In this document: positions 1 through 51,573 of the stretch, one piece after another
Numbering within the stretch: the first letter of the stretch is position 1
Layout: every line of letters begins with the position of its first letter
IMG/VR virus record: IMGVR_UViG_3300010318_000007
Coordinates: 1 to 51,573 of that record
Strand: one strand, 5' to 3'
From: a virus
DNA: 51,573 nucleotides
The notes under the pieces: model-generated
Seen by the model: only the letters and a program-made list of their open reading frames with translations
What the model was told of the DNA's origin: nothing
Database searches by the model: none
Position numbers and translations under genes: made by a program

Positions 1-1
1 A

Positions 2-43
2 CTATACCGTCGTTTCCAAAAACTATTTCTACATAAAGGATAA
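2..43 (+). CDS. 3' end of an upstream gene (partial)
   Basis: The first 43 bases are open in the second frame and end at a TAA (41-43). The residues read LYRRFQKLFLHKG. This is plausibly the tail of a gene that begins left of the window and stops just before the next start at 47. Frame 1 is also open and stops at 34-36, so the frame is not certain. The fragment is too short to identify a product. Confidence 0.3.
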   Translation, partial: LYRRFQKLFLHKG

Positions 44-46
44 AAT

Positions 47-415
47 ATGTCAACAAATTTACCACAAAAAGATAAAAGCAATAACACAAAAGAGTTTTTT
101 GACGTATACAATACACCTAGAGCCGAGACTGCAATTTCTAGTACTGAACATGATGCAGTTAGAGGCTTCTTTATGAGAAAGACTAACGATAATAAAGAAG
201 TTTCTGCAGGTTTAACAGATACAGTTATGCAGTTAGCAACGTTACACGGTATTCCAGCAATGAATTTAATTGAAGACTTTGAGGATTATGCAATAACAGA
301 AGTACAACAAGCGTTAGTATCGTTAATGAATCAACAAAGATCAAATACAAGTATTTTAGGTTATAATAGAAATAAGAAACCGAGCACATATACTGCTCGT
401 AATATATTAGTATAA
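47..415 (+). CDS. Conserved hypothetical protein next to head-completion gene
   Basis: This is a 122-residue soluble protein with no signal peptide or membrane segment. AAGGAT lies about 6 bases before the ATG. The N-terminus is polar and Lys/Asn-rich; the middle (about residues 35-95) looks helical. It sits directly upstream of the gp4 gene in the head-completion and terminase cluster, so a role in virion assembly is the best guess from position. I do not recognise a family. Confidence 0.75.
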   Translation: MSTNLPQKDKSNNTKEFFDVYNTPRAETAISSTEHDAVRGFFMRKTNDNKEVSAGLTDTVMQLATLHGIPAMNLIEDFEDYAITEVQQALVSLMNQQRSNTSILGYNRNKKPSTYTARNILV

Positions 416-422
416 TTATGTC

Positions 423-860
423 ATGGCAAAATATGCTCGAGGAAAATACGTTATTAAAAATCCCAGCAAGTATTCAGGAAATAAAAGTCCTACATACAGA
501 AGCAGTTGGGAATGGGCCTTTATGCAATTTTGCGACAATCATCCTGGCGTAGTACAGTGGGCCAGTGAAGCAGTAAAAATTCCTTACAAAAATCCGCTAA
601 CTAATAGAAACACAATTTATGTTCCAGACTTTTTAGTTGTTTACCAAGATAAAAGCGGAAGTAAACACGCAGAAGTTATTGAAGTAAAACCAAAAAAAGA
701 AACTGATATACAAAGTGCTGGAAGAAATCCCATTACACAGGCTAAGGTAATAAACAATTTAGCAAAATGGGAGGCGGCAAGAGCGTGGTGTAAACAAAAC
801 AATTTACGTTTTAGAATTGTTACAGAAGAAGATATTTTCCACCGTCCGCAAAAAAGATAA
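423..860 (+). CDS. 4: gp4-like head completion protein
   Basis: This 145-residue protein matches T4 gp4 (gp50), the small protein added after DNA packaging so that heads become competent to join tails. The N-terminal pattern GKYVIKNPSKY followed by YRSSWEWAFMQFC is the family signature. It is followed by YVPDFLVVY and VIEVKPKKE, which resemble the D...ExK core of a restriction-endonuclease-like fold. Length is close to T4 gp4 (about 150 residues). It lies just before the terminase genes, consistent with a late head-assembly role. It starts 7 bases after the upstream stop. Confidence 0.85.
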   Translation: MAKYARGKYVIKNPSKYSGNKSPTYRSSWEWAFMQFCDNHPGVVQWASEAVKIPYKNPLTNRNTIYVPDFLVVYQDKSGSKHAEVIEVKPKKETDIQSAGRNPITQAKVINNLAKWEAARAWCKQNNLRFRIVTEEDIFHRPQKR

Positions 861-863
861 ATA
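857..863 (+). promoter_or_regulatory. T4-late-like promoter box ATAAATA
   Basis: GATAAATAA overlaps the stop of the gp4 gene, 33 bases before the start at 896. It matches the core of the T4 late promoter TATAAATA. The same box recurs upstream of many virion genes in this window. Confidence 0.4.
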
Positions 864-895
864 ATTATAGTAGCATATAATTTAATGGAAAAAGC

Positions 896-1402
896 ATGAC
901 TAAAAAACTTGAAGAATTATTAGATATGGCACCGGCTAAAGAAGTGTTAGAGGAAAATACAGAAGTTATCCCTAATCCTGAACAGCAAGATAAACCTACA
1001 CATACAGCAGAAGATATTCAACGAGCATTAGCAAAAGCAGATAAAATTGACGAAGCACTGCCAATGGTCAAAAATTTGGAATTAAATGATGCTGAGATGG
1101 ACGAAATTGCTCAAACGGCAAAAGACACATTCCAAGATTTAATGGATTTAGGTATGAACGTAGAAGCCAGATATGCAGGAGAGATATTTAATACAGCGGC
1201 ACGTTTATTAGATACGGCTCTAAATGCTAAAGGCGGAAAAATTGATCGTAAATTAAAAATGATTCAGTTACAACTGCAAAAAGCACGTTTAGACCAAGTA
1301 CAACAACGTCATGATAAAGAAGCAGGTATACAAGACGACGGCGAAGCAGTGATTTTAGACCGTAACGCATTACTCGAAAAACTGCTATCAAAGGATAAAT
1401 AA
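896..1402 (+). CDS. 16: Terminase small subunit (gp16-like)
   Basis: This is a 168-residue, largely helical protein. After an acidic N-terminus (1-40) the segment at about 60-135 (DEIAQTAKDTFQDLMDLG ... AARLLDTALNAK ... LKMIQLQLQKARLDQ) resembles the central coiled-coil core of T4-type gp16. That protein forms rings that regulate the gp17 motor and help initiate packaging on concatemeric DNA. Length matches T4 gp16 (164). The packaging cluster continues at 3720 with gp17; three other genes and an antisense HNH gene separate the two subunits, whereas in T4 they are adjacent. Confidence 0.75.
   Translation: MTKKLEELLDMAPAKEVLEENTEVIPNPEQQDKPTHTAEDIQRALAKADKIDEALPMVKNLELNDAEMDEIAQTAKDTFQDLMDLGMNVEARYAGEIFNTAARLLDTALNAKGGKIDRKLKMIQLQLQKARLDQVQQRHDKEAGIQDDGEAVILDRNALLEKLLSKDK
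1395..1401 (+). promoter_or_regulatory. T4-late-like promoter box ATAAATA
   Basis: GGATAAATAA overlaps the stop codon of the gp16 gene, 30 bases before the next start at 1432. It matches the T4 late core. Confidence 0.4.
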
Positions 1403-1431
1403 TATATTATAATATAGAAGGCTTAAAACAT

Positions 1432-1977
1432 ATGAAAACGTTTAAACAATATTTAATGGAAAACCAAAAAGAATACAAATTTCGTATTAAGTACGCCGGT
1501 ACTTTAACAGATGCCCAAGTTACTAGACTTGAAATGGCAGTAGGAAAATATAATTTAAAAGATGTTAGTAAGCCTAAAGTAACACCTATTCAAGAACACC
1601 CAATGGATTTCCAAACACTAAAGAATTCAGAAGTTAGTATTATAGATTTAACAGTAACATATCCTACAACAGTTGATATGTTAAGAAACGAACTAACAGA
1701 ATATGCAGGTATTCCAGGATCACATTTAATTGTAATCAATCCTAATAATCCACAAGAAATTGCTAGAGAAAAGAATTTAGAAGAAGAAAATAAAGATTAC
1801 GAAACTAAATTAACAGATTCAGAATATAAAGATGCTGAAGAATATGAAGTGCAATTTGGCGACAAGTATAACGAAAACTTATTAAAAGATTTAGCAAAAA
1901 ATAAAGAAACACCTGAAGTTTCTTTAGCAAAAGCCTACCAAGAAGAAGTAGCAAAAGAAACTAAGAAGAAAAAGTAA
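1432..1977 (+). CDS. Putative capsid-targeted internal protein, function unknown
   Basis: This is a 181-residue protein, Lys/Glu-rich at the C-terminus and ending in a KETKKKK tail. Its first residues, MKTFKQYLMEN, closely resemble the capsid-targeting sequence of T4 internal proteins (MKTYQEFIAE), where the prohead protease cuts after (L/I)xE; LME would be the cut site here. By analogy it may be packed inside the head and trimmed during maturation. The middle (about 15-115) has alternating hydrophobic strands. The start is supported by GAAGG upstream and by an overlapping late-type promoter. No family was recognised; the internal-protein role is inference. Confidence 0.7.
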   Translation: MKTFKQYLMENQKEYKFRIKYAGTLTDAQVTRLEMAVGKYNLKDVSKPKVTPIQEHPMDFQTLKNSEVSIIDLTVTYPTTVDMLRNELTEYAGIPGSHLIVINPNNPQEIAREKNLEEENKDYETKLTDSEYKDAEEYEVQFGDKYNENLLKDLAKNKETPEVSLAKAYQEEVAKETKKKK

Positions 1978-1987
1978 GGTGACTGTA

Positions 1988-2896
1988 ATGAGAGATATTT
2001 TAGACGCATTAGAAAGTATTCATACAAATAAGAAAAAGCCGATGGATATTAAAAAAGAAATGAATAAAAAGCCAGCGGTAATGAAAGCACTATCTCTCGA
2101 AGATACTGAAGAATTAGAAGAAGGCGTAAATGATGTAGATAAAATTCTTCAACTTACAAATGAACTTTACAATGAACTAGTTGATTTCCAAAATGAAGAA
2201 ACTGATGAGAACGTAGAAGATCTTATTGGACACCTAGCAGAATTTAAGGCTAAACTTGAAGGTGATACAGGATCATTTTCAGAGCCGGCTATGCCAGGCG
2301 AATATGAAAGCAAAGAATCAGTTGAAGAAGGTCAGTATGACGGCAAGAGTCGTGAAGAATTGCTAAAAATGAAAGCAGACGCTGAAGCAGATATTAAGAA
2401 TATGCAATCCAGCGGTGACGGTCCACAAGAAAAATTTTACGATGAAACACAGATGATGATGGCACAACAACACCTAGATGCCATTAATGATGCACTTGAA
2501 TCATTAAAAGAAGAACAAGTCGAAGAAGATTGTTCTTGTGAAACAGAATTAACAAACAGCGAGGAACAAACAATGGAAACAAACCAAAAAGACACAGTTG
2601 AAGTTGCTGTAGAAGATTTGGCGAGAGTATTAGAACTCGCTGGATTAGGCAAAGAAATTGTAAAAGCAGAAGCAGAAGCAGAAGCAGAGGCAACTACAGA
2701 GGCACCTAACGAAGTTGAACTTGACGAGTATAGTAACTCTCCAGACGAAGATTACTTCGATGCAGACACACAACTAAACAAATTGTCAGGCGGCTTAAAT
2801 GGTCCTAAGGCTCAACATAAAAAAGAATATCCAGGCGATAATCCTTTGGCAGTAGAACTAGAACAAAAACTAGCAAAAATACTTGCTGATATGTAA
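1988..2896 (+). CDS. Acidic conserved phage protein, probable virion component
   Basis: This is a strongly acidic protein of about 302 residues. I take the ATG at 1988, which has AAGGTG 7 bases upstream, over an in-frame GTG at 1979. The sequence is rich in Glu/Asp and includes an EAEAEAEAE run encoded by a GCAGAA codon repeat near 2665-2690, and a CSCETE stretch. The segment VEDLARVLELAGL (near residue 210) resembles short LAG motifs in the next gene and in the 786-residue protein at 5308. Its stop overlaps the next ATG (TAATG). Function is unknown; position suggests head or tail assembly. Confidence 0.7.
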   Translation: MRDILDALESIHTNKKKPMDIKKEMNKKPAVMKALSLEDTEELEEGVNDVDKILQLTNELYNELVDFQNEETDENVEDLIGHLAEFKAKLEGDTGSFSEPAMPGEYESKESVEEGQYDGKSREELLKMKADAEADIKNMQSSGDGPQEKFYDETQMMMAQQHLDAINDALESLKEEQVEEDCSCETELTNSEEQTMETNQKDTVEVAVEDLARVLELAGLGKEIVKAEAEAEAEATTEAPNEVELDEYSNSPDEDYFDADTQLNKLSGGLNGPKAQHKKEYPGDNPLAVELEQKLAKILADM

Positions 2897-3123
2897 TGGC
2901 TGATAAGGCATTCAAACAAGAATTAGAAGAATTAAAAAAATTAGCGGGGGTTGGTTCTTATGGGCTAACCCCTTACTTACCTACGTCAGAAAATATTGGC
3001 ACTATTGCTAATAAATTATCTAAAGTACAAAAAGAAAGAAATATACAACCAGGAACAGAAGCCTGGTTTAGACTTTGGTTTAGTAAACCGTGGTTAACAG
3101 GTGAAAAACCTTACGACGAATAA
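2896..3123 (+). CDS. Small conserved hypothetical protein
   Basis: This is a 75-residue protein translationally coupled to the preceding gene by a TAATG overlap. It begins with a helix containing LEELKKLAGVG, similar to LAG-type motifs in neighbouring proteins, and then an aromatic-rich C-terminus with WFRLWFSKPW. There is no signal peptide. It ends by running 13 bases into the 3' end of the reverse-strand HNH gene. Function is unknown. Confidence 0.7.
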   Translation: MADKAFKQELEELKKLAGVGSYGLTPYLPTSENIGTIANKLSKVQKERNIQPGTEAWFRLWFSKPWLTGEKPYDE

Positions 3124-3656
3124 TTGTATTTGTAATCTTCTGTTACACCAATATACTCTAGCCACTTAGGGTGTTTAATTGTAAATGGCATCTTACGTCT
3201 AAGATTAGAAAGATTGTAATAGTCGGGCTTATAAGGCTTGTTTAACGGTTTAATATTGGTCTTATTACCTTTTTTGATGTTGCAGTCTATACAAGCAGTA
3301 GTACAGTTTTCCCAACTAGTTCTACCTCCTTTACTTAAAGGAAGAATATGATCTATTGTTAAGTCTTTAGGACTAAATGTATCAGCACAATATTGGCATT
3401 GATACATATCACGCAGATACATATTTGCTCTAGTGAATCGTAAATTTTTCTTAATTGGAAAATAGTCGTTAAGAACTACAACAGCGGGTACATTGAATTC
3501 CATACTTGGACTATGTACTAGCCATTGTTCATATTCTTCAACTACTTTTACCCTATTTAAGTAATATAATTTAATAGCAGATTGCCAAGAAATTACACTT
3601 AAAGGCAGTAAACTCAAGGGTTGGTAGTTACCATTTAGAACCAAACAGTCAGACAT
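3111..3656 (-). CDS. HNH endonuclease
   Basis: This is a 181-residue protein encoded opposite to its neighbours. The HNH fold is evident from CQYC (C87, C90), IDHILPLSKGG (D102-H103), the conserved asparagine in WENC (N117), and ACIDCNIKKGN (C122, C125). The cysteines would bind structural zinc, and the DH and N form the metal-dependent nicking or cutting site. About 85 residues before the HNH core form an extra N-terminal domain. Placement between small virion genes and terminase is common for free-standing phage HNH genes, some of which act in homing and others in packaging. Which applies here cannot be told. Confidence 0.88.
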   Translation of the reverse strand: MSDCLVLNGNYQPLSLLPLSVISWQSAIKLYYLNRVKVVEEYEQWLVHSPSMEFNVPAVVVLNDYFPIKKNLRFTRANMYLRDMYQCQYCADTFSPKDLTIDHILPLSKGGRTSWENCTTACIDCNIKKGNKTNIKPLNKPYKPDYYNLSNLRRKMPFTIKHPKWLEYIGVTEDYKYNYSS

Positions 3657-3672
3657 TACTATTATTTAACCG

Positions 3673-3679
3673 ATAAATA
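3673..3679 (+). promoter_or_regulatory. T4-late-like promoter box ATAAATA
   Basis: CGATAAATAA lies 41 bases before the gp17 start and directly upstream of the divergent HNH gene. It matches the T4 late promoter core and would drive terminase expression. Confidence 0.5.
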
Positions 3680-3719
3680 AGTTTATATATACATATATAA
3701 TATAGCATAAGAGAAAACA

Positions 3720-5291
3720 ATGAGCAAGAGTTTAGACGGAGTTTTAATAAAAAAACCGCACCAAAAACAATCTTGGACCGAAGAGCAACTAATAGATTTT
3801 AAAGAGTGTGCAGATCCTGTAACTGGTCCTCACCATTTCATGTCTAAATTTTTTCACATTCAACACCCTGTTGAAGGTAAAATGTTATATCAGCCATACA
3901 AGTATCAAAAAACATTAGTTGAAAGTTACCACACTTATAGATTTAGTATTAACTTATTAAGTAGACAAATGGGTAAAACAACTACTGCGGCTGGTTATCT
4001 ATTATGGTATGCTATGTTTGTTCCTGACAGTACAATATTAATTGCGGCACACAAATATAGTGGTGCTCAAGAAATTATGCAAAAAATTAGATACGCATAT
4101 GAACTTATGCCCGATCATATTAGAGCAGGTGTTACAAGTTATAACAAAGGTAGTATTGAATTTGAAAACGGAAGTAGAATAGTAGCACAAGCAACTACAG
4201 AAAATACAGGACGTGGTATGAGTATTACGTTACTTTATGCTGACGAGTTTGCTTTTGTGCGACCTACCATTGCTAGAGAATTTTGGACTAGTATTTCACC
4301 AACACTAGCAACAGGTGGTAAAGCAATTATTACTAGCACACCAAACAGTGATGAAGATCAATTTTGGTTACTATGGACTGAAGCAAATAAAACCATAGAT
4401 GATTATGGAAATCCTTTAAAAGGTGGAGTAGGTCAAAATGGCTTTCATGGATTTAAAGCATTGTGGCAAGAACATCCTGACAGAGATCAAAAATGGGCAG
4501 AAGATGAATTAGGTCGTATTGGGGAAGAACGTTTTAAACGTGAAATGGATTGTGAACCAATTATATTTGATGAAACGTTAATTAATGCTATTCGATTAGC
4601 AGAGATGGAAAGTAAAGACCCTATTGACAGACAAGGGCAAGTGCGATGGTTTAAAAAACCTACAAAAGGAAATATATATTTAATAAGTTTAGATCCTAGT
4701 TTAGGAACCGGTGGCGATAATGCGGCTATACAAGTTATTGAAATGCCATCGTTAGAACAAGTTGCAGAATTTATGCATAACAAAACTCCTATTGCGGCCC
4801 AAATAAAAATTTTAAAAGAAATTGGTGAATATATAGTGCAGTGTATTCAAGAGCCTAATAACATTTATTATAGTGTAGAGAATAATACATTAGGCGAAGC
4901 GGCACTTGTAACTATTCAAGATATAGGTGAAGAAAACATACCTGGGTATTTTTTAAGTGAACCTAAAGCACACGGAAACGCAAAAAGATTTAGAAAAGGT
5001 TTTAATACAACTCATAAAAGTAAAATTAGTGCCTGTGCAAAACTAAAAGCATTAATTGAAAGTAAAAGATTAAAAATTAATAGTAGGAACTTAATATCAG
5101 AACTTAAAGCATTTGTGGCAGTGGGCAGTAGTTACCAAGCCAGACCGGGCGAAACAGACGATTTAGTGATGTCTTTAGTACTAGCCGTAAGAATGAGTAT
5201 GATTTTAAAGAGATATGACGCAGGAATTGACGAATTATTGAAGGATGACCTGGATGAAATCGTCGAACCTATGCCTACATTAATGTTATAA
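3720..5291 (+). CDS. 17: Terminase large subunit (gp17-like packaging ATPase/nuclease)
   Basis: This is a 523-residue packaging motor. The N-terminal ATPase has Walker A SRQMGKTT (81-88), Walker B LLYADE (171-176) with catalytic Glu, and a coupling motif near ITSTPNS (about 200). The C-terminal RNase-H-like nuclease, which cuts concatemers at headful, begins at about 318 with ISLDPSLGTGGDNAA. It includes YSVENNTLGE, and its distal acidic residue falls in the ETDDLVMS segment. T4 gp17 is about 610 residues, so this is a shorter version typical of marine relatives. It acts on the portal vertex with gp16. A late-type promoter precedes it. Confidence 0.97.
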   Translation: MSKSLDGVLIKKPHQKQSWTEEQLIDFKECADPVTGPHHFMSKFFHIQHPVEGKMLYQPYKYQKTLVESYHTYRFSINLLSRQMGKTTTAAGYLLWYAMFVPDSTILIAAHKYSGAQEIMQKIRYAYELMPDHIRAGVTSYNKGSIEFENGSRIVAQATTENTGRGMSITLLYADEFAFVRPTIAREFWTSISPTLATGGKAIITSTPNSDEDQFWLLWTEANKTIDDYGNPLKGGVGQNGFHGFKALWQEHPDRDQKWAEDELGRIGEERFKREMDCEPIIFDETLINAIRLAEMESKDPIDRQGQVRWFKKPTKGNIYLISLDPSLGTGGDNAAIQVIEMPSLEQVAEFMHNKTPIAAQIKILKEIGEYIVQCIQEPNNIYYSVENNTLGEAALVTIQDIGEENIPGYFLSEPKAHGNAKRFRKGFNTTHKSKISACAKLKALIESKRLKINSRNLISELKAFVAVGSSYQARPGETDDLVMSLVLAVRMSMILKRYDAGIDELLKDDLDEIVEPMPTLML

Positions 5292-5307
5292 AAAGGTAAA
5301 TAGTAAT

Positions 5308-7668
5308 ATGCAAATACAAGATAAAGTAGCACAAGATTTACATGGCATTTTAGCCAAAAAATTTGAAAGTCTGACTATAGCGGATCAGTCTGCTCTTAGC
5401 ACGGTTGAACCTGCAAAAGGCAGAATTTTTACACTTGAGTATGGTTCTGCTGGTAAAAGTTATGGCAGTGTAACAGTTAATATTGTAGATCCAGACGCAT
5501 TAGTTGTTTATTACAATACAAACATTAGTGAAGATATGCGTTATGATGCTAAAAAAGACTGGTATAGTTTTTTAAAAGAATTAAGATTTTTTGCAAAAAG
5601 AAATTTAATGAGTTTTGATGTTCGTAATATTGGTAAAGATCAGTTAGATAAGCAAGATTACGCTTATATTAAAACTAACGATAATAGTTACGACAATTCA
5701 GAAGTACAAATGGAAAGTAAATTATCAGGCTCTGAAAAAACTTCTTATCAACAGTTTGGTGAAACACGTTTAATAATTAAACATAGTACACCTGTTGATG
5801 AAGAAAAACGTGGAGCAAGAACAAGAAATATTCATAACTTGTTTGTTGAAACAAACGGCGAAAGAACAAAACTTCCATTTAAAAGTTTAATTGCCGGTAG
5901 AGCATTAGCACAACATATGAATAATGGTGGTGCATTTGACGATGTTATCGGACAACATATACACGAATTAACTCAAGAAGCATATGATTTAAAAAAGTTT
6001 GTAAAAACTTTTAAACGTGCTGATAATTTTGCTGAACAAGAAGAAGCAAAAAAACTTATTGAACAAGCAAAAGACAGATACCAAGGTATTAGAGAAACTT
6101 TAAAAACTTTATCTGGACCTAAAGGTTATAAGAGTTATGTAGAACAATACCAACCAACTGAAGATAATATCGAACAAGCAGACTTGGACGAAATTAGAAG
6201 TAAGTTAATTCGTATTGAAAAAGATAATATAGTAGATACAGTACTGCCGAGTTTGGCTAGAGGGATAAACAAAATGAATGTACAAGAAGGAAATTATGTA
6301 GATATGGCAATGGCGTTAGCAAAAGACCCAAGTGCCAAAATCGAATTGCTTCCTAATCCAGAGGAAGACCAAGAAATTAAAGATTATATAGATCATATTA
6401 AGAAAAATGTTATTAATAGAAAAACATCTGAAAATCCATCAGATGGTATTGTATCAAAAATTATTCTTTCTATGTCTAAAAGAGCAAAAGATGATGCATT
6501 ATCATTAGGACTTGGTGATTTAGATATGGATAATGCGGCACAAAAACAAGCGGCATATCAACTTGCTAGTAAATATTTAAAAGGCAATGTAGATATTGTT
6601 CCTGCTAAAGCACCTAAGAAATTAAAGGCAGAAGATGAACAATACGAAGAAATTATAAATAATTTATCTGAAGGTACATGGGCAATTCCAGATACAGCAG
6701 AATCAATTGAAGCATTAGAAAAAGCAATGGCTGAACCACTATCCCTCGGTGACGCTGGCGAGAATGCAACTGGTGTAATGTATGGAATTATTGGCGATGA
6801 TGAATTGTTTGATGACCTAGGTGAAGCAGGTGACAAAGATCCAAACGGTGATGCAAGACCAATTATTGCAAACTGGATAAAAGAACATTTAGCAAACTAT
6901 CAAGGTATGCCAGAAGAGTTAGTTAAAAAAGCACACGACATTGTTGCAAAATTTGAAGGCAAACCTGCTACAGAAGATACAGTAGATGAAGCAGAAGTAG
7001 AAGAAGATAATGCTTTTAATACAGCGGCGGCTAAAGCGGCAGTGGCAGGCGAAACACACTTTACATTTAATGGTAAAAAATATCCAGTTAAGATGAGTAA
7101 AGCAGATGCTGAAAAATTAATAGACGAAACACACCCAGGAACAGACGATGAAGAAGACATGGGTGCAGAAGAAATTGCTGATGTTATTAAATGGCGTATT
7201 ACTGCTAACCCAGATACATTAGAAAAAATCTTAAAACATACAGATATGCAATCATTATTAAATGCTATTGAATCAGAAGCAGAATTTCATGCTCCTTGGC
7301 CCGCAAGTGAAGGCCTAGGATCTAGTGATGTTAGTGCAATGGTTCAAGGTGTTATGAAATCTTTAGGTATTAAAGAAGCACACACTGAAGAAACAGTAAA
7401 TGAAATAAAAGCATCTTGCGGTTGTAAGTCTGCTTGTCCACATTGTCACGGTGAGCATCCTATGAGTAAAATAGGTGAAGAATGTGAATGCTGTGGTAAT
7501 GAAATTAAAAAACCAGCAATAGAAAATAAAGAAGCAAGTACAGAACAAGTAGTTGACGAAGCAAGTACAGAACAAGTAGTTGACGAAGCAAGTACAGAAG
7601 AAAGTACAGAACAGTCTGTTGCTAAACACCAAATTGATGAAATTTTATATCTAGCAGGCTTAAAATAA
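5308..7668 (+). CDS. Large probable virion protein with C-terminal zinc-ribbon and repeats
   Basis: This is a 786-residue protein following gp17. The N-terminal 250 residues look globular; the middle is helical and acidic. Near residues 702-730 a cysteine cluster (CGCKSACPHCH ... CECCG) resembles a zinc ribbon. After it come two exact 27-base repeats (7531-7557 and 7558-7584) encoding EASTEQVVD, plus a partial third copy. The C-terminus ends QIDEILYLAGLK, an LAG-type motif shared with two upstream genes. Related proteins in marine T4-like phages are called virion structural proteins, so that is my assignment. The exact role is unknown. TAAATA lies only 6 bases upstream of the start. Confidence 0.7.
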   Translation: MQIQDKVAQDLHGILAKKFESLTIADQSALSTVEPAKGRIFTLEYGSAGKSYGSVTVNIVDPDALVVYYNTNISEDMRYDAKKDWYSFLKELRFFAKRNLMSFDVRNIGKDQLDKQDYAYIKTNDNSYDNSEVQMESKLSGSEKTSYQQFGETRLIIKHSTPVDEEKRGARTRNIHNLFVETNGERTKLPFKSLIAGRALAQHMNNGGAFDDVIGQHIHELTQEAYDLKKFVKTFKRADNFAEQEEAKKLIEQAKDRYQGIRETLKTLSGPKGYKSYVEQYQPTEDNIEQADLDEIRSKLIRIEKDNIVDTVLPSLARGINKMNVQEGNYVDMAMALAKDPSAKIELLPNPEEDQEIKDYIDHIKKNVINRKTSENPSDGIVSKIILSMSKRAKDDALSLGLGDLDMDNAAQKQAAYQLASKYLKGNVDIVPAKAPKKLKAEDEQYEEIINNLSEGTWAIPDTAESIEALEKAMAEPLSLGDAGENATGVMYGIIGDDELFDDLGEAGDKDPNGDARPIIANWIKEHLANYQGMPEELVKKAHDIVAKFEGKPATEDTVDEAEVEEDNAFNTAAAKAAVAGETHFTFNGKKYPVKMSKADAEKLIDETHPGTDDEEDMGAEEIADVIKWRITANPDTLEKILKHTDMQSLLNAIESEAEFHAPWPASEGLGSSDVSAMVQGVMKSLGIKEAHTEETVNEIKASCGCKSACPHCHGEHPMSKIGEECECCGNEIKKPAIENKEASTEQVVDEASTEQVVDEASTEESTEQSVAKHQIDEILYLAGLK
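7531..7600 (+). repeat. 27-bp tandem repeat inside the 786-residue protein gene
   Basis: Two perfect copies (7531-7557 and 7558-7584) are followed by a 16-base partial copy. Each full unit keeps the reading frame and encodes EASTEQVVD. Slippage could change copy number without breaking the gene. Confidence 0.9.
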
Positions 7669-7677
7669 TAAGCCTGC
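7654..7677 (+). terminator. Hairpin at the end of the 786-residue protein gene
   Basis: GCAGGCTTA pairs perfectly with TAAGCCTGC across a 6-base loop, and the stop codon lies inside. No T-run follows, so it may act as an mRNA 3'-end stabiliser or a weak terminator. Confidence 0.5.
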
Positions 7678-7688
7678 CGGATAGGTTG

Positions 7689-7696
7689 TATAAATA
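7689..7696 (+). promoter_or_regulatory. T4-late-like promoter TATAAATA
   Basis: This is an exact T4 late promoter octamer, 130 bases upstream of tctA. It would place the transporter pair in the late transcription class. The leader it would make contains a stable hairpin (7769-7791). Confidence 0.55.
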
Positions 7697-7749
7697 ATTG
7701 TACACCCACATTTAAAGAAATTCCAACATGAAAATGAAAGAGGTAAATC

Positions 7750-7833
7750 ATGGAAGGATTGCAATTAATGTACAGGCTATCGCCTTGTACAAAAACAATC
7801 ACTTTATCTAACATAGGACTTCACAATGTTTGA
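7750..7833 (+). CDS. Possible 27-residue leader peptide ahead of tctA
   Basis: A short frame starts at an ATG preceded by AGAGGT at good spacing and stops inside the tctA start region, so its translation would be coupled to tctA. An alternative frame starts at 7728. A 9-bp hairpin with one bulge (TGTACAGGC / GCCTTGTACA, 7769-7791) lies within it. It shows no similarity to TctB. It could be spurious; I list it because the spacing and overlap fit a leader. Confidence 0.25.
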   Translation: MEGLQLMYRLSPCTKTITLSNIGLHNV

Positions 7834-9325
7834 GTCATATGTTATTGTATTATTACTAGGAGTTGTCTACGGATTCTTTGTAGGACTAATTCCAGTTGCT
7901 GGAGCAACAACAGGACTAATTGCAGTTTATAGTTTTGTTGGTATGTTCTATGATCCTTATATGTTAGTTGTGTTTACAACCGCAGTAGTTGTAACATCTA
8001 GTATAGGAGATAGTTTCTGCGGAGTAGTAATGAATGTTCCAGGTGCTGGAGGTGCCGCGGCTACTATGATTGACGGCTTCCCAATGAGTCGTAGAGGTGA
8101 ATCTGCTAGAGCCTTATCGGCGGCTATTAGTACAAGTTGGGTAAACGGACTTATTTGGGGATTATTAGTATTTTTATTCCTTCCATATTATTCACAAATA
8201 GTTTTATACTTTGGTAGTATAGAAATGTTTGCATTCTTAATATTTGCAATGACGTGTGTAATCTTTATATCAAGCAAGTATTGGGTAAGAGGTATTTTTG
8301 CACTAATAGGTGGTATACTTTTAGGACACGTTGGTATGGATCCTGAAACAGCAGAAACAAGATGGATTAGTGTAATACCAAGTTTTGAAGATGGCTTCCA
8401 ATGGTTAGATTGGGAATATTTAGGTGATGGTGTTCAAATGATTCCTGTTATGGCAGGAGTACTTGCATTTCCTGAATTATTATCTGCATATCGTCTGAAA
8501 GCAGAAAAGATTAGACTTACAAATGGAGTAATTGTAAGTCAACTTTGGCAAGGTGTCAAAGACAGTTGGAAGTACAAATGGGATGGTATGCGTGGAGGAT
8601 TCATTGGAGGTTTTATAGGATTAATACCTGGCATTGGTGGTAATATAGCAGATTGGTTTGCTTATTCACAAACAGTTGCAGTTGCTAATAAAGACAGAGA
8701 CAACGGTGTAGCAATTGGACAAGGACACGTTAGAGGAGTAATTGGTTGCGAAGGAGCCAATAATGCTCAAAAGGCAACTAGTTATGTGCCAACTATTTTG
8801 TTTGGTATTCCAGGTGCACCATTCGAAGTTATTATAATGGGTTTATTAATGTACGTTGGTTTAGAACTTGGTACGCCAAGTGTGTTAATGGACGAACGTT
8901 TCTTTGATGCACTGTTAAGTTCATATTTGTGGAGTTTATTGATTATTCTTCCTATTGCTTATGGGTTTATCAAGTATGCAGTTTACATTACTAATATTCC
9001 ATTTAAATGGTATTTTTGGCCAATCATGGCATCGCTTGTTTGGTCTTGTACACAGTATACAGGTTTGTTAGACGATTATATTATGTTTGGCTTATGTTGT
9101 ATTGCTGGTGTATTTTTAAAGTATTTCAAATTCTCAAGAGTTAGTTTCCTTATAGGATTTATTCTAAGCGAGAGAATTGAAAAGAGTTGGGTACAATTTA
9201 ACACTTATGGTTATGGGTGGGAAGATATGTTACTCTCTCCAGTTCCTGCAACATTTATTGCTTTGGCGGTAATTGCGGCTATATGGGGACTGTTTTTTAA
9301 CAAAGCCAAAATTGACTTTGTTTAA
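7826..9325 (+). CDS. tctA: TctA-family tricarboxylate transporter, large membrane subunit
   Basis: This is a 499-residue polytopic membrane protein with many hydrophobic segments along its length. The family hallmarks are present: an N-terminal GLIPVAGATTGL, NVPGAGGAAATMIDGFPM with RRGESARAL (about 72-95), and a second glycine-rich half with GFIGLIPGIGGNIADW (about 262-277) and a later FGIPGAPFEVI. TctA forms the channel of tripartite tricarboxylate transporters, which import carboxylates with the periplasmic binding protein TctC. The usual small membrane subunit TctB is absent. Length matches cellular TctA (about 500). It is followed 43 bases later by tctC and preceded by a late-type promoter. 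Presumably acquired from a bacterial host. Confidence 0.93.
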   Translation: MFESYVIVLLLGVVYGFFVGLIPVAGATTGLIAVYSFVGMFYDPYMLVVFTTAVVVTSSIGDSFCGVVMNVPGAGGAAATMIDGFPMSRRGESARALSAAISTSWVNGLIWGLLVFLFLPYYSQIVLYFGSIEMFAFLIFAMTCVIFISSKYWVRGIFALIGGILLGHVGMDPETAETRWISVIPSFEDGFQWLDWEYLGDGVQMIPVMAGVLAFPELLSAYRLKAEKIRLTNGVIVSQLWQGVKDSWKYKWDGMRGGFIGGFIGLIPGIGGNIADWFAYSQTVAVANKDRDNGVAIGQGHVRGVIGCEGANNAQKATSYVPTILFGIPGAPFEVIIMGLLMYVGLELGTPSVLMDERFFDALLSSYLWSLLIILPIAYGFIKYAVYITNIPFKWYFWPIMASLVWSCTQYTGLLDDYIMFGLCCIAGVFLKYFKFSRVSFLIGFILSERIEKSWVQFNTYGYGWEDMLLSPVPATFIALAVIAAIWGLFFNKAKIDFV

Positions 9326-9368
9326 TTTCATCAAAAACTAAATGATAAAACGAATAGGAGAAGATAAG

Positions 9369-10421
9369 ATGAAAAAACTAATATTAGGTGTTGTAGCATC
9401 ATTGTTTTTTGTCACACAGGCATTAGCAGACTACACATTTATTGTTCCGCAGAAACCTGGATCGGGTACATCTGTGTGGACTTCAATTGTAGCCAAGGAA
9501 CTCGAAAAGCATTTGGGTGAGCGTATTAAAATTATGCACATTCCAGGCGCTAACGATATTCCTGGTTTTAACAAGTTTCATAACGAACTTCAAAAAGATG
9601 ATAAAGTTGTAATGGTATCACACGGTGGTAACGGTGTGTCATATCTAGTTGACGACGTTGACTATAACTATTATGAATATGATCCAATTGGAATGATGAA
9701 CTTAACGATCATTAACGGTCACCGTAATGAAATCAATCCATATGATGATAAAATCATTTTTTCAGCAGGTTCAGGAATGAATCCGGATATGATGGCACAT
9801 ATTTTACTTAAAGGTGGACCAGGCTTAACAATGGATAAAGCCAAAGAAATCTTTAAAAACGATTATGTGTTTGTTAAAGGATTATCAGGTGGTGAGCGTA
9901 GATTAGGTTACCAAAGAGGTGAACTTAACGTAACACGTGAATCAACTGCGGCTTACAACAAGTACTACACAGGTAAAGATTATTCAACAATGTGGTTTTC
10001 ACAAGGTGTTTATAATTTAAAAACAGGTGAAGTAGACAAAGATCCAAATTGGCCTAATAAATCAATCCATGAAGTGTTTGAAGCAAAGTGGGGCGAAAAA
10101 CCATCAGGTGAATTTTGGGACGCATTTGTTTTAGTCCGTAACTTCCGTGACGTTATGCAAAAAGCATTATGGACAAAAGCAAACAATCCAAATACTCCAA
10201 AGTTAGTTGCGGCTTTCAAAGCAATGGCGGCTGACCCAGAGTCAATGGAAAAAATCTATGAGAAGACTGGTAAGTATGACTGGATTATTGGTGACGATAT
10301 GAAAGCGGCACTTACACAATTACGTGGACAAATTACTAGAGATACATATGCTAACCTAGTAGACTTTTTACAGTTTACTGGTAAGCCTGCAATCTTCAAA
10401 GAAGATGTTATTGCAAAGTAA
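9369..10421 (+). CDS. tctC: TctC-family periplasmic solute-binding protein
   Basis: This is a 350-residue secreted protein. I chose the ATG at 9369 over 9342 because GGAG lies 9 bases upstream and a clean signal peptide follows (KK, a hydrophobic stretch, cut after ALA before DYTF). The mature start DYTFIVPQKPGSGTSVWTSIVAKEL matches the ligand-loop region of TctC/Bug proteins, where the usual motif is VPFxxGGxxD. The SHGGNGVS and YDPIGMMN segments also fit. It would capture a carboxylate in the periplasm and deliver it to TctA. A late-type box and a terminator-like hairpin follow it. The substrate cannot be read from sequence. Confidence 0.88.
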   Translation: MKKLILGVVASLFFVTQALADYTFIVPQKPGSGTSVWTSIVAKELEKHLGERIKIMHIPGANDIPGFNKFHNELQKDDKVVMVSHGGNGVSYLVDDVDYNYYEYDPIGMMNLTIINGHRNEINPYDDKIIFSAGSGMNPDMMAHILLKGGPGLTMDKAKEIFKNDYVFVKGLSGGERRLGYQRGELNVTRESTAAYNKYYTGKDYSTMWFSQGVYNLKTGEVDKDPNWPNKSIHEVFEAKWGEKPSGEFWDAFVLVRNFRDVMQKALWTKANNPNTPKLVAAFKAMAADPESMEKIYEKTGKYDWIIGDDMKAALTQLRGQITRDTYANLVDFLQFTGKPAIFKEDVIAK

Positions 10422-10424
10422 TAC

Positions 10425-10432
10425 TATAAATA
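10425..10432 (+). promoter_or_regulatory. T4-late-like promoter TATAAATA
   Basis: This exact octamer sits 4 bases after the tctC stop and 46 bases before the oxygenase start. The expected transcript would begin within or next to the hairpin at 10440. Confidence 0.5.
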
Positions 10433-10439
10433 TTAATGA

Positions 10440-10458
10440 GCAGGGGATTTTCCCCTGC
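10440..10458 (+). terminator. Terminator-like hairpin after tctC
   Basis: GCAGGGGA pairs with TCCCCTGC across a 3-base loop (8 bp). It is followed by CCATTTT, a short T-tract. It probably ends the tctA-tctC transcript. Confidence 0.65.
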
Positions 10459-10477
10459 CCATTTTAAGGAGTAAACA

Positions 10478-11143
10478 TTGGAAAGTAATTGGGATAAATT
10501 AAAACCTCGAACTAACTATCATTTTGATGCATTCAAAAATGATCCAGCATATGACGGTATGAAATATGTTGGTCGTTTTGTTGGTGATTGGAAAGATGAA
10601 TTGCAACAAACTATTAATAATAGTAAAGAGATTACATGGAGAAATCGTAATCCTATCGATGGTACAAGTAAAGAAATTGATGCAGAAGAATATGATTTAA
10701 AACGCAGTGGAGCAAGTCCAGATTTAATTCTTACAAATTTAGAATACGAATTACTTCCAGTATTTCAAAAAATGACAGATGCTTTACATTTGTTACCAGG
10801 AGACAAGAAAACAGTACAAAGTAGAGTACACGTTCAGTTTCCAGGACAGGTTTGGAATATACATATTGACAAATTAGAAAAGTGGCAAAAAGAAGACCCA
10901 CACAAAGTATATCGTTTTATGGTTATGTTAAACGATTACGAACCAGGACATTTTATACAGTATGGTAATTTTGTACATACTGGATATCGTGCAGGAGAAA
11001 TTTACAGTTTTGATTGGTACAATGTTCCTCATTGTACAGCCAACGCAGGACATGGTCCACGTTGCACATTATTAGTAACAGGTGTTGCTACAGAAGAAAC
11101 ACACAAATTATTTTCAAAATACGACAACAAGATTGAAGTATGA
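10478..11143 (+). CDS. 2OG-Fe(II) oxygenase-like protein
   Basis: This is a 221-residue protein starting with TTG, supported by AAGGAG 7 bases upstream. The double-stranded beta-helix iron site is seen as HID (H129, D131), the distal histidine in NVPHCTANAG (H185) and the 2-oxoglutarate-binding arginine at R195 (PRCTLLVTG). The layout resembles aspartyl/asparaginyl hydroxylase-type members. Such oxygenases are frequent in marine T4-like phages; substrates are unknown. It overlaps the next gene by 4 bases (ATGA) and heads a three-gene operon. Confidence 0.75.
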   Translation: MESNWDKLKPRTNYHFDAFKNDPAYDGMKYVGRFVGDWKDELQQTINNSKEITWRNRNPIDGTSKEIDAEEYDLKRSGASPDLILTNLEYELLPVFQKMTDALHLLPGDKKTVQSRVHVQFPGQVWNIHIDKLEKWQKEDPHKVYRFMVMLNDYEPGHFIQYGNFVHTGYRAGEIYSFDWYNVPHCTANAGHGPRCTLLVTGVATEETHKLFSKYDNKIEV

Positions 11144-11772
11144 AAAACTTAATAATAGCCGCAGGCCCGCAGGGCAGTGGCAATCATCTATATGCAAAAT
11201 TATTTGGTAGCAATCCAAAAGTTTTTGCTTGGGAAAATTTACAAGACAAATATTGGGAAGGGCATGATATGGAACCCTTTGCTGATTGTTGGGAAAATCC
11301 TAAACTACTTTTAGATTTTGATATTTCAGAATACGATTACTATTATACAAGTATGGGTTGTCCATATGTTTTTGATGGTGAAACTCGTATACCCAATTTT
11401 GCAGAATTTCACAAATATGCCACGCAAAAGTTTGATAATATTTCATACATGATAATTGGCAGAGATAGAAATATACTAGAACATCAACAAAATCGTGTAA
11501 GAGGCAGACATACTACACCTCAATTTTTAGAACAACTTAATTTCTTTTTAGATAAGAATCACGTATTTGTAAGTCAAGAACTTATATATTTGTATGGACA
11601 AAAGTACATAAACAGTATAGAGAAGCAGTTACAAATACCAGTAAATACAAATACAAGCAAGATAAATGAAATACTTGCTGAAGATAAAAATAAAAAATAT
11701 ATGAGTTACATTGAATACTCAGAACTTGATGATTTGATTAAATTAGCAAGTAGTAAAAGAGGAGCAATATGA
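11140..11772 (+). CDS. P-loop protein, sulfotransferase/kinase-like
   Basis: This is a 210-residue protein beginning with a phosphate-binding loop, IIAAGPQGSGNHLYAKLF (5-22). The following FAWENL and later IIGRDRNILEHQQNR fit a P-loop transferase of the sulfotransferase type, in which an Arg-containing strand binds the nucleotide 3'-phosphate. A kinase remains possible. It is coupled by ATGA overlaps to both neighbours. A similar glycine-rich N-terminus occurs in the protein at 25853. Confidence 0.6.
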   Translation: MKNLIIAAGPQGSGNHLYAKLFGSNPKVFAWENLQDKYWEGHDMEPFADCWENPKLLLDFDISEYDYYYTSMGCPYVFDGETRIPNFAEFHKYATQKFDNISYMIIGRDRNILEHQQNRVRGRHTTPQFLEQLNFFLDKNHVFVSQELIYLYGQKYINSIEKQLQIPVNTNTSKINEILAEDKNKKYMSYIEYSELDDLIKLASSKRGAI

Positions 11773-11954
11773 TTCGTTGGTTCGATTATATAGCAATCTA
11801 CTTCTTTACAACTTTTATATTGAACGGTATAATTACAGTGTTCTATGGAACTTATCCGCATAATTTATGGGGAATTTTTACTGTATGGGGTTGGTATTGG
11901 CTCTTTTGCAATATATACTGCCCACTCAGATGGGACCAGGAAAATAAAAGATAA
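11769..11954 (+). CDS. Small membrane protein
   Basis: This is a 61-residue protein with two hydrophobic segments (about 8-28 and 37-52) rich in Trp, Tyr and Phe, and a charged C-terminus. It overlaps the upstream gene by 4 bases and ends the operon. A sigma70-like promoter for the RNA region starts 9 bases after its stop. Function is unknown. Confidence 0.65.
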   Translation: MIRWFDYIAIYFFTTFILNGIITVFYGTYPHNLWGIFTVWGWYWLFCNIYCPLRWDQENKR

Positions 11955-11962
11955 TTTTCTGG

Positions 11963-11991
11963 TTGACAAACAGATTCTTTTCAGTTATATT
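11963..11991 (+). promoter_or_regulatory. Sigma70-like promoter for the 12-kb RNA region
   Basis: TTGACA (11963-11968) and TATATT (11986-11991) are separated by 17 bases. The expected start is near 11998, just before the hairpin-rich gene-free region. Confidence 0.7.
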
Positions 11992-11994
11992 AAC

Positions 11995-12220
11995 ACTAAC
12001 AACGCACAACCTAGAAAGTAATTGCTTCTAGGACCTGGTGGCAGAATAATCCTTCGGCAGAGGGATAATGCACACTAAATTCTTTTAGGCGCCCGAGTGG
12101 GTAGGTTTAGAAGGAGGTGGTTGGAAGTAGGTTTCACGTCTAAACCTTGCAACATTATAGATGTGATCTGCTATCCGAAAGTTGGGGGTGAGTTCACAGC
12201 AAGGCCCTCCCAGGAGTGTG
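11995..12220 (+). ncRNA. Candidate structured non-coding RNA
   Basis: About 450 bases (11955-12412) separate two genes without a convincing protein gene. Directly downstream of a strong promoter are a perfect 7-bp hairpin (CCTAGAA 12010-12016 with TTCTAGG 12026-12032) and a perfect 9-bp stem (AGGTTTAGA 12103-12111 with TCTAAACCT 12139-12147) enclosing a G-rich loop. A further GGGGG/CCCTCC pairing is possible at 12184-12211. The local G+C is clearly above the surroundings. GGAAGTAGG occurs at 12123-12131, a string also found in glutamine riboswitches, but the remaining consensus is not in the right order. I cannot name the RNA family. Confidence 0.6.
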
Positions 12221-12271
12221 TTGACATTTCATAAAAAGTGGTTGACATTCGCATATTAAAGATGTTACATT
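12221..12271 (+). promoter_or_regulatory. Tandem -35-like elements upstream of gp32
   Basis: GTTGACATT occurs twice, 21 bases apart (TTGACA at 12221 and 12242). The second has a weak -10 (TTACAT or TACATT, 12265-12271) at 17-18 bases. It may provide early or middle expression of gp32 independent of the RNA promoter. Confidence 0.45.
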
Positions 12272-12301
12272 AATAAGGCTTACAAAGTTATTGATTCAGA
12301 A

Positions 12302-12385
12302 ATGAGCAAATCGTTTAATACATGGATAAATAATAATGTTAGCAATGAAATGAGTAATTGCTATCTTGGCAATTTAAACAACTAA
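12302..12385 (+). CDS. Possible 27-residue peptide upstream of gp32
   Basis: An ATG-to-TAA frame lies between the tandem promoter and gp32, Asn/Ser-rich. The ribosome binding site is poor and no similarity is apparent. It could equally be untranslated leader. Confidence 0.2.
   Translation: MSKSFNTWINNNVSNEMSNCYLGNLNN
12326..12332 (+). promoter_or_regulatory. T4-late-like promoter box ATAAATA
   Basis: GGATAAATAA lies 81 bases upstream of gp32. Together with the sigma70-like elements it would give gp32 both early and late expression. Confidence 0.35.
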
Positions 12386-12412
12386 ACTAGGCAATAAAGA
12401 GAGGCATATATT

Positions 12413-13405
12413 ATGGCAACATTGGCTGAAATCCGTGCTAAGTTACAAGCACAAGACACCCGCACAACTGGCGGTAGCGGCGGCGACAACGCAATTTATC
12501 CACATTGGAACATCTCAGAAGGTAGCACTGCTACACTTAGATTCCTTCCTGACTCAAATAAAAATAATACATTTTTCTGGGCTGAACGAGCAATGATTCG
12601 TTTACCATTTAATGGTATTAAAGGACAGGTTGATAGTAAACCTATTACTGTTCAAGTACCGTGTATGGAAATGTGGGAACCTGTAGGATCTTGTCCTATT
12701 CTTTCTGAAGTACGTCCATGGTTCAAAGACTCAAGTCTTGAAGATATGGGTCGTAAGTATTGGAAGAAAAAGTCTTACGTTTTCCAGGGATTTGTTCGTG
12801 AAAATCCACTAGATGAAGAATCTCCAGAAAATCCTATTCGTAGGTTTATTATGGGACCACAACTGTTTAACATTATTAAAGCAAGTTTGATGGATCCAGA
12901 TATGGAAGAACTACCAACAGATTATTCTAAAGGTATCGACTTCCGTGTTGTAAAAACTTCTAAAGGTGGATATGCTGACTATTCAACTTCTAATTGGGCA
13001 AGACGTGAGTCTGCACTAACAGAAGCAGAACAAAAGGCAGTAGAACAATATGGTCTATATGACTTAAATGATTTCCTTCCTAAGAAACCAAGTGAAGCCG
13101 AACTAGGCATTATCAAACAAATGTTTGAAGATAGTGTTGATGGTAAGGCTTATGACGCCGAAAAATTTGGACAGTATTTCCGTCCATCTGGCGTACAATT
13201 ACCTGATACAGGTAATGCTAAAACAGTAGAGCCTGCAACGGCACCTGCTGAAACTAATCAGACATCTGCTCCAACAGAAACTGCAACAGTAGAAACTGCT
13301 AATACTACTGACGCAGTAGCAGAGACTCCTGTTGAAACACCAGCAAATGGTGGTGGACAACGTGCTGAAGATATTTTAGCAATGATTCGTTCAAGACAGA
13401 AGTAA
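12413..13405 (+). CDS. 32: Single-stranded DNA-binding protein (gp32-like)
   Basis: This is a 330-residue protein with the three-part plan of T4 gp32. It has a short N-terminal cooperativity segment (MATLAEIRAKL), a core OB-fold with WNISEGSTATLRFLPD, PCMEMWEPVGSCP, YVFQGFV and NPIRRFIMGPQLFNII, and a disordered acidic, Thr/Ala-rich tail (about 260-315) ending in a short conserved helix. It coats single-stranded DNA at the fork and recruits UvsX and the helicase loader. Two cysteines 10 apart may belong to a zinc site, but the full ligand set of T4 is not obvious. GAGAGG precedes the start. uvsX follows. Confidence 0.93.
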   Translation: MATLAEIRAKLQAQDTRTTGGSGGDNAIYPHWNISEGSTATLRFLPDSNKNNTFFWAERAMIRLPFNGIKGQVDSKPITVQVPCMEMWEPVGSCPILSEVRPWFKDSSLEDMGRKYWKKKSYVFQGFVRENPLDEESPENPIRRFIMGPQLFNIIKASLMDPDMEELPTDYSKGIDFRVVKTSKGGYADYSTSNWARRESALTEAEQKAVEQYGLYDLNDFLPKKPSEAELGIIKQMFEDSVDGKAYDAEKFGQYFRPSGVQLPDTGNAKTVEPATAPAETNQTSAPTETATVETANTTDAVAETPVETPANGGGQRAEDILAMIRSRQK

Positions 13406-13412
13406 AAAATAA

Positions 13413-13436
13413 GGGAGACGGCTCCGGTCGTCTCCC
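13413..13436 (+). terminator. Hairpin between gp32 and uvsX
   Basis: GGGAGACG pairs perfectly with CGTCTCCC across an 8-base loop. Only AATTT follows, so it is a weak terminator or an mRNA-stability structure. It would allow more gp32 than UvsX. Confidence 0.6.
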
Positions 13437-13457
13437 AATTTAACGGAGATATGATAT

Positions 13458-14519
13458 ATGGCAAAACCATTTGATGTAAGTAAATTTCGTAAAGATATTA
13501 CGAAAAGTATTGATGGTTTAAGCATTGGTTTCAATGATCCAACAGATTGGATTAGCACAGGAAGTTATGCATTAAACTATTTGGTAAGTGGAGATTTTCA
13601 AAAAGGTATTCCACTAGGAAAAGTAACTGTATTCGCCGGTGAGTCGGGTGCAGGTAAAAGTTATTTTGTAAGTGGTAACATTGTAAAACACGCACAAGAG
13701 CAAGGTATTTTTGTTGTACTAATTGACAGTGAAAATGCACTTGATGAAACGTGGTTACAAGCACTTGGCGTTGATACAAGTGAAAGTAAACTACTTAAAT
13801 TAAGTATGAGTATGATCGATGACGTTGCTAAAACTATTAGTACGTTTATGAAAGATTATCGATCGATGGTAGAAGAAGAACGTCCTAAAGTATTATTTGT
13901 TATTGATAGTTTAGGTATGTTATTAACACCAACAGATGTTGACCAATTTGATAAGGGTGATATGAAAGGTGATATGGGCCGTAAGCCTAAGGCACTAACT
14001 GCACTTGTTAGAAATTGTGTTAATATGTTTGGTAGTCATAATGTAGGATTGGTTGCAACTAACCACACTTATGCATCGCAGGATATGTTTGATCCAGACG
14101 ACAAAATATCTGGTGGACAAGGCTTTATCTATGCATCTTCGATTGTAGTTGGAATGAAAAAATTAAAACTAAAAGAAGATGAAGATGGTAATAAGATTAG
14201 CGAAGTACGTGGTATTAGAGCGGCTTGTAAAGTTATGAAAACACGATACAGTAAACCGTTTGAAGGTGTACAAGTTAAGATTCCTTATGAAACAGGAATG
14301 GATCCTTACAGTGGTCTTATTGATTTATTTGAAAAATCTAATCTACTTAAAAAATCAGGAAACAGACTTCAGTATATTGCTAAAGATGGAACAGAACACA
14401 TTGAGTTTCGTAAAAATTGGACAGGTGAAAAATTACAAATTATTATGAATGATGTAAGTTCTGGAGTAGTTGAGATAAGTAGTGGCGAAACTGAAGAAGA
14501 AACTTCAGATAAGGAGTAA
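13458..14519 (+). CDS. uvsX: UvsX RecA-like recombinase
   Basis: This is a 353-residue strand-exchange recombinase. It has Walker A GESGAGKS (61-68), the DSENALDE segment (about 91-98), Walker B VLFVIDSLGML (about 145-155) and a DNA-binding loop region with GGQGFIYASS. The acidic C-terminal tail is typical. Length compares with T4 UvsX (391). It assembles on gp32-covered single strands and drives recombination-dependent replication. GGAGA precedes the start. The next gene starts 2 bases after the stop. Confidence 0.95.
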   Translation: MAKPFDVSKFRKDITKSIDGLSIGFNDPTDWISTGSYALNYLVSGDFQKGIPLGKVTVFAGESGAGKSYFVSGNIVKHAQEQGIFVVLIDSENALDETWLQALGVDTSESKLLKLSMSMIDDVAKTISTFMKDYRSMVEEERPKVLFVIDSLGMLLTPTDVDQFDKGDMKGDMGRKPKALTALVRNCVNMFGSHNVGLVATNHTYASQDMFDPDDKISGGQGFIYASSIVVGMKKLKLKEDEDGNKISEVRGIRAACKVMKTRYSKPFEGVQVKIPYETGMDPYSGLIDLFEKSNLLKKSGNRLQYIAKDGTEHIEFRKNWTGEKLQIIMNDVSSGVVEISSGETEEETSDKE

Positions 14520-14521
14520 CT

Positions 14522-14749
14522 ATGGACGAAGATAATATTCCTGAAATTTGGAATACACTCAAAGAGTATATTCCAGCAAAAGATAGACAAACTGCGGCTG
14601 ATCATTTAGTATCTATTCTTATTGACTTAGGCATTTCCGATGACGGACTTGCTAAGTTAGGAGATGAAGATAAACACGTGGGTCAGGCTGTTAGAGACGC
14701 TTTACCAGAAGAAGAACTAGTTGACGACGAAGACGTTTGGGATCAATAA
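14522..14749 (+). CDS. Small acidic protein downstream of uvsX
   Basis: This 75-residue acidic protein begins MDEDNIPEIWNTLKEYIPAKDRQ, followed by AADHLVSILIDLGISDDGL. Small proteins with this N-terminal pattern commonly follow uvsX in marine T4-like phages, which suggests a role with recombination, but the function is unknown. It is preceded by AGGAG and joined to the next gene by TAATG. Confidence 0.75.
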   Translation: MDEDNIPEIWNTLKEYIPAKDRQTAADHLVSILIDLGISDDGLAKLGDEDKHVGQAVRDALPEEELVDDEDVWDQ

Positions 14750-15204
14750 TGAGTTGGTACGGTAAAGTAACAAATAATCTATCCAATTTACCTGACTTTA
14801 TTGCTTTCTATGATAATGAATTAGAAGAAGCAAAAAAAGACGTAGGTATATATGGTATTGTGGAAAAAAGTATCCGTGCTTTACCAGGAATAACTGAGCA
14901 TCGCTTTAATCAATTACAAGAGATTGAAGCGGTGCTTAACTTTCTTAATATACAATTAAGAAAAATTAGACGTAAACATTTTCAAAAATATTTAGAAACT
15001 TATCAACGTGCTTTAACTAGTAGAGATGCAGAAAAATATGTTGACGGTGAAGACGAAGTTGTAGATTTTGAAACACTTATTAATGAAGTTGCATTACTTC
15101 GTAATCGCTGGTTAGGTATAATGAAAGGTTTAGATGCTAAACAATGGCAACTAGGTCATATTGTTAAACTTAGAACTGCGGGCATGGAAGATGTATCATT
15201 ATAA
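14749..15204 (+). CDS. Conserved helical protein of the recombination cluster
   Basis: This 151-residue, mostly helical protein begins MSWYGKVTNNLSNLP. I use the ATG at 14749, which overlaps the previous stop (TAATG), not the GTG-type upstream extension. Notable segments are HRFNQLQEIEAVLNFLNIQLR, KYLETYQRALTSRD, VDGEDEVVDFETL and KQWQLGHIVKLRTAG. I recognise the pattern from marine T4-like phages but not the function. Position after uvsX suggests a recombination mediator or helicase-loading partner; I see no clear match to UvsY or gp59. Confidence 0.75.
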   Translation: MSWYGKVTNNLSNLPDFIAFYDNELEEAKKDVGIYGIVEKSIRALPGITEHRFNQLQEIEAVLNFLNIQLRKIRRKHFQKYLETYQRALTSRDAEKYVDGEDEVVDFETLINEVALLRNRWLGIMKGLDAKQWQLGHIVKLRTAGMEDVSL

Positions 15205-15490
15205 CATAGAACAAAACAAACAAGCATTAGAACTTGTTTCCGATTATAATAAATTTGTTAAAGAATATAATAATTATATTAAGTCTATTACAGATGAATC
15301 AGTAGAATCTGTAAAGTTTAAAAGAAAGAAATTTTTAGTAGATCAATTAGTAGATGATCTTAACAGAAGTCATAAAAAAGTTGATGCAGATGTGTTCAAT
15401 CAAAAACTATTAAATACACAAATAAAACTAGATGAAATTAAAGTTGACTTTTTAAAAGGTATGTTAAACGATGGACTTCCTACTAAGTAA
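15192..15490 (+). CDS. Small coiled-coil protein
   Basis: This is a protein of about 98 residues starting at the ATG at 15192, overlapping the previous gene by 13 bases in another frame. It is Lys/Asp/Asn-rich and almost wholly helical, with heptad-like spacing from about residue 10 to 90. Function is unknown. The next gene starts inside its 3' end. Confidence 0.65.
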
Positions 15491-16223
15491 TTCAGCAAAT
15501 TCGAGACTGCACAGTCTTAATTTTTTAAATCAAATACATCAATATCCAGAAATGATGGAAAGTATTGCATCTGTGTTAGATGTAGGAGCAGGTACGGGCC
15601 ACGATGCACATTGGTGGGCAATGGCAGACGACGGTGATGATAACAATCCCGTTTCTTTAGGTATTAAAGTAAAAGCATTTGATATTCACCCTAAATGGGA
15701 ACCGGAATTCGAACATAAAAATATTACACATTTAGAAGGAGATTGGAACACTATTGAATTTGAAGAAAAGTTTGATGTTGTTTGGGCTCACAGTGTTTTA
15801 CAAGAAGCAAAAGATCCTTTAAAGTTTTTACATAAAATGAATACGTTTACTAGCGACGGCGGCGTATTATGTTTAAGTGTACCAACAACAATTAACAATT
15901 TTTACGGTGAACCTGATTACAGAGTATATCCAAACGTTTCACAATCTATTACAATAGTTAATTTAATTCATATGTTAGCACTAAGTGGCTTTAATAGTCG
16001 AGAAGGATTTTTATACAAACAGCCTGGTACTAATATTATCAATGCATTTGTCTACAAAGATTCTAATGATGTGTTTGATTACACAGAAAAATCAATTTAT
16101 GATCTTGTAGACTTCCTACCAAAAAGTTGTGAAGAACAACTTAATAAATTCGGATACATTACTAATAAAGGTTTATTAATTAAGTGGTTATCTGGAACTA
16201 TCATAGACTATTCTAACATTTAA
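15471..16223 (+). CDS. SAM-dependent methyltransferase
   Basis: This is a 250-residue class I methyltransferase. The SAM-binding motif I is SVLDVGAGTGHDAHWW (about 34-49), motif II is KAFDIHPKW, the acidic post-strand site is EGDW, and motif IV is FDVVWAHSVLQEAKDP. A proline/threonine-rich active-site segment (CLSVPTTINNFYGEP) follows. The substrate is unknown. It overlaps the upstream gene by 20 bases and starts a cluster with a sugar-nucleotide-type enzyme and an FkbM methyltransferase, so a small-molecule or glycan target is more likely than DNA. Confidence 0.8.
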   Translation: MDFLLSNSANSRLHSLNFLNQIHQYPEMMESIASVLDVGAGTGHDAHWWAMADDGDDNNPVSLGIKVKAFDIHPKWEPEFEHKNITHLEGDWNTIEFEEKFDVVWAHSVLQEAKDPLKFLHKMNTFTSDGGVLCLSVPTTINNFYGEPDYRVYPNVSQSITIVNLIHMLALSGFNSREGFLYKQPGTNIINAFVYKDSNDVFDYTEKSIYDLVDFLPKSCEEQLNKFGYITNKGLLIKWLSGTIIDYSNI

Positions 16224-16252
16224 GTACTTTCTAATATAGATAAGTACTATAT

Positions 16253-17026
16253 ATGAAGAAACTTGTTTTAGTAACAGGCGGATTTGACCCTTTACACGAT
16301 GGTCACATTTCTTATTTTATTGATGCTAAAAAATTAGGTGATAAACTTATTGTTGGTATCAATAGTGACGAGTGGCTTAAACATAAAAAAGGTAAAGAGT
16401 TTCAAAATTTAGAAATCCGAACAACTATTATTAAACATTTGGATATGGTATCCGAGTGTATTCATTTTGACGACTCTGATGGCACTTCTTGTGATGCTAT
16501 CGAACTTCTCTTAAAAAAATATCCCGAAGACGAAATCATATTTGCTAACGGTGGAGATCGTAACGCAGATAACACACCCGAACATAAAAATTTTACAAAT
16601 AAAGACAGAGTTTCTTTTGCTTATAATATAGGTGATGAAAAGAAATACGGGTCACGAGACTTCCTTGCTTCTTGGGTCAATAATAAAGAAGAGCGACCAT
16701 GGGGGCATTACAAAGTACTTTATAGAGACGACGGTGTTAAAGTAAAAGAAATTGTTATTGATCCAGGCAAATCAATGTCTTATCAAAAACACAATAAACG
16801 TAATGAATTGTGGTTAGTTACAAAAGGTACAGTTTCTAATAATTATGAACACCCAAAAGATGATAGGCTAATAGCACAATCTATTATTGAAAAACATCAG
16901 TTCAAAAATATACAAGTGGGTGAATGGCATCAGTTAAATAACAATAGTGACGAAACGGTAAAATTGATAGAAATTCAGTACGGTGAAAAATGTACTGAAG
17001 AAGATATAGAAAGAAAAGATGGGTGA
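16253..17026 (+). CDS. Cytidylyltransferase-mannose-6-phosphate-isomerase-like cupin fusion
   Basis: This 257-residue protein has two domains. Residues 1-140 are a nucleotidyltransferase of the RfaE/TagD type, with GGFDPLHDGHISYF (9-22, the HxGH site) and GINSDEW. Residues 147-250 are a type II mannose-6-phosphate isomerase cupin, with ERPWGHYKVL, IDPGKSMSYQKHNKRNELW (metal-binding His/Glu) and VKLIEIQYGEKCTEEDI. The pairing suggests synthesis of an activated sugar or polyol for glycan building. Cellular homologues normally carry these as separate proteins or in other fusions. The short gene at 17019 overlaps its 3' end. Confidence 0.85.
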   Translation: MKKLVLVTGGFDPLHDGHISYFIDAKKLGDKLIVGINSDEWLKHKKGKEFQNLEIRTTIIKHLDMVSECIHFDDSDGTSCDAIELLLKKYPEDEIIFANGGDRNADNTPEHKNFTNKDRVSFAYNIGDEKKYGSRDFLASWVNNKEERPWGHYKVLYRDDGVKVKEIVIDPGKSMSYQKHNKRNELWLVTKGTVSNNYEHPKDDRLIAQSIIEKHQFKNIQVGEWHQLNNNSDETVKLIEIQYGEKCTEEDIERKDG

Positions 17027-17156
17027 TATTATTTTTAATATAATTTGGTATCCTTTATGTTTTATTCTACTACTAGGTGTGGTTTTATGGGCATGGATTT
17101 ACACAAGTTATCTAAGTATTAAAAATATTATTATTAATTTAATTAATGACAAATAG
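17019..17156 (+). CDS. 45-residue single-pass membrane protein
   Basis: This frame fills the gap between the fusion enzyme and the FkbM gene. The ATG lies 8 bases before the upstream stop, and the TAG lies 11 bases after the downstream ATG, so it overlaps both neighbours like other genes here. Residues 4-30 are strongly hydrophobic (IIFNIIWYPLCFILLLGVVL), followed by a polar, Asn/Lys-containing tail. It may anchor the surrounding glycan-type enzymes at the membrane, but this is only inference from position. Confidence 0.5.
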   Translation: MGDIIFNIIWYPLCFILLLGVVLWAWIYTSYLSIKNIIINLINDK

Positions 17157-17976
17157 TATTAGAACAAAACAGTGTAAACATGGTAAGTTTAGTTATTTTA
17201 CAAATGATACTATTATTGGACAAAGTTTAGACTTATACGGCGAATACTGTGAACAAGAGTTTATGGTAATGGCCCATTTGGTTAATCCAACTGATTATAT
17301 TTTAGATGTAGGTGCAAATATTGGATTACACACAGTATGGTTTGCCAAACACGCATTTCAAGGACACATTAGTTCTTTTGAACCTAACGAATTTAATAGA
17401 CAGTTACTAGTTCAAAATTTAAGACAAAATCATTGTATGAATGTTGAACTATACACAAACGTTGTAGGTGATAGAACAGGATCTTGTTTTATAAGTTCTT
17501 ATAGTCCAAACGTTCCGGGTAATTACGGAGAATGTAGTGTATTAGAAGATCGCAAAGGTGCATTTCACGCCGCTCAAATGGTTACAATAGACTCGCTTAA
17601 ACCTGTAAAGTGTGACTTTATGAAAATAGATGTTGAGGGATATGAACCTCAAGTTTTAAGTGGTGCTATCGAAACAATTAAAAAATATCATCCTAGTATG
17701 CTAATAGAAGTAAACGATAGCAAAGAACATATTAATTATATTTGGGATACCTTAAATCCTTTAGGATATTTAATGTGGTGGTTACCGGTAAGAAACTATA
17801 ATCCAGCAAATTATGCCGGAAATAAAACAAATATATTTTTAAATAGTGGTGTTATAAATTTAGTTGTAGCACACAAAACAAAAGCAAAACTAGAGTTTTT
17901 AGATTCCGCTCTAAATTCGGTAATCGACAGAAACGATAGTTATGCAAAAGTTCATCAGAGACTTCATAAACATTGA
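17146..17976 (+). CDS. FkbM-family methyltransferase
   Basis: This is a 276-residue SAM-dependent methyltransferase. Motif I is YILDVGANIGLHTVWFA (about 46-62), followed by SSFEPNEFNRQLL (acidic SAM-ribose site), and the family signature FMKIDVEGYEPQVLSGA (about 162-178). FkbM enzymes O-methylate sugars and polyketides, and are common in glycan clusters and marine phages. With the upstream methyltransferase and nucleotidyltransferase it forms a probable glycan-modification operon. A sigma70-like promoter follows immediately. Confidence 0.88.
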   Translation: MTNSIRTKQCKHGKFSYFTNDTIIGQSLDLYGEYCEQEFMVMAHLVNPTDYILDVGANIGLHTVWFAKHAFQGHISSFEPNEFNRQLLVQNLRQNHCMNVELYTNVVGDRTGSCFISSYSPNVPGNYGECSVLEDRKGAFHAAQMVTIDSLKPVKCDFMKIDVEGYEPQVLSGAIETIKKYHPSMLIEVNDSKEHINYIWDTLNPLGYLMWWLPVRNYNPANYAGNKTNIFLNSGVINLVVAHKTKAKLEFLDSALNSVIDRNDSYAKVHQRLHKH

Positions 17977-18001
17977 CAATTTCTCTTTAATCGTATATAG
18001 T
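17973..18001 (+). promoter_or_regulatory. Sigma70-like promoter
   Basis: TTGACA (17973-17978) and TATAGT (17996-18001) are spaced by 17 bases. It overlaps the FkbM stop and lies 26 bases before the next gene. Confidence 0.65.
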
Positions 18002-18026
18002 ATGTATATACATTAAGGAGAAAAAA

Positions 18027-18233
18027 ATGGTTAACAAGTATATAGTAAAGTATATTTTAGATGATGATCCCCGAAGTCAAGAAGCCATACTTTTAGCAGA
18101 AACTAAAGCAGAAGCAGAAAAGCAAATACTTGATGAGTTTACAGGTTTTGCAGATTATGTTAAAGTTGTTAGTGTTGATGCTGAAACTACCCTTAATAAA
18201 TTCCGTAAAAACGCAGAAGATTTTTTTGTTTAA
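18027..18233 (+). CDS. Small hypothetical protein (early type)
   Basis: This is a 68-residue acidic protein with its own promoter and AAGGAG before the ATG. It alternates strands and helices (KYIVKYILDDD ... KAEAEKQILDEF), a size and plan typical of early host-takeover proteins. No family was recognised. Confidence 0.7.
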   Translation: MVNKYIVKYILDDDPRSQEAILLAETKAEAEKQILDEFTGFADYVKVVSVDAETTLNKFRKNAEDFFV

Positions 18234-18277
18234 CTGTAAACCCTTGATTTATAAGGCATAGTAAATACATAAAAAGG

Positions 18278-18305
18278 TTGACAGATGTATAGTCTATGTT
18301 ATTAT
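18278..18305 (+). promoter_or_regulatory. Sigma70-like promoter
   Basis: GGTTGACA (-35 at 18278-18283) and TATTAT (18300-18305) are 16 bases apart. It drives the gene at 18335. Confidence 0.7.
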
Positions 18306-18334
18306 AAATTATAGTTAAGAAACAGGAGAAACAT

Positions 18335-18700
18335 ATGAATGATGCACTGAAACAAGCAGTTGAGCAAGTAGTTGAAACAATGAAACAAGACTACATTAAC
18401 TGGTCAACTCAAAATGGTAAAAAACCTTTAAACGGATATCACCAAGAAGTTATTGATAATTGGAACATAGAAATCCAAGAAGGAAATAAGTATATTAAAC
18501 TTGTTAAAAAAGACCACAAAAGTTCATTTGGTGGTGGTAGTGTTAATGGTTTCATTGTTAAAACACCAACAAAAGGTTTTGTAGAAGGCGATATGCTTAA
18601 GGCGGCTAGTTATAATATGCCAGCAACAAATTTTAAACGTGGTAACGTTTTTGAAGATGCCAACAATGCCAGTATTGCTCGTTGGACAGGAATTATGTAA
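18335..18700 (+). CDS. Hypothetical protein (early type)
   Basis: This is a 121-residue basic, soluble protein with AGGAG upstream. Its pattern (KLVKKDHKSSFGGGSVNGFIVKT, GFVEGDMLKAASYN) is unfamiliar; the Gly-rich turn may be a loop. It is directly followed, with no gap, by the HD hydrolase gene, so the two are co-transcribed from the promoter at 18278. Confidence 0.7.
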   Translation: MNDALKQAVEQVVETMKQDYINWSTQNGKKPLNGYHQEVIDNWNIEIQEGNKYIKLVKKDHKSSFGGGSVNGFIVKTPTKGFVEGDMLKAASYNMPATNFKRGNVFEDANNASIARWTGIM

Positions 18701-19213
18701 ATGGAAAAAGCAGAGTTTATTGCAAAAGCAAAACAATTTGCCCAAGAGGCACACGATGGACAAGTCCGTAAATATACGGGTTTACCTTATGTAACTCACA
18801 CAGAAGAAGTAGCACAAATTGTAGATAATTATAACGGCAGTAAAGAAATGATCGCCGCCGCATTATTGCATGATACAGTAGAAGATACTTCGGTTACATT
18901 ACAAGATATTGAAAAAGAATTCGGATCATCAACGGCTGATATGGTTAAATGGTTAACAGATACAAGCCGTCCTGAAGATGGAAATCGTGCAGTACGAAAA
19001 GAAATTGATCGTAATCGATTAAGTCAAGCACCAGCGGCAGTTCAGTTAATTAAAGCGGCTGATATGATTAGTAATGGTAAAGACATTAAAATAAACGATC
19101 CTAATTTTGCAAAAGTTTACATTGAAGAAATGAAGTTATTGTTAGCCGCAATGACTAAAATTCATTCAATGGATATATACAAAGAAGCAGAGGCGGTAGT
19201 AAATGTACAATGA
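18701..19213 (+). CDS. MESH1-like HD hydrolase, putative (p)ppGpp hydrolase
   Basis: This is a 170-residue single-domain HD hydrolase of the RelA/SpoT hydrolase (MESH1) type. Metal and nucleotide residues are visible as H33 (LPYVTH), H57-D58 and E61-D62 (LLHDTVEDT), and D121 with N125 (LIKAADMISNGK). There is no synthetase domain, which matches the small alarmone hydrolase plan. It would split ppGpp to GDP and pyrophosphate, relieving stringent repression of host metabolism and nucleotide synthesis; small MESH1 enzymes can also act on NADPH. The adjacent sigma70-type promoter suggests early expression. The substrate is inferred from family. Confidence 0.82.
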   Translation: MEKAEFIAKAKQFAQEAHDGQVRKYTGLPYVTHTEEVAQIVDNYNGSKEMIAAALLHDTVEDTSVTLQDIEKEFGSSTADMVKWLTDTSRPEDGNRAVRKEIDRNRLSQAPAAVQLIKAADMISNGKDIKINDPNFAKVYIEEMKLLLAAMTKIHSMDIYKEAEAVVNVQ

Positions 19214-19409
19214 CACAGACCCATTAGATAAGGTTACTGTTACTTGCACTGATAACGATAAAGTCTTTGAAGGTCATATTTTAAGACAAGGAAAAGACAC
19301 TATTAGAGTTGCTATTGAAGGAACACCTTTAAATTTCCAAAAGTATAATAATAAAGGTCTTTGGATAGCAAACTATCAAGGCATGGAATTCACCTTTCTA
19401 TTGCAATGA
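19203..19409 (+). CDS. Small hypothetical protein
   Basis: This is a 68-residue protein overlapping the HD hydrolase by 11 bases and the next gene by 4 (ATGA). It reads as alternating short strands (VTVTCTDNDKVFEGHILRQGKDTIRVAIEGT), suggesting a small beta-barrel. No family was recognised. Confidence 0.65.
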   Translation: MYNDTDPLDKVTVTCTDNDKVFEGHILRQGKDTIRVAIEGTPLNFQKYNNKGLWIANYQGMEFTFLLQ

Positions 19410-19726
19410 AATTAGACTTACACGGAAAAACAATTCACGAGGCGTGGCAAACGTTTAAATCACATACTGAGATATGTAAGTTAAATGGCGTTCGTAAGTT
19501 TGTGGTTATAACAGGATATGGCAAAATATATGAAGAATTGCCTAGATGGACCGACAGTATTTCTTGCATTTCTGAAGTAAAATCCATGGCTCCTAACTAT
19601 GGTTCTTACGAAATAGTGTTAAAAAAGAACAAAAAAGAACATATAGTAGAAATAGGTACAAAAAACCCAATAAAATCAAGGGTAAATTTATCTCCATTGT
19701 TGCAAAAATACGGCAAAAAAGGTTGA
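19406..19726 (+). CDS. Smr-domain-like protein
   Basis: This is a 106-residue protein. I use the ATG at 19406, overlapping the upstream TGA, because it begins directly with the Smr signature KLDLHGKTIHEAWQTF. That is followed by FVVITGYGKIYEELPRW, equivalent to the TGxG loop of Smr domains. Smr domains bind or nick branched nucleic acids or cleave RNA on stalled ribosomes. Free-standing small Smr proteins occur in bacteria. The basic C-terminal half is less conserved. The link to tmRNA-type ribosome rescue is speculative. Confidence 0.65.
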   Translation: MKLDLHGKTIHEAWQTFKSHTEICKLNGVRKFVVITGYGKIYEELPRWTDSISCISEVKSMAPNYGSYEIVLKKNKKEHIVEIGTKNPIKSRVNLSPLLQKYGKKG

Positions 19727-19750
19727 CAGAATGCCGAATGATGCTATTAT
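19723..19750 (+). promoter_or_regulatory. Sigma70-like promoter
   Basis: GGTTGACA (-35 at 19723-19728) and TATTAT (19745-19750) are 16 bases apart, overlapping the previous stop. It drives the gene at 19785. Confidence 0.7.
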
Positions 19751-19784
19751 AAAATAGTAAGTTAAACAAAAGGAGATATAGAAA

Positions 19785-20222
19785 ATGGCATATGTTAATA
19801 AAGAAGACGTTAAAGCAATTAGAAACGAACTTAAAAAGCAATTCCCAAACATCAAATTTAGTGTTACAAAAGATCATAGTTCAAGTGTACAGATTACACT
19901 AGTATCTGGAGACATTGACTTTTATGATGGATCTTTAGACACATTTGACAAATACAGCCAAACTATTAGACCTTTTACAGGTTCAACTCAAATTAATCAA
20001 TATCATACACACTTTTATGGTATTCATAAAGACTTATTTGATAAGATTTATGAAATTGCCAAAACTGCACCAATTAACGGTGAAGGATATCATAAAGGAA
20101 AAGGTTGGTTTGATGAATCAGATTCAATGACTGATTATTTCCATACTGCTTACTACATTAACATTTCGGTAGGTAAATGGGATAAGAATTACGAAGTTGT
20201 TAAGCAAAAGGTAGCGGCATAA
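19785..20222 (+). CDS. LPD29-like hypothetical protein
   Basis: This is a 145-residue protein with AGGAGA upstream. The N-terminus, YVNKEDVKAIRNELKKQF followed by PNIKFSV, matches the LPD29 type of polyvalent-protein-associated domain known from phages and conjugative elements. The rest has Tyr/His-rich strands (THFYGIHKDLFD, FHTAYYINISVGKWD). It is a monocistronic early-type gene between two strong promoters, consistent with an infection-onset function that is not known. Confidence 0.65.
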   Translation: MAYVNKEDVKAIRNELKKQFPNIKFSVTKDHSSSVQITLVSGDIDFYDGSLDTFDKYSQTIRPFTGSTQINQYHTHFYGIHKDLFDKIYEIAKTAPINGEGYHKGKGWFDESDSMTDYFHTAYYINISVGKWDKNYEVVKQKVAA

Positions 20223-20231
20223 CTATAAAGG

Positions 20232-20259
20232 TTGACAGATTAGCAATAGATGTTAATAT
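20232..20259 (+). promoter_or_regulatory. Sigma70-like promoter
   Basis: GGTTGACA (-35 at 20232-20237) and TAATAT (20254-20259) are 16 bases apart. It lies 36 bases before the AAA ATPase gene. Confidence 0.7.
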
Positions 20260-20295
20260 AACAATATAAACGAAAACTAACGAATAGGAGAAATA

Positions 20296-21324
20296 ATGAA
20301 TAGTTACGTTTTAATTAAAGAAGGTTCATACAGGAACCAAACAATCAAAAACAAAGTCTTTCCGTTGGTAAAGAATGTACAAGACAGTAAAACAGGAATG
20401 TTTATTACTGTAGACGGTACTGAAGGCTTTGATAATCCAAAAATTAGGGTGAAAATAAAATCCCCTACCAGTGTTACTTTCGTAGATAGAAGTGAGTATG
20501 CTAGTCAAGTAGAAGCAAACACTCCTAAAGAAAGTTCAAAACTTACTGCTAAAGATGAAACAAGGATTGTAGAAATCGCTCAAAGGTTTGAGATCCTTGA
20601 TGAGATGACCACTGCTCTTAAGAATGGTGATGTAAGAGCAATGATTGTTACAGGCCCTCCAGGGGTTGGTAAGTCCTACGGTGTTGAAACTACACTTGAA
20701 GAACAAAGTGGTTTTGATGACCTTGCCGGTAATAGAAAATTTGAATTTGTAAAAGGTGCTATGACAGCCTTAGGGTTGTATGCAAAACTTTATGAGTTTT
20801 CAAATAGTGGTAACGTTGTAGTGTTCGATGACTGTGACAGTGTACTACTTGATGACCTTGCACTTAACATTCTAAAGGCGGCACTTGATAGTGGTGCTAG
20901 ACGTAGAATTTATTGGAACGCCGATTCTGCCAAATTAAGAGCAGAAGGTATTCCTAATAGTTTCGACTTTAGAGGTAGTGTGTGTTTTATCACTAACATT
21001 AAATTCGACCATGTTAAATCTAAGAAGTTAAAAGATCACTTAGATGCTTTGATGTCAAGATGTCACTACATTGATTTGACACTTGATACAGAAAGAGACA
21101 AGTATCTAAGGATTCAACAAATTGCTAGAAAAGGTGATTTGTTTGCTAATTACAAAAACTTCAATGATGAAGACAAGCAAGAAATCCTAGAGTTCATGTT
21201 CCAAAAAAGAAAGTTCTTAAGAGAAATGAGTTTGAGAATGGCTCTTAAGATTGCTGACTTGAAAAAACTAAATTCAAGTAATTGGAAAATGTTGGCAGAA
21301 AATACTTGTATGCGAAGAGCATAA
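20296..21324 (+). CDS. AAA-family ATPase
   Basis: This is a 342-residue protein with AGGAG upstream. A strand-rich N-terminal domain of about 85 residues is followed by an AAA core, with Walker A GPPGVGKS (120-127), Walker B VVVFDDCD (about 173-180), and sensor-like CFITNIKFDH (about 232-241). A helical C-terminus follows. The final VLLDD and ARRRIYWN segments suggest a ring ATPase remodelling a nucleoprotein. It has its own promoter and terminator-like hairpin, so it is an independent transcription unit. The exact role is unknown. Confidence 0.8.
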   Translation: MNSYVLIKEGSYRNQTIKNKVFPLVKNVQDSKTGMFITVDGTEGFDNPKIRVKIKSPTSVTFVDRSEYASQVEANTPKESSKLTAKDETRIVEIAQRFEILDEMTTALKNGDVRAMIVTGPPGVGKSYGVETTLEEQSGFDDLAGNRKFEFVKGAMTALGLYAKLYEFSNSGNVVVFDDCDSVLLDDLALNILKAALDSGARRRIYWNADSAKLRAEGIPNSFDFRGSVCFITNIKFDHVKSKKLKDHLDALMSRCHYIDLTLDTERDKYLRIQQIARKGDLFANYKNFNDEDKQEILEFMFQKRKFLREMSLRMALKIADLKKLNSSNWKMLAENTCMRRA

Positions 21325-21332
21325 ACTAATTT

Positions 21333-21354
21333 AAATGGCCCTTCGGGGCCATTT
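21333..21354 (+). terminator. Hairpin after the AAA ATPase gene
   Basis: AAATGGCC pairs perfectly with GGCCATTT around a CTTCGG loop. Only CCC follows rather than a T-run, so it is a stable mRNA end or an imperfect terminator. Confidence 0.6.
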
Positions 21355-21375
21355 CCCAACACAAGGAACAGAACA

Positions 21376-22602
21376 ATGCATCAACCAGAAGACTTAGAAT
21401 ATTGCCTTAAGGTAGCAGTTGGAATTATTCAAAGTCCTATACCTCCAAAATTTACACATAAGCCAATTAGTTTGGCAAATTATGATGTTGGGTTTATTAA
21501 TAATGCAGTTCGTAGTATTAATAAAGGAGACGGACTTAGTGATAAGCAACGTGAACTTACAGTTAAGTTAGTATCTAAATATACAAGGCAATTTAAAAAA
21601 CTTGGTATTGATGTAACGACGATAATACAAAACCCTATTTTTTCTAGCCCATTAAGGCAAGTAGATAGGACTCGTTATATTGGTTTAGAAGAAGATACTA
21701 TTGTAGTTAAATTTCCTTATAACAAAGATATGATTAGGGAATTCCAATCTATAGTAAAAAAATTAAAGTCTACTAAGACTGCTTTTAACAAGCAAGATAA
21801 GATTTATAACACAACTTATAACGAATATAATTTAATGGTCATTTTCAATTGGTCAGCAAAGTATAACTTTGATTATTCGGACAAGTTTTTAGAAATACAA
21901 AAACAGTGTAAAGGTATTTTAAGTAATAGAAGTAATTATGCAATACAGTTAATAGTTAAAGATGATAAAACTGAATTAAGAAATGCGCCAGATACTTTAG
22001 CAGAGTATTGGACAAGTAAAATGCAGTTGATGCCAATTAAAGAACAAATAGTAGCCGCGGCAGATCAAAATATTGATATAGTAAATGAAAGCAATTTAAT
22101 AAAACTAAGTTCTGTAGGTGAAAAAATATTACAGGCTAGAGGTGGTAAATTTGATTGGTTAAATACAACGCCGGAAGAAATATACAATTCGGCAGTTAAT
22201 GAGTTTGGGTTTAATCGAGTGGCATTTATTGCAGATGGTAGAACAATAACAGATGAACTTGCACAGAACCTCGTTAATTTGGTGTCTAAATTGGGCAAAG
22301 ACGTCTGTACAGTGCAGTTGAAAACCAATAAGCAGTTATTTAAAGCCAATAAATCCTTGACACAGGATATTAAATTTGCTATACTAGATAGTGTTCAAAG
22401 GTATTCGAATCCAAAAGTAAAACACAATTGGAAACCTGATTTTATAATCAGTACAAATACCATAAGCAAATATAGGCAATACGGGTTTAATATTATTGGC
22501 GGACAGACTGGTGTGTCACTTAATACAGATGCTTGGATATGTCACTATACTTACGGAAGCGATTTAAGGAATAATAGTGCCAAAAGCAAAATTAATAATT
22601 AA
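21376..22602 (+). CDS. Conserved protein upstream of uvsW, HARP-like region
   Basis: This is a 408-residue protein. The segment GLSDKQRELTVKLVSKYTRQFKKLGID followed by RYIGLEEDTIVVKFPYNKDMI resembles N-terminal regions of HARP-type annealing helicases, but no helicase motifs follow. The rest (about 170-400) is strand/helix-rich, with LSSVGEKILQARGGKFDW and KPDFIISTNTIS. Its 3' end overlaps uvsW by 26 bases in another frame, implying coupled translation and probably a joint function in branch processing. The similarity is by eye only. Confidence 0.6.
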   Translation: MHQPEDLEYCLKVAVGIIQSPIPPKFTHKPISLANYDVGFINNAVRSINKGDGLSDKQRELTVKLVSKYTRQFKKLGIDVTTIIQNPIFSSPLRQVDRTRYIGLEEDTIVVKFPYNKDMIREFQSIVKKLKSTKTAFNKQDKIYNTTYNEYNLMVIFNWSAKYNFDYSDKFLEIQKQCKGILSNRSNYAIQLIVKDDKTELRNAPDTLAEYWTSKMQLMPIKEQIVAAADQNIDIVNESNLIKLSSVGEKILQARGGKFDWLNTTPEEIYNSAVNEFGFNRVAFIADGRTITDELAQNLVNLVSKLGKDVCTVQLKTNKQLFKANKSLTQDIKFAILDSVQRYSNPKVKHNWKPDFIISTNTISKYRQYGFNIIGGQTGVSLNTDAWICHYTYGSDLRNNSAKSKINN

Positions 22603-24037
22603 AGATGAAGTTAATGTATCTATAAAAGGACTTGAATTAGACGCTAGAAGGCGTCTACTTAATATGTTCAAGTTTGAAGTTCCTTATGCAAGATATCTTC
22701 CAGCAGTTAGATTAGGTAGATGGGACGGTAAGGTTAGTTACTTTCAATTAGGTGGCAGTACTTATATAAATCTTCTTCCACAGATTATTCCAGTGTTAGA
22801 AGAAATGAAGTATCAAATTGATTTAGAAGATTTGAGACAGTACAAAACTAAGTTTGAATTTAACGAAGTAACTGCTGATGCATTTGCACATAAATCTTGG
22901 CCCAAAGGACATCCTGTAGAAGGACAGCCTGTAGTTTTACGTGACTACCAAGTAGAAATTATTAATAACTTTTTATCTAATCCTCAAAGTTTGCAAGAAA
23001 TTGCCACAGGTGCAGGTAAAACTTTAGTAACTGCGGCATTGAGTAGTATTACAGAACAATATGGTAGAAGTATTGTAATTGTTCCAAACAAAAGCCTAGT
23101 TACACAAACAGAAGAAGACTATGTTAATTTAGGATTAGATGTAGGTGTGTTTTATGGTGACAGAAAAGAATTTGGCCACACACATACAATTTGTACTTGG
23201 CAAAGTTTAAACATATTATTAAAAAATACAAAGAATCATATAGCACCTATAAGCATTGAAGAATTTTTAGAAGGTGTTAATTGTGTTATTGTAGATGAAG
23301 TGCATATGGCAAAAGCAGATGCATTAAAAACATTATTAACTGGCCCAATGGCAACTATTCCAATTCGTTGGGGATTAACAGGAACTATACCAAAAGAAGA
23401 TTATGAGTTTATGAGTCTTTTGGTAAGTTTAGGAGAAGTTGTTGGAAAGAAAAGTGCAAGTGAATTACAAGAAGCCGGAGTACTTGCAAACTGCGAAGTT
23501 AATGTTGTACAATTAGTTGACCATGGAGATTATGGAAATTATCAAAGTGAATTAAAGTATTTGTTAACAAATGATAAAAGATTAGAATACTTGGCTACAC
23601 TAGTTAGTAAAGTGGGCGAAGAAGGAAATGTACTTGTTTTAGTAGATAGAGTTGAAGCAGGTAAAGAATTAGTTAAGAAGATTGGAAACAAAGCAGTATT
23701 CATTAGTGGAGCAACAAAAGCCACTGATAGAAAAGAGCATTACGATGAAGTTGCTAGTGTAAACGATAAGATTATTGTTGCAACATATGGAGTTGCGGCT
23801 GTAGGTATTAATATACCTAGGATATTTAATCTAGTATTAATCGAGCCTGGTAAAAGTTTTGTAAGAGTAATACAAAGCATTGGCAGAGGAATTCGTAAAG
23901 CACAAGACAAAGACTTTGTAAAAATATGGGATATAACGTCTACCTGCAAATATGCAAAAAGACATTTAACAAAACGAAAGAACTTCTATAAAGAAGCCAA
24001 TTATCCTTTTGTAGTAGAAAAAGTACAATGGGATTAA
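22577..24037 (+). CDS. uvsW: UvsW-like DNA helicase
   Basis: This is a 486-residue superfamily 2 helicase. It starts with GTG, supported by AAGGA upstream and by the conserved first residues. The N-terminal substrate-recognition domain has ARYLPAVRLGRWDGKV, as in T4 UvsW. Motif I is TGAGKT (144-149), motif II is VDEVHMA (about 240), motif III is GLTGTIP, and the C-terminal motif VI is QSIGRGIR. UvsW unwinds R-loops and Holliday junctions and switches origin-driven to recombination-driven replication. Length matches T4 UvsW (about 500). Confidence 0.92.
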   Translation: MPKAKLIIKDEVNVSIKGLELDARRRLLNMFKFEVPYARYLPAVRLGRWDGKVSYFQLGGSTYINLLPQIIPVLEEMKYQIDLEDLRQYKTKFEFNEVTADAFAHKSWPKGHPVEGQPVVLRDYQVEIINNFLSNPQSLQEIATGAGKTLVTAALSSITEQYGRSIVIVPNKSLVTQTEEDYVNLGLDVGVFYGDRKEFGHTHTICTWQSLNILLKNTKNHIAPISIEEFLEGVNCVIVDEVHMAKADALKTLLTGPMATIPIRWGLTGTIPKEDYEFMSLLVSLGEVVGKKSASELQEAGVLANCEVNVVQLVDHGDYGNYQSELKYLLTNDKRLEYLATLVSKVGEEGNVLVLVDRVEAGKELVKKIGNKAVFISGATKATDRKEHYDEVASVNDKIIVATYGVAAVGINIPRIFNLVLIEPGKSFVRVIQSIGRGIRKAQDKDFVKIWDITSTCKYAKRHLTKRKNFYKEANYPFVVEKVQWD

Positions 24038-24054
24038 AAATGGAGAAAGAACAA

Positions 24055-24642
24055 ATGGATAAAAATAAAAAACCTTCAGTGCCAGTAACACCACCAAAAC
24101 AACCTGGTATGCTTATGTGGGACGCAGGTATCTACTACTTTAGTGATCCTTTTACTTCAGATTCGACAAAGCCAGTTATTCAATGGGTAATTGAAAAAAA
24201 CTTAACACCTTCGTCTGAAAGACCTAAAGAACTAACACTTGTTATTAATAGTCCAGGTGGAGATGTACATAGTGCCTTTGCATTAATTGACACAATGAAA
24301 GGTAGTGCTATACCTATTAAAACTGTAGGACTAGGTCTTATTGCAAGTTGTGGTATACTTACTTTTATGAGCGGTACTAAAGGCAGACGTATTGTCACAC
24401 CTAATACAAGTATTTTATCACATCAATACAGTTGGGGTTCAGGCGGTAAAGAACATGAGTTGTTTGCTAGAGTTAGAGAGTTCGAACTTTCAAGTCAACG
24501 TATGATGGAACATTATAAAAAATGCACAGGCTTAACTGAAAAGAAAATCAGAGAAGTATTATTGCCAGCAGAAGATGTATGGCTAAGTGCTCAAGAGGCA
24601 GTTAAGTACGGAATTGCAGACAAAATTAAAGAGGTATATTAA
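24055..24642 (+). CDS. ClpP-like serine protease
   Basis: This is a protein of about 195 residues of the ClpP fold. I use the ATG at 24055, which has GGAGA 9 bases upstream; ATGs at 24040 and 24028 are alternatives. The oxyanion loop is INSPGGDVHSAF (about 65-75). The catalytic Ser is S98 in GLIASCGI and the His is H123 in ILSHQYSW. The C-terminal ADKIKEVY strand is typical. It may work with a host ClpX/ClpA-type unfoldase, or act in phage-specific proteolysis. The phage also encodes a tmRNA whose LAA-ending tag is a ClpXP-type degron. It overlaps the next gene by one base. Confidence 0.88.
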   Translation: MDKNKKPSVPVTPPKQPGMLMWDAGIYYFSDPFTSDSTKPVIQWVIEKNLTPSSERPKELTLVINSPGGDVHSAFALIDTMKGSAIPIKTVGLGLIASCGILTFMSGTKGRRIVTPNTSILSHQYSWGSGGKEHELFARVREFELSSQRMMEHYKKCTGLTEKKIREVLLPAEDVWLSAQEAVKYGIADKIKEVY

Positions 24643-25142
24643 TGCAGATTCTTACATTAGAAAATAAAACTTTTGTAATGAATGATTTACCTGAAGAAGT
24701 GGATGAATTACGATTTGCGGTACTGGATAATAGTAACCCAAAAGAACCAGACTACTTTTTTATTCCGTTAATTTTTTTACAAAGTTTTAATGCTCCTGCG
24801 TTAGTTTTAAAAATTGGTCCACATACTATTAGAATGCCACGTGATTGGCAAATGCTTATTGGCGAAGCAGAAGTCGGCGATTTAGAAGTAGTTCCTTTAA
24901 CTAGTTTAAATGACAGAGGATTTAATGCTTTTACATTTAATCCACGTGGAGACTTTAGGCCCGAATTTTATCCAGTAGAAATTGTAGACGTGTATCAGGA
25001 AGTTAAATGGTATTTTCCAAAACTAAAGCCTGGACACTTGTTGGCAGTTCCTTTACGTGAAGGCGAAAACCCGCCTTGTGCATATTTTGTAGAGGATATA
25101 AGCCGAACTTCGGAAATTGTAGATGTCTCAAAAATATGGTAA
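24642..25142 (+). CDS. Conserved hypothetical protein
   Basis: This 166-residue, beta-rich protein has IFLQSFNAPALVLKIGPHTIRMPRDWQMLIG and GHLLAVPL. It is coupled to clpP by a TAATG overlap and to the next gene by a 20-base overlap. I recognise similar proteins in marine T4-like phages, always unnamed. No catalytic motif is evident. Confidence 0.75.
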   Translation: MQILTLENKTFVMNDLPEEVDELRFAVLDNSNPKEPDYFFIPLIFLQSFNAPALVLKIGPHTIRMPRDWQMLIGEAEVGDLEVVPLTSLNDRGFNAFTFNPRGDFRPEFYPVEIVDVYQEVKWYFPKLKPGHLLAVPLREGENPPCAYFVEDISRTSEIVDVSKIW

Positions 25143-25392
25143 ATTAATTGTTAAAAAAAGTGAACATAATTATAGTGTGAAACTTAACGCATCTAATGAG
25201 CAACATTGGTTAGAAGTACAACGACCTTTGATCGAAAATGTAGTTTCTTTTTTTAATGATAGACAACTAGTAGATAAAGGTGTTAATATAAAGATAGATT
25301 GGGACAAAGAAAATAACAGATGGTACCATATAGAATTTGAGAATATCGATGATGCAAATTTATTTCAAATTACATTCGCGGAGTATTTTTAA
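25123..25392 (+). CDS. Small hypothetical protein
   Basis: This is an 89-residue protein overlapping the preceding gene by 20 bases and the following by one. It has KLIVKKSEHNYSVKLNASNE and a C-terminal EFENIDDANLFQITFAEYF. The fold looks like a compact alpha/beta domain. Function is unknown. Confidence 0.7.
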   Translation: MSQKYGKLIVKKSEHNYSVKLNASNEQHWLEVQRPLIENVVSFFNDRQLVDKGVNIKIDWDKENNRWYHIEFENIDDANLFQITFAEYF

Positions 25393-25856
25393 TGGCAACT
25401 AAACTACCTTTAAACAGAGTACTTGGTGCTATGGATCGTAAACAGAAAGATTTTTATGATTCGTTAACTGACGAAGAAAAGAAGGCTTTTAGTGCTTTTC
25501 TTATGAATCGTTATGCAAGTAGTGTAAAAGGTAATCCGGCTTTACAAGAATGGTGGCTTATAGCAACAAACAAAAGAGTAAACACAAACTTTTTTGATTT
25601 AGCAAAGCACCCAAAATTACAATGGTTGCTATTAACAACTGCTAGTCCAGGTATGGGTACGGCATTTCATGAATGGATACCACACAAAAAGAAAGACGCA
25701 GTAAACAATAAAGTACTAAAAACACTTAAAACATTATATCCTTTTGCAAAAGAGGATGAATTAGAGTTAATGGCAACAATTAACACAACAAGTGATATTA
25801 AAACTCATTTGGAAAATATGGGTTATGATAAGAAAGAAATAAAAGAACTAGTATGA
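25392..25856 (+). CDS. 62: Probable sliding-clamp-loader small subunit (gp62-like)
   Basis: This is a 154-residue protein with the pattern DRKQKDFYDSLTDEEKKAF, followed by SAFLMNRYASSV, ALQEWWLIATNKRVNTNFF, KHPKLQWLLL and ELMATINTTSDIKTH. I recall proteins of this pattern annotated as gp62 in marine T4-like phages. There gp62 binds gp44 and helps load the gp45 clamp for the replicative polymerase. It is much shorter than T4 gp62 (187) and I see little direct T4 similarity. The gp44 partner is not in this window. Confidence 0.55.
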   Translation: MATKLPLNRVLGAMDRKQKDFYDSLTDEEKKAFSAFLMNRYASSVKGNPALQEWWLIATNKRVNTNFFDLAKHPKLQWLLLTTASPGMGTAFHEWIPHKKKDAVNNKVLKTLKTLYPFAKEDELELMATINTTSDIKTHLENMGYDKKEIKELV

Positions 25857-26368
25857 AACAAATACATTGTGATTTATTTTTAATGTGGCCTCCCGGTGCT
25901 GGAGGTAATTTTTTACTATCTCTTTATACTTGGGGTAGTATAGGTGCTATACCGGTCAAAAACGATTTAAACTCGTATGATGCAGAGCCTTTTCCTAGCG
26001 TCGCACAAATAGATACAATGGAAGACGAAGATAAAATTAATAAAGTTGACGTAATTTGTACTCATTTTCCTAACGACAATTATGTAAACAATTATAATTT
26101 TAAGTGTGATAATGCATGGGCAGTTACAGTAGACGAAATAGACACATGGAATTATATTACTAAACTTGCAAACATAAAACAAAGTGTTCAAAGTATACCA
26201 AGTGAGAATCAATTGAATAGGTATAGTGACTTAATTGAAAAAATGCGTTATAAGATTGACAATTTACAATTACTAAAATATAATGATATTTTCGTAAACA
26301 GAACTGTTTTTACAAGTTGGACAGAAAGTTTAAAATCATATCACGAAAAGAATTTACAACTGGCATGA
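25853..26368 (+). CDS. P-loop-like hypothetical protein
   Basis: This is a 171-residue protein beginning with a strand and glycine-rich turn, DLFLMWPPGAGGNFLLSLY (7-25), resembling the phosphosulfate-binding loop of sulfotransferases. The rest is helical with few other clues. It overlaps both neighbours by 4 bases (ATGA). The assignment is weak, but the N-terminus parallels that of the protein at 11140. Confidence 0.55.
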   Translation: MKQIHCDLFLMWPPGAGGNFLLSLYTWGSIGAIPVKNDLNSYDAEPFPSVAQIDTMEDEDKINKVDVICTHFPNDNYVNNYNFKCDNAWAVTVDEIDTWNYITKLANIKQSVQSIPSENQLNRYSDLIEKMRYKIDNLQLLKYNDIFVNRTVFTSWTESLKSYHEKNLQLA

Positions 26369-27090
26369 ATGCACTAATGGCTATAGCAAAACAAACAAGA
26401 AATAATTATAAACCAGGTGATAAACCTTTTGTTTGTAAGTATTGTGAACGAGGGTTTAGCAGAGAGAAAACTTTGATAAACCATATGTGTGAGCAAAAAC
26501 GCAGATGGCAACAAGAAAAAGATAAAGGTGTGCAAATGGGTCTACAAGCCTATTTGCGTTTTTATGAGTTAGCAGGAAGTCAAAAGAAGTCATATGGAGA
26601 TTTTGCAAACAGTCAATACTATAATGCTTTTGTAAAATTTGGTAAACATATTATAGATATCAAAGCAATTAATCCTAGTGCATTTATTGATTTTGTGTTA
26701 AAAAGTGATATTAAATTAGACAAGTTTTGTAAAGATGAAAATTATCAGTTATATTTAGAAACACATTTAAGAACAGAATCTTGGCAAGACGCAGTTGCTA
26801 GAAGTTTAAAAACTATGGAAAAATGGGCAGATGAGAACGGTGTACACTTACATACATATTTCTTTGCGGCTAATCCAAACAGAATTTGTACTCATATTGT
26901 AAATGGTAGAGTTAGTCCGTGGGTTATATTTAATTGTGACACTGGTGTTAGTTTTTTAGGCAAGTTAAATCAAGAACAATTAACTATTGTATATCCTTAT
27001 ATCGATCCAGATTTTTGGAGACAACATTTTGTTAAGTATCACCAAGAAACTGCTATTGTAAAAGATGCACTAAAGGAATCTAACTTATGA
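26365..27090 (+). CDS. Zinc-finger-containing hypothetical protein
   Basis: This is a protein of about 241 residues starting at the ATG overlapping the upstream TGA (an upstream extension to 26317 is less likely). A small zinc finger sits at the N-terminus: FVCKYCERGFSREKTLINHMC, with C24, C27, H40 and C42. The remainder is helical and aromatic, with AYLRFYELAGSQKKSYGDF and HFVKYHQETA. A nucleic-acid-binding role is likely. Similar unnamed proteins exist in marine T4-like phages. It overlaps the DnaE-like gene by 4 bases. Confidence 0.7.
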   Translation: MNALMAIAKQTRNNYKPGDKPFVCKYCERGFSREKTLINHMCEQKRRWQQEKDKGVQMGLQAYLRFYELAGSQKKSYGDFANSQYYNAFVKFGKHIIDIKAINPSAFIDFVLKSDIKLDKFCKDENYQLYLETHLRTESWQDAVARSLKTMEKWADENGVHLHTYFFAANPNRICTHIVNGRVSPWVIFNCDTGVSFLGKLNQEQLTIVYPYIDPDFWRQHFVKYHQETAIVKDALKESNL

Positions 27091-27668
27091 GTAAGTTACC
27101 AGATATCGACATAGACTTCGCTAATAGAGATAGTGCTTTGGCAGTTATGCCCGGCGTATCGGCGTCTATGACGGAGCATGGGGTCACTAAAAAGCATAAT
27201 ACAGGTGTATACTATACAAAGATTCCGCTTAATCCAGAAACAGGAACAAGCACATTAGATTATAAAATAGCAGAAGAGAGAGGATATTTTAAATTAGATT
27301 TGCTTAATGTTGCAGTATATCAAAAAGTAAAAGATGAAGAACATTTAGATAAATTAATGAAGCAAGAGCCTTTATGGGACTTGTTATGGAAAAGTAAAGA
27401 GTTTTGTGAACAGGTAATTCATGTTGGTAATTACTATGATTTAATATGCAGTATGAAACCTGACAGTATACCGAGAATGGCAATGTTACTAAGTATTATA
27501 AGACCAGGTAAAGCATACTTACAAAATAAACCTTGGAAAGAAGTTGCTAAAGAAGTTTGGATTAAACCAGAAGATGGTCAATATTATTTTAAAAAAGCAC
27601 ACGCAGTTGCATATGCACATTTGGTTGCAGTTCATATTAATTTATTATGTGAGGAGTATAGTAGTTGA
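27087..27668 (+). CDS. Miniature DnaE-like (polymerase III alpha-type) protein
   Basis: This is a 193-residue protein that looks like a condensed C-family polymerase core. It begins LPDIDIDFANRD, where D8 and D10 match the two catalytic aspartates of DnaE (PDFDVDF). FKLDLLNV (D71) matches the third (KFDFLGL). KPDSIPRMAMLLSIIRPGKAY resembles the fingers-palm segment, and FKKAHAVAYAHLV matches the conserved SHAxAYA helix. PHP, clamp-binding and OB domains are all missing; cellular DnaE exceeds 1,100 residues. Whether it polymerises, binds nucleotides or inhibits host polymerase III is unknown. It overlaps its neighbours by 4 bases. Confidence 0.75.
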   Translation: MSKLPDIDIDFANRDSALAVMPGVSASMTEHGVTKKHNTGVYYTKIPLNPETGTSTLDYKIAEERGYFKLDLLNVAVYQKVKDEEHLDKLMKQEPLWDLLWKSKEFCEQVIHVGNYYDLICSMKPDSIPRMAMLLSIIRPGKAYLQNKPWKEVAKEVWIKPEDGQYYFKKAHAVAYAHLVAVHINLLCEEYSS

Positions 27669-28090
27669 AAATTTTAATCTTTGGTTTACCAGGAAGTGGT
27701 AAAACTACACTAGCAAAACCTTTTGCAGAATTAATTGGTGGTGTACATATAAACGCAGATGAAGTTAGAGCAAAATATAATGATTGGGATTTTACACAAG
27801 AAGGTAGAATGAGACAAGCACAAAGAATGCGTCATATCGCAGATGGTGTTGTGATGGCAGGAAAAATTGCAGTTGCTGATTTTATTGCACCTACTGAAAA
27901 TGCAAGATTAGAATTTGCACCCGATTACACAGTATGGATGGACACTATCGAAGAAGGGCGTTTCGAAGATACTAATAAGATGTTCCAAGCGCCTACAAAT
28001 TTTGATTATCATGTAAAGCAATGGTTTACTGATACACACCAACAACTTTCAGAAGTAGTTATGAACTACATAGAGAAGAAAAATGTTTGA
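27665..28090 (+). CDS. P-loop kinase, adenylylsulfate-kinase-like
   Basis: This is a 141-residue small kinase. It starts with TTG, supported by GAGGAG 8 bases upstream. Walker A is GLPGSGKTTL (7-16), followed by VHINADEVRAKYNDW, RMRQAQRMRHIADG and AVADFIAPTENARLEF. These are the segments seen in APS kinase (CysC) and related AAA_33 kinases. It may phosphorylate adenylylsulfate or another small substrate. It lies next to a nucleotidyltransferase, a pairing reminiscent of sulfate activation, but polynucleotide or nucleoside kinase roles remain open. Confidence 0.75.
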   Translation: MKILIFGLPGSGKTTLAKPFAELIGGVHINADEVRAKYNDWDFTQEGRMRQAQRMRHIADGVVMAGKIAVADFIAPTENARLEFAPDYTVWMDTIEEGRFEDTNKMFQAPTNFDYHVKQWFTDTHQQLSEVVMNYIEKKNV

Positions 28091-28487
28091 TACATTTAAA
28101 CCCACAACACAAATGCTTGGACGTTGGCAACCTTGGCATCCAGGACACACAGAACTTTTTAAACGAGCCCTTGCTGAAACAGGTCAAGTATGTATTATGA
28201 TTAGAACTGTACCCCAAGATACAGATGCATCAGGCGGGCGTACAATGACACAAGACGACAATCCTTTTAAAGTTACAGATGTAGAAGATAACATTAAAAA
28301 AGAACTTGAAAAAGAAGGATATGTTTATCAAAGAGAATATACAATAATGATAGTACCTAATATTGTAGATATTAGTTATGGTCGTGGTGTAGGTTACACA
28401 TTTACAGAACATGACTTAGGAAAAGAGATACATAATATTAGTGCTACAAAAATTCGAGCTGAGATGCGAGAAAAAGGAGATCTATGA
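28083..28487 (+). CDS. Nucleotidyltransferase (NMN adenylyltransferase / cytidylyltransferase-like)
   Basis: This is a 134-residue HxGH-type nucleotidyltransferase. [14 protein letters not shown] (13-26) is the nucleotide-binding motif, and the C-terminal [12 protein letters not shown] matches the ISSTxIR phosphate-binding motif of NadM/NadR and related enzymes. The middle has a loop insertion. It could make NAD from NMN, which marine phages are known to do, or act with the adjacent kinase in sulfate or other activation. It overlaps the kinase by 8 bases. Confidence 0.75.
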
Positions 28488-28843
28488 CATACCTAGTAAA
28501 TGATAATTGTGTAAAATGTAAGTATACAGACTGTGTAGCAGTTTGTCCTGTAGACTGTTTTTATGAAGGTGAAAACTTTTTAGCAATTAATCCAAACGAA
28601 TGTATTGACTGTGGCGTTTGTGAACCAGAATGTCCGGCCGGTGCTATTGTGGCAGACAACAGTATGGAAAAAGAAGAACACGATAAGTGGTTAAAGATTA
28701 ATACAGAAATGTCTGAAAAGTGGCCTAACATTTCAAAAACAAAAGATCCGTTACCTGATGCAGATAGTTTTAATCCTAAAGAAGGATATACTGGTGGCGA
28801 TAAAACAGAATTTTTAAGTGAAAATCCTGGAGAAGGTAATTAG
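28484..28843 (+). CDS. 7Fe ferredoxin (FdxA type)
   Basis: This is a 119-residue ferredoxin. Nine cysteines (C9, C12, C17, C21, C25, C40, C43, C46, C50) have the spacing of Azotobacter-type 7Fe ferredoxin I, able to hold a [3Fe-4S] and a [4Fe-4S] cluster. The C-terminal extension (about 55-119), with [16 protein letters not shown], is also typical of FdxA. It would shuttle low-potential electrons; a reductase or synthase partner is not visible here. It overlaps the nucleotidyltransferase by 4 bases, so it belongs to the same operon. Confidence 0.93.
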
Positions 28844-29214
28844 TCAACTTTTTTGATTAATTGAATACTACGACGTTTAGTACGTTTTTTGGAAAGTTCG
28901 TTAAGACTAACTTGTGGACCGGCTAGTACTTGACAATCTTTGCTAATAAAAGTTGTTAAAATTGGTCTAAATTTGTACCAGTCTTGTTTAAGAAAAATGT
29001 TGATAGGGATCATTCTATTTGATTCCCACCACCATACTTCAGCAAGTGCTAAAAAATCTTTTTTAAGTTCTATGTCGCTTACTCGCTCATAGTCATAAAA
29101 ACTAGTACAATGGGAATCTCGATTTTGTATAATACCGATGTATTCCCTATCGCCGTATTTAATATGGCTTAAAAAGGGGTATTGTTTAAGTAATTTTTCT
29201 AGTAACTCGTCCAT
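28840..29214 (-). CDS. Conserved baseplate-region-type hypothetical protein
   Basis: This is a protein of about 124 residues on the reverse strand, starting at the ATG at 29214 (MDELLEKLL); an upstream extension to 29262 is less likely. Segments [43 protein letters not shown] and GPQVSLNEL form a pattern I recognise from marine T4-like phages as an unnamed conserved protein. It converges on the ferredoxin gene, overlapping it by 4 bases. Function is unknown; virion assembly is possible. Confidence 0.75.
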
Positions 29215-29225
29215 GCTAATTTTAC

Positions 29226-29232
29226 ATAAATA
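29226..29232 (+). promoter_or_regulatory. T4-late-like promoter box ATAAATA
   Basis: CATAAATA lies 25 bases before the structural gene at 29257, within the short divergent intergenic stretch. Confidence 0.45.
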
Positions 29233-29256
29233 TATATAGTATGTGGATATTAAATA

Positions 29257-30042
29257 ATGCAAAAACTATTTGGTTATATACAAAAACAGAATATTTCAGT
29301 TGTTTACTCTCCAGTTTCAACTGTAGAACATAGGAACAGAACAGTGTACTCACGTCCTTTGAAAGCATATAGAGGTATTACAAATACCCTACAAATACAA
29401 CTAAAAGATTCAGATCAAAAACCTGTTGATATAACAGGTAAAACCTTTGTCTTCAACATTTTAAATCCTTCTACATATGTAGTTATCATTTCTAAAACCG
29501 GGACCATAGCAAATGCGAGTCAAGGTAAAGTTGACTTTGATTTAACAGATGGTGACCTAAGAAACAGTGACGCAAATATGTATACTTACAGTGTGCATGA
29601 ATTAAAGTCAGACGGAACTAGAACTGTTGTTTATAGCGGTGATAATTATGAAGCAGGCGGAACTATTGAGATAATTGACGGAGTTTATAATGACTTTGTA
29701 CCTAGTAGAGAATTACTAGTGCTTTCAGATGAAGCAAATTCTAATGGAAATACAGTTACAAAATACACTAGTTCAGTAAATGCATACCCAGAACTGAATC
29801 AAAATAAAGCATTACATACCGCTCAATATTACTTAGACGGTTATACCGGTACAGTTACTATACAAGGTACTATGGATCCGATAGATAGTTTAGTAAATGC
29901 CAATTGGTTTGATGTTAAAACCGATACATATACTGCCGTAACTGGAAACGAATATAGCACATTTAACGGTGTTTTTACTGCTATTAGATTTAAGCAAATA
30001 AAAACTGCCGGAACCTTAACAAAAGTCTTGTATCGTCCGTAA
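29257..30042 (+). CDS. Putative virion structural protein with beta-sandwich domains
   Basis: This is a 261-residue, beta-rich protein. Residues 35-150 (ITNTLQIQLKDSDQKPVDITG, TFVFNILN ... GKVDFDLTDGDL) resemble the N-terminal Ig-like domain of phage baseplate proteins of the BppU type. The C-terminal half (YLDGYTGTVTIQGTMDP ... FTAIRFKQIKTAGTLTKVLY) reads as a second beta domain. A late-type promoter precedes it, in keeping with a tail or neck fibre role. The primase gene follows 21 bases later. Confidence 0.7.
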   Translation: MQKLFGYIQKQNISVVYSPVSTVEHRNRTVYSRPLKAYRGITNTLQIQLKDSDQKPVDITGKTFVFNILNPSTYVVIISKTGTIANASQGKVDFDLTDGDLRNSDANMYTYSVHELKSDGTRTVVYSGDNYEAGGTIEIIDGVYNDFVPSRELLVLSDEANSNGNTVTKYTSSVNAYPELNQNKALHTAQYYLDGYTGTVTIQGTMDPIDSLVNANWFDVKTDTYTAVTGNEYSTFNGVFTAIRFKQIKTAGTLTKVLYRP

Positions 30043-30063
30043 TTTTGTGCTATAGTAAGCACT

Positions 30064-31074
30064 ATGCAAAATAAAATATACGACACAATAATGGCTTTAT
30101 TGCCTGCTAAAAAGAAAACCAGTCCTAGTGGTTGGATAAGTTTTAGTGGGTCGTGTTGTGTACATAATGGTGAATCGCAAGACACTAGAGGTCGAGCAGG
30201 AGTAACTGGTGGTGCTGATGGAGTATTAAGTTATCACTGTTTTAATTGTGGGTTTAAAGCACACTGGAAACCAGGTTGGCATCTTACATATAAAATTAGA
30301 AAGTTGTTGCAATGGTTTGGTGCAGATGAAAAAACAATTAAAGGACTTCAGATCGAAGCATTACGTTTAAAAGAGTATGCAGAAGAAGTTGGCGAAGTTG
30401 AAGAATACGAAGAAGTTACTTTTGAGGAAAGAGATTACCCAAACGATTCAGAACCATTACTGCATTGGATACATAATCCTGGTAAGTATGAAAAGCAAAT
30501 TGCTCTTGTGGCAGAATATGTTATTAACAGAGGACTTGAAAGTCGTTTAAAAGATTTAAGATGGTCTCCTAGCAGAGCAGGTAATTTAAATCAACGTGTA
30601 ATTATTCCTTTTTATTATAAAGGAAAGTTTGTTGGTTATACTGCTAGAGCAATTAATAATGATGTACAACCAAAATACTTAAACAATATGCAACCTGGAT
30701 ATGTATATAATACTAATGAGCAAGACAAAGATCGTAAAATTGTAATTGTTACAGAAGGCCCAATAGATGCTTTAAAAATTGGTGGTGTGGGTATAAACAG
30801 TAATATGATTAATGAATCTCAGGCAGATTTGATTGACTCTTTAGGAAAAGATGTTATAGTAGTGCCAGACCAAGACGATGCAGGAAGTAAAGTAATTGAT
30901 ACTGCAATAGAGTATGGTTGGAGTGTAGCATTTCCTGACTGGGAAAATGATATAAAAGATGTTAGTGATGCAGTAGACAAATATGGCAAACTATATACAT
31001 TATGGAGTATAATTAATTCTGCACAACAAAGTAAAATAAAAATCGAACTTATGAGGAAGAAACTTGCAAACTGA
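30064..31074 (+). CDS. 61: DNA primase (gp61-like)
   Basis: This is a 336-residue primase. The N-terminal zinc-binding domain has CCVH (about 35-38) and YHCFNCGF. The Toprim catalytic core has VTEGPIDALKIGG (about 229-241, catalytic Glu) and VVPDQDDAG (about 266, DxD). It makes RNA primers for Okazaki fragments in complex with the gp41 helicase, whose gene overlaps its 3' end. Length matches T4 gp61 (342). Confidence 0.93.
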   Translation: MQNKIYDTIMALLPAKKKTSPSGWISFSGSCCVHNGESQDTRGRAGVTGGADGVLSYHCFNCGFKAHWKPGWHLTYKIRKLLQWFGADEKTIKGLQIEALRLKEYAEEVGEVEEYEEVTFEERDYPNDSEPLLHWIHNPGKYEKQIALVAEYVINRGLESRLKDLRWSPSRAGNLNQRVIIPFYYKGKFVGYTARAINNDVQPKYLNNMQPGYVYNTNEQDKDRKIVIVTEGPIDALKIGGVGINSNMINESQADLIDSLGKDVIVVPDQDDAGSKVIDTAIEYGWSVAFPDWENDIKDVSDAVDKYGKLYTLWSIINSAQQSKIKIELMRKKLAN

Positions 31075-32455
31075 ATATACAATAGATATACAGAAACTAT
31101 TTTTAGAGATGATGCTTAATGATGCAGAGTCTTATGTTCGTGTACAAAATATTTTTAATGCAGAAAATTTTGACAAGAGTTTAAGAGAAGCGGCAAGGTT
31201 TGTTGCTAGTCATACTAGTGAGTATAGCACTATGCCTACTATCGAACAAGTTAATGCGGCTACAAATACTAAATTAAAACCAGTACACGAAGTTAACGAG
31301 GGTCATTATGATTGGTTTTATGACGAATTTGAAAAGTTTACTAGACGTCAAGAACTAGAACGTGCAATTCTAAAAAGTGCAGACTTGTTAGAAAAAGGTA
31401 CATATGAACCTGTAGAAAAATTAATTAAAGACGCAGTACAAATAAGTCTTACAAAAGACTTAGGTATTGAATATTGGGAAGATCCTAGAGCAAGATTAAT
31501 GGCATTAAAAGATGGCAACGGACAAATTAGTACAGGTTGGCCTGCACTTGATAGAAAATTGTTTGGCGGATTTAACAGAGGCGAACTAAACATTTTTGCA
31601 GGTGGTAGTGGTTCTGGTAAAAGTTTGTTTATGCAAAACTTATCTGTAAACTGGGCAATGGCAGGACTAAATGGAGTATACTTAACACTAGAACTTAGTG
31701 AAGGGTTATGTGCTATGAGACTTGATAGTATGGTTACAGATATCCCTAGTAAAGAAATATTTAAAGACTTAGATACCGTTGAAATGAAAATTGGTATGAC
31801 AAGTAAAAAAGCAGGTAGTTTGAGAATTAAGTATCTGCCAGCACAAAGTAATATTAATGATATTAGAGCATACTTAAAAGAACTACAAGTTAAAATAGGT
31901 AAAAAATTAGATTATATTTGTGTTGATTATTTAGATTTGTTAATGCCGGTTAGTGCAAAAGTAAGTCCAAATGATCAGTTTATTAAAGACAAGTATGTTT
32001 CTGAAGAATTGCGTAATTTAGCAAAAGAATTTAATATATTATTAGTAACTGCTTCGCAGTTAAACAGAGCGGCAGTTGAAGAAATTGAATTTGATCATAG
32101 CCATATTGCAGGTGGTATTAGTAAAATTAATACTGCTGATAACGTTATTGGTATTTTTACTAGTAGAGCGATGCGTGAACGTGGAAGATATCAAATACAA
32201 TTTATGAAAACTAGAAGTAGTGCAGGTGTAGGTCAAAAAGTAGATTTAGAATTTGATCAAAATAGTTTGCGTATTAGAGAACTAGTAGGAGGGGAATCAG
32301 AACAGCCTTCTACAGTAAGTGATAGAAGTAACGAAGTTATGAATAAAATTAAAACAACTAGTAGTTTTACATCAGACGAACAACCGCAAAAGATTGTTCG
32401 TGCTGACGTACAAAGTTCTAAACTTCAAGATATGTTAAAAACACTAAAAAATTAA
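31064..32455 (+). CDS. 41: Replicative DNA helicase (gp41-like, DnaB family)
   Basis: This is a 463-residue DnaB-type helicase. It appears to start at TTG (31064), with GAGGAA upstream and 11 bases of overlap with primase; the first in-frame ATG is at 31109. Walker A is FAGGSGSGKSLF (about 178-189), followed by LTLELSEG (Glu in motif 1a), Walker B ICVDYLDLLMP (about 285-295), a Gln sensor in VTASQLNRA, and an arginine-finger region TRSSAGVGQ. It forms hexameric rings translocating 5' to 3' on the lagging strand. The C-terminal tail is disordered. It converges on the reverse-strand lipase. Confidence 0.95.
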   Translation: MQTEYTIDIQKLFLEMMLNDAESYVRVQNIFNAENFDKSLREAARFVASHTSEYSTMPTIEQVNAATNTKLKPVHEVNEGHYDWFYDEFEKFTRRQELERAILKSADLLEKGTYEPVEKLIKDAVQISLTKDLGIEYWEDPRARLMALKDGNGQISTGWPALDRKLFGGFNRGELNIFAGGSGSGKSLFMQNLSVNWAMAGLNGVYLTLELSEGLCAMRLDSMVTDIPSKEIFKDLDTVEMKIGMTSKKAGSLRIKYLPAQSNINDIRAYLKELQVKIGKKLDYICVDYLDLLMPVSAKVSPNDQFIKDKYVSEELRNLAKEFNILLVTASQLNRAAVEEIEFDHSHIAGGISKINTADNVIGIFTSRAMRERGRYQIQFMKTRSSAGVGQKVDLEFDQNSLRIRELVGGESEQPSTVSDRSNEVMNKIKTTSSFTSDEQPQKIVRADVQSSKLQDMLKTLKN

Positions 32456-33234
32456 TTTTTAGGTTTAAATTGGTCAATAACTAAATTGCCTTTTTCGTCT
32501 TTAGGTATACCAACTTTTCTAATTTTTTTGGCATATGCATCAATACTATGATCGTATACGCCATCAAAGAATTGTAGTTTAGACCAGGCTTTTAATCTAC
32601 CTCGCATTCTATCTTTAAAACGTTGCCATGGACTTAGTCCGTTACGAACGTTGCCGTAGAAATTAAGATAATTTAATTCGCCGTGGTGTTTAAAACCTAA
32701 CAAAGCCGGCGGTACTCTAGTTACTGCATCATTGTTGTTAACCCAACGATGATGTTTTATTTTTATGCTATTGACAAATGCTTTGTTACCAACTCTTGGA
32801 GATCCAAAAGTGTATAATGAAATATTGCTAAATTCGTCCTGTAATCTAGCGGCACAAATAGTAGCCATCGCGGCTCCTAAACTATGACCGGTTACAGTAC
32901 ATTCTTTACTTTTATGTTTATAGATAAAATCTTCAATACTTTTCCAAAGTTTTTCAATTTCGTCGTAGAATCCGTCGTGTACTCTTCCTGCTACTTTACT
33001 TTTACTTTTCCAAGTTTTTGCATCAGCAATAAGGTCACTTGGTTCGCCTGGTTCTGTACCTCTAAATACAAGCGTTACAAGGGTATCGTTTGCCAAAAGA
33101 TAGGCTTGTGCCCCATCAATATCAAGGAATTCGATGGTGTTATACCCTAATTGTTTAAGAGTTGCTTGTATAGATGGGTCTACGTCCTTATATGCCAATG
33201 CAGAAAGCATAGCATGATGAGAGTCGTAATTCAT
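32452..33234 (-). CDS. Class 3 lipase-like alpha/beta hydrolase
   Basis: This is a 260-residue protein on the reverse strand, with no signal peptide. The fungal-type class 3 lipase plan is clear: an oxyanion strand VFRGTEPGE, the nucleophile elbow TGHSLGAAMA (S118), YTFGSPRVGN, then D169 in NNDAVTRVPP and H183/H184 in FKHHGELNYL. A phage lipase could attack host membrane lipids during lysis or remodel the envelope, but no export signal is seen. It lies between the helicase and capsid-block genes as a single reversed gene, probably a later acquisition. Confidence 0.85.
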   Translation of the reverse strand: MNYDSHHAMLSALAYKDVDPSIQATLKQLGYNTIEFLDIDGAQAYLLANDTLVTLVFRGTEPGEPSDLIADAKTWKSKSKVAGRVHDGFYDEIEKLWKSIEDFIYKHKSKECTVTGHSLGAAMATICAARLQDEFSNISLYTFGSPRVGNKAFVNSIKIKHHRWVNNNDAVTRVPPALLGFKHHGELNYLNFYGNVRNGLSPWQRFKDRMRGRLKAWSKLQFFDGVYDHSIDAYAKKIRKVGIPKDEKGNLVIDQFKPKN

Positions 33235-33291
33235 ATGTTTAATCCCCTTCAGTTACTTGTTTTAGTAACTGTATTTAACCAAATAATTTAA

Positions 33292-33298
33292 ATAAATA
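33292..33298 (+). promoter_or_regulatory. T4-late-like promoter box ATAAATA
   Basis: AATAAATAAG lies 19 bases before the start at 33318 and would head the large unknown virion or internal-protein block. A sigma70-like TTATAAT-type element overlaps (33300-33307). Confidence 0.45.
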
Positions 33299-33317
33299 AG
33301 TTATAATACGGAGAAAA

Positions 33318-33572
33318 ATGATGCAAAATAAACATCGTAGACTTCTAGAAGAACTTGACAGTATCGCTTTACCAAGAGATCGTGTACATTTAATAGAGTC
33401 TAGAGCCCAACATATTATTGCTGGTGCTACTAATCTAATTAATTTAATTAAAGAGTCTTACGATGACGAAGTTGCTGAAGATATGGAACGTAAATTACTT
33501 TTAGCAATTAAGCGTCAAGATCCAACTAAATTCAATAATGGGTTAAAGAAGTTAAAAAATGAAAATAAGTGA
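33318..33572 (+). CDS. Small conserved hypothetical protein
   Basis: This 84-residue helical protein has HLIESRAQHIIAGATNLINLI and ERKLLLAIKRQDPTKF, a pattern I recognise from marine T4-like phages. CGGAG lies upstream; a second ATG at 33321 is possible. It overlaps the next gene by 14 bases and is the first gene of the block transcribed from the late-type box at 33292. Function is unknown. Confidence 0.75.
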   Translation: MMQNKHRRLLEELDSIALPRDRVHLIESRAQHIIAGATNLINLIKESYDDEVAEDMERKLLLAIKRQDPTKFNNGLKKLKNENK

Positions 33573-34119
33573 ACTAGATTTAAGTAATAAAGCCGATTTT
33601 AATCAAGAATTGAGCAAAACTAAAGCAAAAATAAAAGAACTACAAGTTCTTGCCCAAAAGGCAAAAACTATGTACGAAAAAGCCATAGCCGAATACGAAC
33701 GTACAGAAACACAAAATGCAGAAAAGTTTGACGAAAAGCCTACTGAAGCATTTAAAGAGTGGTTTCAACATATGTTCAAAGTTGACTTTAATAGAACACA
33801 ATTTGTTCCTGGCTTTCAGTTAAATGATAATACTGTTAAAAAAGTTTATAAACTTTTTATAGCATATGCTAGTATGAATTACTTTTTAAAACCCAAAACA
33901 CCTATTCAAGGTGCAGATACATTTTTACAAATTATTAAAGCAATTGACAAAAATCTAGTTTCACAAGCAGATACAGTTTTTGGTAGATATGTTCGAGGTG
34001 AAGAACAAAAGAATCCAGGAACAGTTTCACAAGATTTAAAATTAGTACTACAAAATTTATCCCCAGAACAACAAAAACAATTACAAGCATTGTTAGATAA
34101 GTCGGGAGAAAAAGCATAA
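33559..34119 (+). CDS. Helical hypothetical protein, possible internal/virion protein
   Basis: This is a 186-residue, Lys/Gln-rich protein. Residues 10-50 form a predicted coiled coil (SKTKAKIKELQVLAQKAKTM). The middle is aromatic (EWFQHMFKVDFNRTQFVPGF) and the C-terminus is helical, with LSPEQQKQLQALLDK. The N-terminus MKISELDLS includes an IxE tripeptide. Its stop overlaps the next ATG (ATAATG). It lies in a run of co-oriented unknown genes that I interpret as virion or capsid-internal proteins. Confidence 0.65.
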   Translation: MKISELDLSNKADFNQELSKTKAKIKELQVLAQKAKTMYEKAIAEYERTETQNAEKFDEKPTEAFKEWFQHMFKVDFNRTQFVPGFQLNDNTVKKVYKLFIAYASMNYFLKPKTPIQGADTFLQIIKAIDKNLVSQADTVFGRYVRGEEQKNPGTVSQDLKLVLQNLSPEQQKQLQALLDKSGEKA

Positions 34120-36422
34120 TGAAACTTAATGAAGTAAAATATGATTATAAGTCCAAACAATATCTAGCAGAAAGTTGGGACGTATTAACAGAAGCACAAC
34201 AAGTTTATATTGGTTCGTGGGAAAAGAAAGTTTGGCCCTTAGTTGAAAGTTATAGCAAATTACTTGAAACAGAAATTACGGCTGACCAGGTTAATGATAT
34301 TTTCCAAAAAGCAGAAAAAGTTGCTATGGACTCTGGCAACAATACTACAGTTTTAGGAAAAGCAGGAAAAGTTAGTGCTAAAATTGCCGGTAAGTTAAAA
34401 GACGAAATCGAAGTACTTGCTAAAAAGGCACTAGACTCTGGACCAATTCAAAATGTTGATACTGCATTTGATAAGTTAAGAAGTCAAATCTCTACTAGCG
34501 TTGGAAAAGGACCGGGCGGTAATGCAATTTTAAGAATTGTAGATAAATGGAAAAATTATGCTAAAGAAAATCCAGCAAAAGCGGCGTTTGCCTTAAGTGC
34601 GATGACATCTGCACTAGCGTTTGCAAGTGGTGGCATTGTTTCAGGTTTAGCAATCGGTTTCTTCTTAAAATTAGCAAATAACATTTTAACAGGAGAGAAG
34701 TTAAGTAGTGCAGTTGTAAAAACTGGTAAGCAAATGGCAATTGGTGCTATCGCCGGCGGACTTGGTAAAGTTGTTGCCGACGCGGCGGCAGATTTATTTC
34801 CGGCAGAAGTTACGCAAATATTTACAAGTTCAGATGGAACTATACTTGACGTAGATGAACTTCCTGGTATGGATAAAACTATTGAAACAATTACTGCTGA
34901 TGAAGTAAAAGAATTGATGCAAACTAGAAATGCATTTTTAACAATGGCTAGAAATTTATCAGTTACAGATCCAGACGCAAATGAAGCCATATTAAAACAA
35001 GTACAAGAAATTAATAACAAAATCTTTGAACTAGAACCCGATGGCGCAAACGCCAATGAAGCAGTTAATAATTTAGCCAACAGATTTGGAATCGAAGGTG
35101 AAGGTGTTAATTTAGAAAAAACTACAACAACTTCAACAGGAGATGCCGATTCTGATACATATACAACTGAGCCTGCAGGTGAAATTTCAAATGATCAGAT
35201 ACAAAAAGCAGGTTTAGATTATGCTCAACAGCCTGATTTAAGTGAAGAATTTATGGACTTCCTAAAAGAAAAAGGAATGACCGAAGATGAGATAGCACAG
35301 ATACAGGCACAAGCAGGTTTTGATAAAGCAGTAGCAGATCAATCATGGCTTGGTGTAAAAGTAAGCGCCGAAAACTCTTCAAATATTTTTGACGGAAAAT
35401 TACCCAATAATATAGATGCAAACGAAGTAGCAAGTCAGATTGATATTCCTGATAACATGGAAGTTGGTGAAACTTTTTCAAGTGAAATTTCTACAAGTTT
35501 TGACGGTATTGAAGGTAATTTAACATTTCAAGGAGACTACTCTTTTGAAGGTGTAGATGCAGACGGTAATGATGTTTACCAAATTAAATCAATTCGAATT
35601 GCACCTGAATCTAAAATAGCAGACGGTGTACTTGAAAAGTTAAGTGATGAAGACCAAGATAAGTTTTGGGAACTAATGGGCAAGTACACGGGTGAGAATA
35701 TCGATTCTTCAGAAGCGGCAGTTACTGAATACTATGATGACTTAAACCAAAAATTAGCAACAAGTTTTGCTGGTGCAATAGCAACAGTGGCACTAGCAGG
35801 TGCAGTTGCAAACGCTGAAAACAAACAAGCAGAAAATTTAAAACAAGAATCTTATAGACAAAGTGTTGAAAACAAATTAATGGAGCAATATCTAGCAGAA
35901 TTAAATGCATTAGATATGATGAAGAAAGCGGCTATGGCTACAGTTAAAGGTGTAGGTAAAGTTGCCGACGCTACATTAGGAAGTGTTTCAGCAGGAGCCA
36001 TGAAAGCGGCCCAGGCGGCAGTTAACACAGGTAAAGCAGTTGGTAAAGAACTAGGTAATAAAATTACAGTTAAAAAATTATTAAATTTATGGAAATCTGC
36101 AGGAAAGCCTTTAACAGTTGCAGGTGTTGTACAAGTTTTACAAAAAGCAGGTATGAACGATGAAACTATTGGACTTGTTAATAAGCAAGTACCTGATTTA
36201 GATTTTACTGCAAAAGAAGAGCCTAAAAAAGATGGTGAAAGAGAAAAAGAAAAAGTTACACCAGGTACTGAACAAGAACCACAAGGCGATTTATTTGGTA
36301 AAGACGCACAAGGAGGAACAACTGTTAATATTGACATGGCGCAATTAGCGGCAATTCTAAAAAATAATGACTTAGACGACGAAGTAAGAGCAATACTAAA
36401 AAGAGGCGTTAAGGCGGCATAA
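34119..36422 (+). CDS. Large hypothetical protein with hydrophobic helices, possible internal protein
   Basis: This is a 767-residue protein. Near the start, MKLNEVKYDYKSKQYLAES contains LNE and LAE tripeptides resembling capsid-targeting and prohead-protease sites. Hydrophobic Ala/Gly-rich segments occur at about 151-187 (AAFALSAMTSALAFASGGIV ...), 204-225 (AIGAIAGGLGKVV) and 546-562 (FAGAIATVALAGAVA), consistent with membrane insertion or a pore. The remainder is acidic and partly disordered. It ends IRAxxxRGVKAA-like with a conserved-looking helix. A role in DNA delivery across the host envelope would fit these features, but I recognise no family. Confidence 0.65.
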   Translation: MKLNEVKYDYKSKQYLAESWDVLTEAQQVYIGSWEKKVWPLVESYSKLLETEITADQVNDIFQKAEKVAMDSGNNTTVLGKAGKVSAKIAGKLKDEIEVLAKKALDSGPIQNVDTAFDKLRSQISTSVGKGPGGNAILRIVDKWKNYAKENPAKAAFALSAMTSALAFASGGIVSGLAIGFFLKLANNILTGEKLSSAVVKTGKQMAIGAIAGGLGKVVADAAADLFPAEVTQIFTSSDGTILDVDELPGMDKTIETITADEVKELMQTRNAFLTMARNLSVTDPDANEAILKQVQEINNKIFELEPDGANANEAVNNLANRFGIEGEGVNLEKTTTTSTGDADSDTYTTEPAGEISNDQIQKAGLDYAQQPDLSEEFMDFLKEKGMTEDEIAQIQAQAGFDKAVADQSWLGVKVSAENSSNIFDGKLPNNIDANEVASQIDIPDNMEVGETFSSEISTSFDGIEGNLTFQGDYSFEGVDADGNDVYQIKSIRIAPESKIADGVLEKLSDEDQDKFWELMGKYTGENIDSSEAAVTEYYDDLNQKLATSFAGAIATVALAGAVANAENKQAENLKQESYRQSVENKLMEQYLAELNALDMMKKAAMATVKGVGKVADATLGSVSAGAMKAAQAAVNTGKAVGKELGNKITVKKLLNLWKSAGKPLTVAGVVQVLQKAGMNDETIGLVNKQVPDLDFTAKEEPKKDGEREKEKVTPGTEQEPQGDLFGKDAQGGTTVNIDMAQLAAILKNNDLDDEVRAILKRGVKAA

Positions 36423-37678
36423 TGTTATTAAAAGAAGTTTTTATTCCTAAAACACACAGTTGGAAACTGTTTGAAGCAGAAGGTAAAAATACACACCTTG
36501 AACACATTGAAGATTTAGTTTTCAATGAAGGATATGATGGTGCAGTAAAAGCCTTTGAATATTTAGATTCTGTAAAAAGTATGCTTGAAGGTGGAACACC
36601 TCAAGGCAAAGTAACTATTAAATGGGACGGTAGACCTGCAATTATTTGTGGAATAGATCCTGAAGATAGTAAATTCTTTGTAGGTACAAAATCAGTATTC
36701 AATAAAGCAGATAAAAAACGTGCAAAATCTCCTGCAGATGTTAAGGCAATGTATGGCGATAAAGCAGACTTGGCAGAAAAATTATTATTAGCACTTAAAC
36801 TACTTCCTAAATTGGGAATTGGTACAGTAGTGCAAGGGGACTTTTTATTTGGTCCTGGAGAAGTAGAAACAGACACAGTTGGTGATGAAGAATGTTATAC
36901 ATTTACTCCTAACACTCTTACATATGCAGTTCCTGTTAAGAGTGATATTGGTAAACGTATTAGTAAAGCAACTATTGGTATTGTATTTCATACAGAATAC
37001 ACGGGCGAAACACTAGACGAAATGACTGCAACTTTTGGATATAGTGTAAATGGTTTAACAAAAACGCCTGAAGTATGGTTTGATGATGCAAATTATAAAG
37101 ATGTAAGTGGTATTGCAACATTAACTGGTGAAGAAGAAGCAAAAATCGATAACGAATTAGACAGAGGACGTACTACACTTAAAAAAGTTGGTACTAAAAT
37201 GAATAAAGTATTAGAGTTTGGAGAATTTTCAAAATTTATTAAACCATTTATTAATAACAATGTTAGAGCCGGAGAACAAGTAGGCGAACCTTTAGAATTT
37301 TTAAGAAAGTTTCAAGATTTTTATACAACAAAAATGAACGCAGAAATTGAAAAATTAAAAGGCGGAGCAGAAAGTCCAGCCGCGTCAAAGCGTATTGAAA
37401 AAATAGAACAACAAAAAGAATTTTTGGCTGATAATGCCAACACACTGCTATTGACATTGGCTGTATATCGTCGTATAATTAGTGCAAAGTTACTATTAAT
37501 TAATAAGTTAAGTAAAGTAGATAACATTGGCACATTTGAAAAAACTGCTGATGGATATAGAGTTACTAATCACGAAGGCTTTGTAGCATTTGGTATCGAT
37601 GGCGGTGCTGTCAAACTAAACGACAGAATGGAATTTAATAGATTAAATTTCTTAGCAACTAAAAGTTGGAAAAAATAA
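36422..37678 (+). CDS. KxDG nucleotidyltransferase-like conserved phage protein (DUF6267-like)
   Basis: This is a 418-residue protein. The core TIKWDGRPAIICG (about 63-75) with FFVGTKSVFNK and, further on, VVQGDFLFGPGE resembles the KxDG lysine site and nearby strands of ligase-type nucleotidyltransferases. I recognise this pattern from marine T4-like phages, where it is a conserved unnamed protein. The N-terminus MLLKEVFIPKTHSWKLFEAE contains LxE-type sites like its neighbours. It overlaps the previous stop (TAATG) and the next start. Adenylyl-transfer activity is possible but unproven. Confidence 0.72.
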   Translation: MLLKEVFIPKTHSWKLFEAEGKNTHLEHIEDLVFNEGYDGAVKAFEYLDSVKSMLEGGTPQGKVTIKWDGRPAIICGIDPEDSKFFVGTKSVFNKADKKRAKSPADVKAMYGDKADLAEKLLLALKLLPKLGIGTVVQGDFLFGPGEVETDTVGDEECYTFTPNTLTYAVPVKSDIGKRISKATIGIVFHTEYTGETLDEMTATFGYSVNGLTKTPEVWFDDANYKDVSGIATLTGEEEAKIDNELDRGRTTLKKVGTKMNKVLEFGEFSKFIKPFINNNVRAGEQVGEPLEFLRKFQDFYTTKMNAEIEKLKGGAESPAASKRIEKIEQQKEFLADNANTLLLTLAVYRRIISAKLLLINKLSKVDNIGTFEKTADGYRVTNHEGFVAFGIDGGAVKLNDRMEFNRLNFLATKSWKK

Positions 37679-38415
37679 TGGAAAAGTTTACGGCACAAGA
37701 GTGGGCGGCTATGGAAGGTGGGCATGAAGTACCACGCAAAAAGATGTTTGAGTTCATTAATGACGAAATGACAGAGGCCCGTTTATTTAGAAACCCAAAA
37801 CAATTTATTACAAAAGACGGTGAAGATATTGCCGCGAATGTATATGCACATTTGTTAGGAGTACAGGCTATGCGTTATACAGATCCTGGAAAAGCAAGTA
37901 CATATGCAAGAGAAACTTTAAAGTATAATGGGTTTGATGGTGTTCGTAGTGGTGCAACAGATTTGCATAATTTAATTGCTGGACTAGAACGCAAGGGCGG
38001 ATATAGTATTCCAACTGCACAAATTAAAAGATATTTAAAAAACGTACAAAATGGTGTACAAGACACGGCATTAGATAGACGCACAATGTTAGCAGTTGAA
38101 CGTTCACTTGGTATTAGTGATAGTAAGTTACGTTCAATGAGACGTATCATAGGCGACTGGCCTCGTGCATTACCAAATGAACAAACGGCCGGTGCAACAC
38201 GATTAGGTTTTATGCTTAACCATTATGCAAGAGGTAGCGACTTAGCAGGTCCTTATAATAGAAGCGTATCAGGTATAGCGGCAAATAACGCTAAGAGTCC
38301 GTATTCGGGATTAACTTGGGCGGCAACACTTGCAGGTGCTTACATAGGATACAAAGCAATCAGAGATCCTAACATTAAAAATATTCATAAAAAGTATAAG
38401 ATTAAACCTGCTTAA
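37678..38415 (+). CDS. Conserved hypothetical protein of the virion block
   Basis: This is a 245-residue basic protein. I use the ATG at 37678 (TAATG overlap) rather than a TTG at 37666. Segments RETLKYNGFDGVRSGATDLHNLI, LDRRTMLAVERSLGISDSKL and a C-terminal hydrophobic stretch (GLTWAATLAGAYIGYKAI, about 222-240) stand out. It may be membrane-associated. No family was recognised. It ends the first part of the block, followed by a 160-base gap with a late-type promoter. Confidence 0.68.
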   Translation: MEKFTAQEWAAMEGGHEVPRKKMFEFINDEMTEARLFRNPKQFITKDGEDIAANVYAHLLGVQAMRYTDPGKASTYARETLKYNGFDGVRSGATDLHNLIAGLERKGGYSIPTAQIKRYLKNVQNGVQDTALDRRTMLAVERSLGISDSKLRSMRRIIGDWPRALPNEQTAGATRLGFMLNHYARGSDLAGPYNRSVSGIAANNAKSPYSGLTWAATLAGAYIGYKAIRDPNIKNIHKKYKIKPA

Positions 38416-38459
38416 AATACTCTATAAATTATAAGATAGTATATATACGGTTCTTGTGG

Positions 38460-38467
38460 TATAAATA
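38460..38467 (+). promoter_or_regulatory. T4-late-like promoter TATAAATA
   Basis: This exact octamer lies inside a weak hairpin (GTTCTT ... AAGAAC, 38450-38478), 109 bases before the gene at 38576. The 38416-38575 gap otherwise holds only a leader with short GGCAAA/GGCTC repeats and no gene. Confidence 0.55.
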
Positions 38468-38575
38468 CTTTTGTAAGAACAGGCTAAAATAGGCAAACAA
38501 TATAGGCAAATCAAAGGCTCATAATTAAGGCTCCAATATTAATCGAATCGCTATAGTGGCGTAGTAAGGAAGCAA

Positions 38576-38839
38576 ATGAGTAGTCCGACTCGAGACATTG
38601 AAAAAGAAAGCCTTGAAGCTCACGTTGAATTATGTGCGGCGAGGTATTCACGATTGGAAGAAAAACTAGATAACCTAGAGGGCCGAGTCATCGGCATTGA
38701 AACTGTCTTGGGTGAGATCAGAGATACTATCATTAAAGACAGAGAAAAAAGACAAACCCAACTTATAACTTGGGGAATTGCTATTATTGGCTCTTTAACC
38801 ACTGCGGTAGCAATATTATCATATAGATTATTCATTTAA
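38576..38839 (+). CDS. Small coiled-coil membrane protein (XhlA/holin-like)
   Basis: This 87-residue protein has a coiled coil (about 12-60; YSRLEEKLDNLEGRVIGIETVL) followed by one C-terminal membrane helix (about 65-86; ITWGIAIIGSLTTAVAILSY). The plan matches XhlA-type hemolysin/holin-accessory proteins, though a structural membrane protein is also possible. It is the first gene after the late promoter at 38460, which would suit a lysis function. Confidence 0.7.
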   Translation: MSSPTRDIEKESLEAHVELCAARYSRLEEKLDNLEGRVIGIETVLGEIRDTIIKDREKRQTQLITWGIAIIGSLTTAVAILSYRLFI

Positions 38840-38893
38840 TCATAAAATCATTTAAATCTTAAAACTGATAAAACTATACTAAATAGTAGTGTT

Positions 38894-39196
38894 ATGCTTA
38901 TATTAGAACTTTTTAGCGATGAAAATACACCTATAGTTGAAACCAAAATGGCTTGGGGGCGTAATGGTGCTAAGATTGTGCGTAAGTACAGATGTTCTAT
39001 TGGTCGTTTAAAAGGTAAAATTGTAAGCAGTCCGGGTGCTTGTTTTAGAGCACCAGACATTAAAAAACGCATTAAGTTAAAAATGACTAAAGCAAAATTT
39101 AAAAAGAGAATGCAGTTAAAAGCAAAACGTACAAAACGTATTAACCCAGCAAGTAAACGTGTTCAAGCACTTAATAAAGCAAGTAGAGGTAGGTAG
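38894..39196 (+). CDS. Small basic conserved protein
   Basis: This is a 100-residue, very basic protein. KMAWGRNGAKIVRKYRCSIG and RLKGKIVSSPGACF precede a Lys/Arg tail (KKRMQLKAKRTKRINPASKR). I recognise the pattern as conserved in marine T4-like phages, unnamed. The charge suggests nucleic acid binding, perhaps a DNA-associated virion protein. CTAAATAG lies just upstream as a possible late box. Confidence 0.75.
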   Translation: MLILELFSDENTPIVETKMAWGRNGAKIVRKYRCSIGRLKGKIVSSPGACFRAPDIKKRIKLKMTKAKFKKRMQLKAKRTKRINPASKRVQALNKASRGR

Positions 39197-39206
39197 GATT
39201 TAAGTT

Positions 39207-40115
39207 ATGAGAATATCACAAATTATCGAACAACCAATGCAAGGAAAAGTAACAAAGGTTGCCGGCGATAGTGTTGAGATAAGTGATCCAAAGAAACCAG
39301 GTATTACTACAAAAGTAGACCTGAAGAAAATGGATATTGATACAAAAGATCCAAATAACCCTACGTTAAAACCTAAAAAGCCAGGCCCGCAAGGACAAGG
39401 TTCTAAACTTAGACCGGGACAAACAATTTCTGTTGCAACAGAAACAGAAAAAAAAAGACTAGATAGTCTTCGTGAAGGTGTAAACGATCCAGCAATTTTT
39501 AAAGCAATATTCCTAGCAGGAGGCCCTGGTAGCGGAAAAAGTTTTATGGTGCAAGCCATAGGACTAAAAGGATTAGGTTTTAGGTTAATTAATAACGATA
39601 AAGCATTTGAATATTATTTAGAAAAAGCAGGTTTAACAAAATCACCTGAAGATATAATGAGTGAGCCTGGACAAGAAATTAGAGATAAAGCCAAAAGAGT
39701 AACTAAGTCGTTAATGAAAGTTCATTTAGAGCAGAAGTTAGGTTTAGTAATCGATGGCACAGGAAAAGACTTTGACAAAATAACAAACCAAGCAAACTCA
39801 CTTAGATCAGTGGGTTACGATTGTGCTATGATTTTTGTAAACACAAATTTACAAACTGCATTAAAGAGAAATAGTACAAGAGAGAGAACATTACCAGATG
39901 AAATGGTCGAAAAGATGTGGAGCGATGTACAAGATAACATAGGTAGATTCCATAATTTTTTCGGAAAAAATATGTATGTAGTAGACAACTCAGTTGGAGC
40001 AAATACAAGCGGTGTAATAACAAATATGTATAAACGAATGTTAGAATTTGCTAATGCAGATCATCAACACCCTATTGCTAAAAAATGGATAGAGGCACAA
40101 AAAAAGGTGCAATAA
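39207..40115 (+). CDS. Zeta-toxin-like P-loop kinase with capsid-targeting-like N-terminus
   Basis: This is a 302-residue protein. Residues 1-95 are a low-complexity Pro/Lys/Gly-rich region beginning MRISQIIEQPMQG. From about 103 is a kinase domain: FLAGGPGSGKSFM (Walker A), RLINNDKAFE, LVIDGTGKDFDK and RSVGYDCAMIFVNT, with RNSTRERTLPDEMV carrying LID-like arginines. This resembles zeta-toxin/adenylate-kinase-like proteins of marine T4-like phages. The IIE near the start could be a prohead-protease site, implying capsid packaging. Substrate and role are unknown; it may be delivered into the host with DNA. Confidence 0.72.
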   Translation: MRISQIIEQPMQGKVTKVAGDSVEISDPKKPGITTKVDLKKMDIDTKDPNNPTLKPKKPGPQGQGSKLRPGQTISVATETEKKRLDSLREGVNDPAIFKAIFLAGGPGSGKSFMVQAIGLKGLGFRLINNDKAFEYYLEKAGLTKSPEDIMSEPGQEIRDKAKRVTKSLMKVHLEQKLGLVIDGTGKDFDKITNQANSLRSVGYDCAMIFVNTNLQTALKRNSTRERTLPDEMVEKMWSDVQDNIGRFHNFFGKNMYVVDNSVGANTSGVITNMYKRMLEFANADHQHPIAKKWIEAQKKVQ

Positions 40116-40117
40116 CT

Positions 40118-40324
40118 ATGCCACACTTTGAGTTTTCAAAAAGTGCTCGTGTAGTACTGTCAGTTGAAGAAGAAAAGTTTTTAAAAGAATTTAAACAGAC
40201 TGTAGCACAGGCTGATTTAGATGATGAGCAAACAAAAATAGCTCATACTTTAGTAAACAAAATGGTACTATATAGGAAAAAGAAAAATGGTAATCTCTAC
40301 TATGTCAAAGAACGAAAAAGTTGA
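40118..40324 (+). CDS. Small hypothetical protein
   Basis: This is a protein of about 68 residues; I take the ATG at 40118, just after the upstream stop, rather than an overlapping earlier ATG. It is helical and charged (SVEEEKFLKEFKQTVAQADLD ... HTLVNKMVLYRKKKNG). It overlaps the next gene by 23 bases. Function is unknown. Confidence 0.65.
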   Translation: MPHFEFSKSARVVLSVEEEKFLKEFKQTVAQADLDDEQTKIAHTLVNKMVLYRKKKNGNLYYVKERKS

Positions 40325-40742
40325 TATCGATGTTTTAAAAATTCGTAGTTTTTTAGAACAAAAATCTGAAGAACTGCCTGTTGTATCTGTAAAAGGTACT
40401 CATGTAAAAATAGGTAAGTACTATTGCTTAGAGCGTAAAGGTGTATGGGAAGTTTACTTTAATGGTACTCTATTAACATCTTTTACTTTAAGAAGTAGTG
40501 CGTTAGCATGGTGTGTAGCAATGATGCAAGAACAACATCATGATGCAGGCATAATAGAAAGACAGGATTTTGACTATAGTAAGTATTTAAACGATTCGCT
40601 TATATTTTATACAAGATACAAGCAATCTAAGGATGAATTTCGTAAGGATTTAATGTATACAAGGTACGAAGAAAGCGAATATCGTAAAAATCACATTAGA
40701 ATCCAATTAGATCAATCTATAAAAAAGATTAAAATTAACTAA
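40302..40742 (+). CDS. Conserved hypothetical protein
   Basis: This is a protein of about 146 residues (ATG at 40302; an earlier ATG at 40287 is possible). It has an alpha/beta core, VVSVKGTHVKIGKYYCLERK and WEVYFNGTLLTSFTLRSSAL, then a charged Tyr/Arg helix. The compact strand pattern is typical of small marine T4-like phage proteins without known role. A late-type TAAATA box overlaps its stop. Confidence 0.68.
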   Translation: MSKNEKVDIDVLKIRSFLEQKSEELPVVSVKGTHVKIGKYYCLERKGVWEVYFNGTLLTSFTLRSSALAWCVAMMQEQHHDAGIIERQDFDYSKYLNDSLIFYTRYKQSKDEFRKDLMYTRYEESEYRKNHIRIQLDQSIKKIKIN

Positions 40743-40775
40743 ATATATAAAACGACAAAGTATTAGGGAACTCAA

Positions 40776-41813
40776 ATGGAACTAAATGATTTAAACAATT
40801 TATCACGTAGCGGCAGTTTAAATAAACTGTTAAGCACACGTTTTGGCTTTGACTTAAATCTACAAAAAGTAGATGAAGAAACTGCAAATAAACTGATTAA
40901 GACTGCTAATAGAAAAATGTCTGAAATAGCAGAAACTACAGGAGATTATCAAACTAACAAAGAATACCTTTGTTCAAAGTTAGTAAAAGAAACTGTAGAA
41001 GCATGGACAATTGAAAAGAAATTTAATATTAAAGAAGCAGATCCAATTAAAGTCGACTCCGGTAGTGTACAAAAAAGAATGCCTGGAGAATTAGCACCAA
41101 ATGATGGTAAAATTGAACCACAACAAGATACACCAAAAGCAAAAAGTAGACGTCAAAACGCATTAAGAATTTTAGTCGGTCCACAAAACTACATGAAGGC
41201 AAAACGTGCCTTAGATATGTACAAAAAAGGACAAACAGTTCCCCCAATGTTAATGCAAGGTCTTATGCCAATTATTGATATGATTGATGAAATCATGAGC
41301 AGTAATTTAGCAAACGTTAGATTCTTACAAATGGTAGACAGACGTGCAAGAAAACAATTAGGTATTGAAGAGAGTAGACAAAACCTTAAAGAAGGTGAAA
41401 TGGAAAGTGCCGAACTAGTACTAGCATCAAAAGATATGGTAGACCGTATCCAAGGTATGTTAGAAGATATTAGTGAAATGCAGGCTGAAGATTTATTACC
41501 ATTAACAGATCAAATTAGAGATGAAATGGGTAATGAAAAAGCAGAAGCATTTATGAACGCGGCTAAAGGCACTTTAGAAAACTTATTAGATGCAGTAACT
41601 TCTGCAAGAGCAGATATGGATAACGCATCTCGTATTTTAACAGGTACAGCAACTGAGTCACCAACAGATTTAACTGCTGACGAACCAGAAGCAGACGCAG
41701 ATACAGAAACAGAAGAACCTGCAGGCGACGAAGAAACAGTTGATGTTGATTTAGATGCTGGCGCTGAAGGCCAAGAAGGCGTTGACGAGTTAGACAGACA
41801 AGAACGTCCGTAA
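40776..41813 (+). CDS. Probable virion structural protein
   Basis: This is a 345-residue, helical protein. It has an N-terminal region (MELNDLNNLSRSGSLNKLL), a central segment with RRQNALRILVGPQNYMKAKRALD and MLMQGLMPIIDMIDEIM, and a coiled coil at about 200-285. The long acidic tail is disordered (EADADTETEEPAGDEETVD). I recognise it as a conserved structural-type protein of marine T4-like phages. CTAAATA lies 31 bases before the start. It overlaps the next gene by one base (TAATG). Confidence 0.68.
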   Translation: MELNDLNNLSRSGSLNKLLSTRFGFDLNLQKVDEETANKLIKTANRKMSEIAETTGDYQTNKEYLCSKLVKETVEAWTIEKKFNIKEADPIKVDSGSVQKRMPGELAPNDGKIEPQQDTPKAKSRRQNALRILVGPQNYMKAKRALDMYKKGQTVPPMLMQGLMPIIDMIDEIMSSNLANVRFLQMVDRRARKQLGIEESRQNLKEGEMESAELVLASKDMVDRIQGMLEDISEMQAEDLLPLTDQIRDEMGNEKAEAFMNAAKGTLENLLDAVTSARADMDNASRILTGTATESPTDLTADEPEADADTETEEPAGDEETVDVDLDAGAEGQEGVDELDRQERP

Positions 41814-42175
41814 TGAAGGCAGTTGAATTCATAGTAGAAGGAATGCCAGAAGGCGTTGACAAACTTGCAAGTTTGTTAATATTTCTTCGCGATAGAGCCC
41901 AACAAATAAATGCAAGACCTCAAATTTCTTTTAGAGCGTTTTCTACAATGGCTCAACGTTTAGGTATACCTTTAAACTATGATAGTTTTGACAACCTTGT
42001 ACAAACAAATCCTACAATACAAAATTTAGTTCAAGATTACAACAATAACACAGTTATCTTTAAAAACATCGATGGACAAGATGATCAAAGTATTTCTTCT
42101 CCGGCAGATGTCGACGTGGAGCCAACAAGTACAGTTGATAAAATGGCTAAACGTGCTCTTAAAAAACGCATATAA
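41813..42175 (+). CDS. Small virion-block protein with capsid-targeting-like N-terminus
   Basis: This is a 120-residue protein beginning MKAVEFIVEGMPEGV, in which IVE followed by G resembles a prohead-protease site. A helical core (ASLLIFLRDRAQQINARP, FRAFSTMAQRLGIPL) is followed by an acidic stretch and a basic tail, KMAKRALKKRI. It is coupled to the upstream structural gene by TAATG. Function is unknown. Confidence 0.65.
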   Translation: MKAVEFIVEGMPEGVDKLASLLIFLRDRAQQINARPQISFRAFSTMAQRLGIPLNYDSFDNLVQTNPTIQNLVQDYNNNTVIFKNIDGQDDQSISSPADVDVEPTSTVDKMAKRALKKRI

Positions 42176-42180
42176 AAATC

Positions 42181-42210
42181 TTGACTTGAGGCGGTAAAAC
42201 CGTATATAAT
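42181..42210 (+). promoter_or_regulatory. Sigma70-like promoter, very close to its gene
   Basis: CTTGACTT (-35 at 42181-42186) and TATAAT (42205-42210) are 18 bases apart. The nuclease ATG is at 42214, so the transcript would start at or near the start codon. Confidence 0.6.
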
Positions 42211-42213
42211 CAT

Positions 42214-42900
42214 ATGATGATAACAGAACGATATTCTTACGAAAAAATTTCTCGAAAGCAAGTAGAAGGCAAAAGGCTTTATACAACTCCAATAGGTGAT
42301 GCAGTACCTAGTGTCACAACAATCTTAGATAAAACTAAACCAGAAGAAAAACGTAAAGCACTTCAAGAGTGGAAAAAACGTGTGGGTGAACAAAAAGCCC
42401 AAGAAATTACTACTGAAGCGGCAGGACGTGGAACACGAATGCACAAATATTTAGAAGACTATATTTTGAATAGCGAACTTTCACAAGCAGGCTCAAATCC
42501 CTTTAGTCAGCAAAGCAGAAAAATGGCTGAAGAAATTATAGAACAAGGATTGTCTAAAGTGGATGAATTTTGGGGTGTGGAAGTATCTTTATATTTTCCT
42601 AAAATATATGCAGGTACAACAGACTGTGTAGGTTTGTACGAAGGTCAACCGGCTATTATTGATTTTAAGCAAACCAATAAACCTAAAAAAACAGAATGGA
42701 TACAAGATTATTTTTTACAATTAGCGGCATACAGTGAAGCACATAATGAAGTACACGGGTCTAAAATTAAAACAGGTGTTATTTTAATGTGTAGTGCAGA
42801 TTTTAAATTCCAAAAATGGGTGTTAGAGGGTAAAGAATTTGAAGATAACGTAAAAATGTGGTGGAATCGTGTTGAGGAATATTATTTAAAACACCATTAA
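42214..42900 (+). CDS. RecB-like PD-(D/E)XK exonuclease
   Basis: This is a 228-residue nuclease of the Cas4/RecB type. GRGTRMHKYLEDYI (about 70-83) holds the motif-I His; YAGTTDCVGLYEGQPAIIDFKQT (about 130-152) has the metal-binding D and DxK core; DYFLQLAAYSEA is the conserved QxxxY helix. It probably degrades DNA from ends during recombination or host DNA breakdown. The start is ATG-ATG (42214 or 42217), with no ribosome binding site because the promoter sits immediately upstream. It is followed by the tail fibre gene under a late-type box. Confidence 0.85.
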   Translation: MMITERYSYEKISRKQVEGKRLYTTPIGDAVPSVTTILDKTKPEEKRKALQEWKKRVGEQKAQEITTEAAGRGTRMHKYLEDYILNSELSQAGSNPFSQQSRKMAEEIIEQGLSKVDEFWGVEVSLYFPKIYAGTTDCVGLYEGQPAIIDFKQTNKPKKTEWIQDYFLQLAAYSEAHNEVHGSKIKTGVILMCSADFKFQKWVLEGKEFEDNVKMWWNRVEEYYLKHH

Positions 42901-42903
42901 AGC

Positions 42904-42910
42904 ATAAATA
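42904..42910 (+). promoter_or_regulatory. T4-late-like promoter box ATAAATA
   Basis: GCATAAATACG lies 21 bases before the tail fibre gene. Its position directly ahead of a virion gene supports the late-promoter reading. Confidence 0.5.
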
Positions 42911-42930
42911 CGTTATATTGGAGACATAGA

Positions 42931-44511
42931 ATGGCAGTAATTCAGATATCAAAAATTCAACACCGCAGAGGCCTACGCACAGATTTACCACAATTATCTA
43001 GTGCTGAATTAGGTTGGGTATTAGATGAAAGAAAATTGTACATAGGAAATGGTACAGTTTCAGAAGGTGCACCAGCAATTGGTAACACAGAAATTTTAAC
43101 ACAATACAGCGATATATTAGGCAGTATTAGTAGTTACACTTACAAAGGAACTGAAGTAGGATACACTGCACAGACTAATCAAAGCGGTGCTGATATTCAG
43201 CGTTCTTTACAAGTTAAGTTAGATGATTTTATTAATGCTAAAGATTTTGGTATTGTAGGGGACGGTGTTACAGATGATACTGCACAAATAAATTGGATGT
43301 TAAATCAAGTATATTCGCGTGAACATACAAATGATAAAACTTTTAAACCAATCTATTTTCCAGCAGGTACTTACATTACATCAGATTCTATTAAGTTTCC
43401 AAGAAACGCAACTATTATTGGGTCAGGCGCCGCCGCAACTATTTTTAAAAGAACTGGCGGTGTTGGTAGAGTTGGTGAAACATCGGATAGTAAACAACAA
43501 ACTTTAGCAAACGTAGGTTTAGGTGGAGCATTAACTCCAAAAAATATCAACATTATTAATTGTCAATTTTACAATACAACAGATGATGATTGTTTTCTAG
43601 TAGACCAAGCATCTATGGTAAAATTTGATAATGTTAGATTTAGAGGCAGACATGGCGTAGGAAATGTCACTACTATAGGTAATAGAAAAGCCGGTGTTAG
43701 ATTGTCAATGACAGTATCGCAACAAGCAAGAAATATTATTTTTAATAATTGTGATTTTGTAAAACTTGATTTAGCATTTGATTGCAATGATGATGTAGAT
43801 AATATTACATTTAATAATTGTTGGATTCATGATAGTTTTGCAGGAATCATTTGTGGAGAAAACATCGCCGGTATTGCACCTAGTGTTTTAGGACCAATAG
43901 GTGTTAAAGTTGTTAATTGTTTATTTGAAAATCTTTACAATATTGCAATTAAAACAATAACAGTAAAACATTTTGTAAGTTCTTATAATACATTTACAAA
44001 CTGTGGTGTAGCAGGTGCAGGATCTGTTGGAACTGCATTAGTTCCTATAATTAGTTACGACAATGACGGTAACTATAGTATTGGTGACAATTTTGATAGA
44101 ACCGCAGTACAACAAGCGACGTATCCAAATATTGAAAATAACGGTAAAGCAGTGTTCAGTTTATATGCAACTGACAATGTACAATATGGCTATCATAAAA
44201 CAGAAGCCGGTAAACAAGAAACATTAACAGATAATACAACAAATGGTAATACGCTAATCGACTTTGATGAATCTGTATTAACAGAAGTTCATATTGATTA
44301 CACAATCACAAGAGATACACATATGAGAACAGGTACATTAAAAATTACAGGAAGTAACGTTGCTGGTTATGAAGTTGACGACGAATTTACAGAAACTTCA
44401 GATCCGGGTGTTTCTTTGTTAATGGATAATGTAAATGGTGTATTACAATACAATACAACTTCAACAGGCAGTGACGCCACTTTTAAATATCGTATAACCA
44501 ACTTTGCATAA
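42931..44511 (+). CDS. Tail fibre/spike with beta-helix domain
   Basis: This is a 526-residue protein. Residues 1-50 (IQISKIQHRRGLRTDLPQL, SAELGWVLDERKLYIGNG) match the phage hyaluronidase/tropism-determinant N-terminal motif that anchors fibres. From about 95 (NAKDFGIVGDGVTDDTAQIN) a pectate-lyase-3-type right-handed beta-helix begins, with repeated NNC and FxNC rungs to about 380. A C-terminal domain of about 100 residues follows. It probably binds or cleaves a host surface glycan. Preceded by a late-type box and GGAG. Confidence 0.85.
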   Translation: MAVIQISKIQHRRGLRTDLPQLSSAELGWVLDERKLYIGNGTVSEGAPAIGNTEILTQYSDILGSISSYTYKGTEVGYTAQTNQSGADIQRSLQVKLDDFINAKDFGIVGDGVTDDTAQINWMLNQVYSREHTNDKTFKPIYFPAGTYITSDSIKFPRNATIIGSGAAATIFKRTGGVGRVGETSDSKQQTLANVGLGGALTPKNINIINCQFYNTTDDDCFLVDQASMVKFDNVRFRGRHGVGNVTTIGNRKAGVRLSMTVSQQARNIIFNNCDFVKLDLAFDCNDDVDNITFNNCWIHDSFAGIICGENIAGIAPSVLGPIGVKVVNCLFENLYNIAIKTITVKHFVSSYNTFTNCGVAGAGSVGTALVPIISYDNDGNYSIGDNFDRTAVQQATYPNIENNGKAVFSLYATDNVQYGYHKTEAGKQETLTDNTTNGNTLIDFDESVLTEVHIDYTITRDTHMRTGTLKITGSNVAGYEVDDEFTETSDPGVSLLMDNVNGVLQYNTTSTGSDATFKYRITNFA

Positions 44512-44516
44512 CGCGA

Positions 44517-44957
44517 ATGTTTGATTTAAAACCTGAAGACAGAATTCATTTCTGGAGAAACTTTCGTGCCGGTTTGTCTAGTGTAGATAAAGAAACTGCT
44601 TTAAAGCAAATTGCTGAGTTATGGGCCAAATGTCCTACAACCAACGGTTACTTAGACTATGCAGATTGTAGCGAATGGCCCGATCCGTGGACACTTATTA
44701 ATAACAATCACTACTGTGATGTTGCAGTTGCGTTAGGGATTTTTTATACAATATACCTTTCCGAAGTTCTTGACAATAGCACCTTAAAGATTGTAATATA
44801 TAAAGAAGACACAGACTTTATAAATTCAGTTCATATAGAGAAATATGCTCTGAATATAAATTATCGTGAAGTGTTAAATACAATATCGATACCAAAAAGT
44901 TTGAATTGTTTAAAAACTTATACAGTTAAGGATTTAAACGCAGAAAAGTATCTATAA
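44517..44957 (+). CDS. Conserved hypothetical protein between tail fibre and nrdA
   Basis: This 146-residue protein has FWRNFRAGLSSVDKETALKQI, WPDPWTLINNNHYCDVAVALG and FYTIYLSEVL. I recognise the WPxPWELIxxxxYCDxAxALG pattern from marine T4-like phages, where it is unnamed. It begins 5 bases after the tail fibre stop and is probably co-expressed. Function is unknown; a virion or fibre-assembly role fits the position. Confidence 0.75.
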   Translation: MFDLKPEDRIHFWRNFRAGLSSVDKETALKQIAELWAKCPTTNGYLDYADCSEWPDPWTLINNNHYCDVAVALGIFYTIYLSEVLDNSTLKIVIYKEDTDFINSVHIEKYALNINYREVLNTISIPKSLNCLKTYTVKDLNAEKYL

Positions 44958-44976
44958 TTAAAATAGTAGGCATCAA

Positions 44977-47280
44977 ATGACACAAATTCAAGTAACCAAA
45001 AGAGACGGGCATAGAGAAGATCTCGATTTAGAAAAAATGCACAAAGTAGTGTTTTACGCCTGTGAGAATATTACAGGAGTAAGTCCATCAGAAGTAGAAA
45101 TTAAATCACATATTTCATTTTACAACGGAATTACATCTACAGAAATACAAGAAACATTAATTAAAAGTGCGGCAGATCTTATTAGTGAAGATACGCCTAA
45201 TTACCAATGGGTGGCAGGACGTTTAATTAATTACCATTTGCGTAAGATGGTATACAATCAGTTTAAACCTTTACCTATTAAAGAAATTGTACAAAAAAAT
45301 ATTGCCCTAGGATTTTATGATGCTGAGATTCTAGAAAAGTATGATGAACACGAATGGCAATTATTAGACAACTTTATTAAACACGAAAGAGATGAAGAAA
45401 TGACTTATGCCGCTATGGAACAATGGCGTGGTAAGTATCTTGTTAAGAATCGTGTTACAGGACAAATTTTTGAAACACCTCAAGTAGCATATTTGCTAAT
45501 ATCAGCAACGTTGTTTTCAAACTATCCAAAAGAAACACGAATGAAATATGTTAAAGATTACTATGATGCTATTAGTACGTTTGACATTAGTTTACCTACG
45601 CCTGTTATGGCAGGTGTTCGAACACCACAAAGACAATTTAGTAGTTGTGTATTAGTAGAAACAGGAGATAGTTTAGATAGTATTAATGCTACTACTAGCA
45701 GTATTGTAAAGTATGTTAGCCAAAAAGCAGGTATTGGTATTGGTGCAGGTTCTATTCGTGCTTTAGGATCTCCTATTCGTAATGGTGATGCATACCATAC
45801 AGGTGTTATTCCATTTTACAAAATGTTCCAAAGTGCAACACGTTCTTGTTCACAGGGCGGTGTTCGTAATGGTGCGGCAACATTATATTATCCTATTTGG
45901 CACTTAGAAGTTGAAGATATGCTAGTGCTAAAAAATAATAAAGGTACTGAAGAAAATAGAGTTAGACATATGGACTATGGAGTTCAGTTTAACAAACTTA
46001 TGTATGAGCGTCTTATTACAAATGATAACATAACTCTTTTTTCGCCTAGCGATGTTCCTGGTTTATATGAGGCTTTCTTTAGTGACCAAAATAAATTTAA
46101 AGAATTATATGAAACTGCTGAACGTAATACTAAAATTAGAAAGAAAACTATTCGTGCTAGTGACTTGTTTAGTGCGTTTATGGAAGAACGTAAAAATACA
46201 GGTAGAATTTATTTAATGAATGTTGACCATGCAAACGACCATGGAGCATTTTTGCCAGAACTAGCACCAATTAAACAAAGTAATTTATGTTGTGAAATTA
46301 ATTTGCCTACAAAACCTTTAAAAGATTTTAATGATCCTGAAGGTGAGATTGCGTTGTGTACTTTAAGTGCTATCAATTGGGGTAATATTAAAACTCCAAC
46401 AGATTTTGAAAAACCTTGTGACCTAGCAGTGCGTGGATTAGATGCATTGTTAACATATCAAAACTATCCAGTAGTAGCGGCTAAAAACAGTACTGAAAAA
46501 CGTAGACCTTTAGGCGTTGGTATTATTAACTTAGCATATTGGATGGCTAAGAATGAAATGACTTATACAGATCCAAATTTAAAACTTATTGATGAATATG
46601 CTGAAGCATGGAGTTATTACTTAATTAAAGCAAGTGCCGATTTGGCAGTAGAACAAGGGTCTTGTCCTGGAACTGTAGAAACAAGATATTCGCAAGGCAT
46701 AACACCCAATATGACATACAAAAAGGATGTAGATGAATTAGTAGCACATAAAGAACGTATGCCATGGAAGAGCCTGCGTAAGCAGTTACAAAAAACTGGA
46801 ATTAGAAATAGTACTTTAATGGCATTAATGCCTGCAGAAACATCTGCACAGATAAGTAACAGTACGAATGGAATTGAACCGCCACGTGCTTTTGTTAGTA
46901 TTAAACAAAGTAAAGATGGTGTATTAAAACAAGTTGTTCCTGAGTTTCGTAAATTAAAAAACAAATATCAAATGCTTTGGACACAATCGTCTCCAGAAGG
47001 TTATTTAAAGATTATGGCAGTATTACAAAAATACATTGACCAAGGTATTAGTGTTAATACAAGTTATAATCCTACTTTCTATGAAGATGAAAAAATTCCA
47101 ATGAGTACGATGCTACAACATTTGATTATGTTTTATAAGTATGGTGGTAAACAGTTATACTACTTCAACACCTATGACGGACAAGGTGAAATTGACGTTG
47201 ACAAATTCGACGTAGACGACAAAGAACAAGAACTATTAGATGATATTACAGATGAGAATTGCGATTCTTGTGTAATATAA
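44977..47280 (+). CDS. nrdA: Ribonucleotide reductase large subunit, class I
   Basis: This is a 767-residue class I alpha subunit that reduces ribonucleoside diphosphates. An N-terminal ATP-cone (ITQVTKRDGHREDLDLEK-like start, residues 1-90) is present. Active-site cysteines appear in SSCVLVETGDSLDS, SNLCCEINLPT (with catalytic Glu) and ALCTLSAINWG. The C-terminal redox pair is CDSC in ENCDSCVI. Length matches E. coli NrdA (761). It forms an operon with nrdB and glutaredoxin, supplying dNTPs for phage DNA synthesis. Confidence 0.97.
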   Translation: MTQIQVTKRDGHREDLDLEKMHKVVFYACENITGVSPSEVEIKSHISFYNGITSTEIQETLIKSAADLISEDTPNYQWVAGRLINYHLRKMVYNQFKPLPIKEIVQKNIALGFYDAEILEKYDEHEWQLLDNFIKHERDEEMTYAAMEQWRGKYLVKNRVTGQIFETPQVAYLLISATLFSNYPKETRMKYVKDYYDAISTFDISLPTPVMAGVRTPQRQFSSCVLVETGDSLDSINATTSSIVKYVSQKAGIGIGAGSIRALGSPIRNGDAYHTGVIPFYKMFQSATRSCSQGGVRNGAATLYYPIWHLEVEDMLVLKNNKGTEENRVRHMDYGVQFNKLMYERLITNDNITLFSPSDVPGLYEAFFSDQNKFKELYETAERNTKIRKKTIRASDLFSAFMEERKNTGRIYLMNVDHANDHGAFLPELAPIKQSNLCCEINLPTKPLKDFNDPEGEIALCTLSAINWGNIKTPTDFEKPCDLAVRGLDALLTYQNYPVVAAKNSTEKRRPLGVGIINLAYWMAKNEMTYTDPNLKLIDEYAEAWSYYLIKASADLAVEQGSCPGTVETRYSQGITPNMTYKKDVDELVAHKERMPWKSLRKQLQKTGIRNSTLMALMPAETSAQISNSTNGIEPPRAFVSIKQSKDGVLKQVVPEFRKLKNKYQMLWTQSSPEGYLKIMAVLQKYIDQGISVNTSYNPTFYEDEKIPMSTMLQHLIMFYKYGGKQLYYFNTYDGQGEIDVDKFDVDDKEQELLDDITDENCDSCVI

Positions 47281-47293
47281 GACACGGAGATTT

Positions 47294-48421
47294 ATGAAGA
47301 AGATGACAGTATTCGATAGTAAAAAGAAAAGCCACCTTGAAAGTAAGGCATTCTTAGACGGCGGAGTTAACATTCAACGATATGATACTGTTAAGTATCG
47401 TCAATTTGATAAGTTTACAGATAAGCAACTAGGGTTCTTTTGGAGACCAGAAGAAGTAGATATTCTTAAAGATGCAAAAGACTTTAAAGATTTAACTACA
47501 CATGAACAACATATTTTTACTGCAAATTTAAAACGTCAAATTTTGCTTGATAGTGTGCAAGGTCGTGCTCCAACTGAAGCATTTGGTCCGTTAGTAAGTA
47601 TACCAGAACTAGAAGCATGGATTCAAACTTGGACATTTAGTGAAACTATTCACAGTAGAAGTTACACACATATTATTCGTAATGTTTATAGTGACCCAAG
47701 TAAAGTATTTGATGAACTATTAGATATTAAAGAAATTGTAGAATGTTCAAATGATATCAGTAAAAACTATGACGAATTAATTCAGTTAAGTCTTGCGTAT
47801 CAAATGTTAGGCGAAGGTAGTCACAAAGTAAATGGTAAGACTGTAGAAGTTAGTGTATACGAACTTAAAAAGAAATTATGGTTAGCAATTAACAGTGTTA
47901 ACATTTTAGAAGGTATTCGTTTTTACGTTTCATTTGCTTGTAGTTGGGCGTTTGCTGAATTAAAGAAGATGGAAGGTAATGCTAAGATTATTAAATTTAT
48001 TTGTCGTGATGAAAACGTACATTTAGCAAGTACACAGGCATTGTTAAAACTATTGCCAAAAGATGATAAAGATTTTATTAAGATTGCAGAAGAAACAAAA
48101 GAGCAGTGCGAAAAAATGTTTACTGATGCAGTTGAACAAGAATGTGCATGGGCCGATTACTTGTTTAAAGACGGTAGTATGATTGGTTTGAATGCACAAC
48201 TATTAAAAGACTATGTTGAATGGACTGCACACAAAAGAATGTTAGCAGTTGGTTTAACAAGTCCTTATAAAGGGGGAAGTAACCCCTTACCTTGGACACA
48301 AAATTGGATTAGTGGTGCAGAAGTACAAGTAGCACCACAGGAAACAGAAATTTCAAGTTACGTTATTGGCGGCACTAAGCAGGACGTTGATACTGAAACA
48401 TTTAAAGGATTTAGTTTATGA
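47294..48421 (+). CDS. nrdB: Ribonucleotide reductase small subunit
   Basis: This is a 375-residue radical-generating beta subunit. Metal and radical residues are visible: D86 (ILLDSVQG), E117 and H120 with tyrosyl Y124 (FSETIHSRSYTHI), a further Glu at EGIRFYVSF and EExxH-like DENVHLASTQ. This matches the E. coli type Ia pattern. GGAG precedes the start. It overlaps the glutaredoxin gene by 4 bases, so the three genes are coupled. Confidence 0.97.
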   Translation: MKKMTVFDSKKKSHLESKAFLDGGVNIQRYDTVKYRQFDKFTDKQLGFFWRPEEVDILKDAKDFKDLTTHEQHIFTANLKRQILLDSVQGRAPTEAFGPLVSIPELEAWIQTWTFSETIHSRSYTHIIRNVYSDPSKVFDELLDIKEIVECSNDISKNYDELIQLSLAYQMLGEGSHKVNGKTVEVSVYELKKKLWLAINSVNILEGIRFYVSFACSWAFAELKKMEGNAKIIKFICRDENVHLASTQALLKLLPKDDKDFIKIAEETKEQCEKMFTDAVEQECAWADYLFKDGSMIGLNAQLLKDYVEWTAHKRMLAVGLTSPYKGGSNPLPWTQNWISGAEVQVAPQETEISSYVIGGTKQDVDTETFKGFSL

Positions 48422-48672
48422 TCGAAATATGGGGTAAACCACAATGTCCTTATTGTGTAAAAGCAAAGCAACTTTGTGAAACAAGACAATATGAATTTGT
48501 CTACAAACAACTCGGTGTAGACTTTGAAAGAGAAGATGTTTTAGCAGAATTTCCAAATGCTAAAACGTTTCCACAAATTAAGGTATATGGTCAAAAAGTT
48601 GGAGGATATGAACAACTTTTAGAATATATTGAAAATACAGGGTTTAATGGAACAGGCAACTCAATAGGATAA
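48418..48672 (+). CDS. grx: Glutaredoxin
   Basis: This is an 84-residue glutaredoxin with the CPYC active site (C10, C13) in WGKPQCPYCVKAKQL. The cis-proline segment is KTFPQIKVYG, and the glutathione-binding end is GGYEQLLEYI. It re-reduces the nrdA C-terminal cysteines, using glutathione. Gene order nrdA-nrdB-grx with overlapping ends supports that role. Confidence 0.95.
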   Translation: MIEIWGKPQCPYCVKAKQLCETRQYEFVYKQLGVDFEREDVLAEFPNAKTFPQIKVYGQKVGGYEQLLEYIENTGFNGTGNSIG

Positions 48673-48674
48673 TA

Positions 48675-48983
48675 ATGATAGTAGAACAAATCAAAAATAA
48701 AGTAATGACCTTAAAGTTAGTAACCGGCGAAGAAGTAATTACAAAGATTGTAGAAGAACTTAGCGATAGATATCGAGTAGAAAAACCACTCGCTTTTATT
48801 ATGCAAAAAGTTGGACCTGCAATGGCTCCAATGTTTTTAAGTGTTGATTGGGAAAAACACTCGATTGATATTATGAAGAATGCAGTAACTATGATAGCAA
48901 CACCAAAAGAGGAAATGGTGGAAGGTTATAAACAAGTAACTAGTAAGATTGTAGTACCACCAAAACCTAAGATTATTACATAA
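48675..48983 (+). CDS. Small beta-rich protein, LSm-like
   Basis: This is a 102-residue protein starting 2 bases after the glutaredoxin stop. KNKVMTLKLVTGEEVITKIVEEL followed by YRVEKPLAF resembles the first strands of LSm/Hfq-type folds, in which a small molecule or RNA is bound at a ring interface. Marine phages carry similar small proteins. The C-terminus is Pro/Lys-rich. The assignment is tentative. It probably ends the nrd operon. Confidence 0.65.
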   Translation: MIVEQIKNKVMTLKLVTGEEVITKIVEELSDRYRVEKPLAFIMQKVGPAMAPMFLSVDWEKHSIDIMKNAVTMIATPKEEMVEGYKQVTSKIVVPPKPKIIT

Positions 48984-49017
48984 TCCGAAACATTTTTAAA
49001 TTAAAATAACAAATAGG

Positions 49018-49046
49018 TTGACATTAATCTCAAAATCATGTATAAC
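49018..49046 (+). promoter_or_regulatory. Sigma70-like promoter
   Basis: GGTTGACA (-35 at 49018-49023) and TATAAC (49041-49046) are 17 bases apart. It drives the single gene at 49087, which is closed by the terminator at 49374. Confidence 0.7.
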
Positions 49047-49086
49047 TTTATTAAGTTAACAATAATCATTATAATAAGGAGTTAAC

Positions 49087-49347
49087 ATGATGAGTAAAAA
49101 AGCAATCGGTACAAAGTTCTTTAAAGAAGGAACTCAAAACCAACAAATCTTAGCAAACTACTGGGGAAATGGTAAAACATTTACTACAGAAGATCTAAGA
49201 GATGATTTAGATATTGCATCTCCAGGTGCAAGATTATCAGAACTAAGAGAAGCAGGCTTTAACGTAAAAGCAACTGCTGATAACTCAGGTTCAGTTGGTA
49301 GACCAGCAGTTGTATACTCTATTCCACGAAGAAGAGTAACTGCATAA
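49087..49347 (+). CDS. Small winged-helix-like DNA-binding protein
   Basis: This is an 86-residue basic protein with AAGGAG upstream (ATG at 49087 or 49090). NQQILANYWGNGKTFTTEDLRDDLDI and ASPGARLSELREAGFNVKA fit a winged helix, with the recognition helix at about 43-57 and a wing at about 60-78 ending in VYSIPRRR. It is a candidate regulator of phage or host transcription. It has its own promoter and terminator, so it is an independent unit. Confidence 0.72.
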   Translation: MMSKKAIGTKFFKEGTQNQQILANYWGNGKTFTTEDLRDDLDIASPGARLSELREAGFNVKATADNSGSVGRPAVVYSIPRRRVTA

Positions 49348-49373
49348 TTAATTAATTATAATTAATTAAAACT

Positions 49374-49407
49374 AAAGGCCCTAGTAGAAATATTAGGGCC
49401 TTTTTTT
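49374..49407 (+). terminator. Strong intrinsic terminator, bidirectional
   Basis: AAAGGCCCTA pairs with TAGGGCCTTT across a 10-base loop and is followed by a T-run to 49407. The reverse strand also ends in TTT, so it can serve both the winged-helix gene and the convergent speD operon. Its loop sequence recurs in the terminator at 51009. Confidence 0.9.
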
Positions 49408-49409
49408 AT

Positions 49410-49859
49410 CTAATTCCAAATTTCTGGGTATATACTTTTTGTTGCTTCTACAAGTTCTTCTGATGTAAAAGTTTTTGATGAAGGGTTGTTGATAGGTATT
49501 TCAGTTAAACCAAATTCTCTATCTAAATATTTGTAATCTATTTTTGTAGGATTAAATTGTTGTAACCAATTAAACACAGTTTGTGGTTCAAATGCTCCGC
49601 AAGTATAAACATCTAATTGTATATTTGCAGGAACTGATTCGTCCCAAGTGTGCATAACAACGTGACTAGTTTCTATAATAGTAGCCACAGTAAGTCCTCT
49701 ATTGCCTTCCATTTCACAATATTTGGCAAAAGGTCCCATAAGTATTTTCATACCTATATCGTTAATTAAAGATTTTACGTTTTCGCAAGTGTCGTTTTCG
49801 ACTTTAGGCGGATTTAGAACTTCTGCTCTAATGATGATATGTTTATGTACCAGTGTCAT
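49410..49859 (-). CDS. speD: S-adenosylmethionine decarboxylase proenzyme
   Basis: This is a 149-residue SpeD of the small bacterial/archaeal type. The self-cleavage and catalytic region is IIETSHVVMHTWDES (S65 is the expected pyruvoyl precursor; H70 nearby), with the catalytic Cys in VYTCGAF (C87). It makes decarboxylated SAM for spermidine synthesis; polyamines neutralise packaged DNA and support replication. speD occurs in marine cyanophages and relatives. It is the last gene of a four-gene reverse operon ending at the shared terminator. Confidence 0.92.
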   Translation of the reverse strand: MTLVHKHIIIRAEVLNPPKVENDTCENVKSLINDIGMKILMGPFAKYCEMEGNRGLTVATIIETSHVVMHTWDESVPANIQLDVYTCGAFEPQTVFNWLQQFNPTKIDYKYLDREFGLTEIPINNPSSKTFTSEELVEATKSIYPEIWN

Positions 49860-49875
49860 AATTTTTATCCTTGGT

Positions 49876-50064
49876 TTAATTTATAGATTGCCAAGGTACT
49901 GGTCTTCCATTTTCATCAGTTACGATTTGATCTGTTTCAATAACAGTTCCTGTTAGTAGTTTTTTACCTCCGGGAAATACATACAGTGTAGGTCGAATTT
50001 CTTGTCCTTTGTAGTATCTTTTGTTGTTTACAGATTGTGGACCACGTTGTTTTATACCTGCCAT
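49876..50064 (-). CDS. Small hypothetical protein
   Basis: This is a 62-residue protein on the reverse strand. KRYYKGQEIRPTLYVFPGGKKLLTGTVIETDQIV suggests a small beta-barrel (KOW or SH3-like). It lies 16 bases upstream of speD in the same operon. Function is unknown. Confidence 0.65.
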   Translation of the reverse strand: MAGIKQRGPQSVNNKRYYKGQEIRPTLYVFPGGKKLLTGTVIETDQIVTDENGRPVPWQSIN

Positions 50065-50072
50065 AAAATCCT

Positions 50073-50216
50073 TTATTTGCGTTTACGTTTGCTCATACCC
50101 ATATAGTGATCAGCAGGTTCGTAATTCCAACGTTTACCGTGATGACCCCGTATATCAGCATAGAACATTCGTAATCTAACAAGCAATTTGACTAATGGGT
50201 TTCTATTAATTGGCAT
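50073..50216 (-). CDS. 47-residue basic protein
   Basis: A reverse-strand frame from ATG (50214-50216) to TAA (50073-50075) fills the gap between two operon genes with 2- and 8-base spacers. The product is basic (MPINRNPLVKLLVRLRMFYAD ... MGMSKRKRK), with a Lys/Arg tail. It fits the operon spacing exactly and AGAT precedes the start, so I consider it a real small gene. Function is unknown. Confidence 0.55.
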   Translation of the reverse strand: MPINRNPLVKLLVRLRMFYADIRGHHGKRWNYEPADHYMGMSKRKRK

Positions 50217-50218
50217 CT

Positions 50219-50422
50219 TTACTTTCCTATTTTCTTACTTCGTCCCAATGGTAAGTTTTGCAACTTTTCGTACTCGCCACCCTTTTTGGCTGTCCATTCA
50301 ACTCTAACAACTTTTTCTTTTGCCCCACCTTGAAAACTTTTTATTGCTCGTTTCAGACTCAGTGCATCAATAGTTTTTGTTTCTGTTTCAGTTACAAACG
50401 TGTAAGTTCGCATTTTTGCCAT
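50219..50422 (-). CDS. Small basic hypothetical protein
   Basis: This is a 67-residue reverse-strand protein, first gene of the speD operon. MAKMRTYTFVTETETKTIDALSLKRAIKSFQG reads as a strand-helix pattern similar to short KTx DALSxxxAIxxF proteins of phages and bacteria; the C-terminus is basic. It is transcribed from a promoter diverging from the tmRNA promoter. Function is unknown. Confidence 0.65.
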   Translation of the reverse strand: MAKMRTYTFVTETETKTIDALSLKRAIKSFQGGAKEKVVRVEWTAKKGGEYEKLQNLPLGRSKKIGK

Positions 50423-50473
50423 AACGTCCCTTTGGTTAGTTACCTTTTTTTAAAAAGTACTTATCATTTTTTT

Positions 50474-50502
50474 ATAATATATGTACATTACAGACTTGAC
50501 AA
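50474..50502 (-). promoter_or_regulatory. Reverse-strand promoter of the speD operon
   Basis: Read on the reverse strand, TTGTCA (plus 50497-50502) and TATTAT (plus 50474-50479) are 17 bases apart. Its -35 overlaps the -35 of the forward tmRNA promoter within a CTTGAC-AAA-GTCAAG palindrome (50495-50509). Confidence 0.55.
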
Positions 50503-50524
50503 AGTCAAGTTCTTTTGTTATAAA
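50496..50524 (+). promoter_or_regulatory. Sigma70-like promoter of tmRNA
   Basis: TTGACA (50496-50501) and TATAAA (50519-50524) are 17 bases apart, a near-consensus promoter. The expected start is near 50531, just before the acceptor piece. Confidence 0.8.
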
Positions 50525-50532
50525 TATTATTA

Positions 50533-50880
50533 GAACGTTGAAGCAATTCGAACGTTAGTCTGGACCCGGGGGCGGTACCCGGCGCCTCCACCATAAGCAC
50601 ATACGCATACGCTGGATATGAAGATATCGTATTGAGACATAAGAAACATCAGGTGTGTGTTTATGATGGGGGCGAACTAGGATCGACAGGTAATTAATAG
50701 GATCTGTGGAGTTCTCGGTAGGCGATGACCGTAAATCAAGCAAACTTATAAATGCAAACGATAATTTTGCATCTGAGGATTTTGCCTTAGCGGCGTAATC
50801 ACTCGGGGGTGGCAACTTCCCTAGCAACAGAAAAGTTGCACATCTAAAAGTATCTTTGCAGATATTTCAATTATCCTGCA
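50533..50880 (+). ncRNA. ssrA: Circularly permuted two-piece tmRNA
   Basis: The acceptor piece comes first and ends CGCCTCC-A-CCA (50583-50593). Its T-arm is CCGGG / CCCGG (about 50566-50582) with a non-canonical GGCGGTA loop. A 74-base intervening segment (50594-50667) follows, then the coding piece starts GGGGGCG (50668-50674), which pairs over 7 bp with CGCCTCC. The resume codon is probably GCA (50754); the tag reads ANDNFASEDFALAA and stops at TAA (50796-50798). The ALAA end is the usual protease signal. CAG/TAA at 50687-50693 can pair with TTA/CTG at 50555-50562 as P2. This permuted order is the alphaproteobacterial type. The product frees stalled ribosomes and tags nascent proteins. The 5' and 3' ends given are approximate. 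Confidence 0.93.
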
Positions 50881-51008
50881 ATAAATAATACACCGGCGGG
50901 ATTCTTATATTATACTGTACACGTTTACGGTGTAGCGTGACGAACATAGTACTATGGATAAAGAAGCAAGACACTAGAAACAACTAATAACAAAAAAATT
51001 ATAAACAG

Positions 51009-51038
51009 ACCCTAGTAGAAATACTAGGGTTTTGTTTT
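51009..51038 (+). terminator. Intrinsic terminator after the tmRNA region
   Basis: ACCCTAGT pairs with ACTAGGGT across a 6-base loop and is followed by TTTGTTTT. It ends the tmRNA transcript. Its stem-loop is nearly identical to that at 49379-49398. Confidence 0.85.
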
Positions 51039-51040
51039 GA

Positions 51041-51047
51041 ATAAATA
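51041..51047 (+). promoter_or_regulatory. T4-late-like promoter box ATAAATA
   Basis: GAATAAATACTC lies 18 bases before the start at 51065, directly after the tmRNA terminator. Confidence 0.45.
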
Positions 51048-51064
51048 CTCAAAAGAGGTTTTCA

Positions 51065-51573
51065 ATGATATTATGTAGTGGTTGTAGTTATACAATTGGC
51101 TCACACAAAGACGATAATAATAATGATGTCGATTATAAACACTGGCCAGATTTTATTCCCAATTCTAAAAATGTAGCAATAGGTGGTGCAGGTAATCGTT
51201 TGATTGCTCGTACTATACTAGAAAACATATCGCACGAATGTAAAGCAGTTATTGTTATGTGGAGTACTGTAGAACGTTACGATTGGTATATGCCAGAATA
51301 TAACGCATATAAACCCGAGGGTGCAAGTTACACTGGCCCAAAACAAAATTATCTAAAATATTTTTATACAGATTTTAACCAACTTGCAAAAACGTTAGAA
51401 TACATTTTACTAATACAACAAACTTGTCGCGTTAGAAATATACCTTTTATATTCACACATATGGGAGATATTCGCTATAATGATTGGGATATGGATAGAG
51501 CATATGGAATTCAAAGAGGACCAGACGGTACTGGTGCGAGAAGAAGTTTGGATTTATCCACAGATAAAACGCC
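51065..51573 (+). CDS. SGNH-hydrolase-like protein (3' end missing)
   Basis: The gene runs off the right edge after 169 codons with no stop. AGAGG precedes the ATG. The N-terminus MILCSGCSYTIGSHKD resembles the SGNH/GDSL first block, but with CSGCS where GDS is usual. This is followed by NVAIGGAGNRLIARTIL (second Gly/Asn block) and VIVMWSTVERYDWY. I recognise such proteins from marine T4-like phages, where they are thought to be esterase-like or structural. The catalytic His block lies beyond the window. Confidence 0.7.
   Translation, partial: MILCSGCSYTIGSHKDDNNNDVDYKHWPDFIPNSKNVAIGGAGNRLIARTILENISHECKAVIVMWSTVERYDWYMPEYNAYKPEGASYTGPKQNYLKYFYTDFNQLAKTLEYILLIQQTCRVRNIPFIFTHMGDIRYNDWDMDRAYGIQRGPDGTGARRSLDLSTDKT

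Follow-up and report, generated by a model that had tools for sequence, protein, structure and literature searches.

The 51,573-base stretch analysed here (the window), a linear IMG/VR record, is, judging from its terminase, a fragment of a jumbo-type myophage, and it was found to contain a complete permuted (two-piece) tmRNA gene at 50532–50842 (ARAGORN and Rfam). A permuted tmRNA has been described in the phage Melnitz, in a study where the phage database searched yielded 53 two-piece structures (PMC9004378), and the tmRNA database holds 79 phage sequences of all forms (PMC11915505). Given the Melnitz report and the at least 120 IMG/VR stretches matched by a single acceptor pattern, phage-borne permuted tmRNA is already known and the RNA of the window is a further member. 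Two features are less expected: a degradation tag that has so far turned up in viruses alone, and a promoter apparently built for both early and late expression.

ARAGORN called a permuted tmRNA with the tag ANDNFASEDFALAA. RF04321 (tmRNA_permuted) gave 134.9 bits (E 2.3e-26, span 50532–50798; cut-off 47), and RF01849 (alpha_tmRNA), the covariance model named for checking in the first-pass annotation, gave 133.5 bits (E 2.6e-36, span 50446–50842), far above its cut-off of 50. ARAGORN, Rfam and sequence read-back all confirmed the permuted order, with the CCA-bearing piece 5' of the tag-bearing piece. They thus agree with the initial claim of an alpha-type permuted tmRNA with its own promoter and terminator on a phage contig, and exact read-back reproduced the acceptor strands, the 74-nt segment, the tag frame and the stop as first annotated. 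The predicted fold was far more stable than those of shuffled sequences (z -4.0, with 0 of 100 shuffles as good). The two acceptor strands form a 7-bp stem followed by CCA, in which G50670 stands opposite U50587 (exact read-back), that is, a G3·U70 pair, the mark of alanine tRNAs; the P2 pairing is AGAAC/GTTCT. At the sequence level the gene is complete: promoter and terminator enclose both RNA pieces, with the alanine pair, the tag and the pseudoknot (Table 1).

Table 1. Parts of the permuted tmRNA gene, in coordinates of the window
Feature	Position	Strand	Content	Basis
Promoter	50496–50526	+	-35 TTGACA 50496–50501, 17-nt spacer, TATAAATA 50519–50526	
Sigma-70-like -10 TATAAA	50519–50524	+	overlaps exact T4-type late element TATAAATA	
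Acceptor piece (3' part of mature tmRNA)	50532–50593	+	P2 strand, T-arm, CGCCTCC 50583–50589, discriminator A, CCA 50591–50593	RF04321 and RF01849 alignments, read-back
Intervening segment, 74 nt	50594–50667	+	would be removed by tRNA-type processing	
Coding piece	50668–50842	+	GGGGGCG 50668–50674, D-like region, P2 strand 50711–50715, PK1 region, tag, 3' pseudoknot	Rfam alignments, read-back
Tag frame ANDNFASEDFALAA and TAA stop	50754–50798	+		ARAGORN, read-back
H-type pseudoknot 3' of tag	50806–50839	+	loop AGCAACAGAA	sequence read-back, covariation
3' trailer of precursor	50843–51006	+		Rfam match absent, structure weak
Intrinsic terminator	51007–51037	+	CCCTAGTA-GAAA-TACTAGGG and T-run; stem with 4-nt loop	

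The pseudoknot located 3' of the stop codon consists of S1 (GGGG 50806–50809 with CCCT 50819–50822) and S2 (GCAACTT 50812–50818 with AAGTTGC 50833–50839). In 64 distinct relatives, S2 was retained despite many sequence changes, with a mean of 6.56 bp as compared with 4.72 when the 3' partners were shuffled (maximum 5.19 in 200 shuffles). Since S2 covaries across relatives, the coding piece passes the test of pseudoknot folding proposed in the first-pass annotation, the support coming from the post-tag pseudoknot. Further downstream, a structured RNA in the 3' trailer was rejected (z only -1.43), and no Rfam family was found there. A glutamine riboswitch like that reported in the 3' region of the Melnitz gene (PMC9004378) was likewise rejected, as no Rfam match to it appeared downstream of the window's tmRNA even at E ≤ 1.

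The T4-family terminase encoded in the window is 50–56% identical to those of PA5oct, Phosso and Atu_ph07, and the window also encodes virion/structural proteins, a single-stranded DNA-binding protein and the ribonucleotide reductase NrdA/NrdB. Among these three named jumbo relatives, a permuted tmRNA was found in Phosso and none in Atu_ph07 or PA5oct. The gene of Phosso, a jumbo Sinorhizobium phage (PV764938; terminase 50.5% identical to the window's), lies at 349596–350198 and scored 113.3 bits, its RNA spanning 603 nt as against 267 nt for the window under the same model. Only 3 of 46 IMG/VR records with related terminases, most of them fragments, contain a permuted tmRNA scoring over the cut-off. 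Four IMG/VR jumbo relatives (G053, G039, G049 and G064), with terminases 54–66% identical to the window's, carry the same ANDNFASEDFALAA tag and likewise the TTGAC-TATAAATA promoter; in G053 and G039 the tmRNA lies about 14 kb after the terminase gene, compared with about 47 kb in the window. Three other genes of the window are worth noting: 1) an S-adenosylmethionine decarboxylase of polyamine synthesis (49410–49859, minus strand; PF02675, 52.9 bits), about 0.6 kb upstream of the tmRNA promoter; 2) a Zeta-toxin/AAA-type kinase-like protein (39207–40115, plus strand; PF06414, 43.6 bits); and 3) a Class 3 lipase (32452–33234, minus strand; PF01764, 98.9 bits), which runs counter to most of the genes around it.

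Gene order and acceptor stem are common to the window's RNA and the alphaproteobacterial permuted tmRNAs (RF01849, RF04321), as are a T-arm with an alpha-type loop and a pseudoknot with a GCAACAGAA loop. The differences are the virus-only tag and the phage promoter element TATAAATA, which was found in none of six plasmid-borne alphaproteobacterial copies; these six make up the host side of the comparison, both bacterial genome scans having given zero loci. The Melnitz ssrA (L226; RF04321 113.4 bits) is also a phage-borne alpha-type permuted tmRNA and is preceded, as in the window, by TTGACA...TATAAATA, but its tag is ANDNYVPVDYALAA, and Melnitz is a T4-like phage of 141 kb, not a jumbo relative. 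Melnitz infects OM43, a Methylophilales bacterium, yet has an alpha-type tmRNA (PMC9004378), and therefore the form of the tmRNA does not fix the host. The type of tmRNA reflects the host no more than it does the lineage of the phage and transfer, and is an unsafe host marker, so that of the original proposal the alpha-type identity stands, while the idea that it points to the host group is weakened.

In the promoter a sigma-70 -35 box is combined with TATAAATA, the T4 late element in its known consensus form, and the exact arrangement TTGAC-N18-TATAAATA occurs once in the window. T4-type late elements stand some 10 nt ahead of the point where transcription starts; here TATAAATA lies 6 nt from the position at which the Rfam model of the acceptor piece begins, which stands in for the transcript start. 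A scan for consensus promoters missed this one, as its -10 pattern must end in T. Among the matches listed, exact TATAAATA was found upstream of 87 of 134 tmRNA loci, as compared with 24 of 2500 random stretches, and in 65 of 99 viral tmRNA upstream clusters; as the loci are related to one another and come from pattern scans, these counts are not independent and the frequencies are not population estimates. In 45 of the 65 clusters the element is fused with TTGAC at the same spacing, in 9 it lies in tandem behind a separate TATAAT promoter, and in 11 it stands alone.

These observations can be read in two ways. We consider it somewhat probable that TTGACA and TATAAATA form a fused promoter, served early by host sigma-70 and late by a gp55-type sigma factor, and this is the weakest step of our interpretation. 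The competing view, which concerns timing only and to which we give a little less than an even chance, is that of an ordinary strong sigma-70 promoter active early only, with TATAAATA as a variant -10. Since TATAAATA contains TATAAA, a fair sigma-70 -10, late use is unproven; TTGACA and its 17-nt spacer suit sigma-70 ideally, and the Melnitz authors, whose search motif for late promoters was TATAAAT, call their tmRNA promoter early and for that reason proposed early-only use of the RNA (PMC9004378). Against the early-only view, the ratio of TATAAATA to TATAAT behind TTGAC at matched spacing is 50:2 at tmRNA genes but 3:37 elsewhere in the same loci (Fisher p 9e-20, a nominal value as the sequences are related), and the nine tandem clusters have TATAAATA apart, behind a complete TATAAT promoter.

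Genome-wide counts bear on both views. The 7-mers with the strongest strand bias before ORFs in the window, G053, G039 and G064 include ATAAATA (34 sense/9 antisense) and TAAATAC (28/5), and also GGTTGAC (25/6). The exact TATAAATA 8-mer is not enriched before G064 genes (present in 4 of 127 upstream regions, close to the average of the shuffles), which favours the early-only view, whereas the shorter TAAATA core is enriched there. A gene for a gp55-type late sigma factor is present in G064 (phrog_12791, E 8.5e-85; phrog_234, E 5.2e-25); no late sigma gene was found by phmmer with T4 gp55 in the window, which is a genome fragment. The first-pass annotation had deduced high expression from a near-consensus promoter: the promoter is there, but its -10 is TATAAATA rather than TATAAT, pointing to dual timing and not simply to strength. 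The conserved TTGAC-TATAAATA promoter predicts late expression as well, unlike the early-only proposal for Melnitz. A general late-promoter role for TATAAATA across the window was rejected, with 5 copies present and 9.7 expected. The 244-kb G064 (L269–L281) also contains many AGGTTGAC early-type promoters, in addition to the TAAATA-core element before genes.

The tag begins with ANDNFA, an alphaproteobacterial-like start, and ends with LAA, a ClpX-type (x)AA signal, followed by the TAA stop; in this it is like the Caulobacter tag, in the parts that SspB-alpha and ClpX recognise. With such a start and end, ordinary proteolysis of tagged fragments by host ClpXP is to be expected. A fully degenerate pattern for ANDNFASEDFALAA found the exact tag in 24 IMG/VR viral contigs and in 0 of 84,980 GTDB prokaryote species genomes, a collection scanned without a positive control of its own; a looser tag pattern likewise gave 0 matches in the prokaryote species genomes, again without such a control, and the ANDNFASEDFALAA string did not occur in the literature searched. 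Besides the window's own lineage, carriers of ANDNFASEDFALAA belong to two terminase lineages (66% and 54% identity). In a tree of tmRNA bodies minus the tag, based on 204 columns and modestly supported, they are scattered: some next to Melnitz, some next to the window and some within the jumbo group. Where a carrier has both pieces, its tag DNA is 87–96% identical to the window's and its coding-piece body 48–81%. From the alignments, this pattern suggests either that phage tmRNAs have exchanged the tag region or that the tag is under a nucleotide-level constraint.

Taken from its sequence, the gene very probably encodes a functional alpha-type two-piece tmRNA of the phage with a role in ribosome rescue and tagging. 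A precursor of about 505 nt would be cut by host tRNA-processing enzymes and the RNA charged with alanine by host AlaRS, and host SmpB would bring it to stalled ribosomes whose mRNA is broken or cleaved. ANDNFASEDFALAA would be added to the stalled products and the tagged fragments would go to host ClpXP, ribosomes being freed while host mRNA is destroyed; the benefit would most likely be release from cleaved host and phage mRNAs. Less certainly, the early/late promoter may keep the RNA expressed through infection and not only early. A search for SmpB in 15 phage records (the window, the 244-kb relative G064 and 13 others) found none, and host SmpB would therefore be needed. The suggestion that the phage takes over ribosome rescue thus holds in part: the RNA is supplied by the phage, SmpB is not.

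The absence of SmpB from these records also fits an improbable alternative, in which the RNA is a decoy that competes with host tmRNA for SmpB or AlaRS and damps host trans-translation, like the tag-less, tRNA-like-only RNA of phage DS6A; a tag-less tRNA-like molecule of this kind strongly inhibits tmRNA (PMC4131195, PMC11915505). However, the RNA has kept its tag, stop, pseudoknot and resume region, none of which a decoy requires, and the tag DNA is more conserved than the tmRNA body. That the gene was recently captured from a host and is carried along passively, without function for the phage, is highly improbable: tmRNA genes are common integration targets, and imprecise excision might pick them up, a point discussed by the Melnitz authors (PMC9004378), but the tag is absent from the prokaryote species genomes scanned, the same tag is found in relatives with diverged terminases, a phage-type promoter stands in front, the tmRNA occupies another genome position in relatives, and promoter and tag are conserved over deep phage divergence.

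On the question of why lytic phages carry a tmRNA, the putative early/late promoter gives a testable prediction of timing. The virus-only tag offers a peptide signature by which viral could be told from host trans-translation in proteomes of infected cells or seawater. It is conceivable, although we hold this only tentatively, that a viral trans-translation system is common to marine and other environmental phages, with a fused early/late promoter and a virus-only tag moved as a cassette between tmRNA lineages; rescue would then go on during virion production.

Several other tmRNA loci were unusual. One viral contig (L185) carries two permuted tmRNA genes about 600 bp apart (8159–8493 and 9090–9481), with different tags (ANDNFASEDYALAA and ANENFALAA) and two tRNA genes between them. 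Permuted tmRNAs with tags of their own (VNDNNAGYALAA and ANDNVGMEMRLAA) are present on two large alphaproteobacterial plasmids, Bosea sp. RAC05 pBSY19_1 (L259) and Methylobacterium sp. NMS14P pNMS14P1 (L260), whose gene tables list no feature at those sites. Some viral tags, e.g. ANDNALSNVTFVDFSAPVTAVNEDFALAA, are about twice the usual length (29 aa in L118, L156, L163 and L202; 31 aa in L120 and L126), and the tmRNA regions of L120 and L126 are the closest to that of the window by blastn. Long intervening segments were found in L233, L237 and L238 (149 nt) and in L231, L240, L242 and L245 (199 nt); they are conserved between contigs and by eye appear ORF-like (e.g. MNWDWHWISWFKGTPFQWGE...), which, if true, would mean a small coding sequence within the tmRNA precursor.
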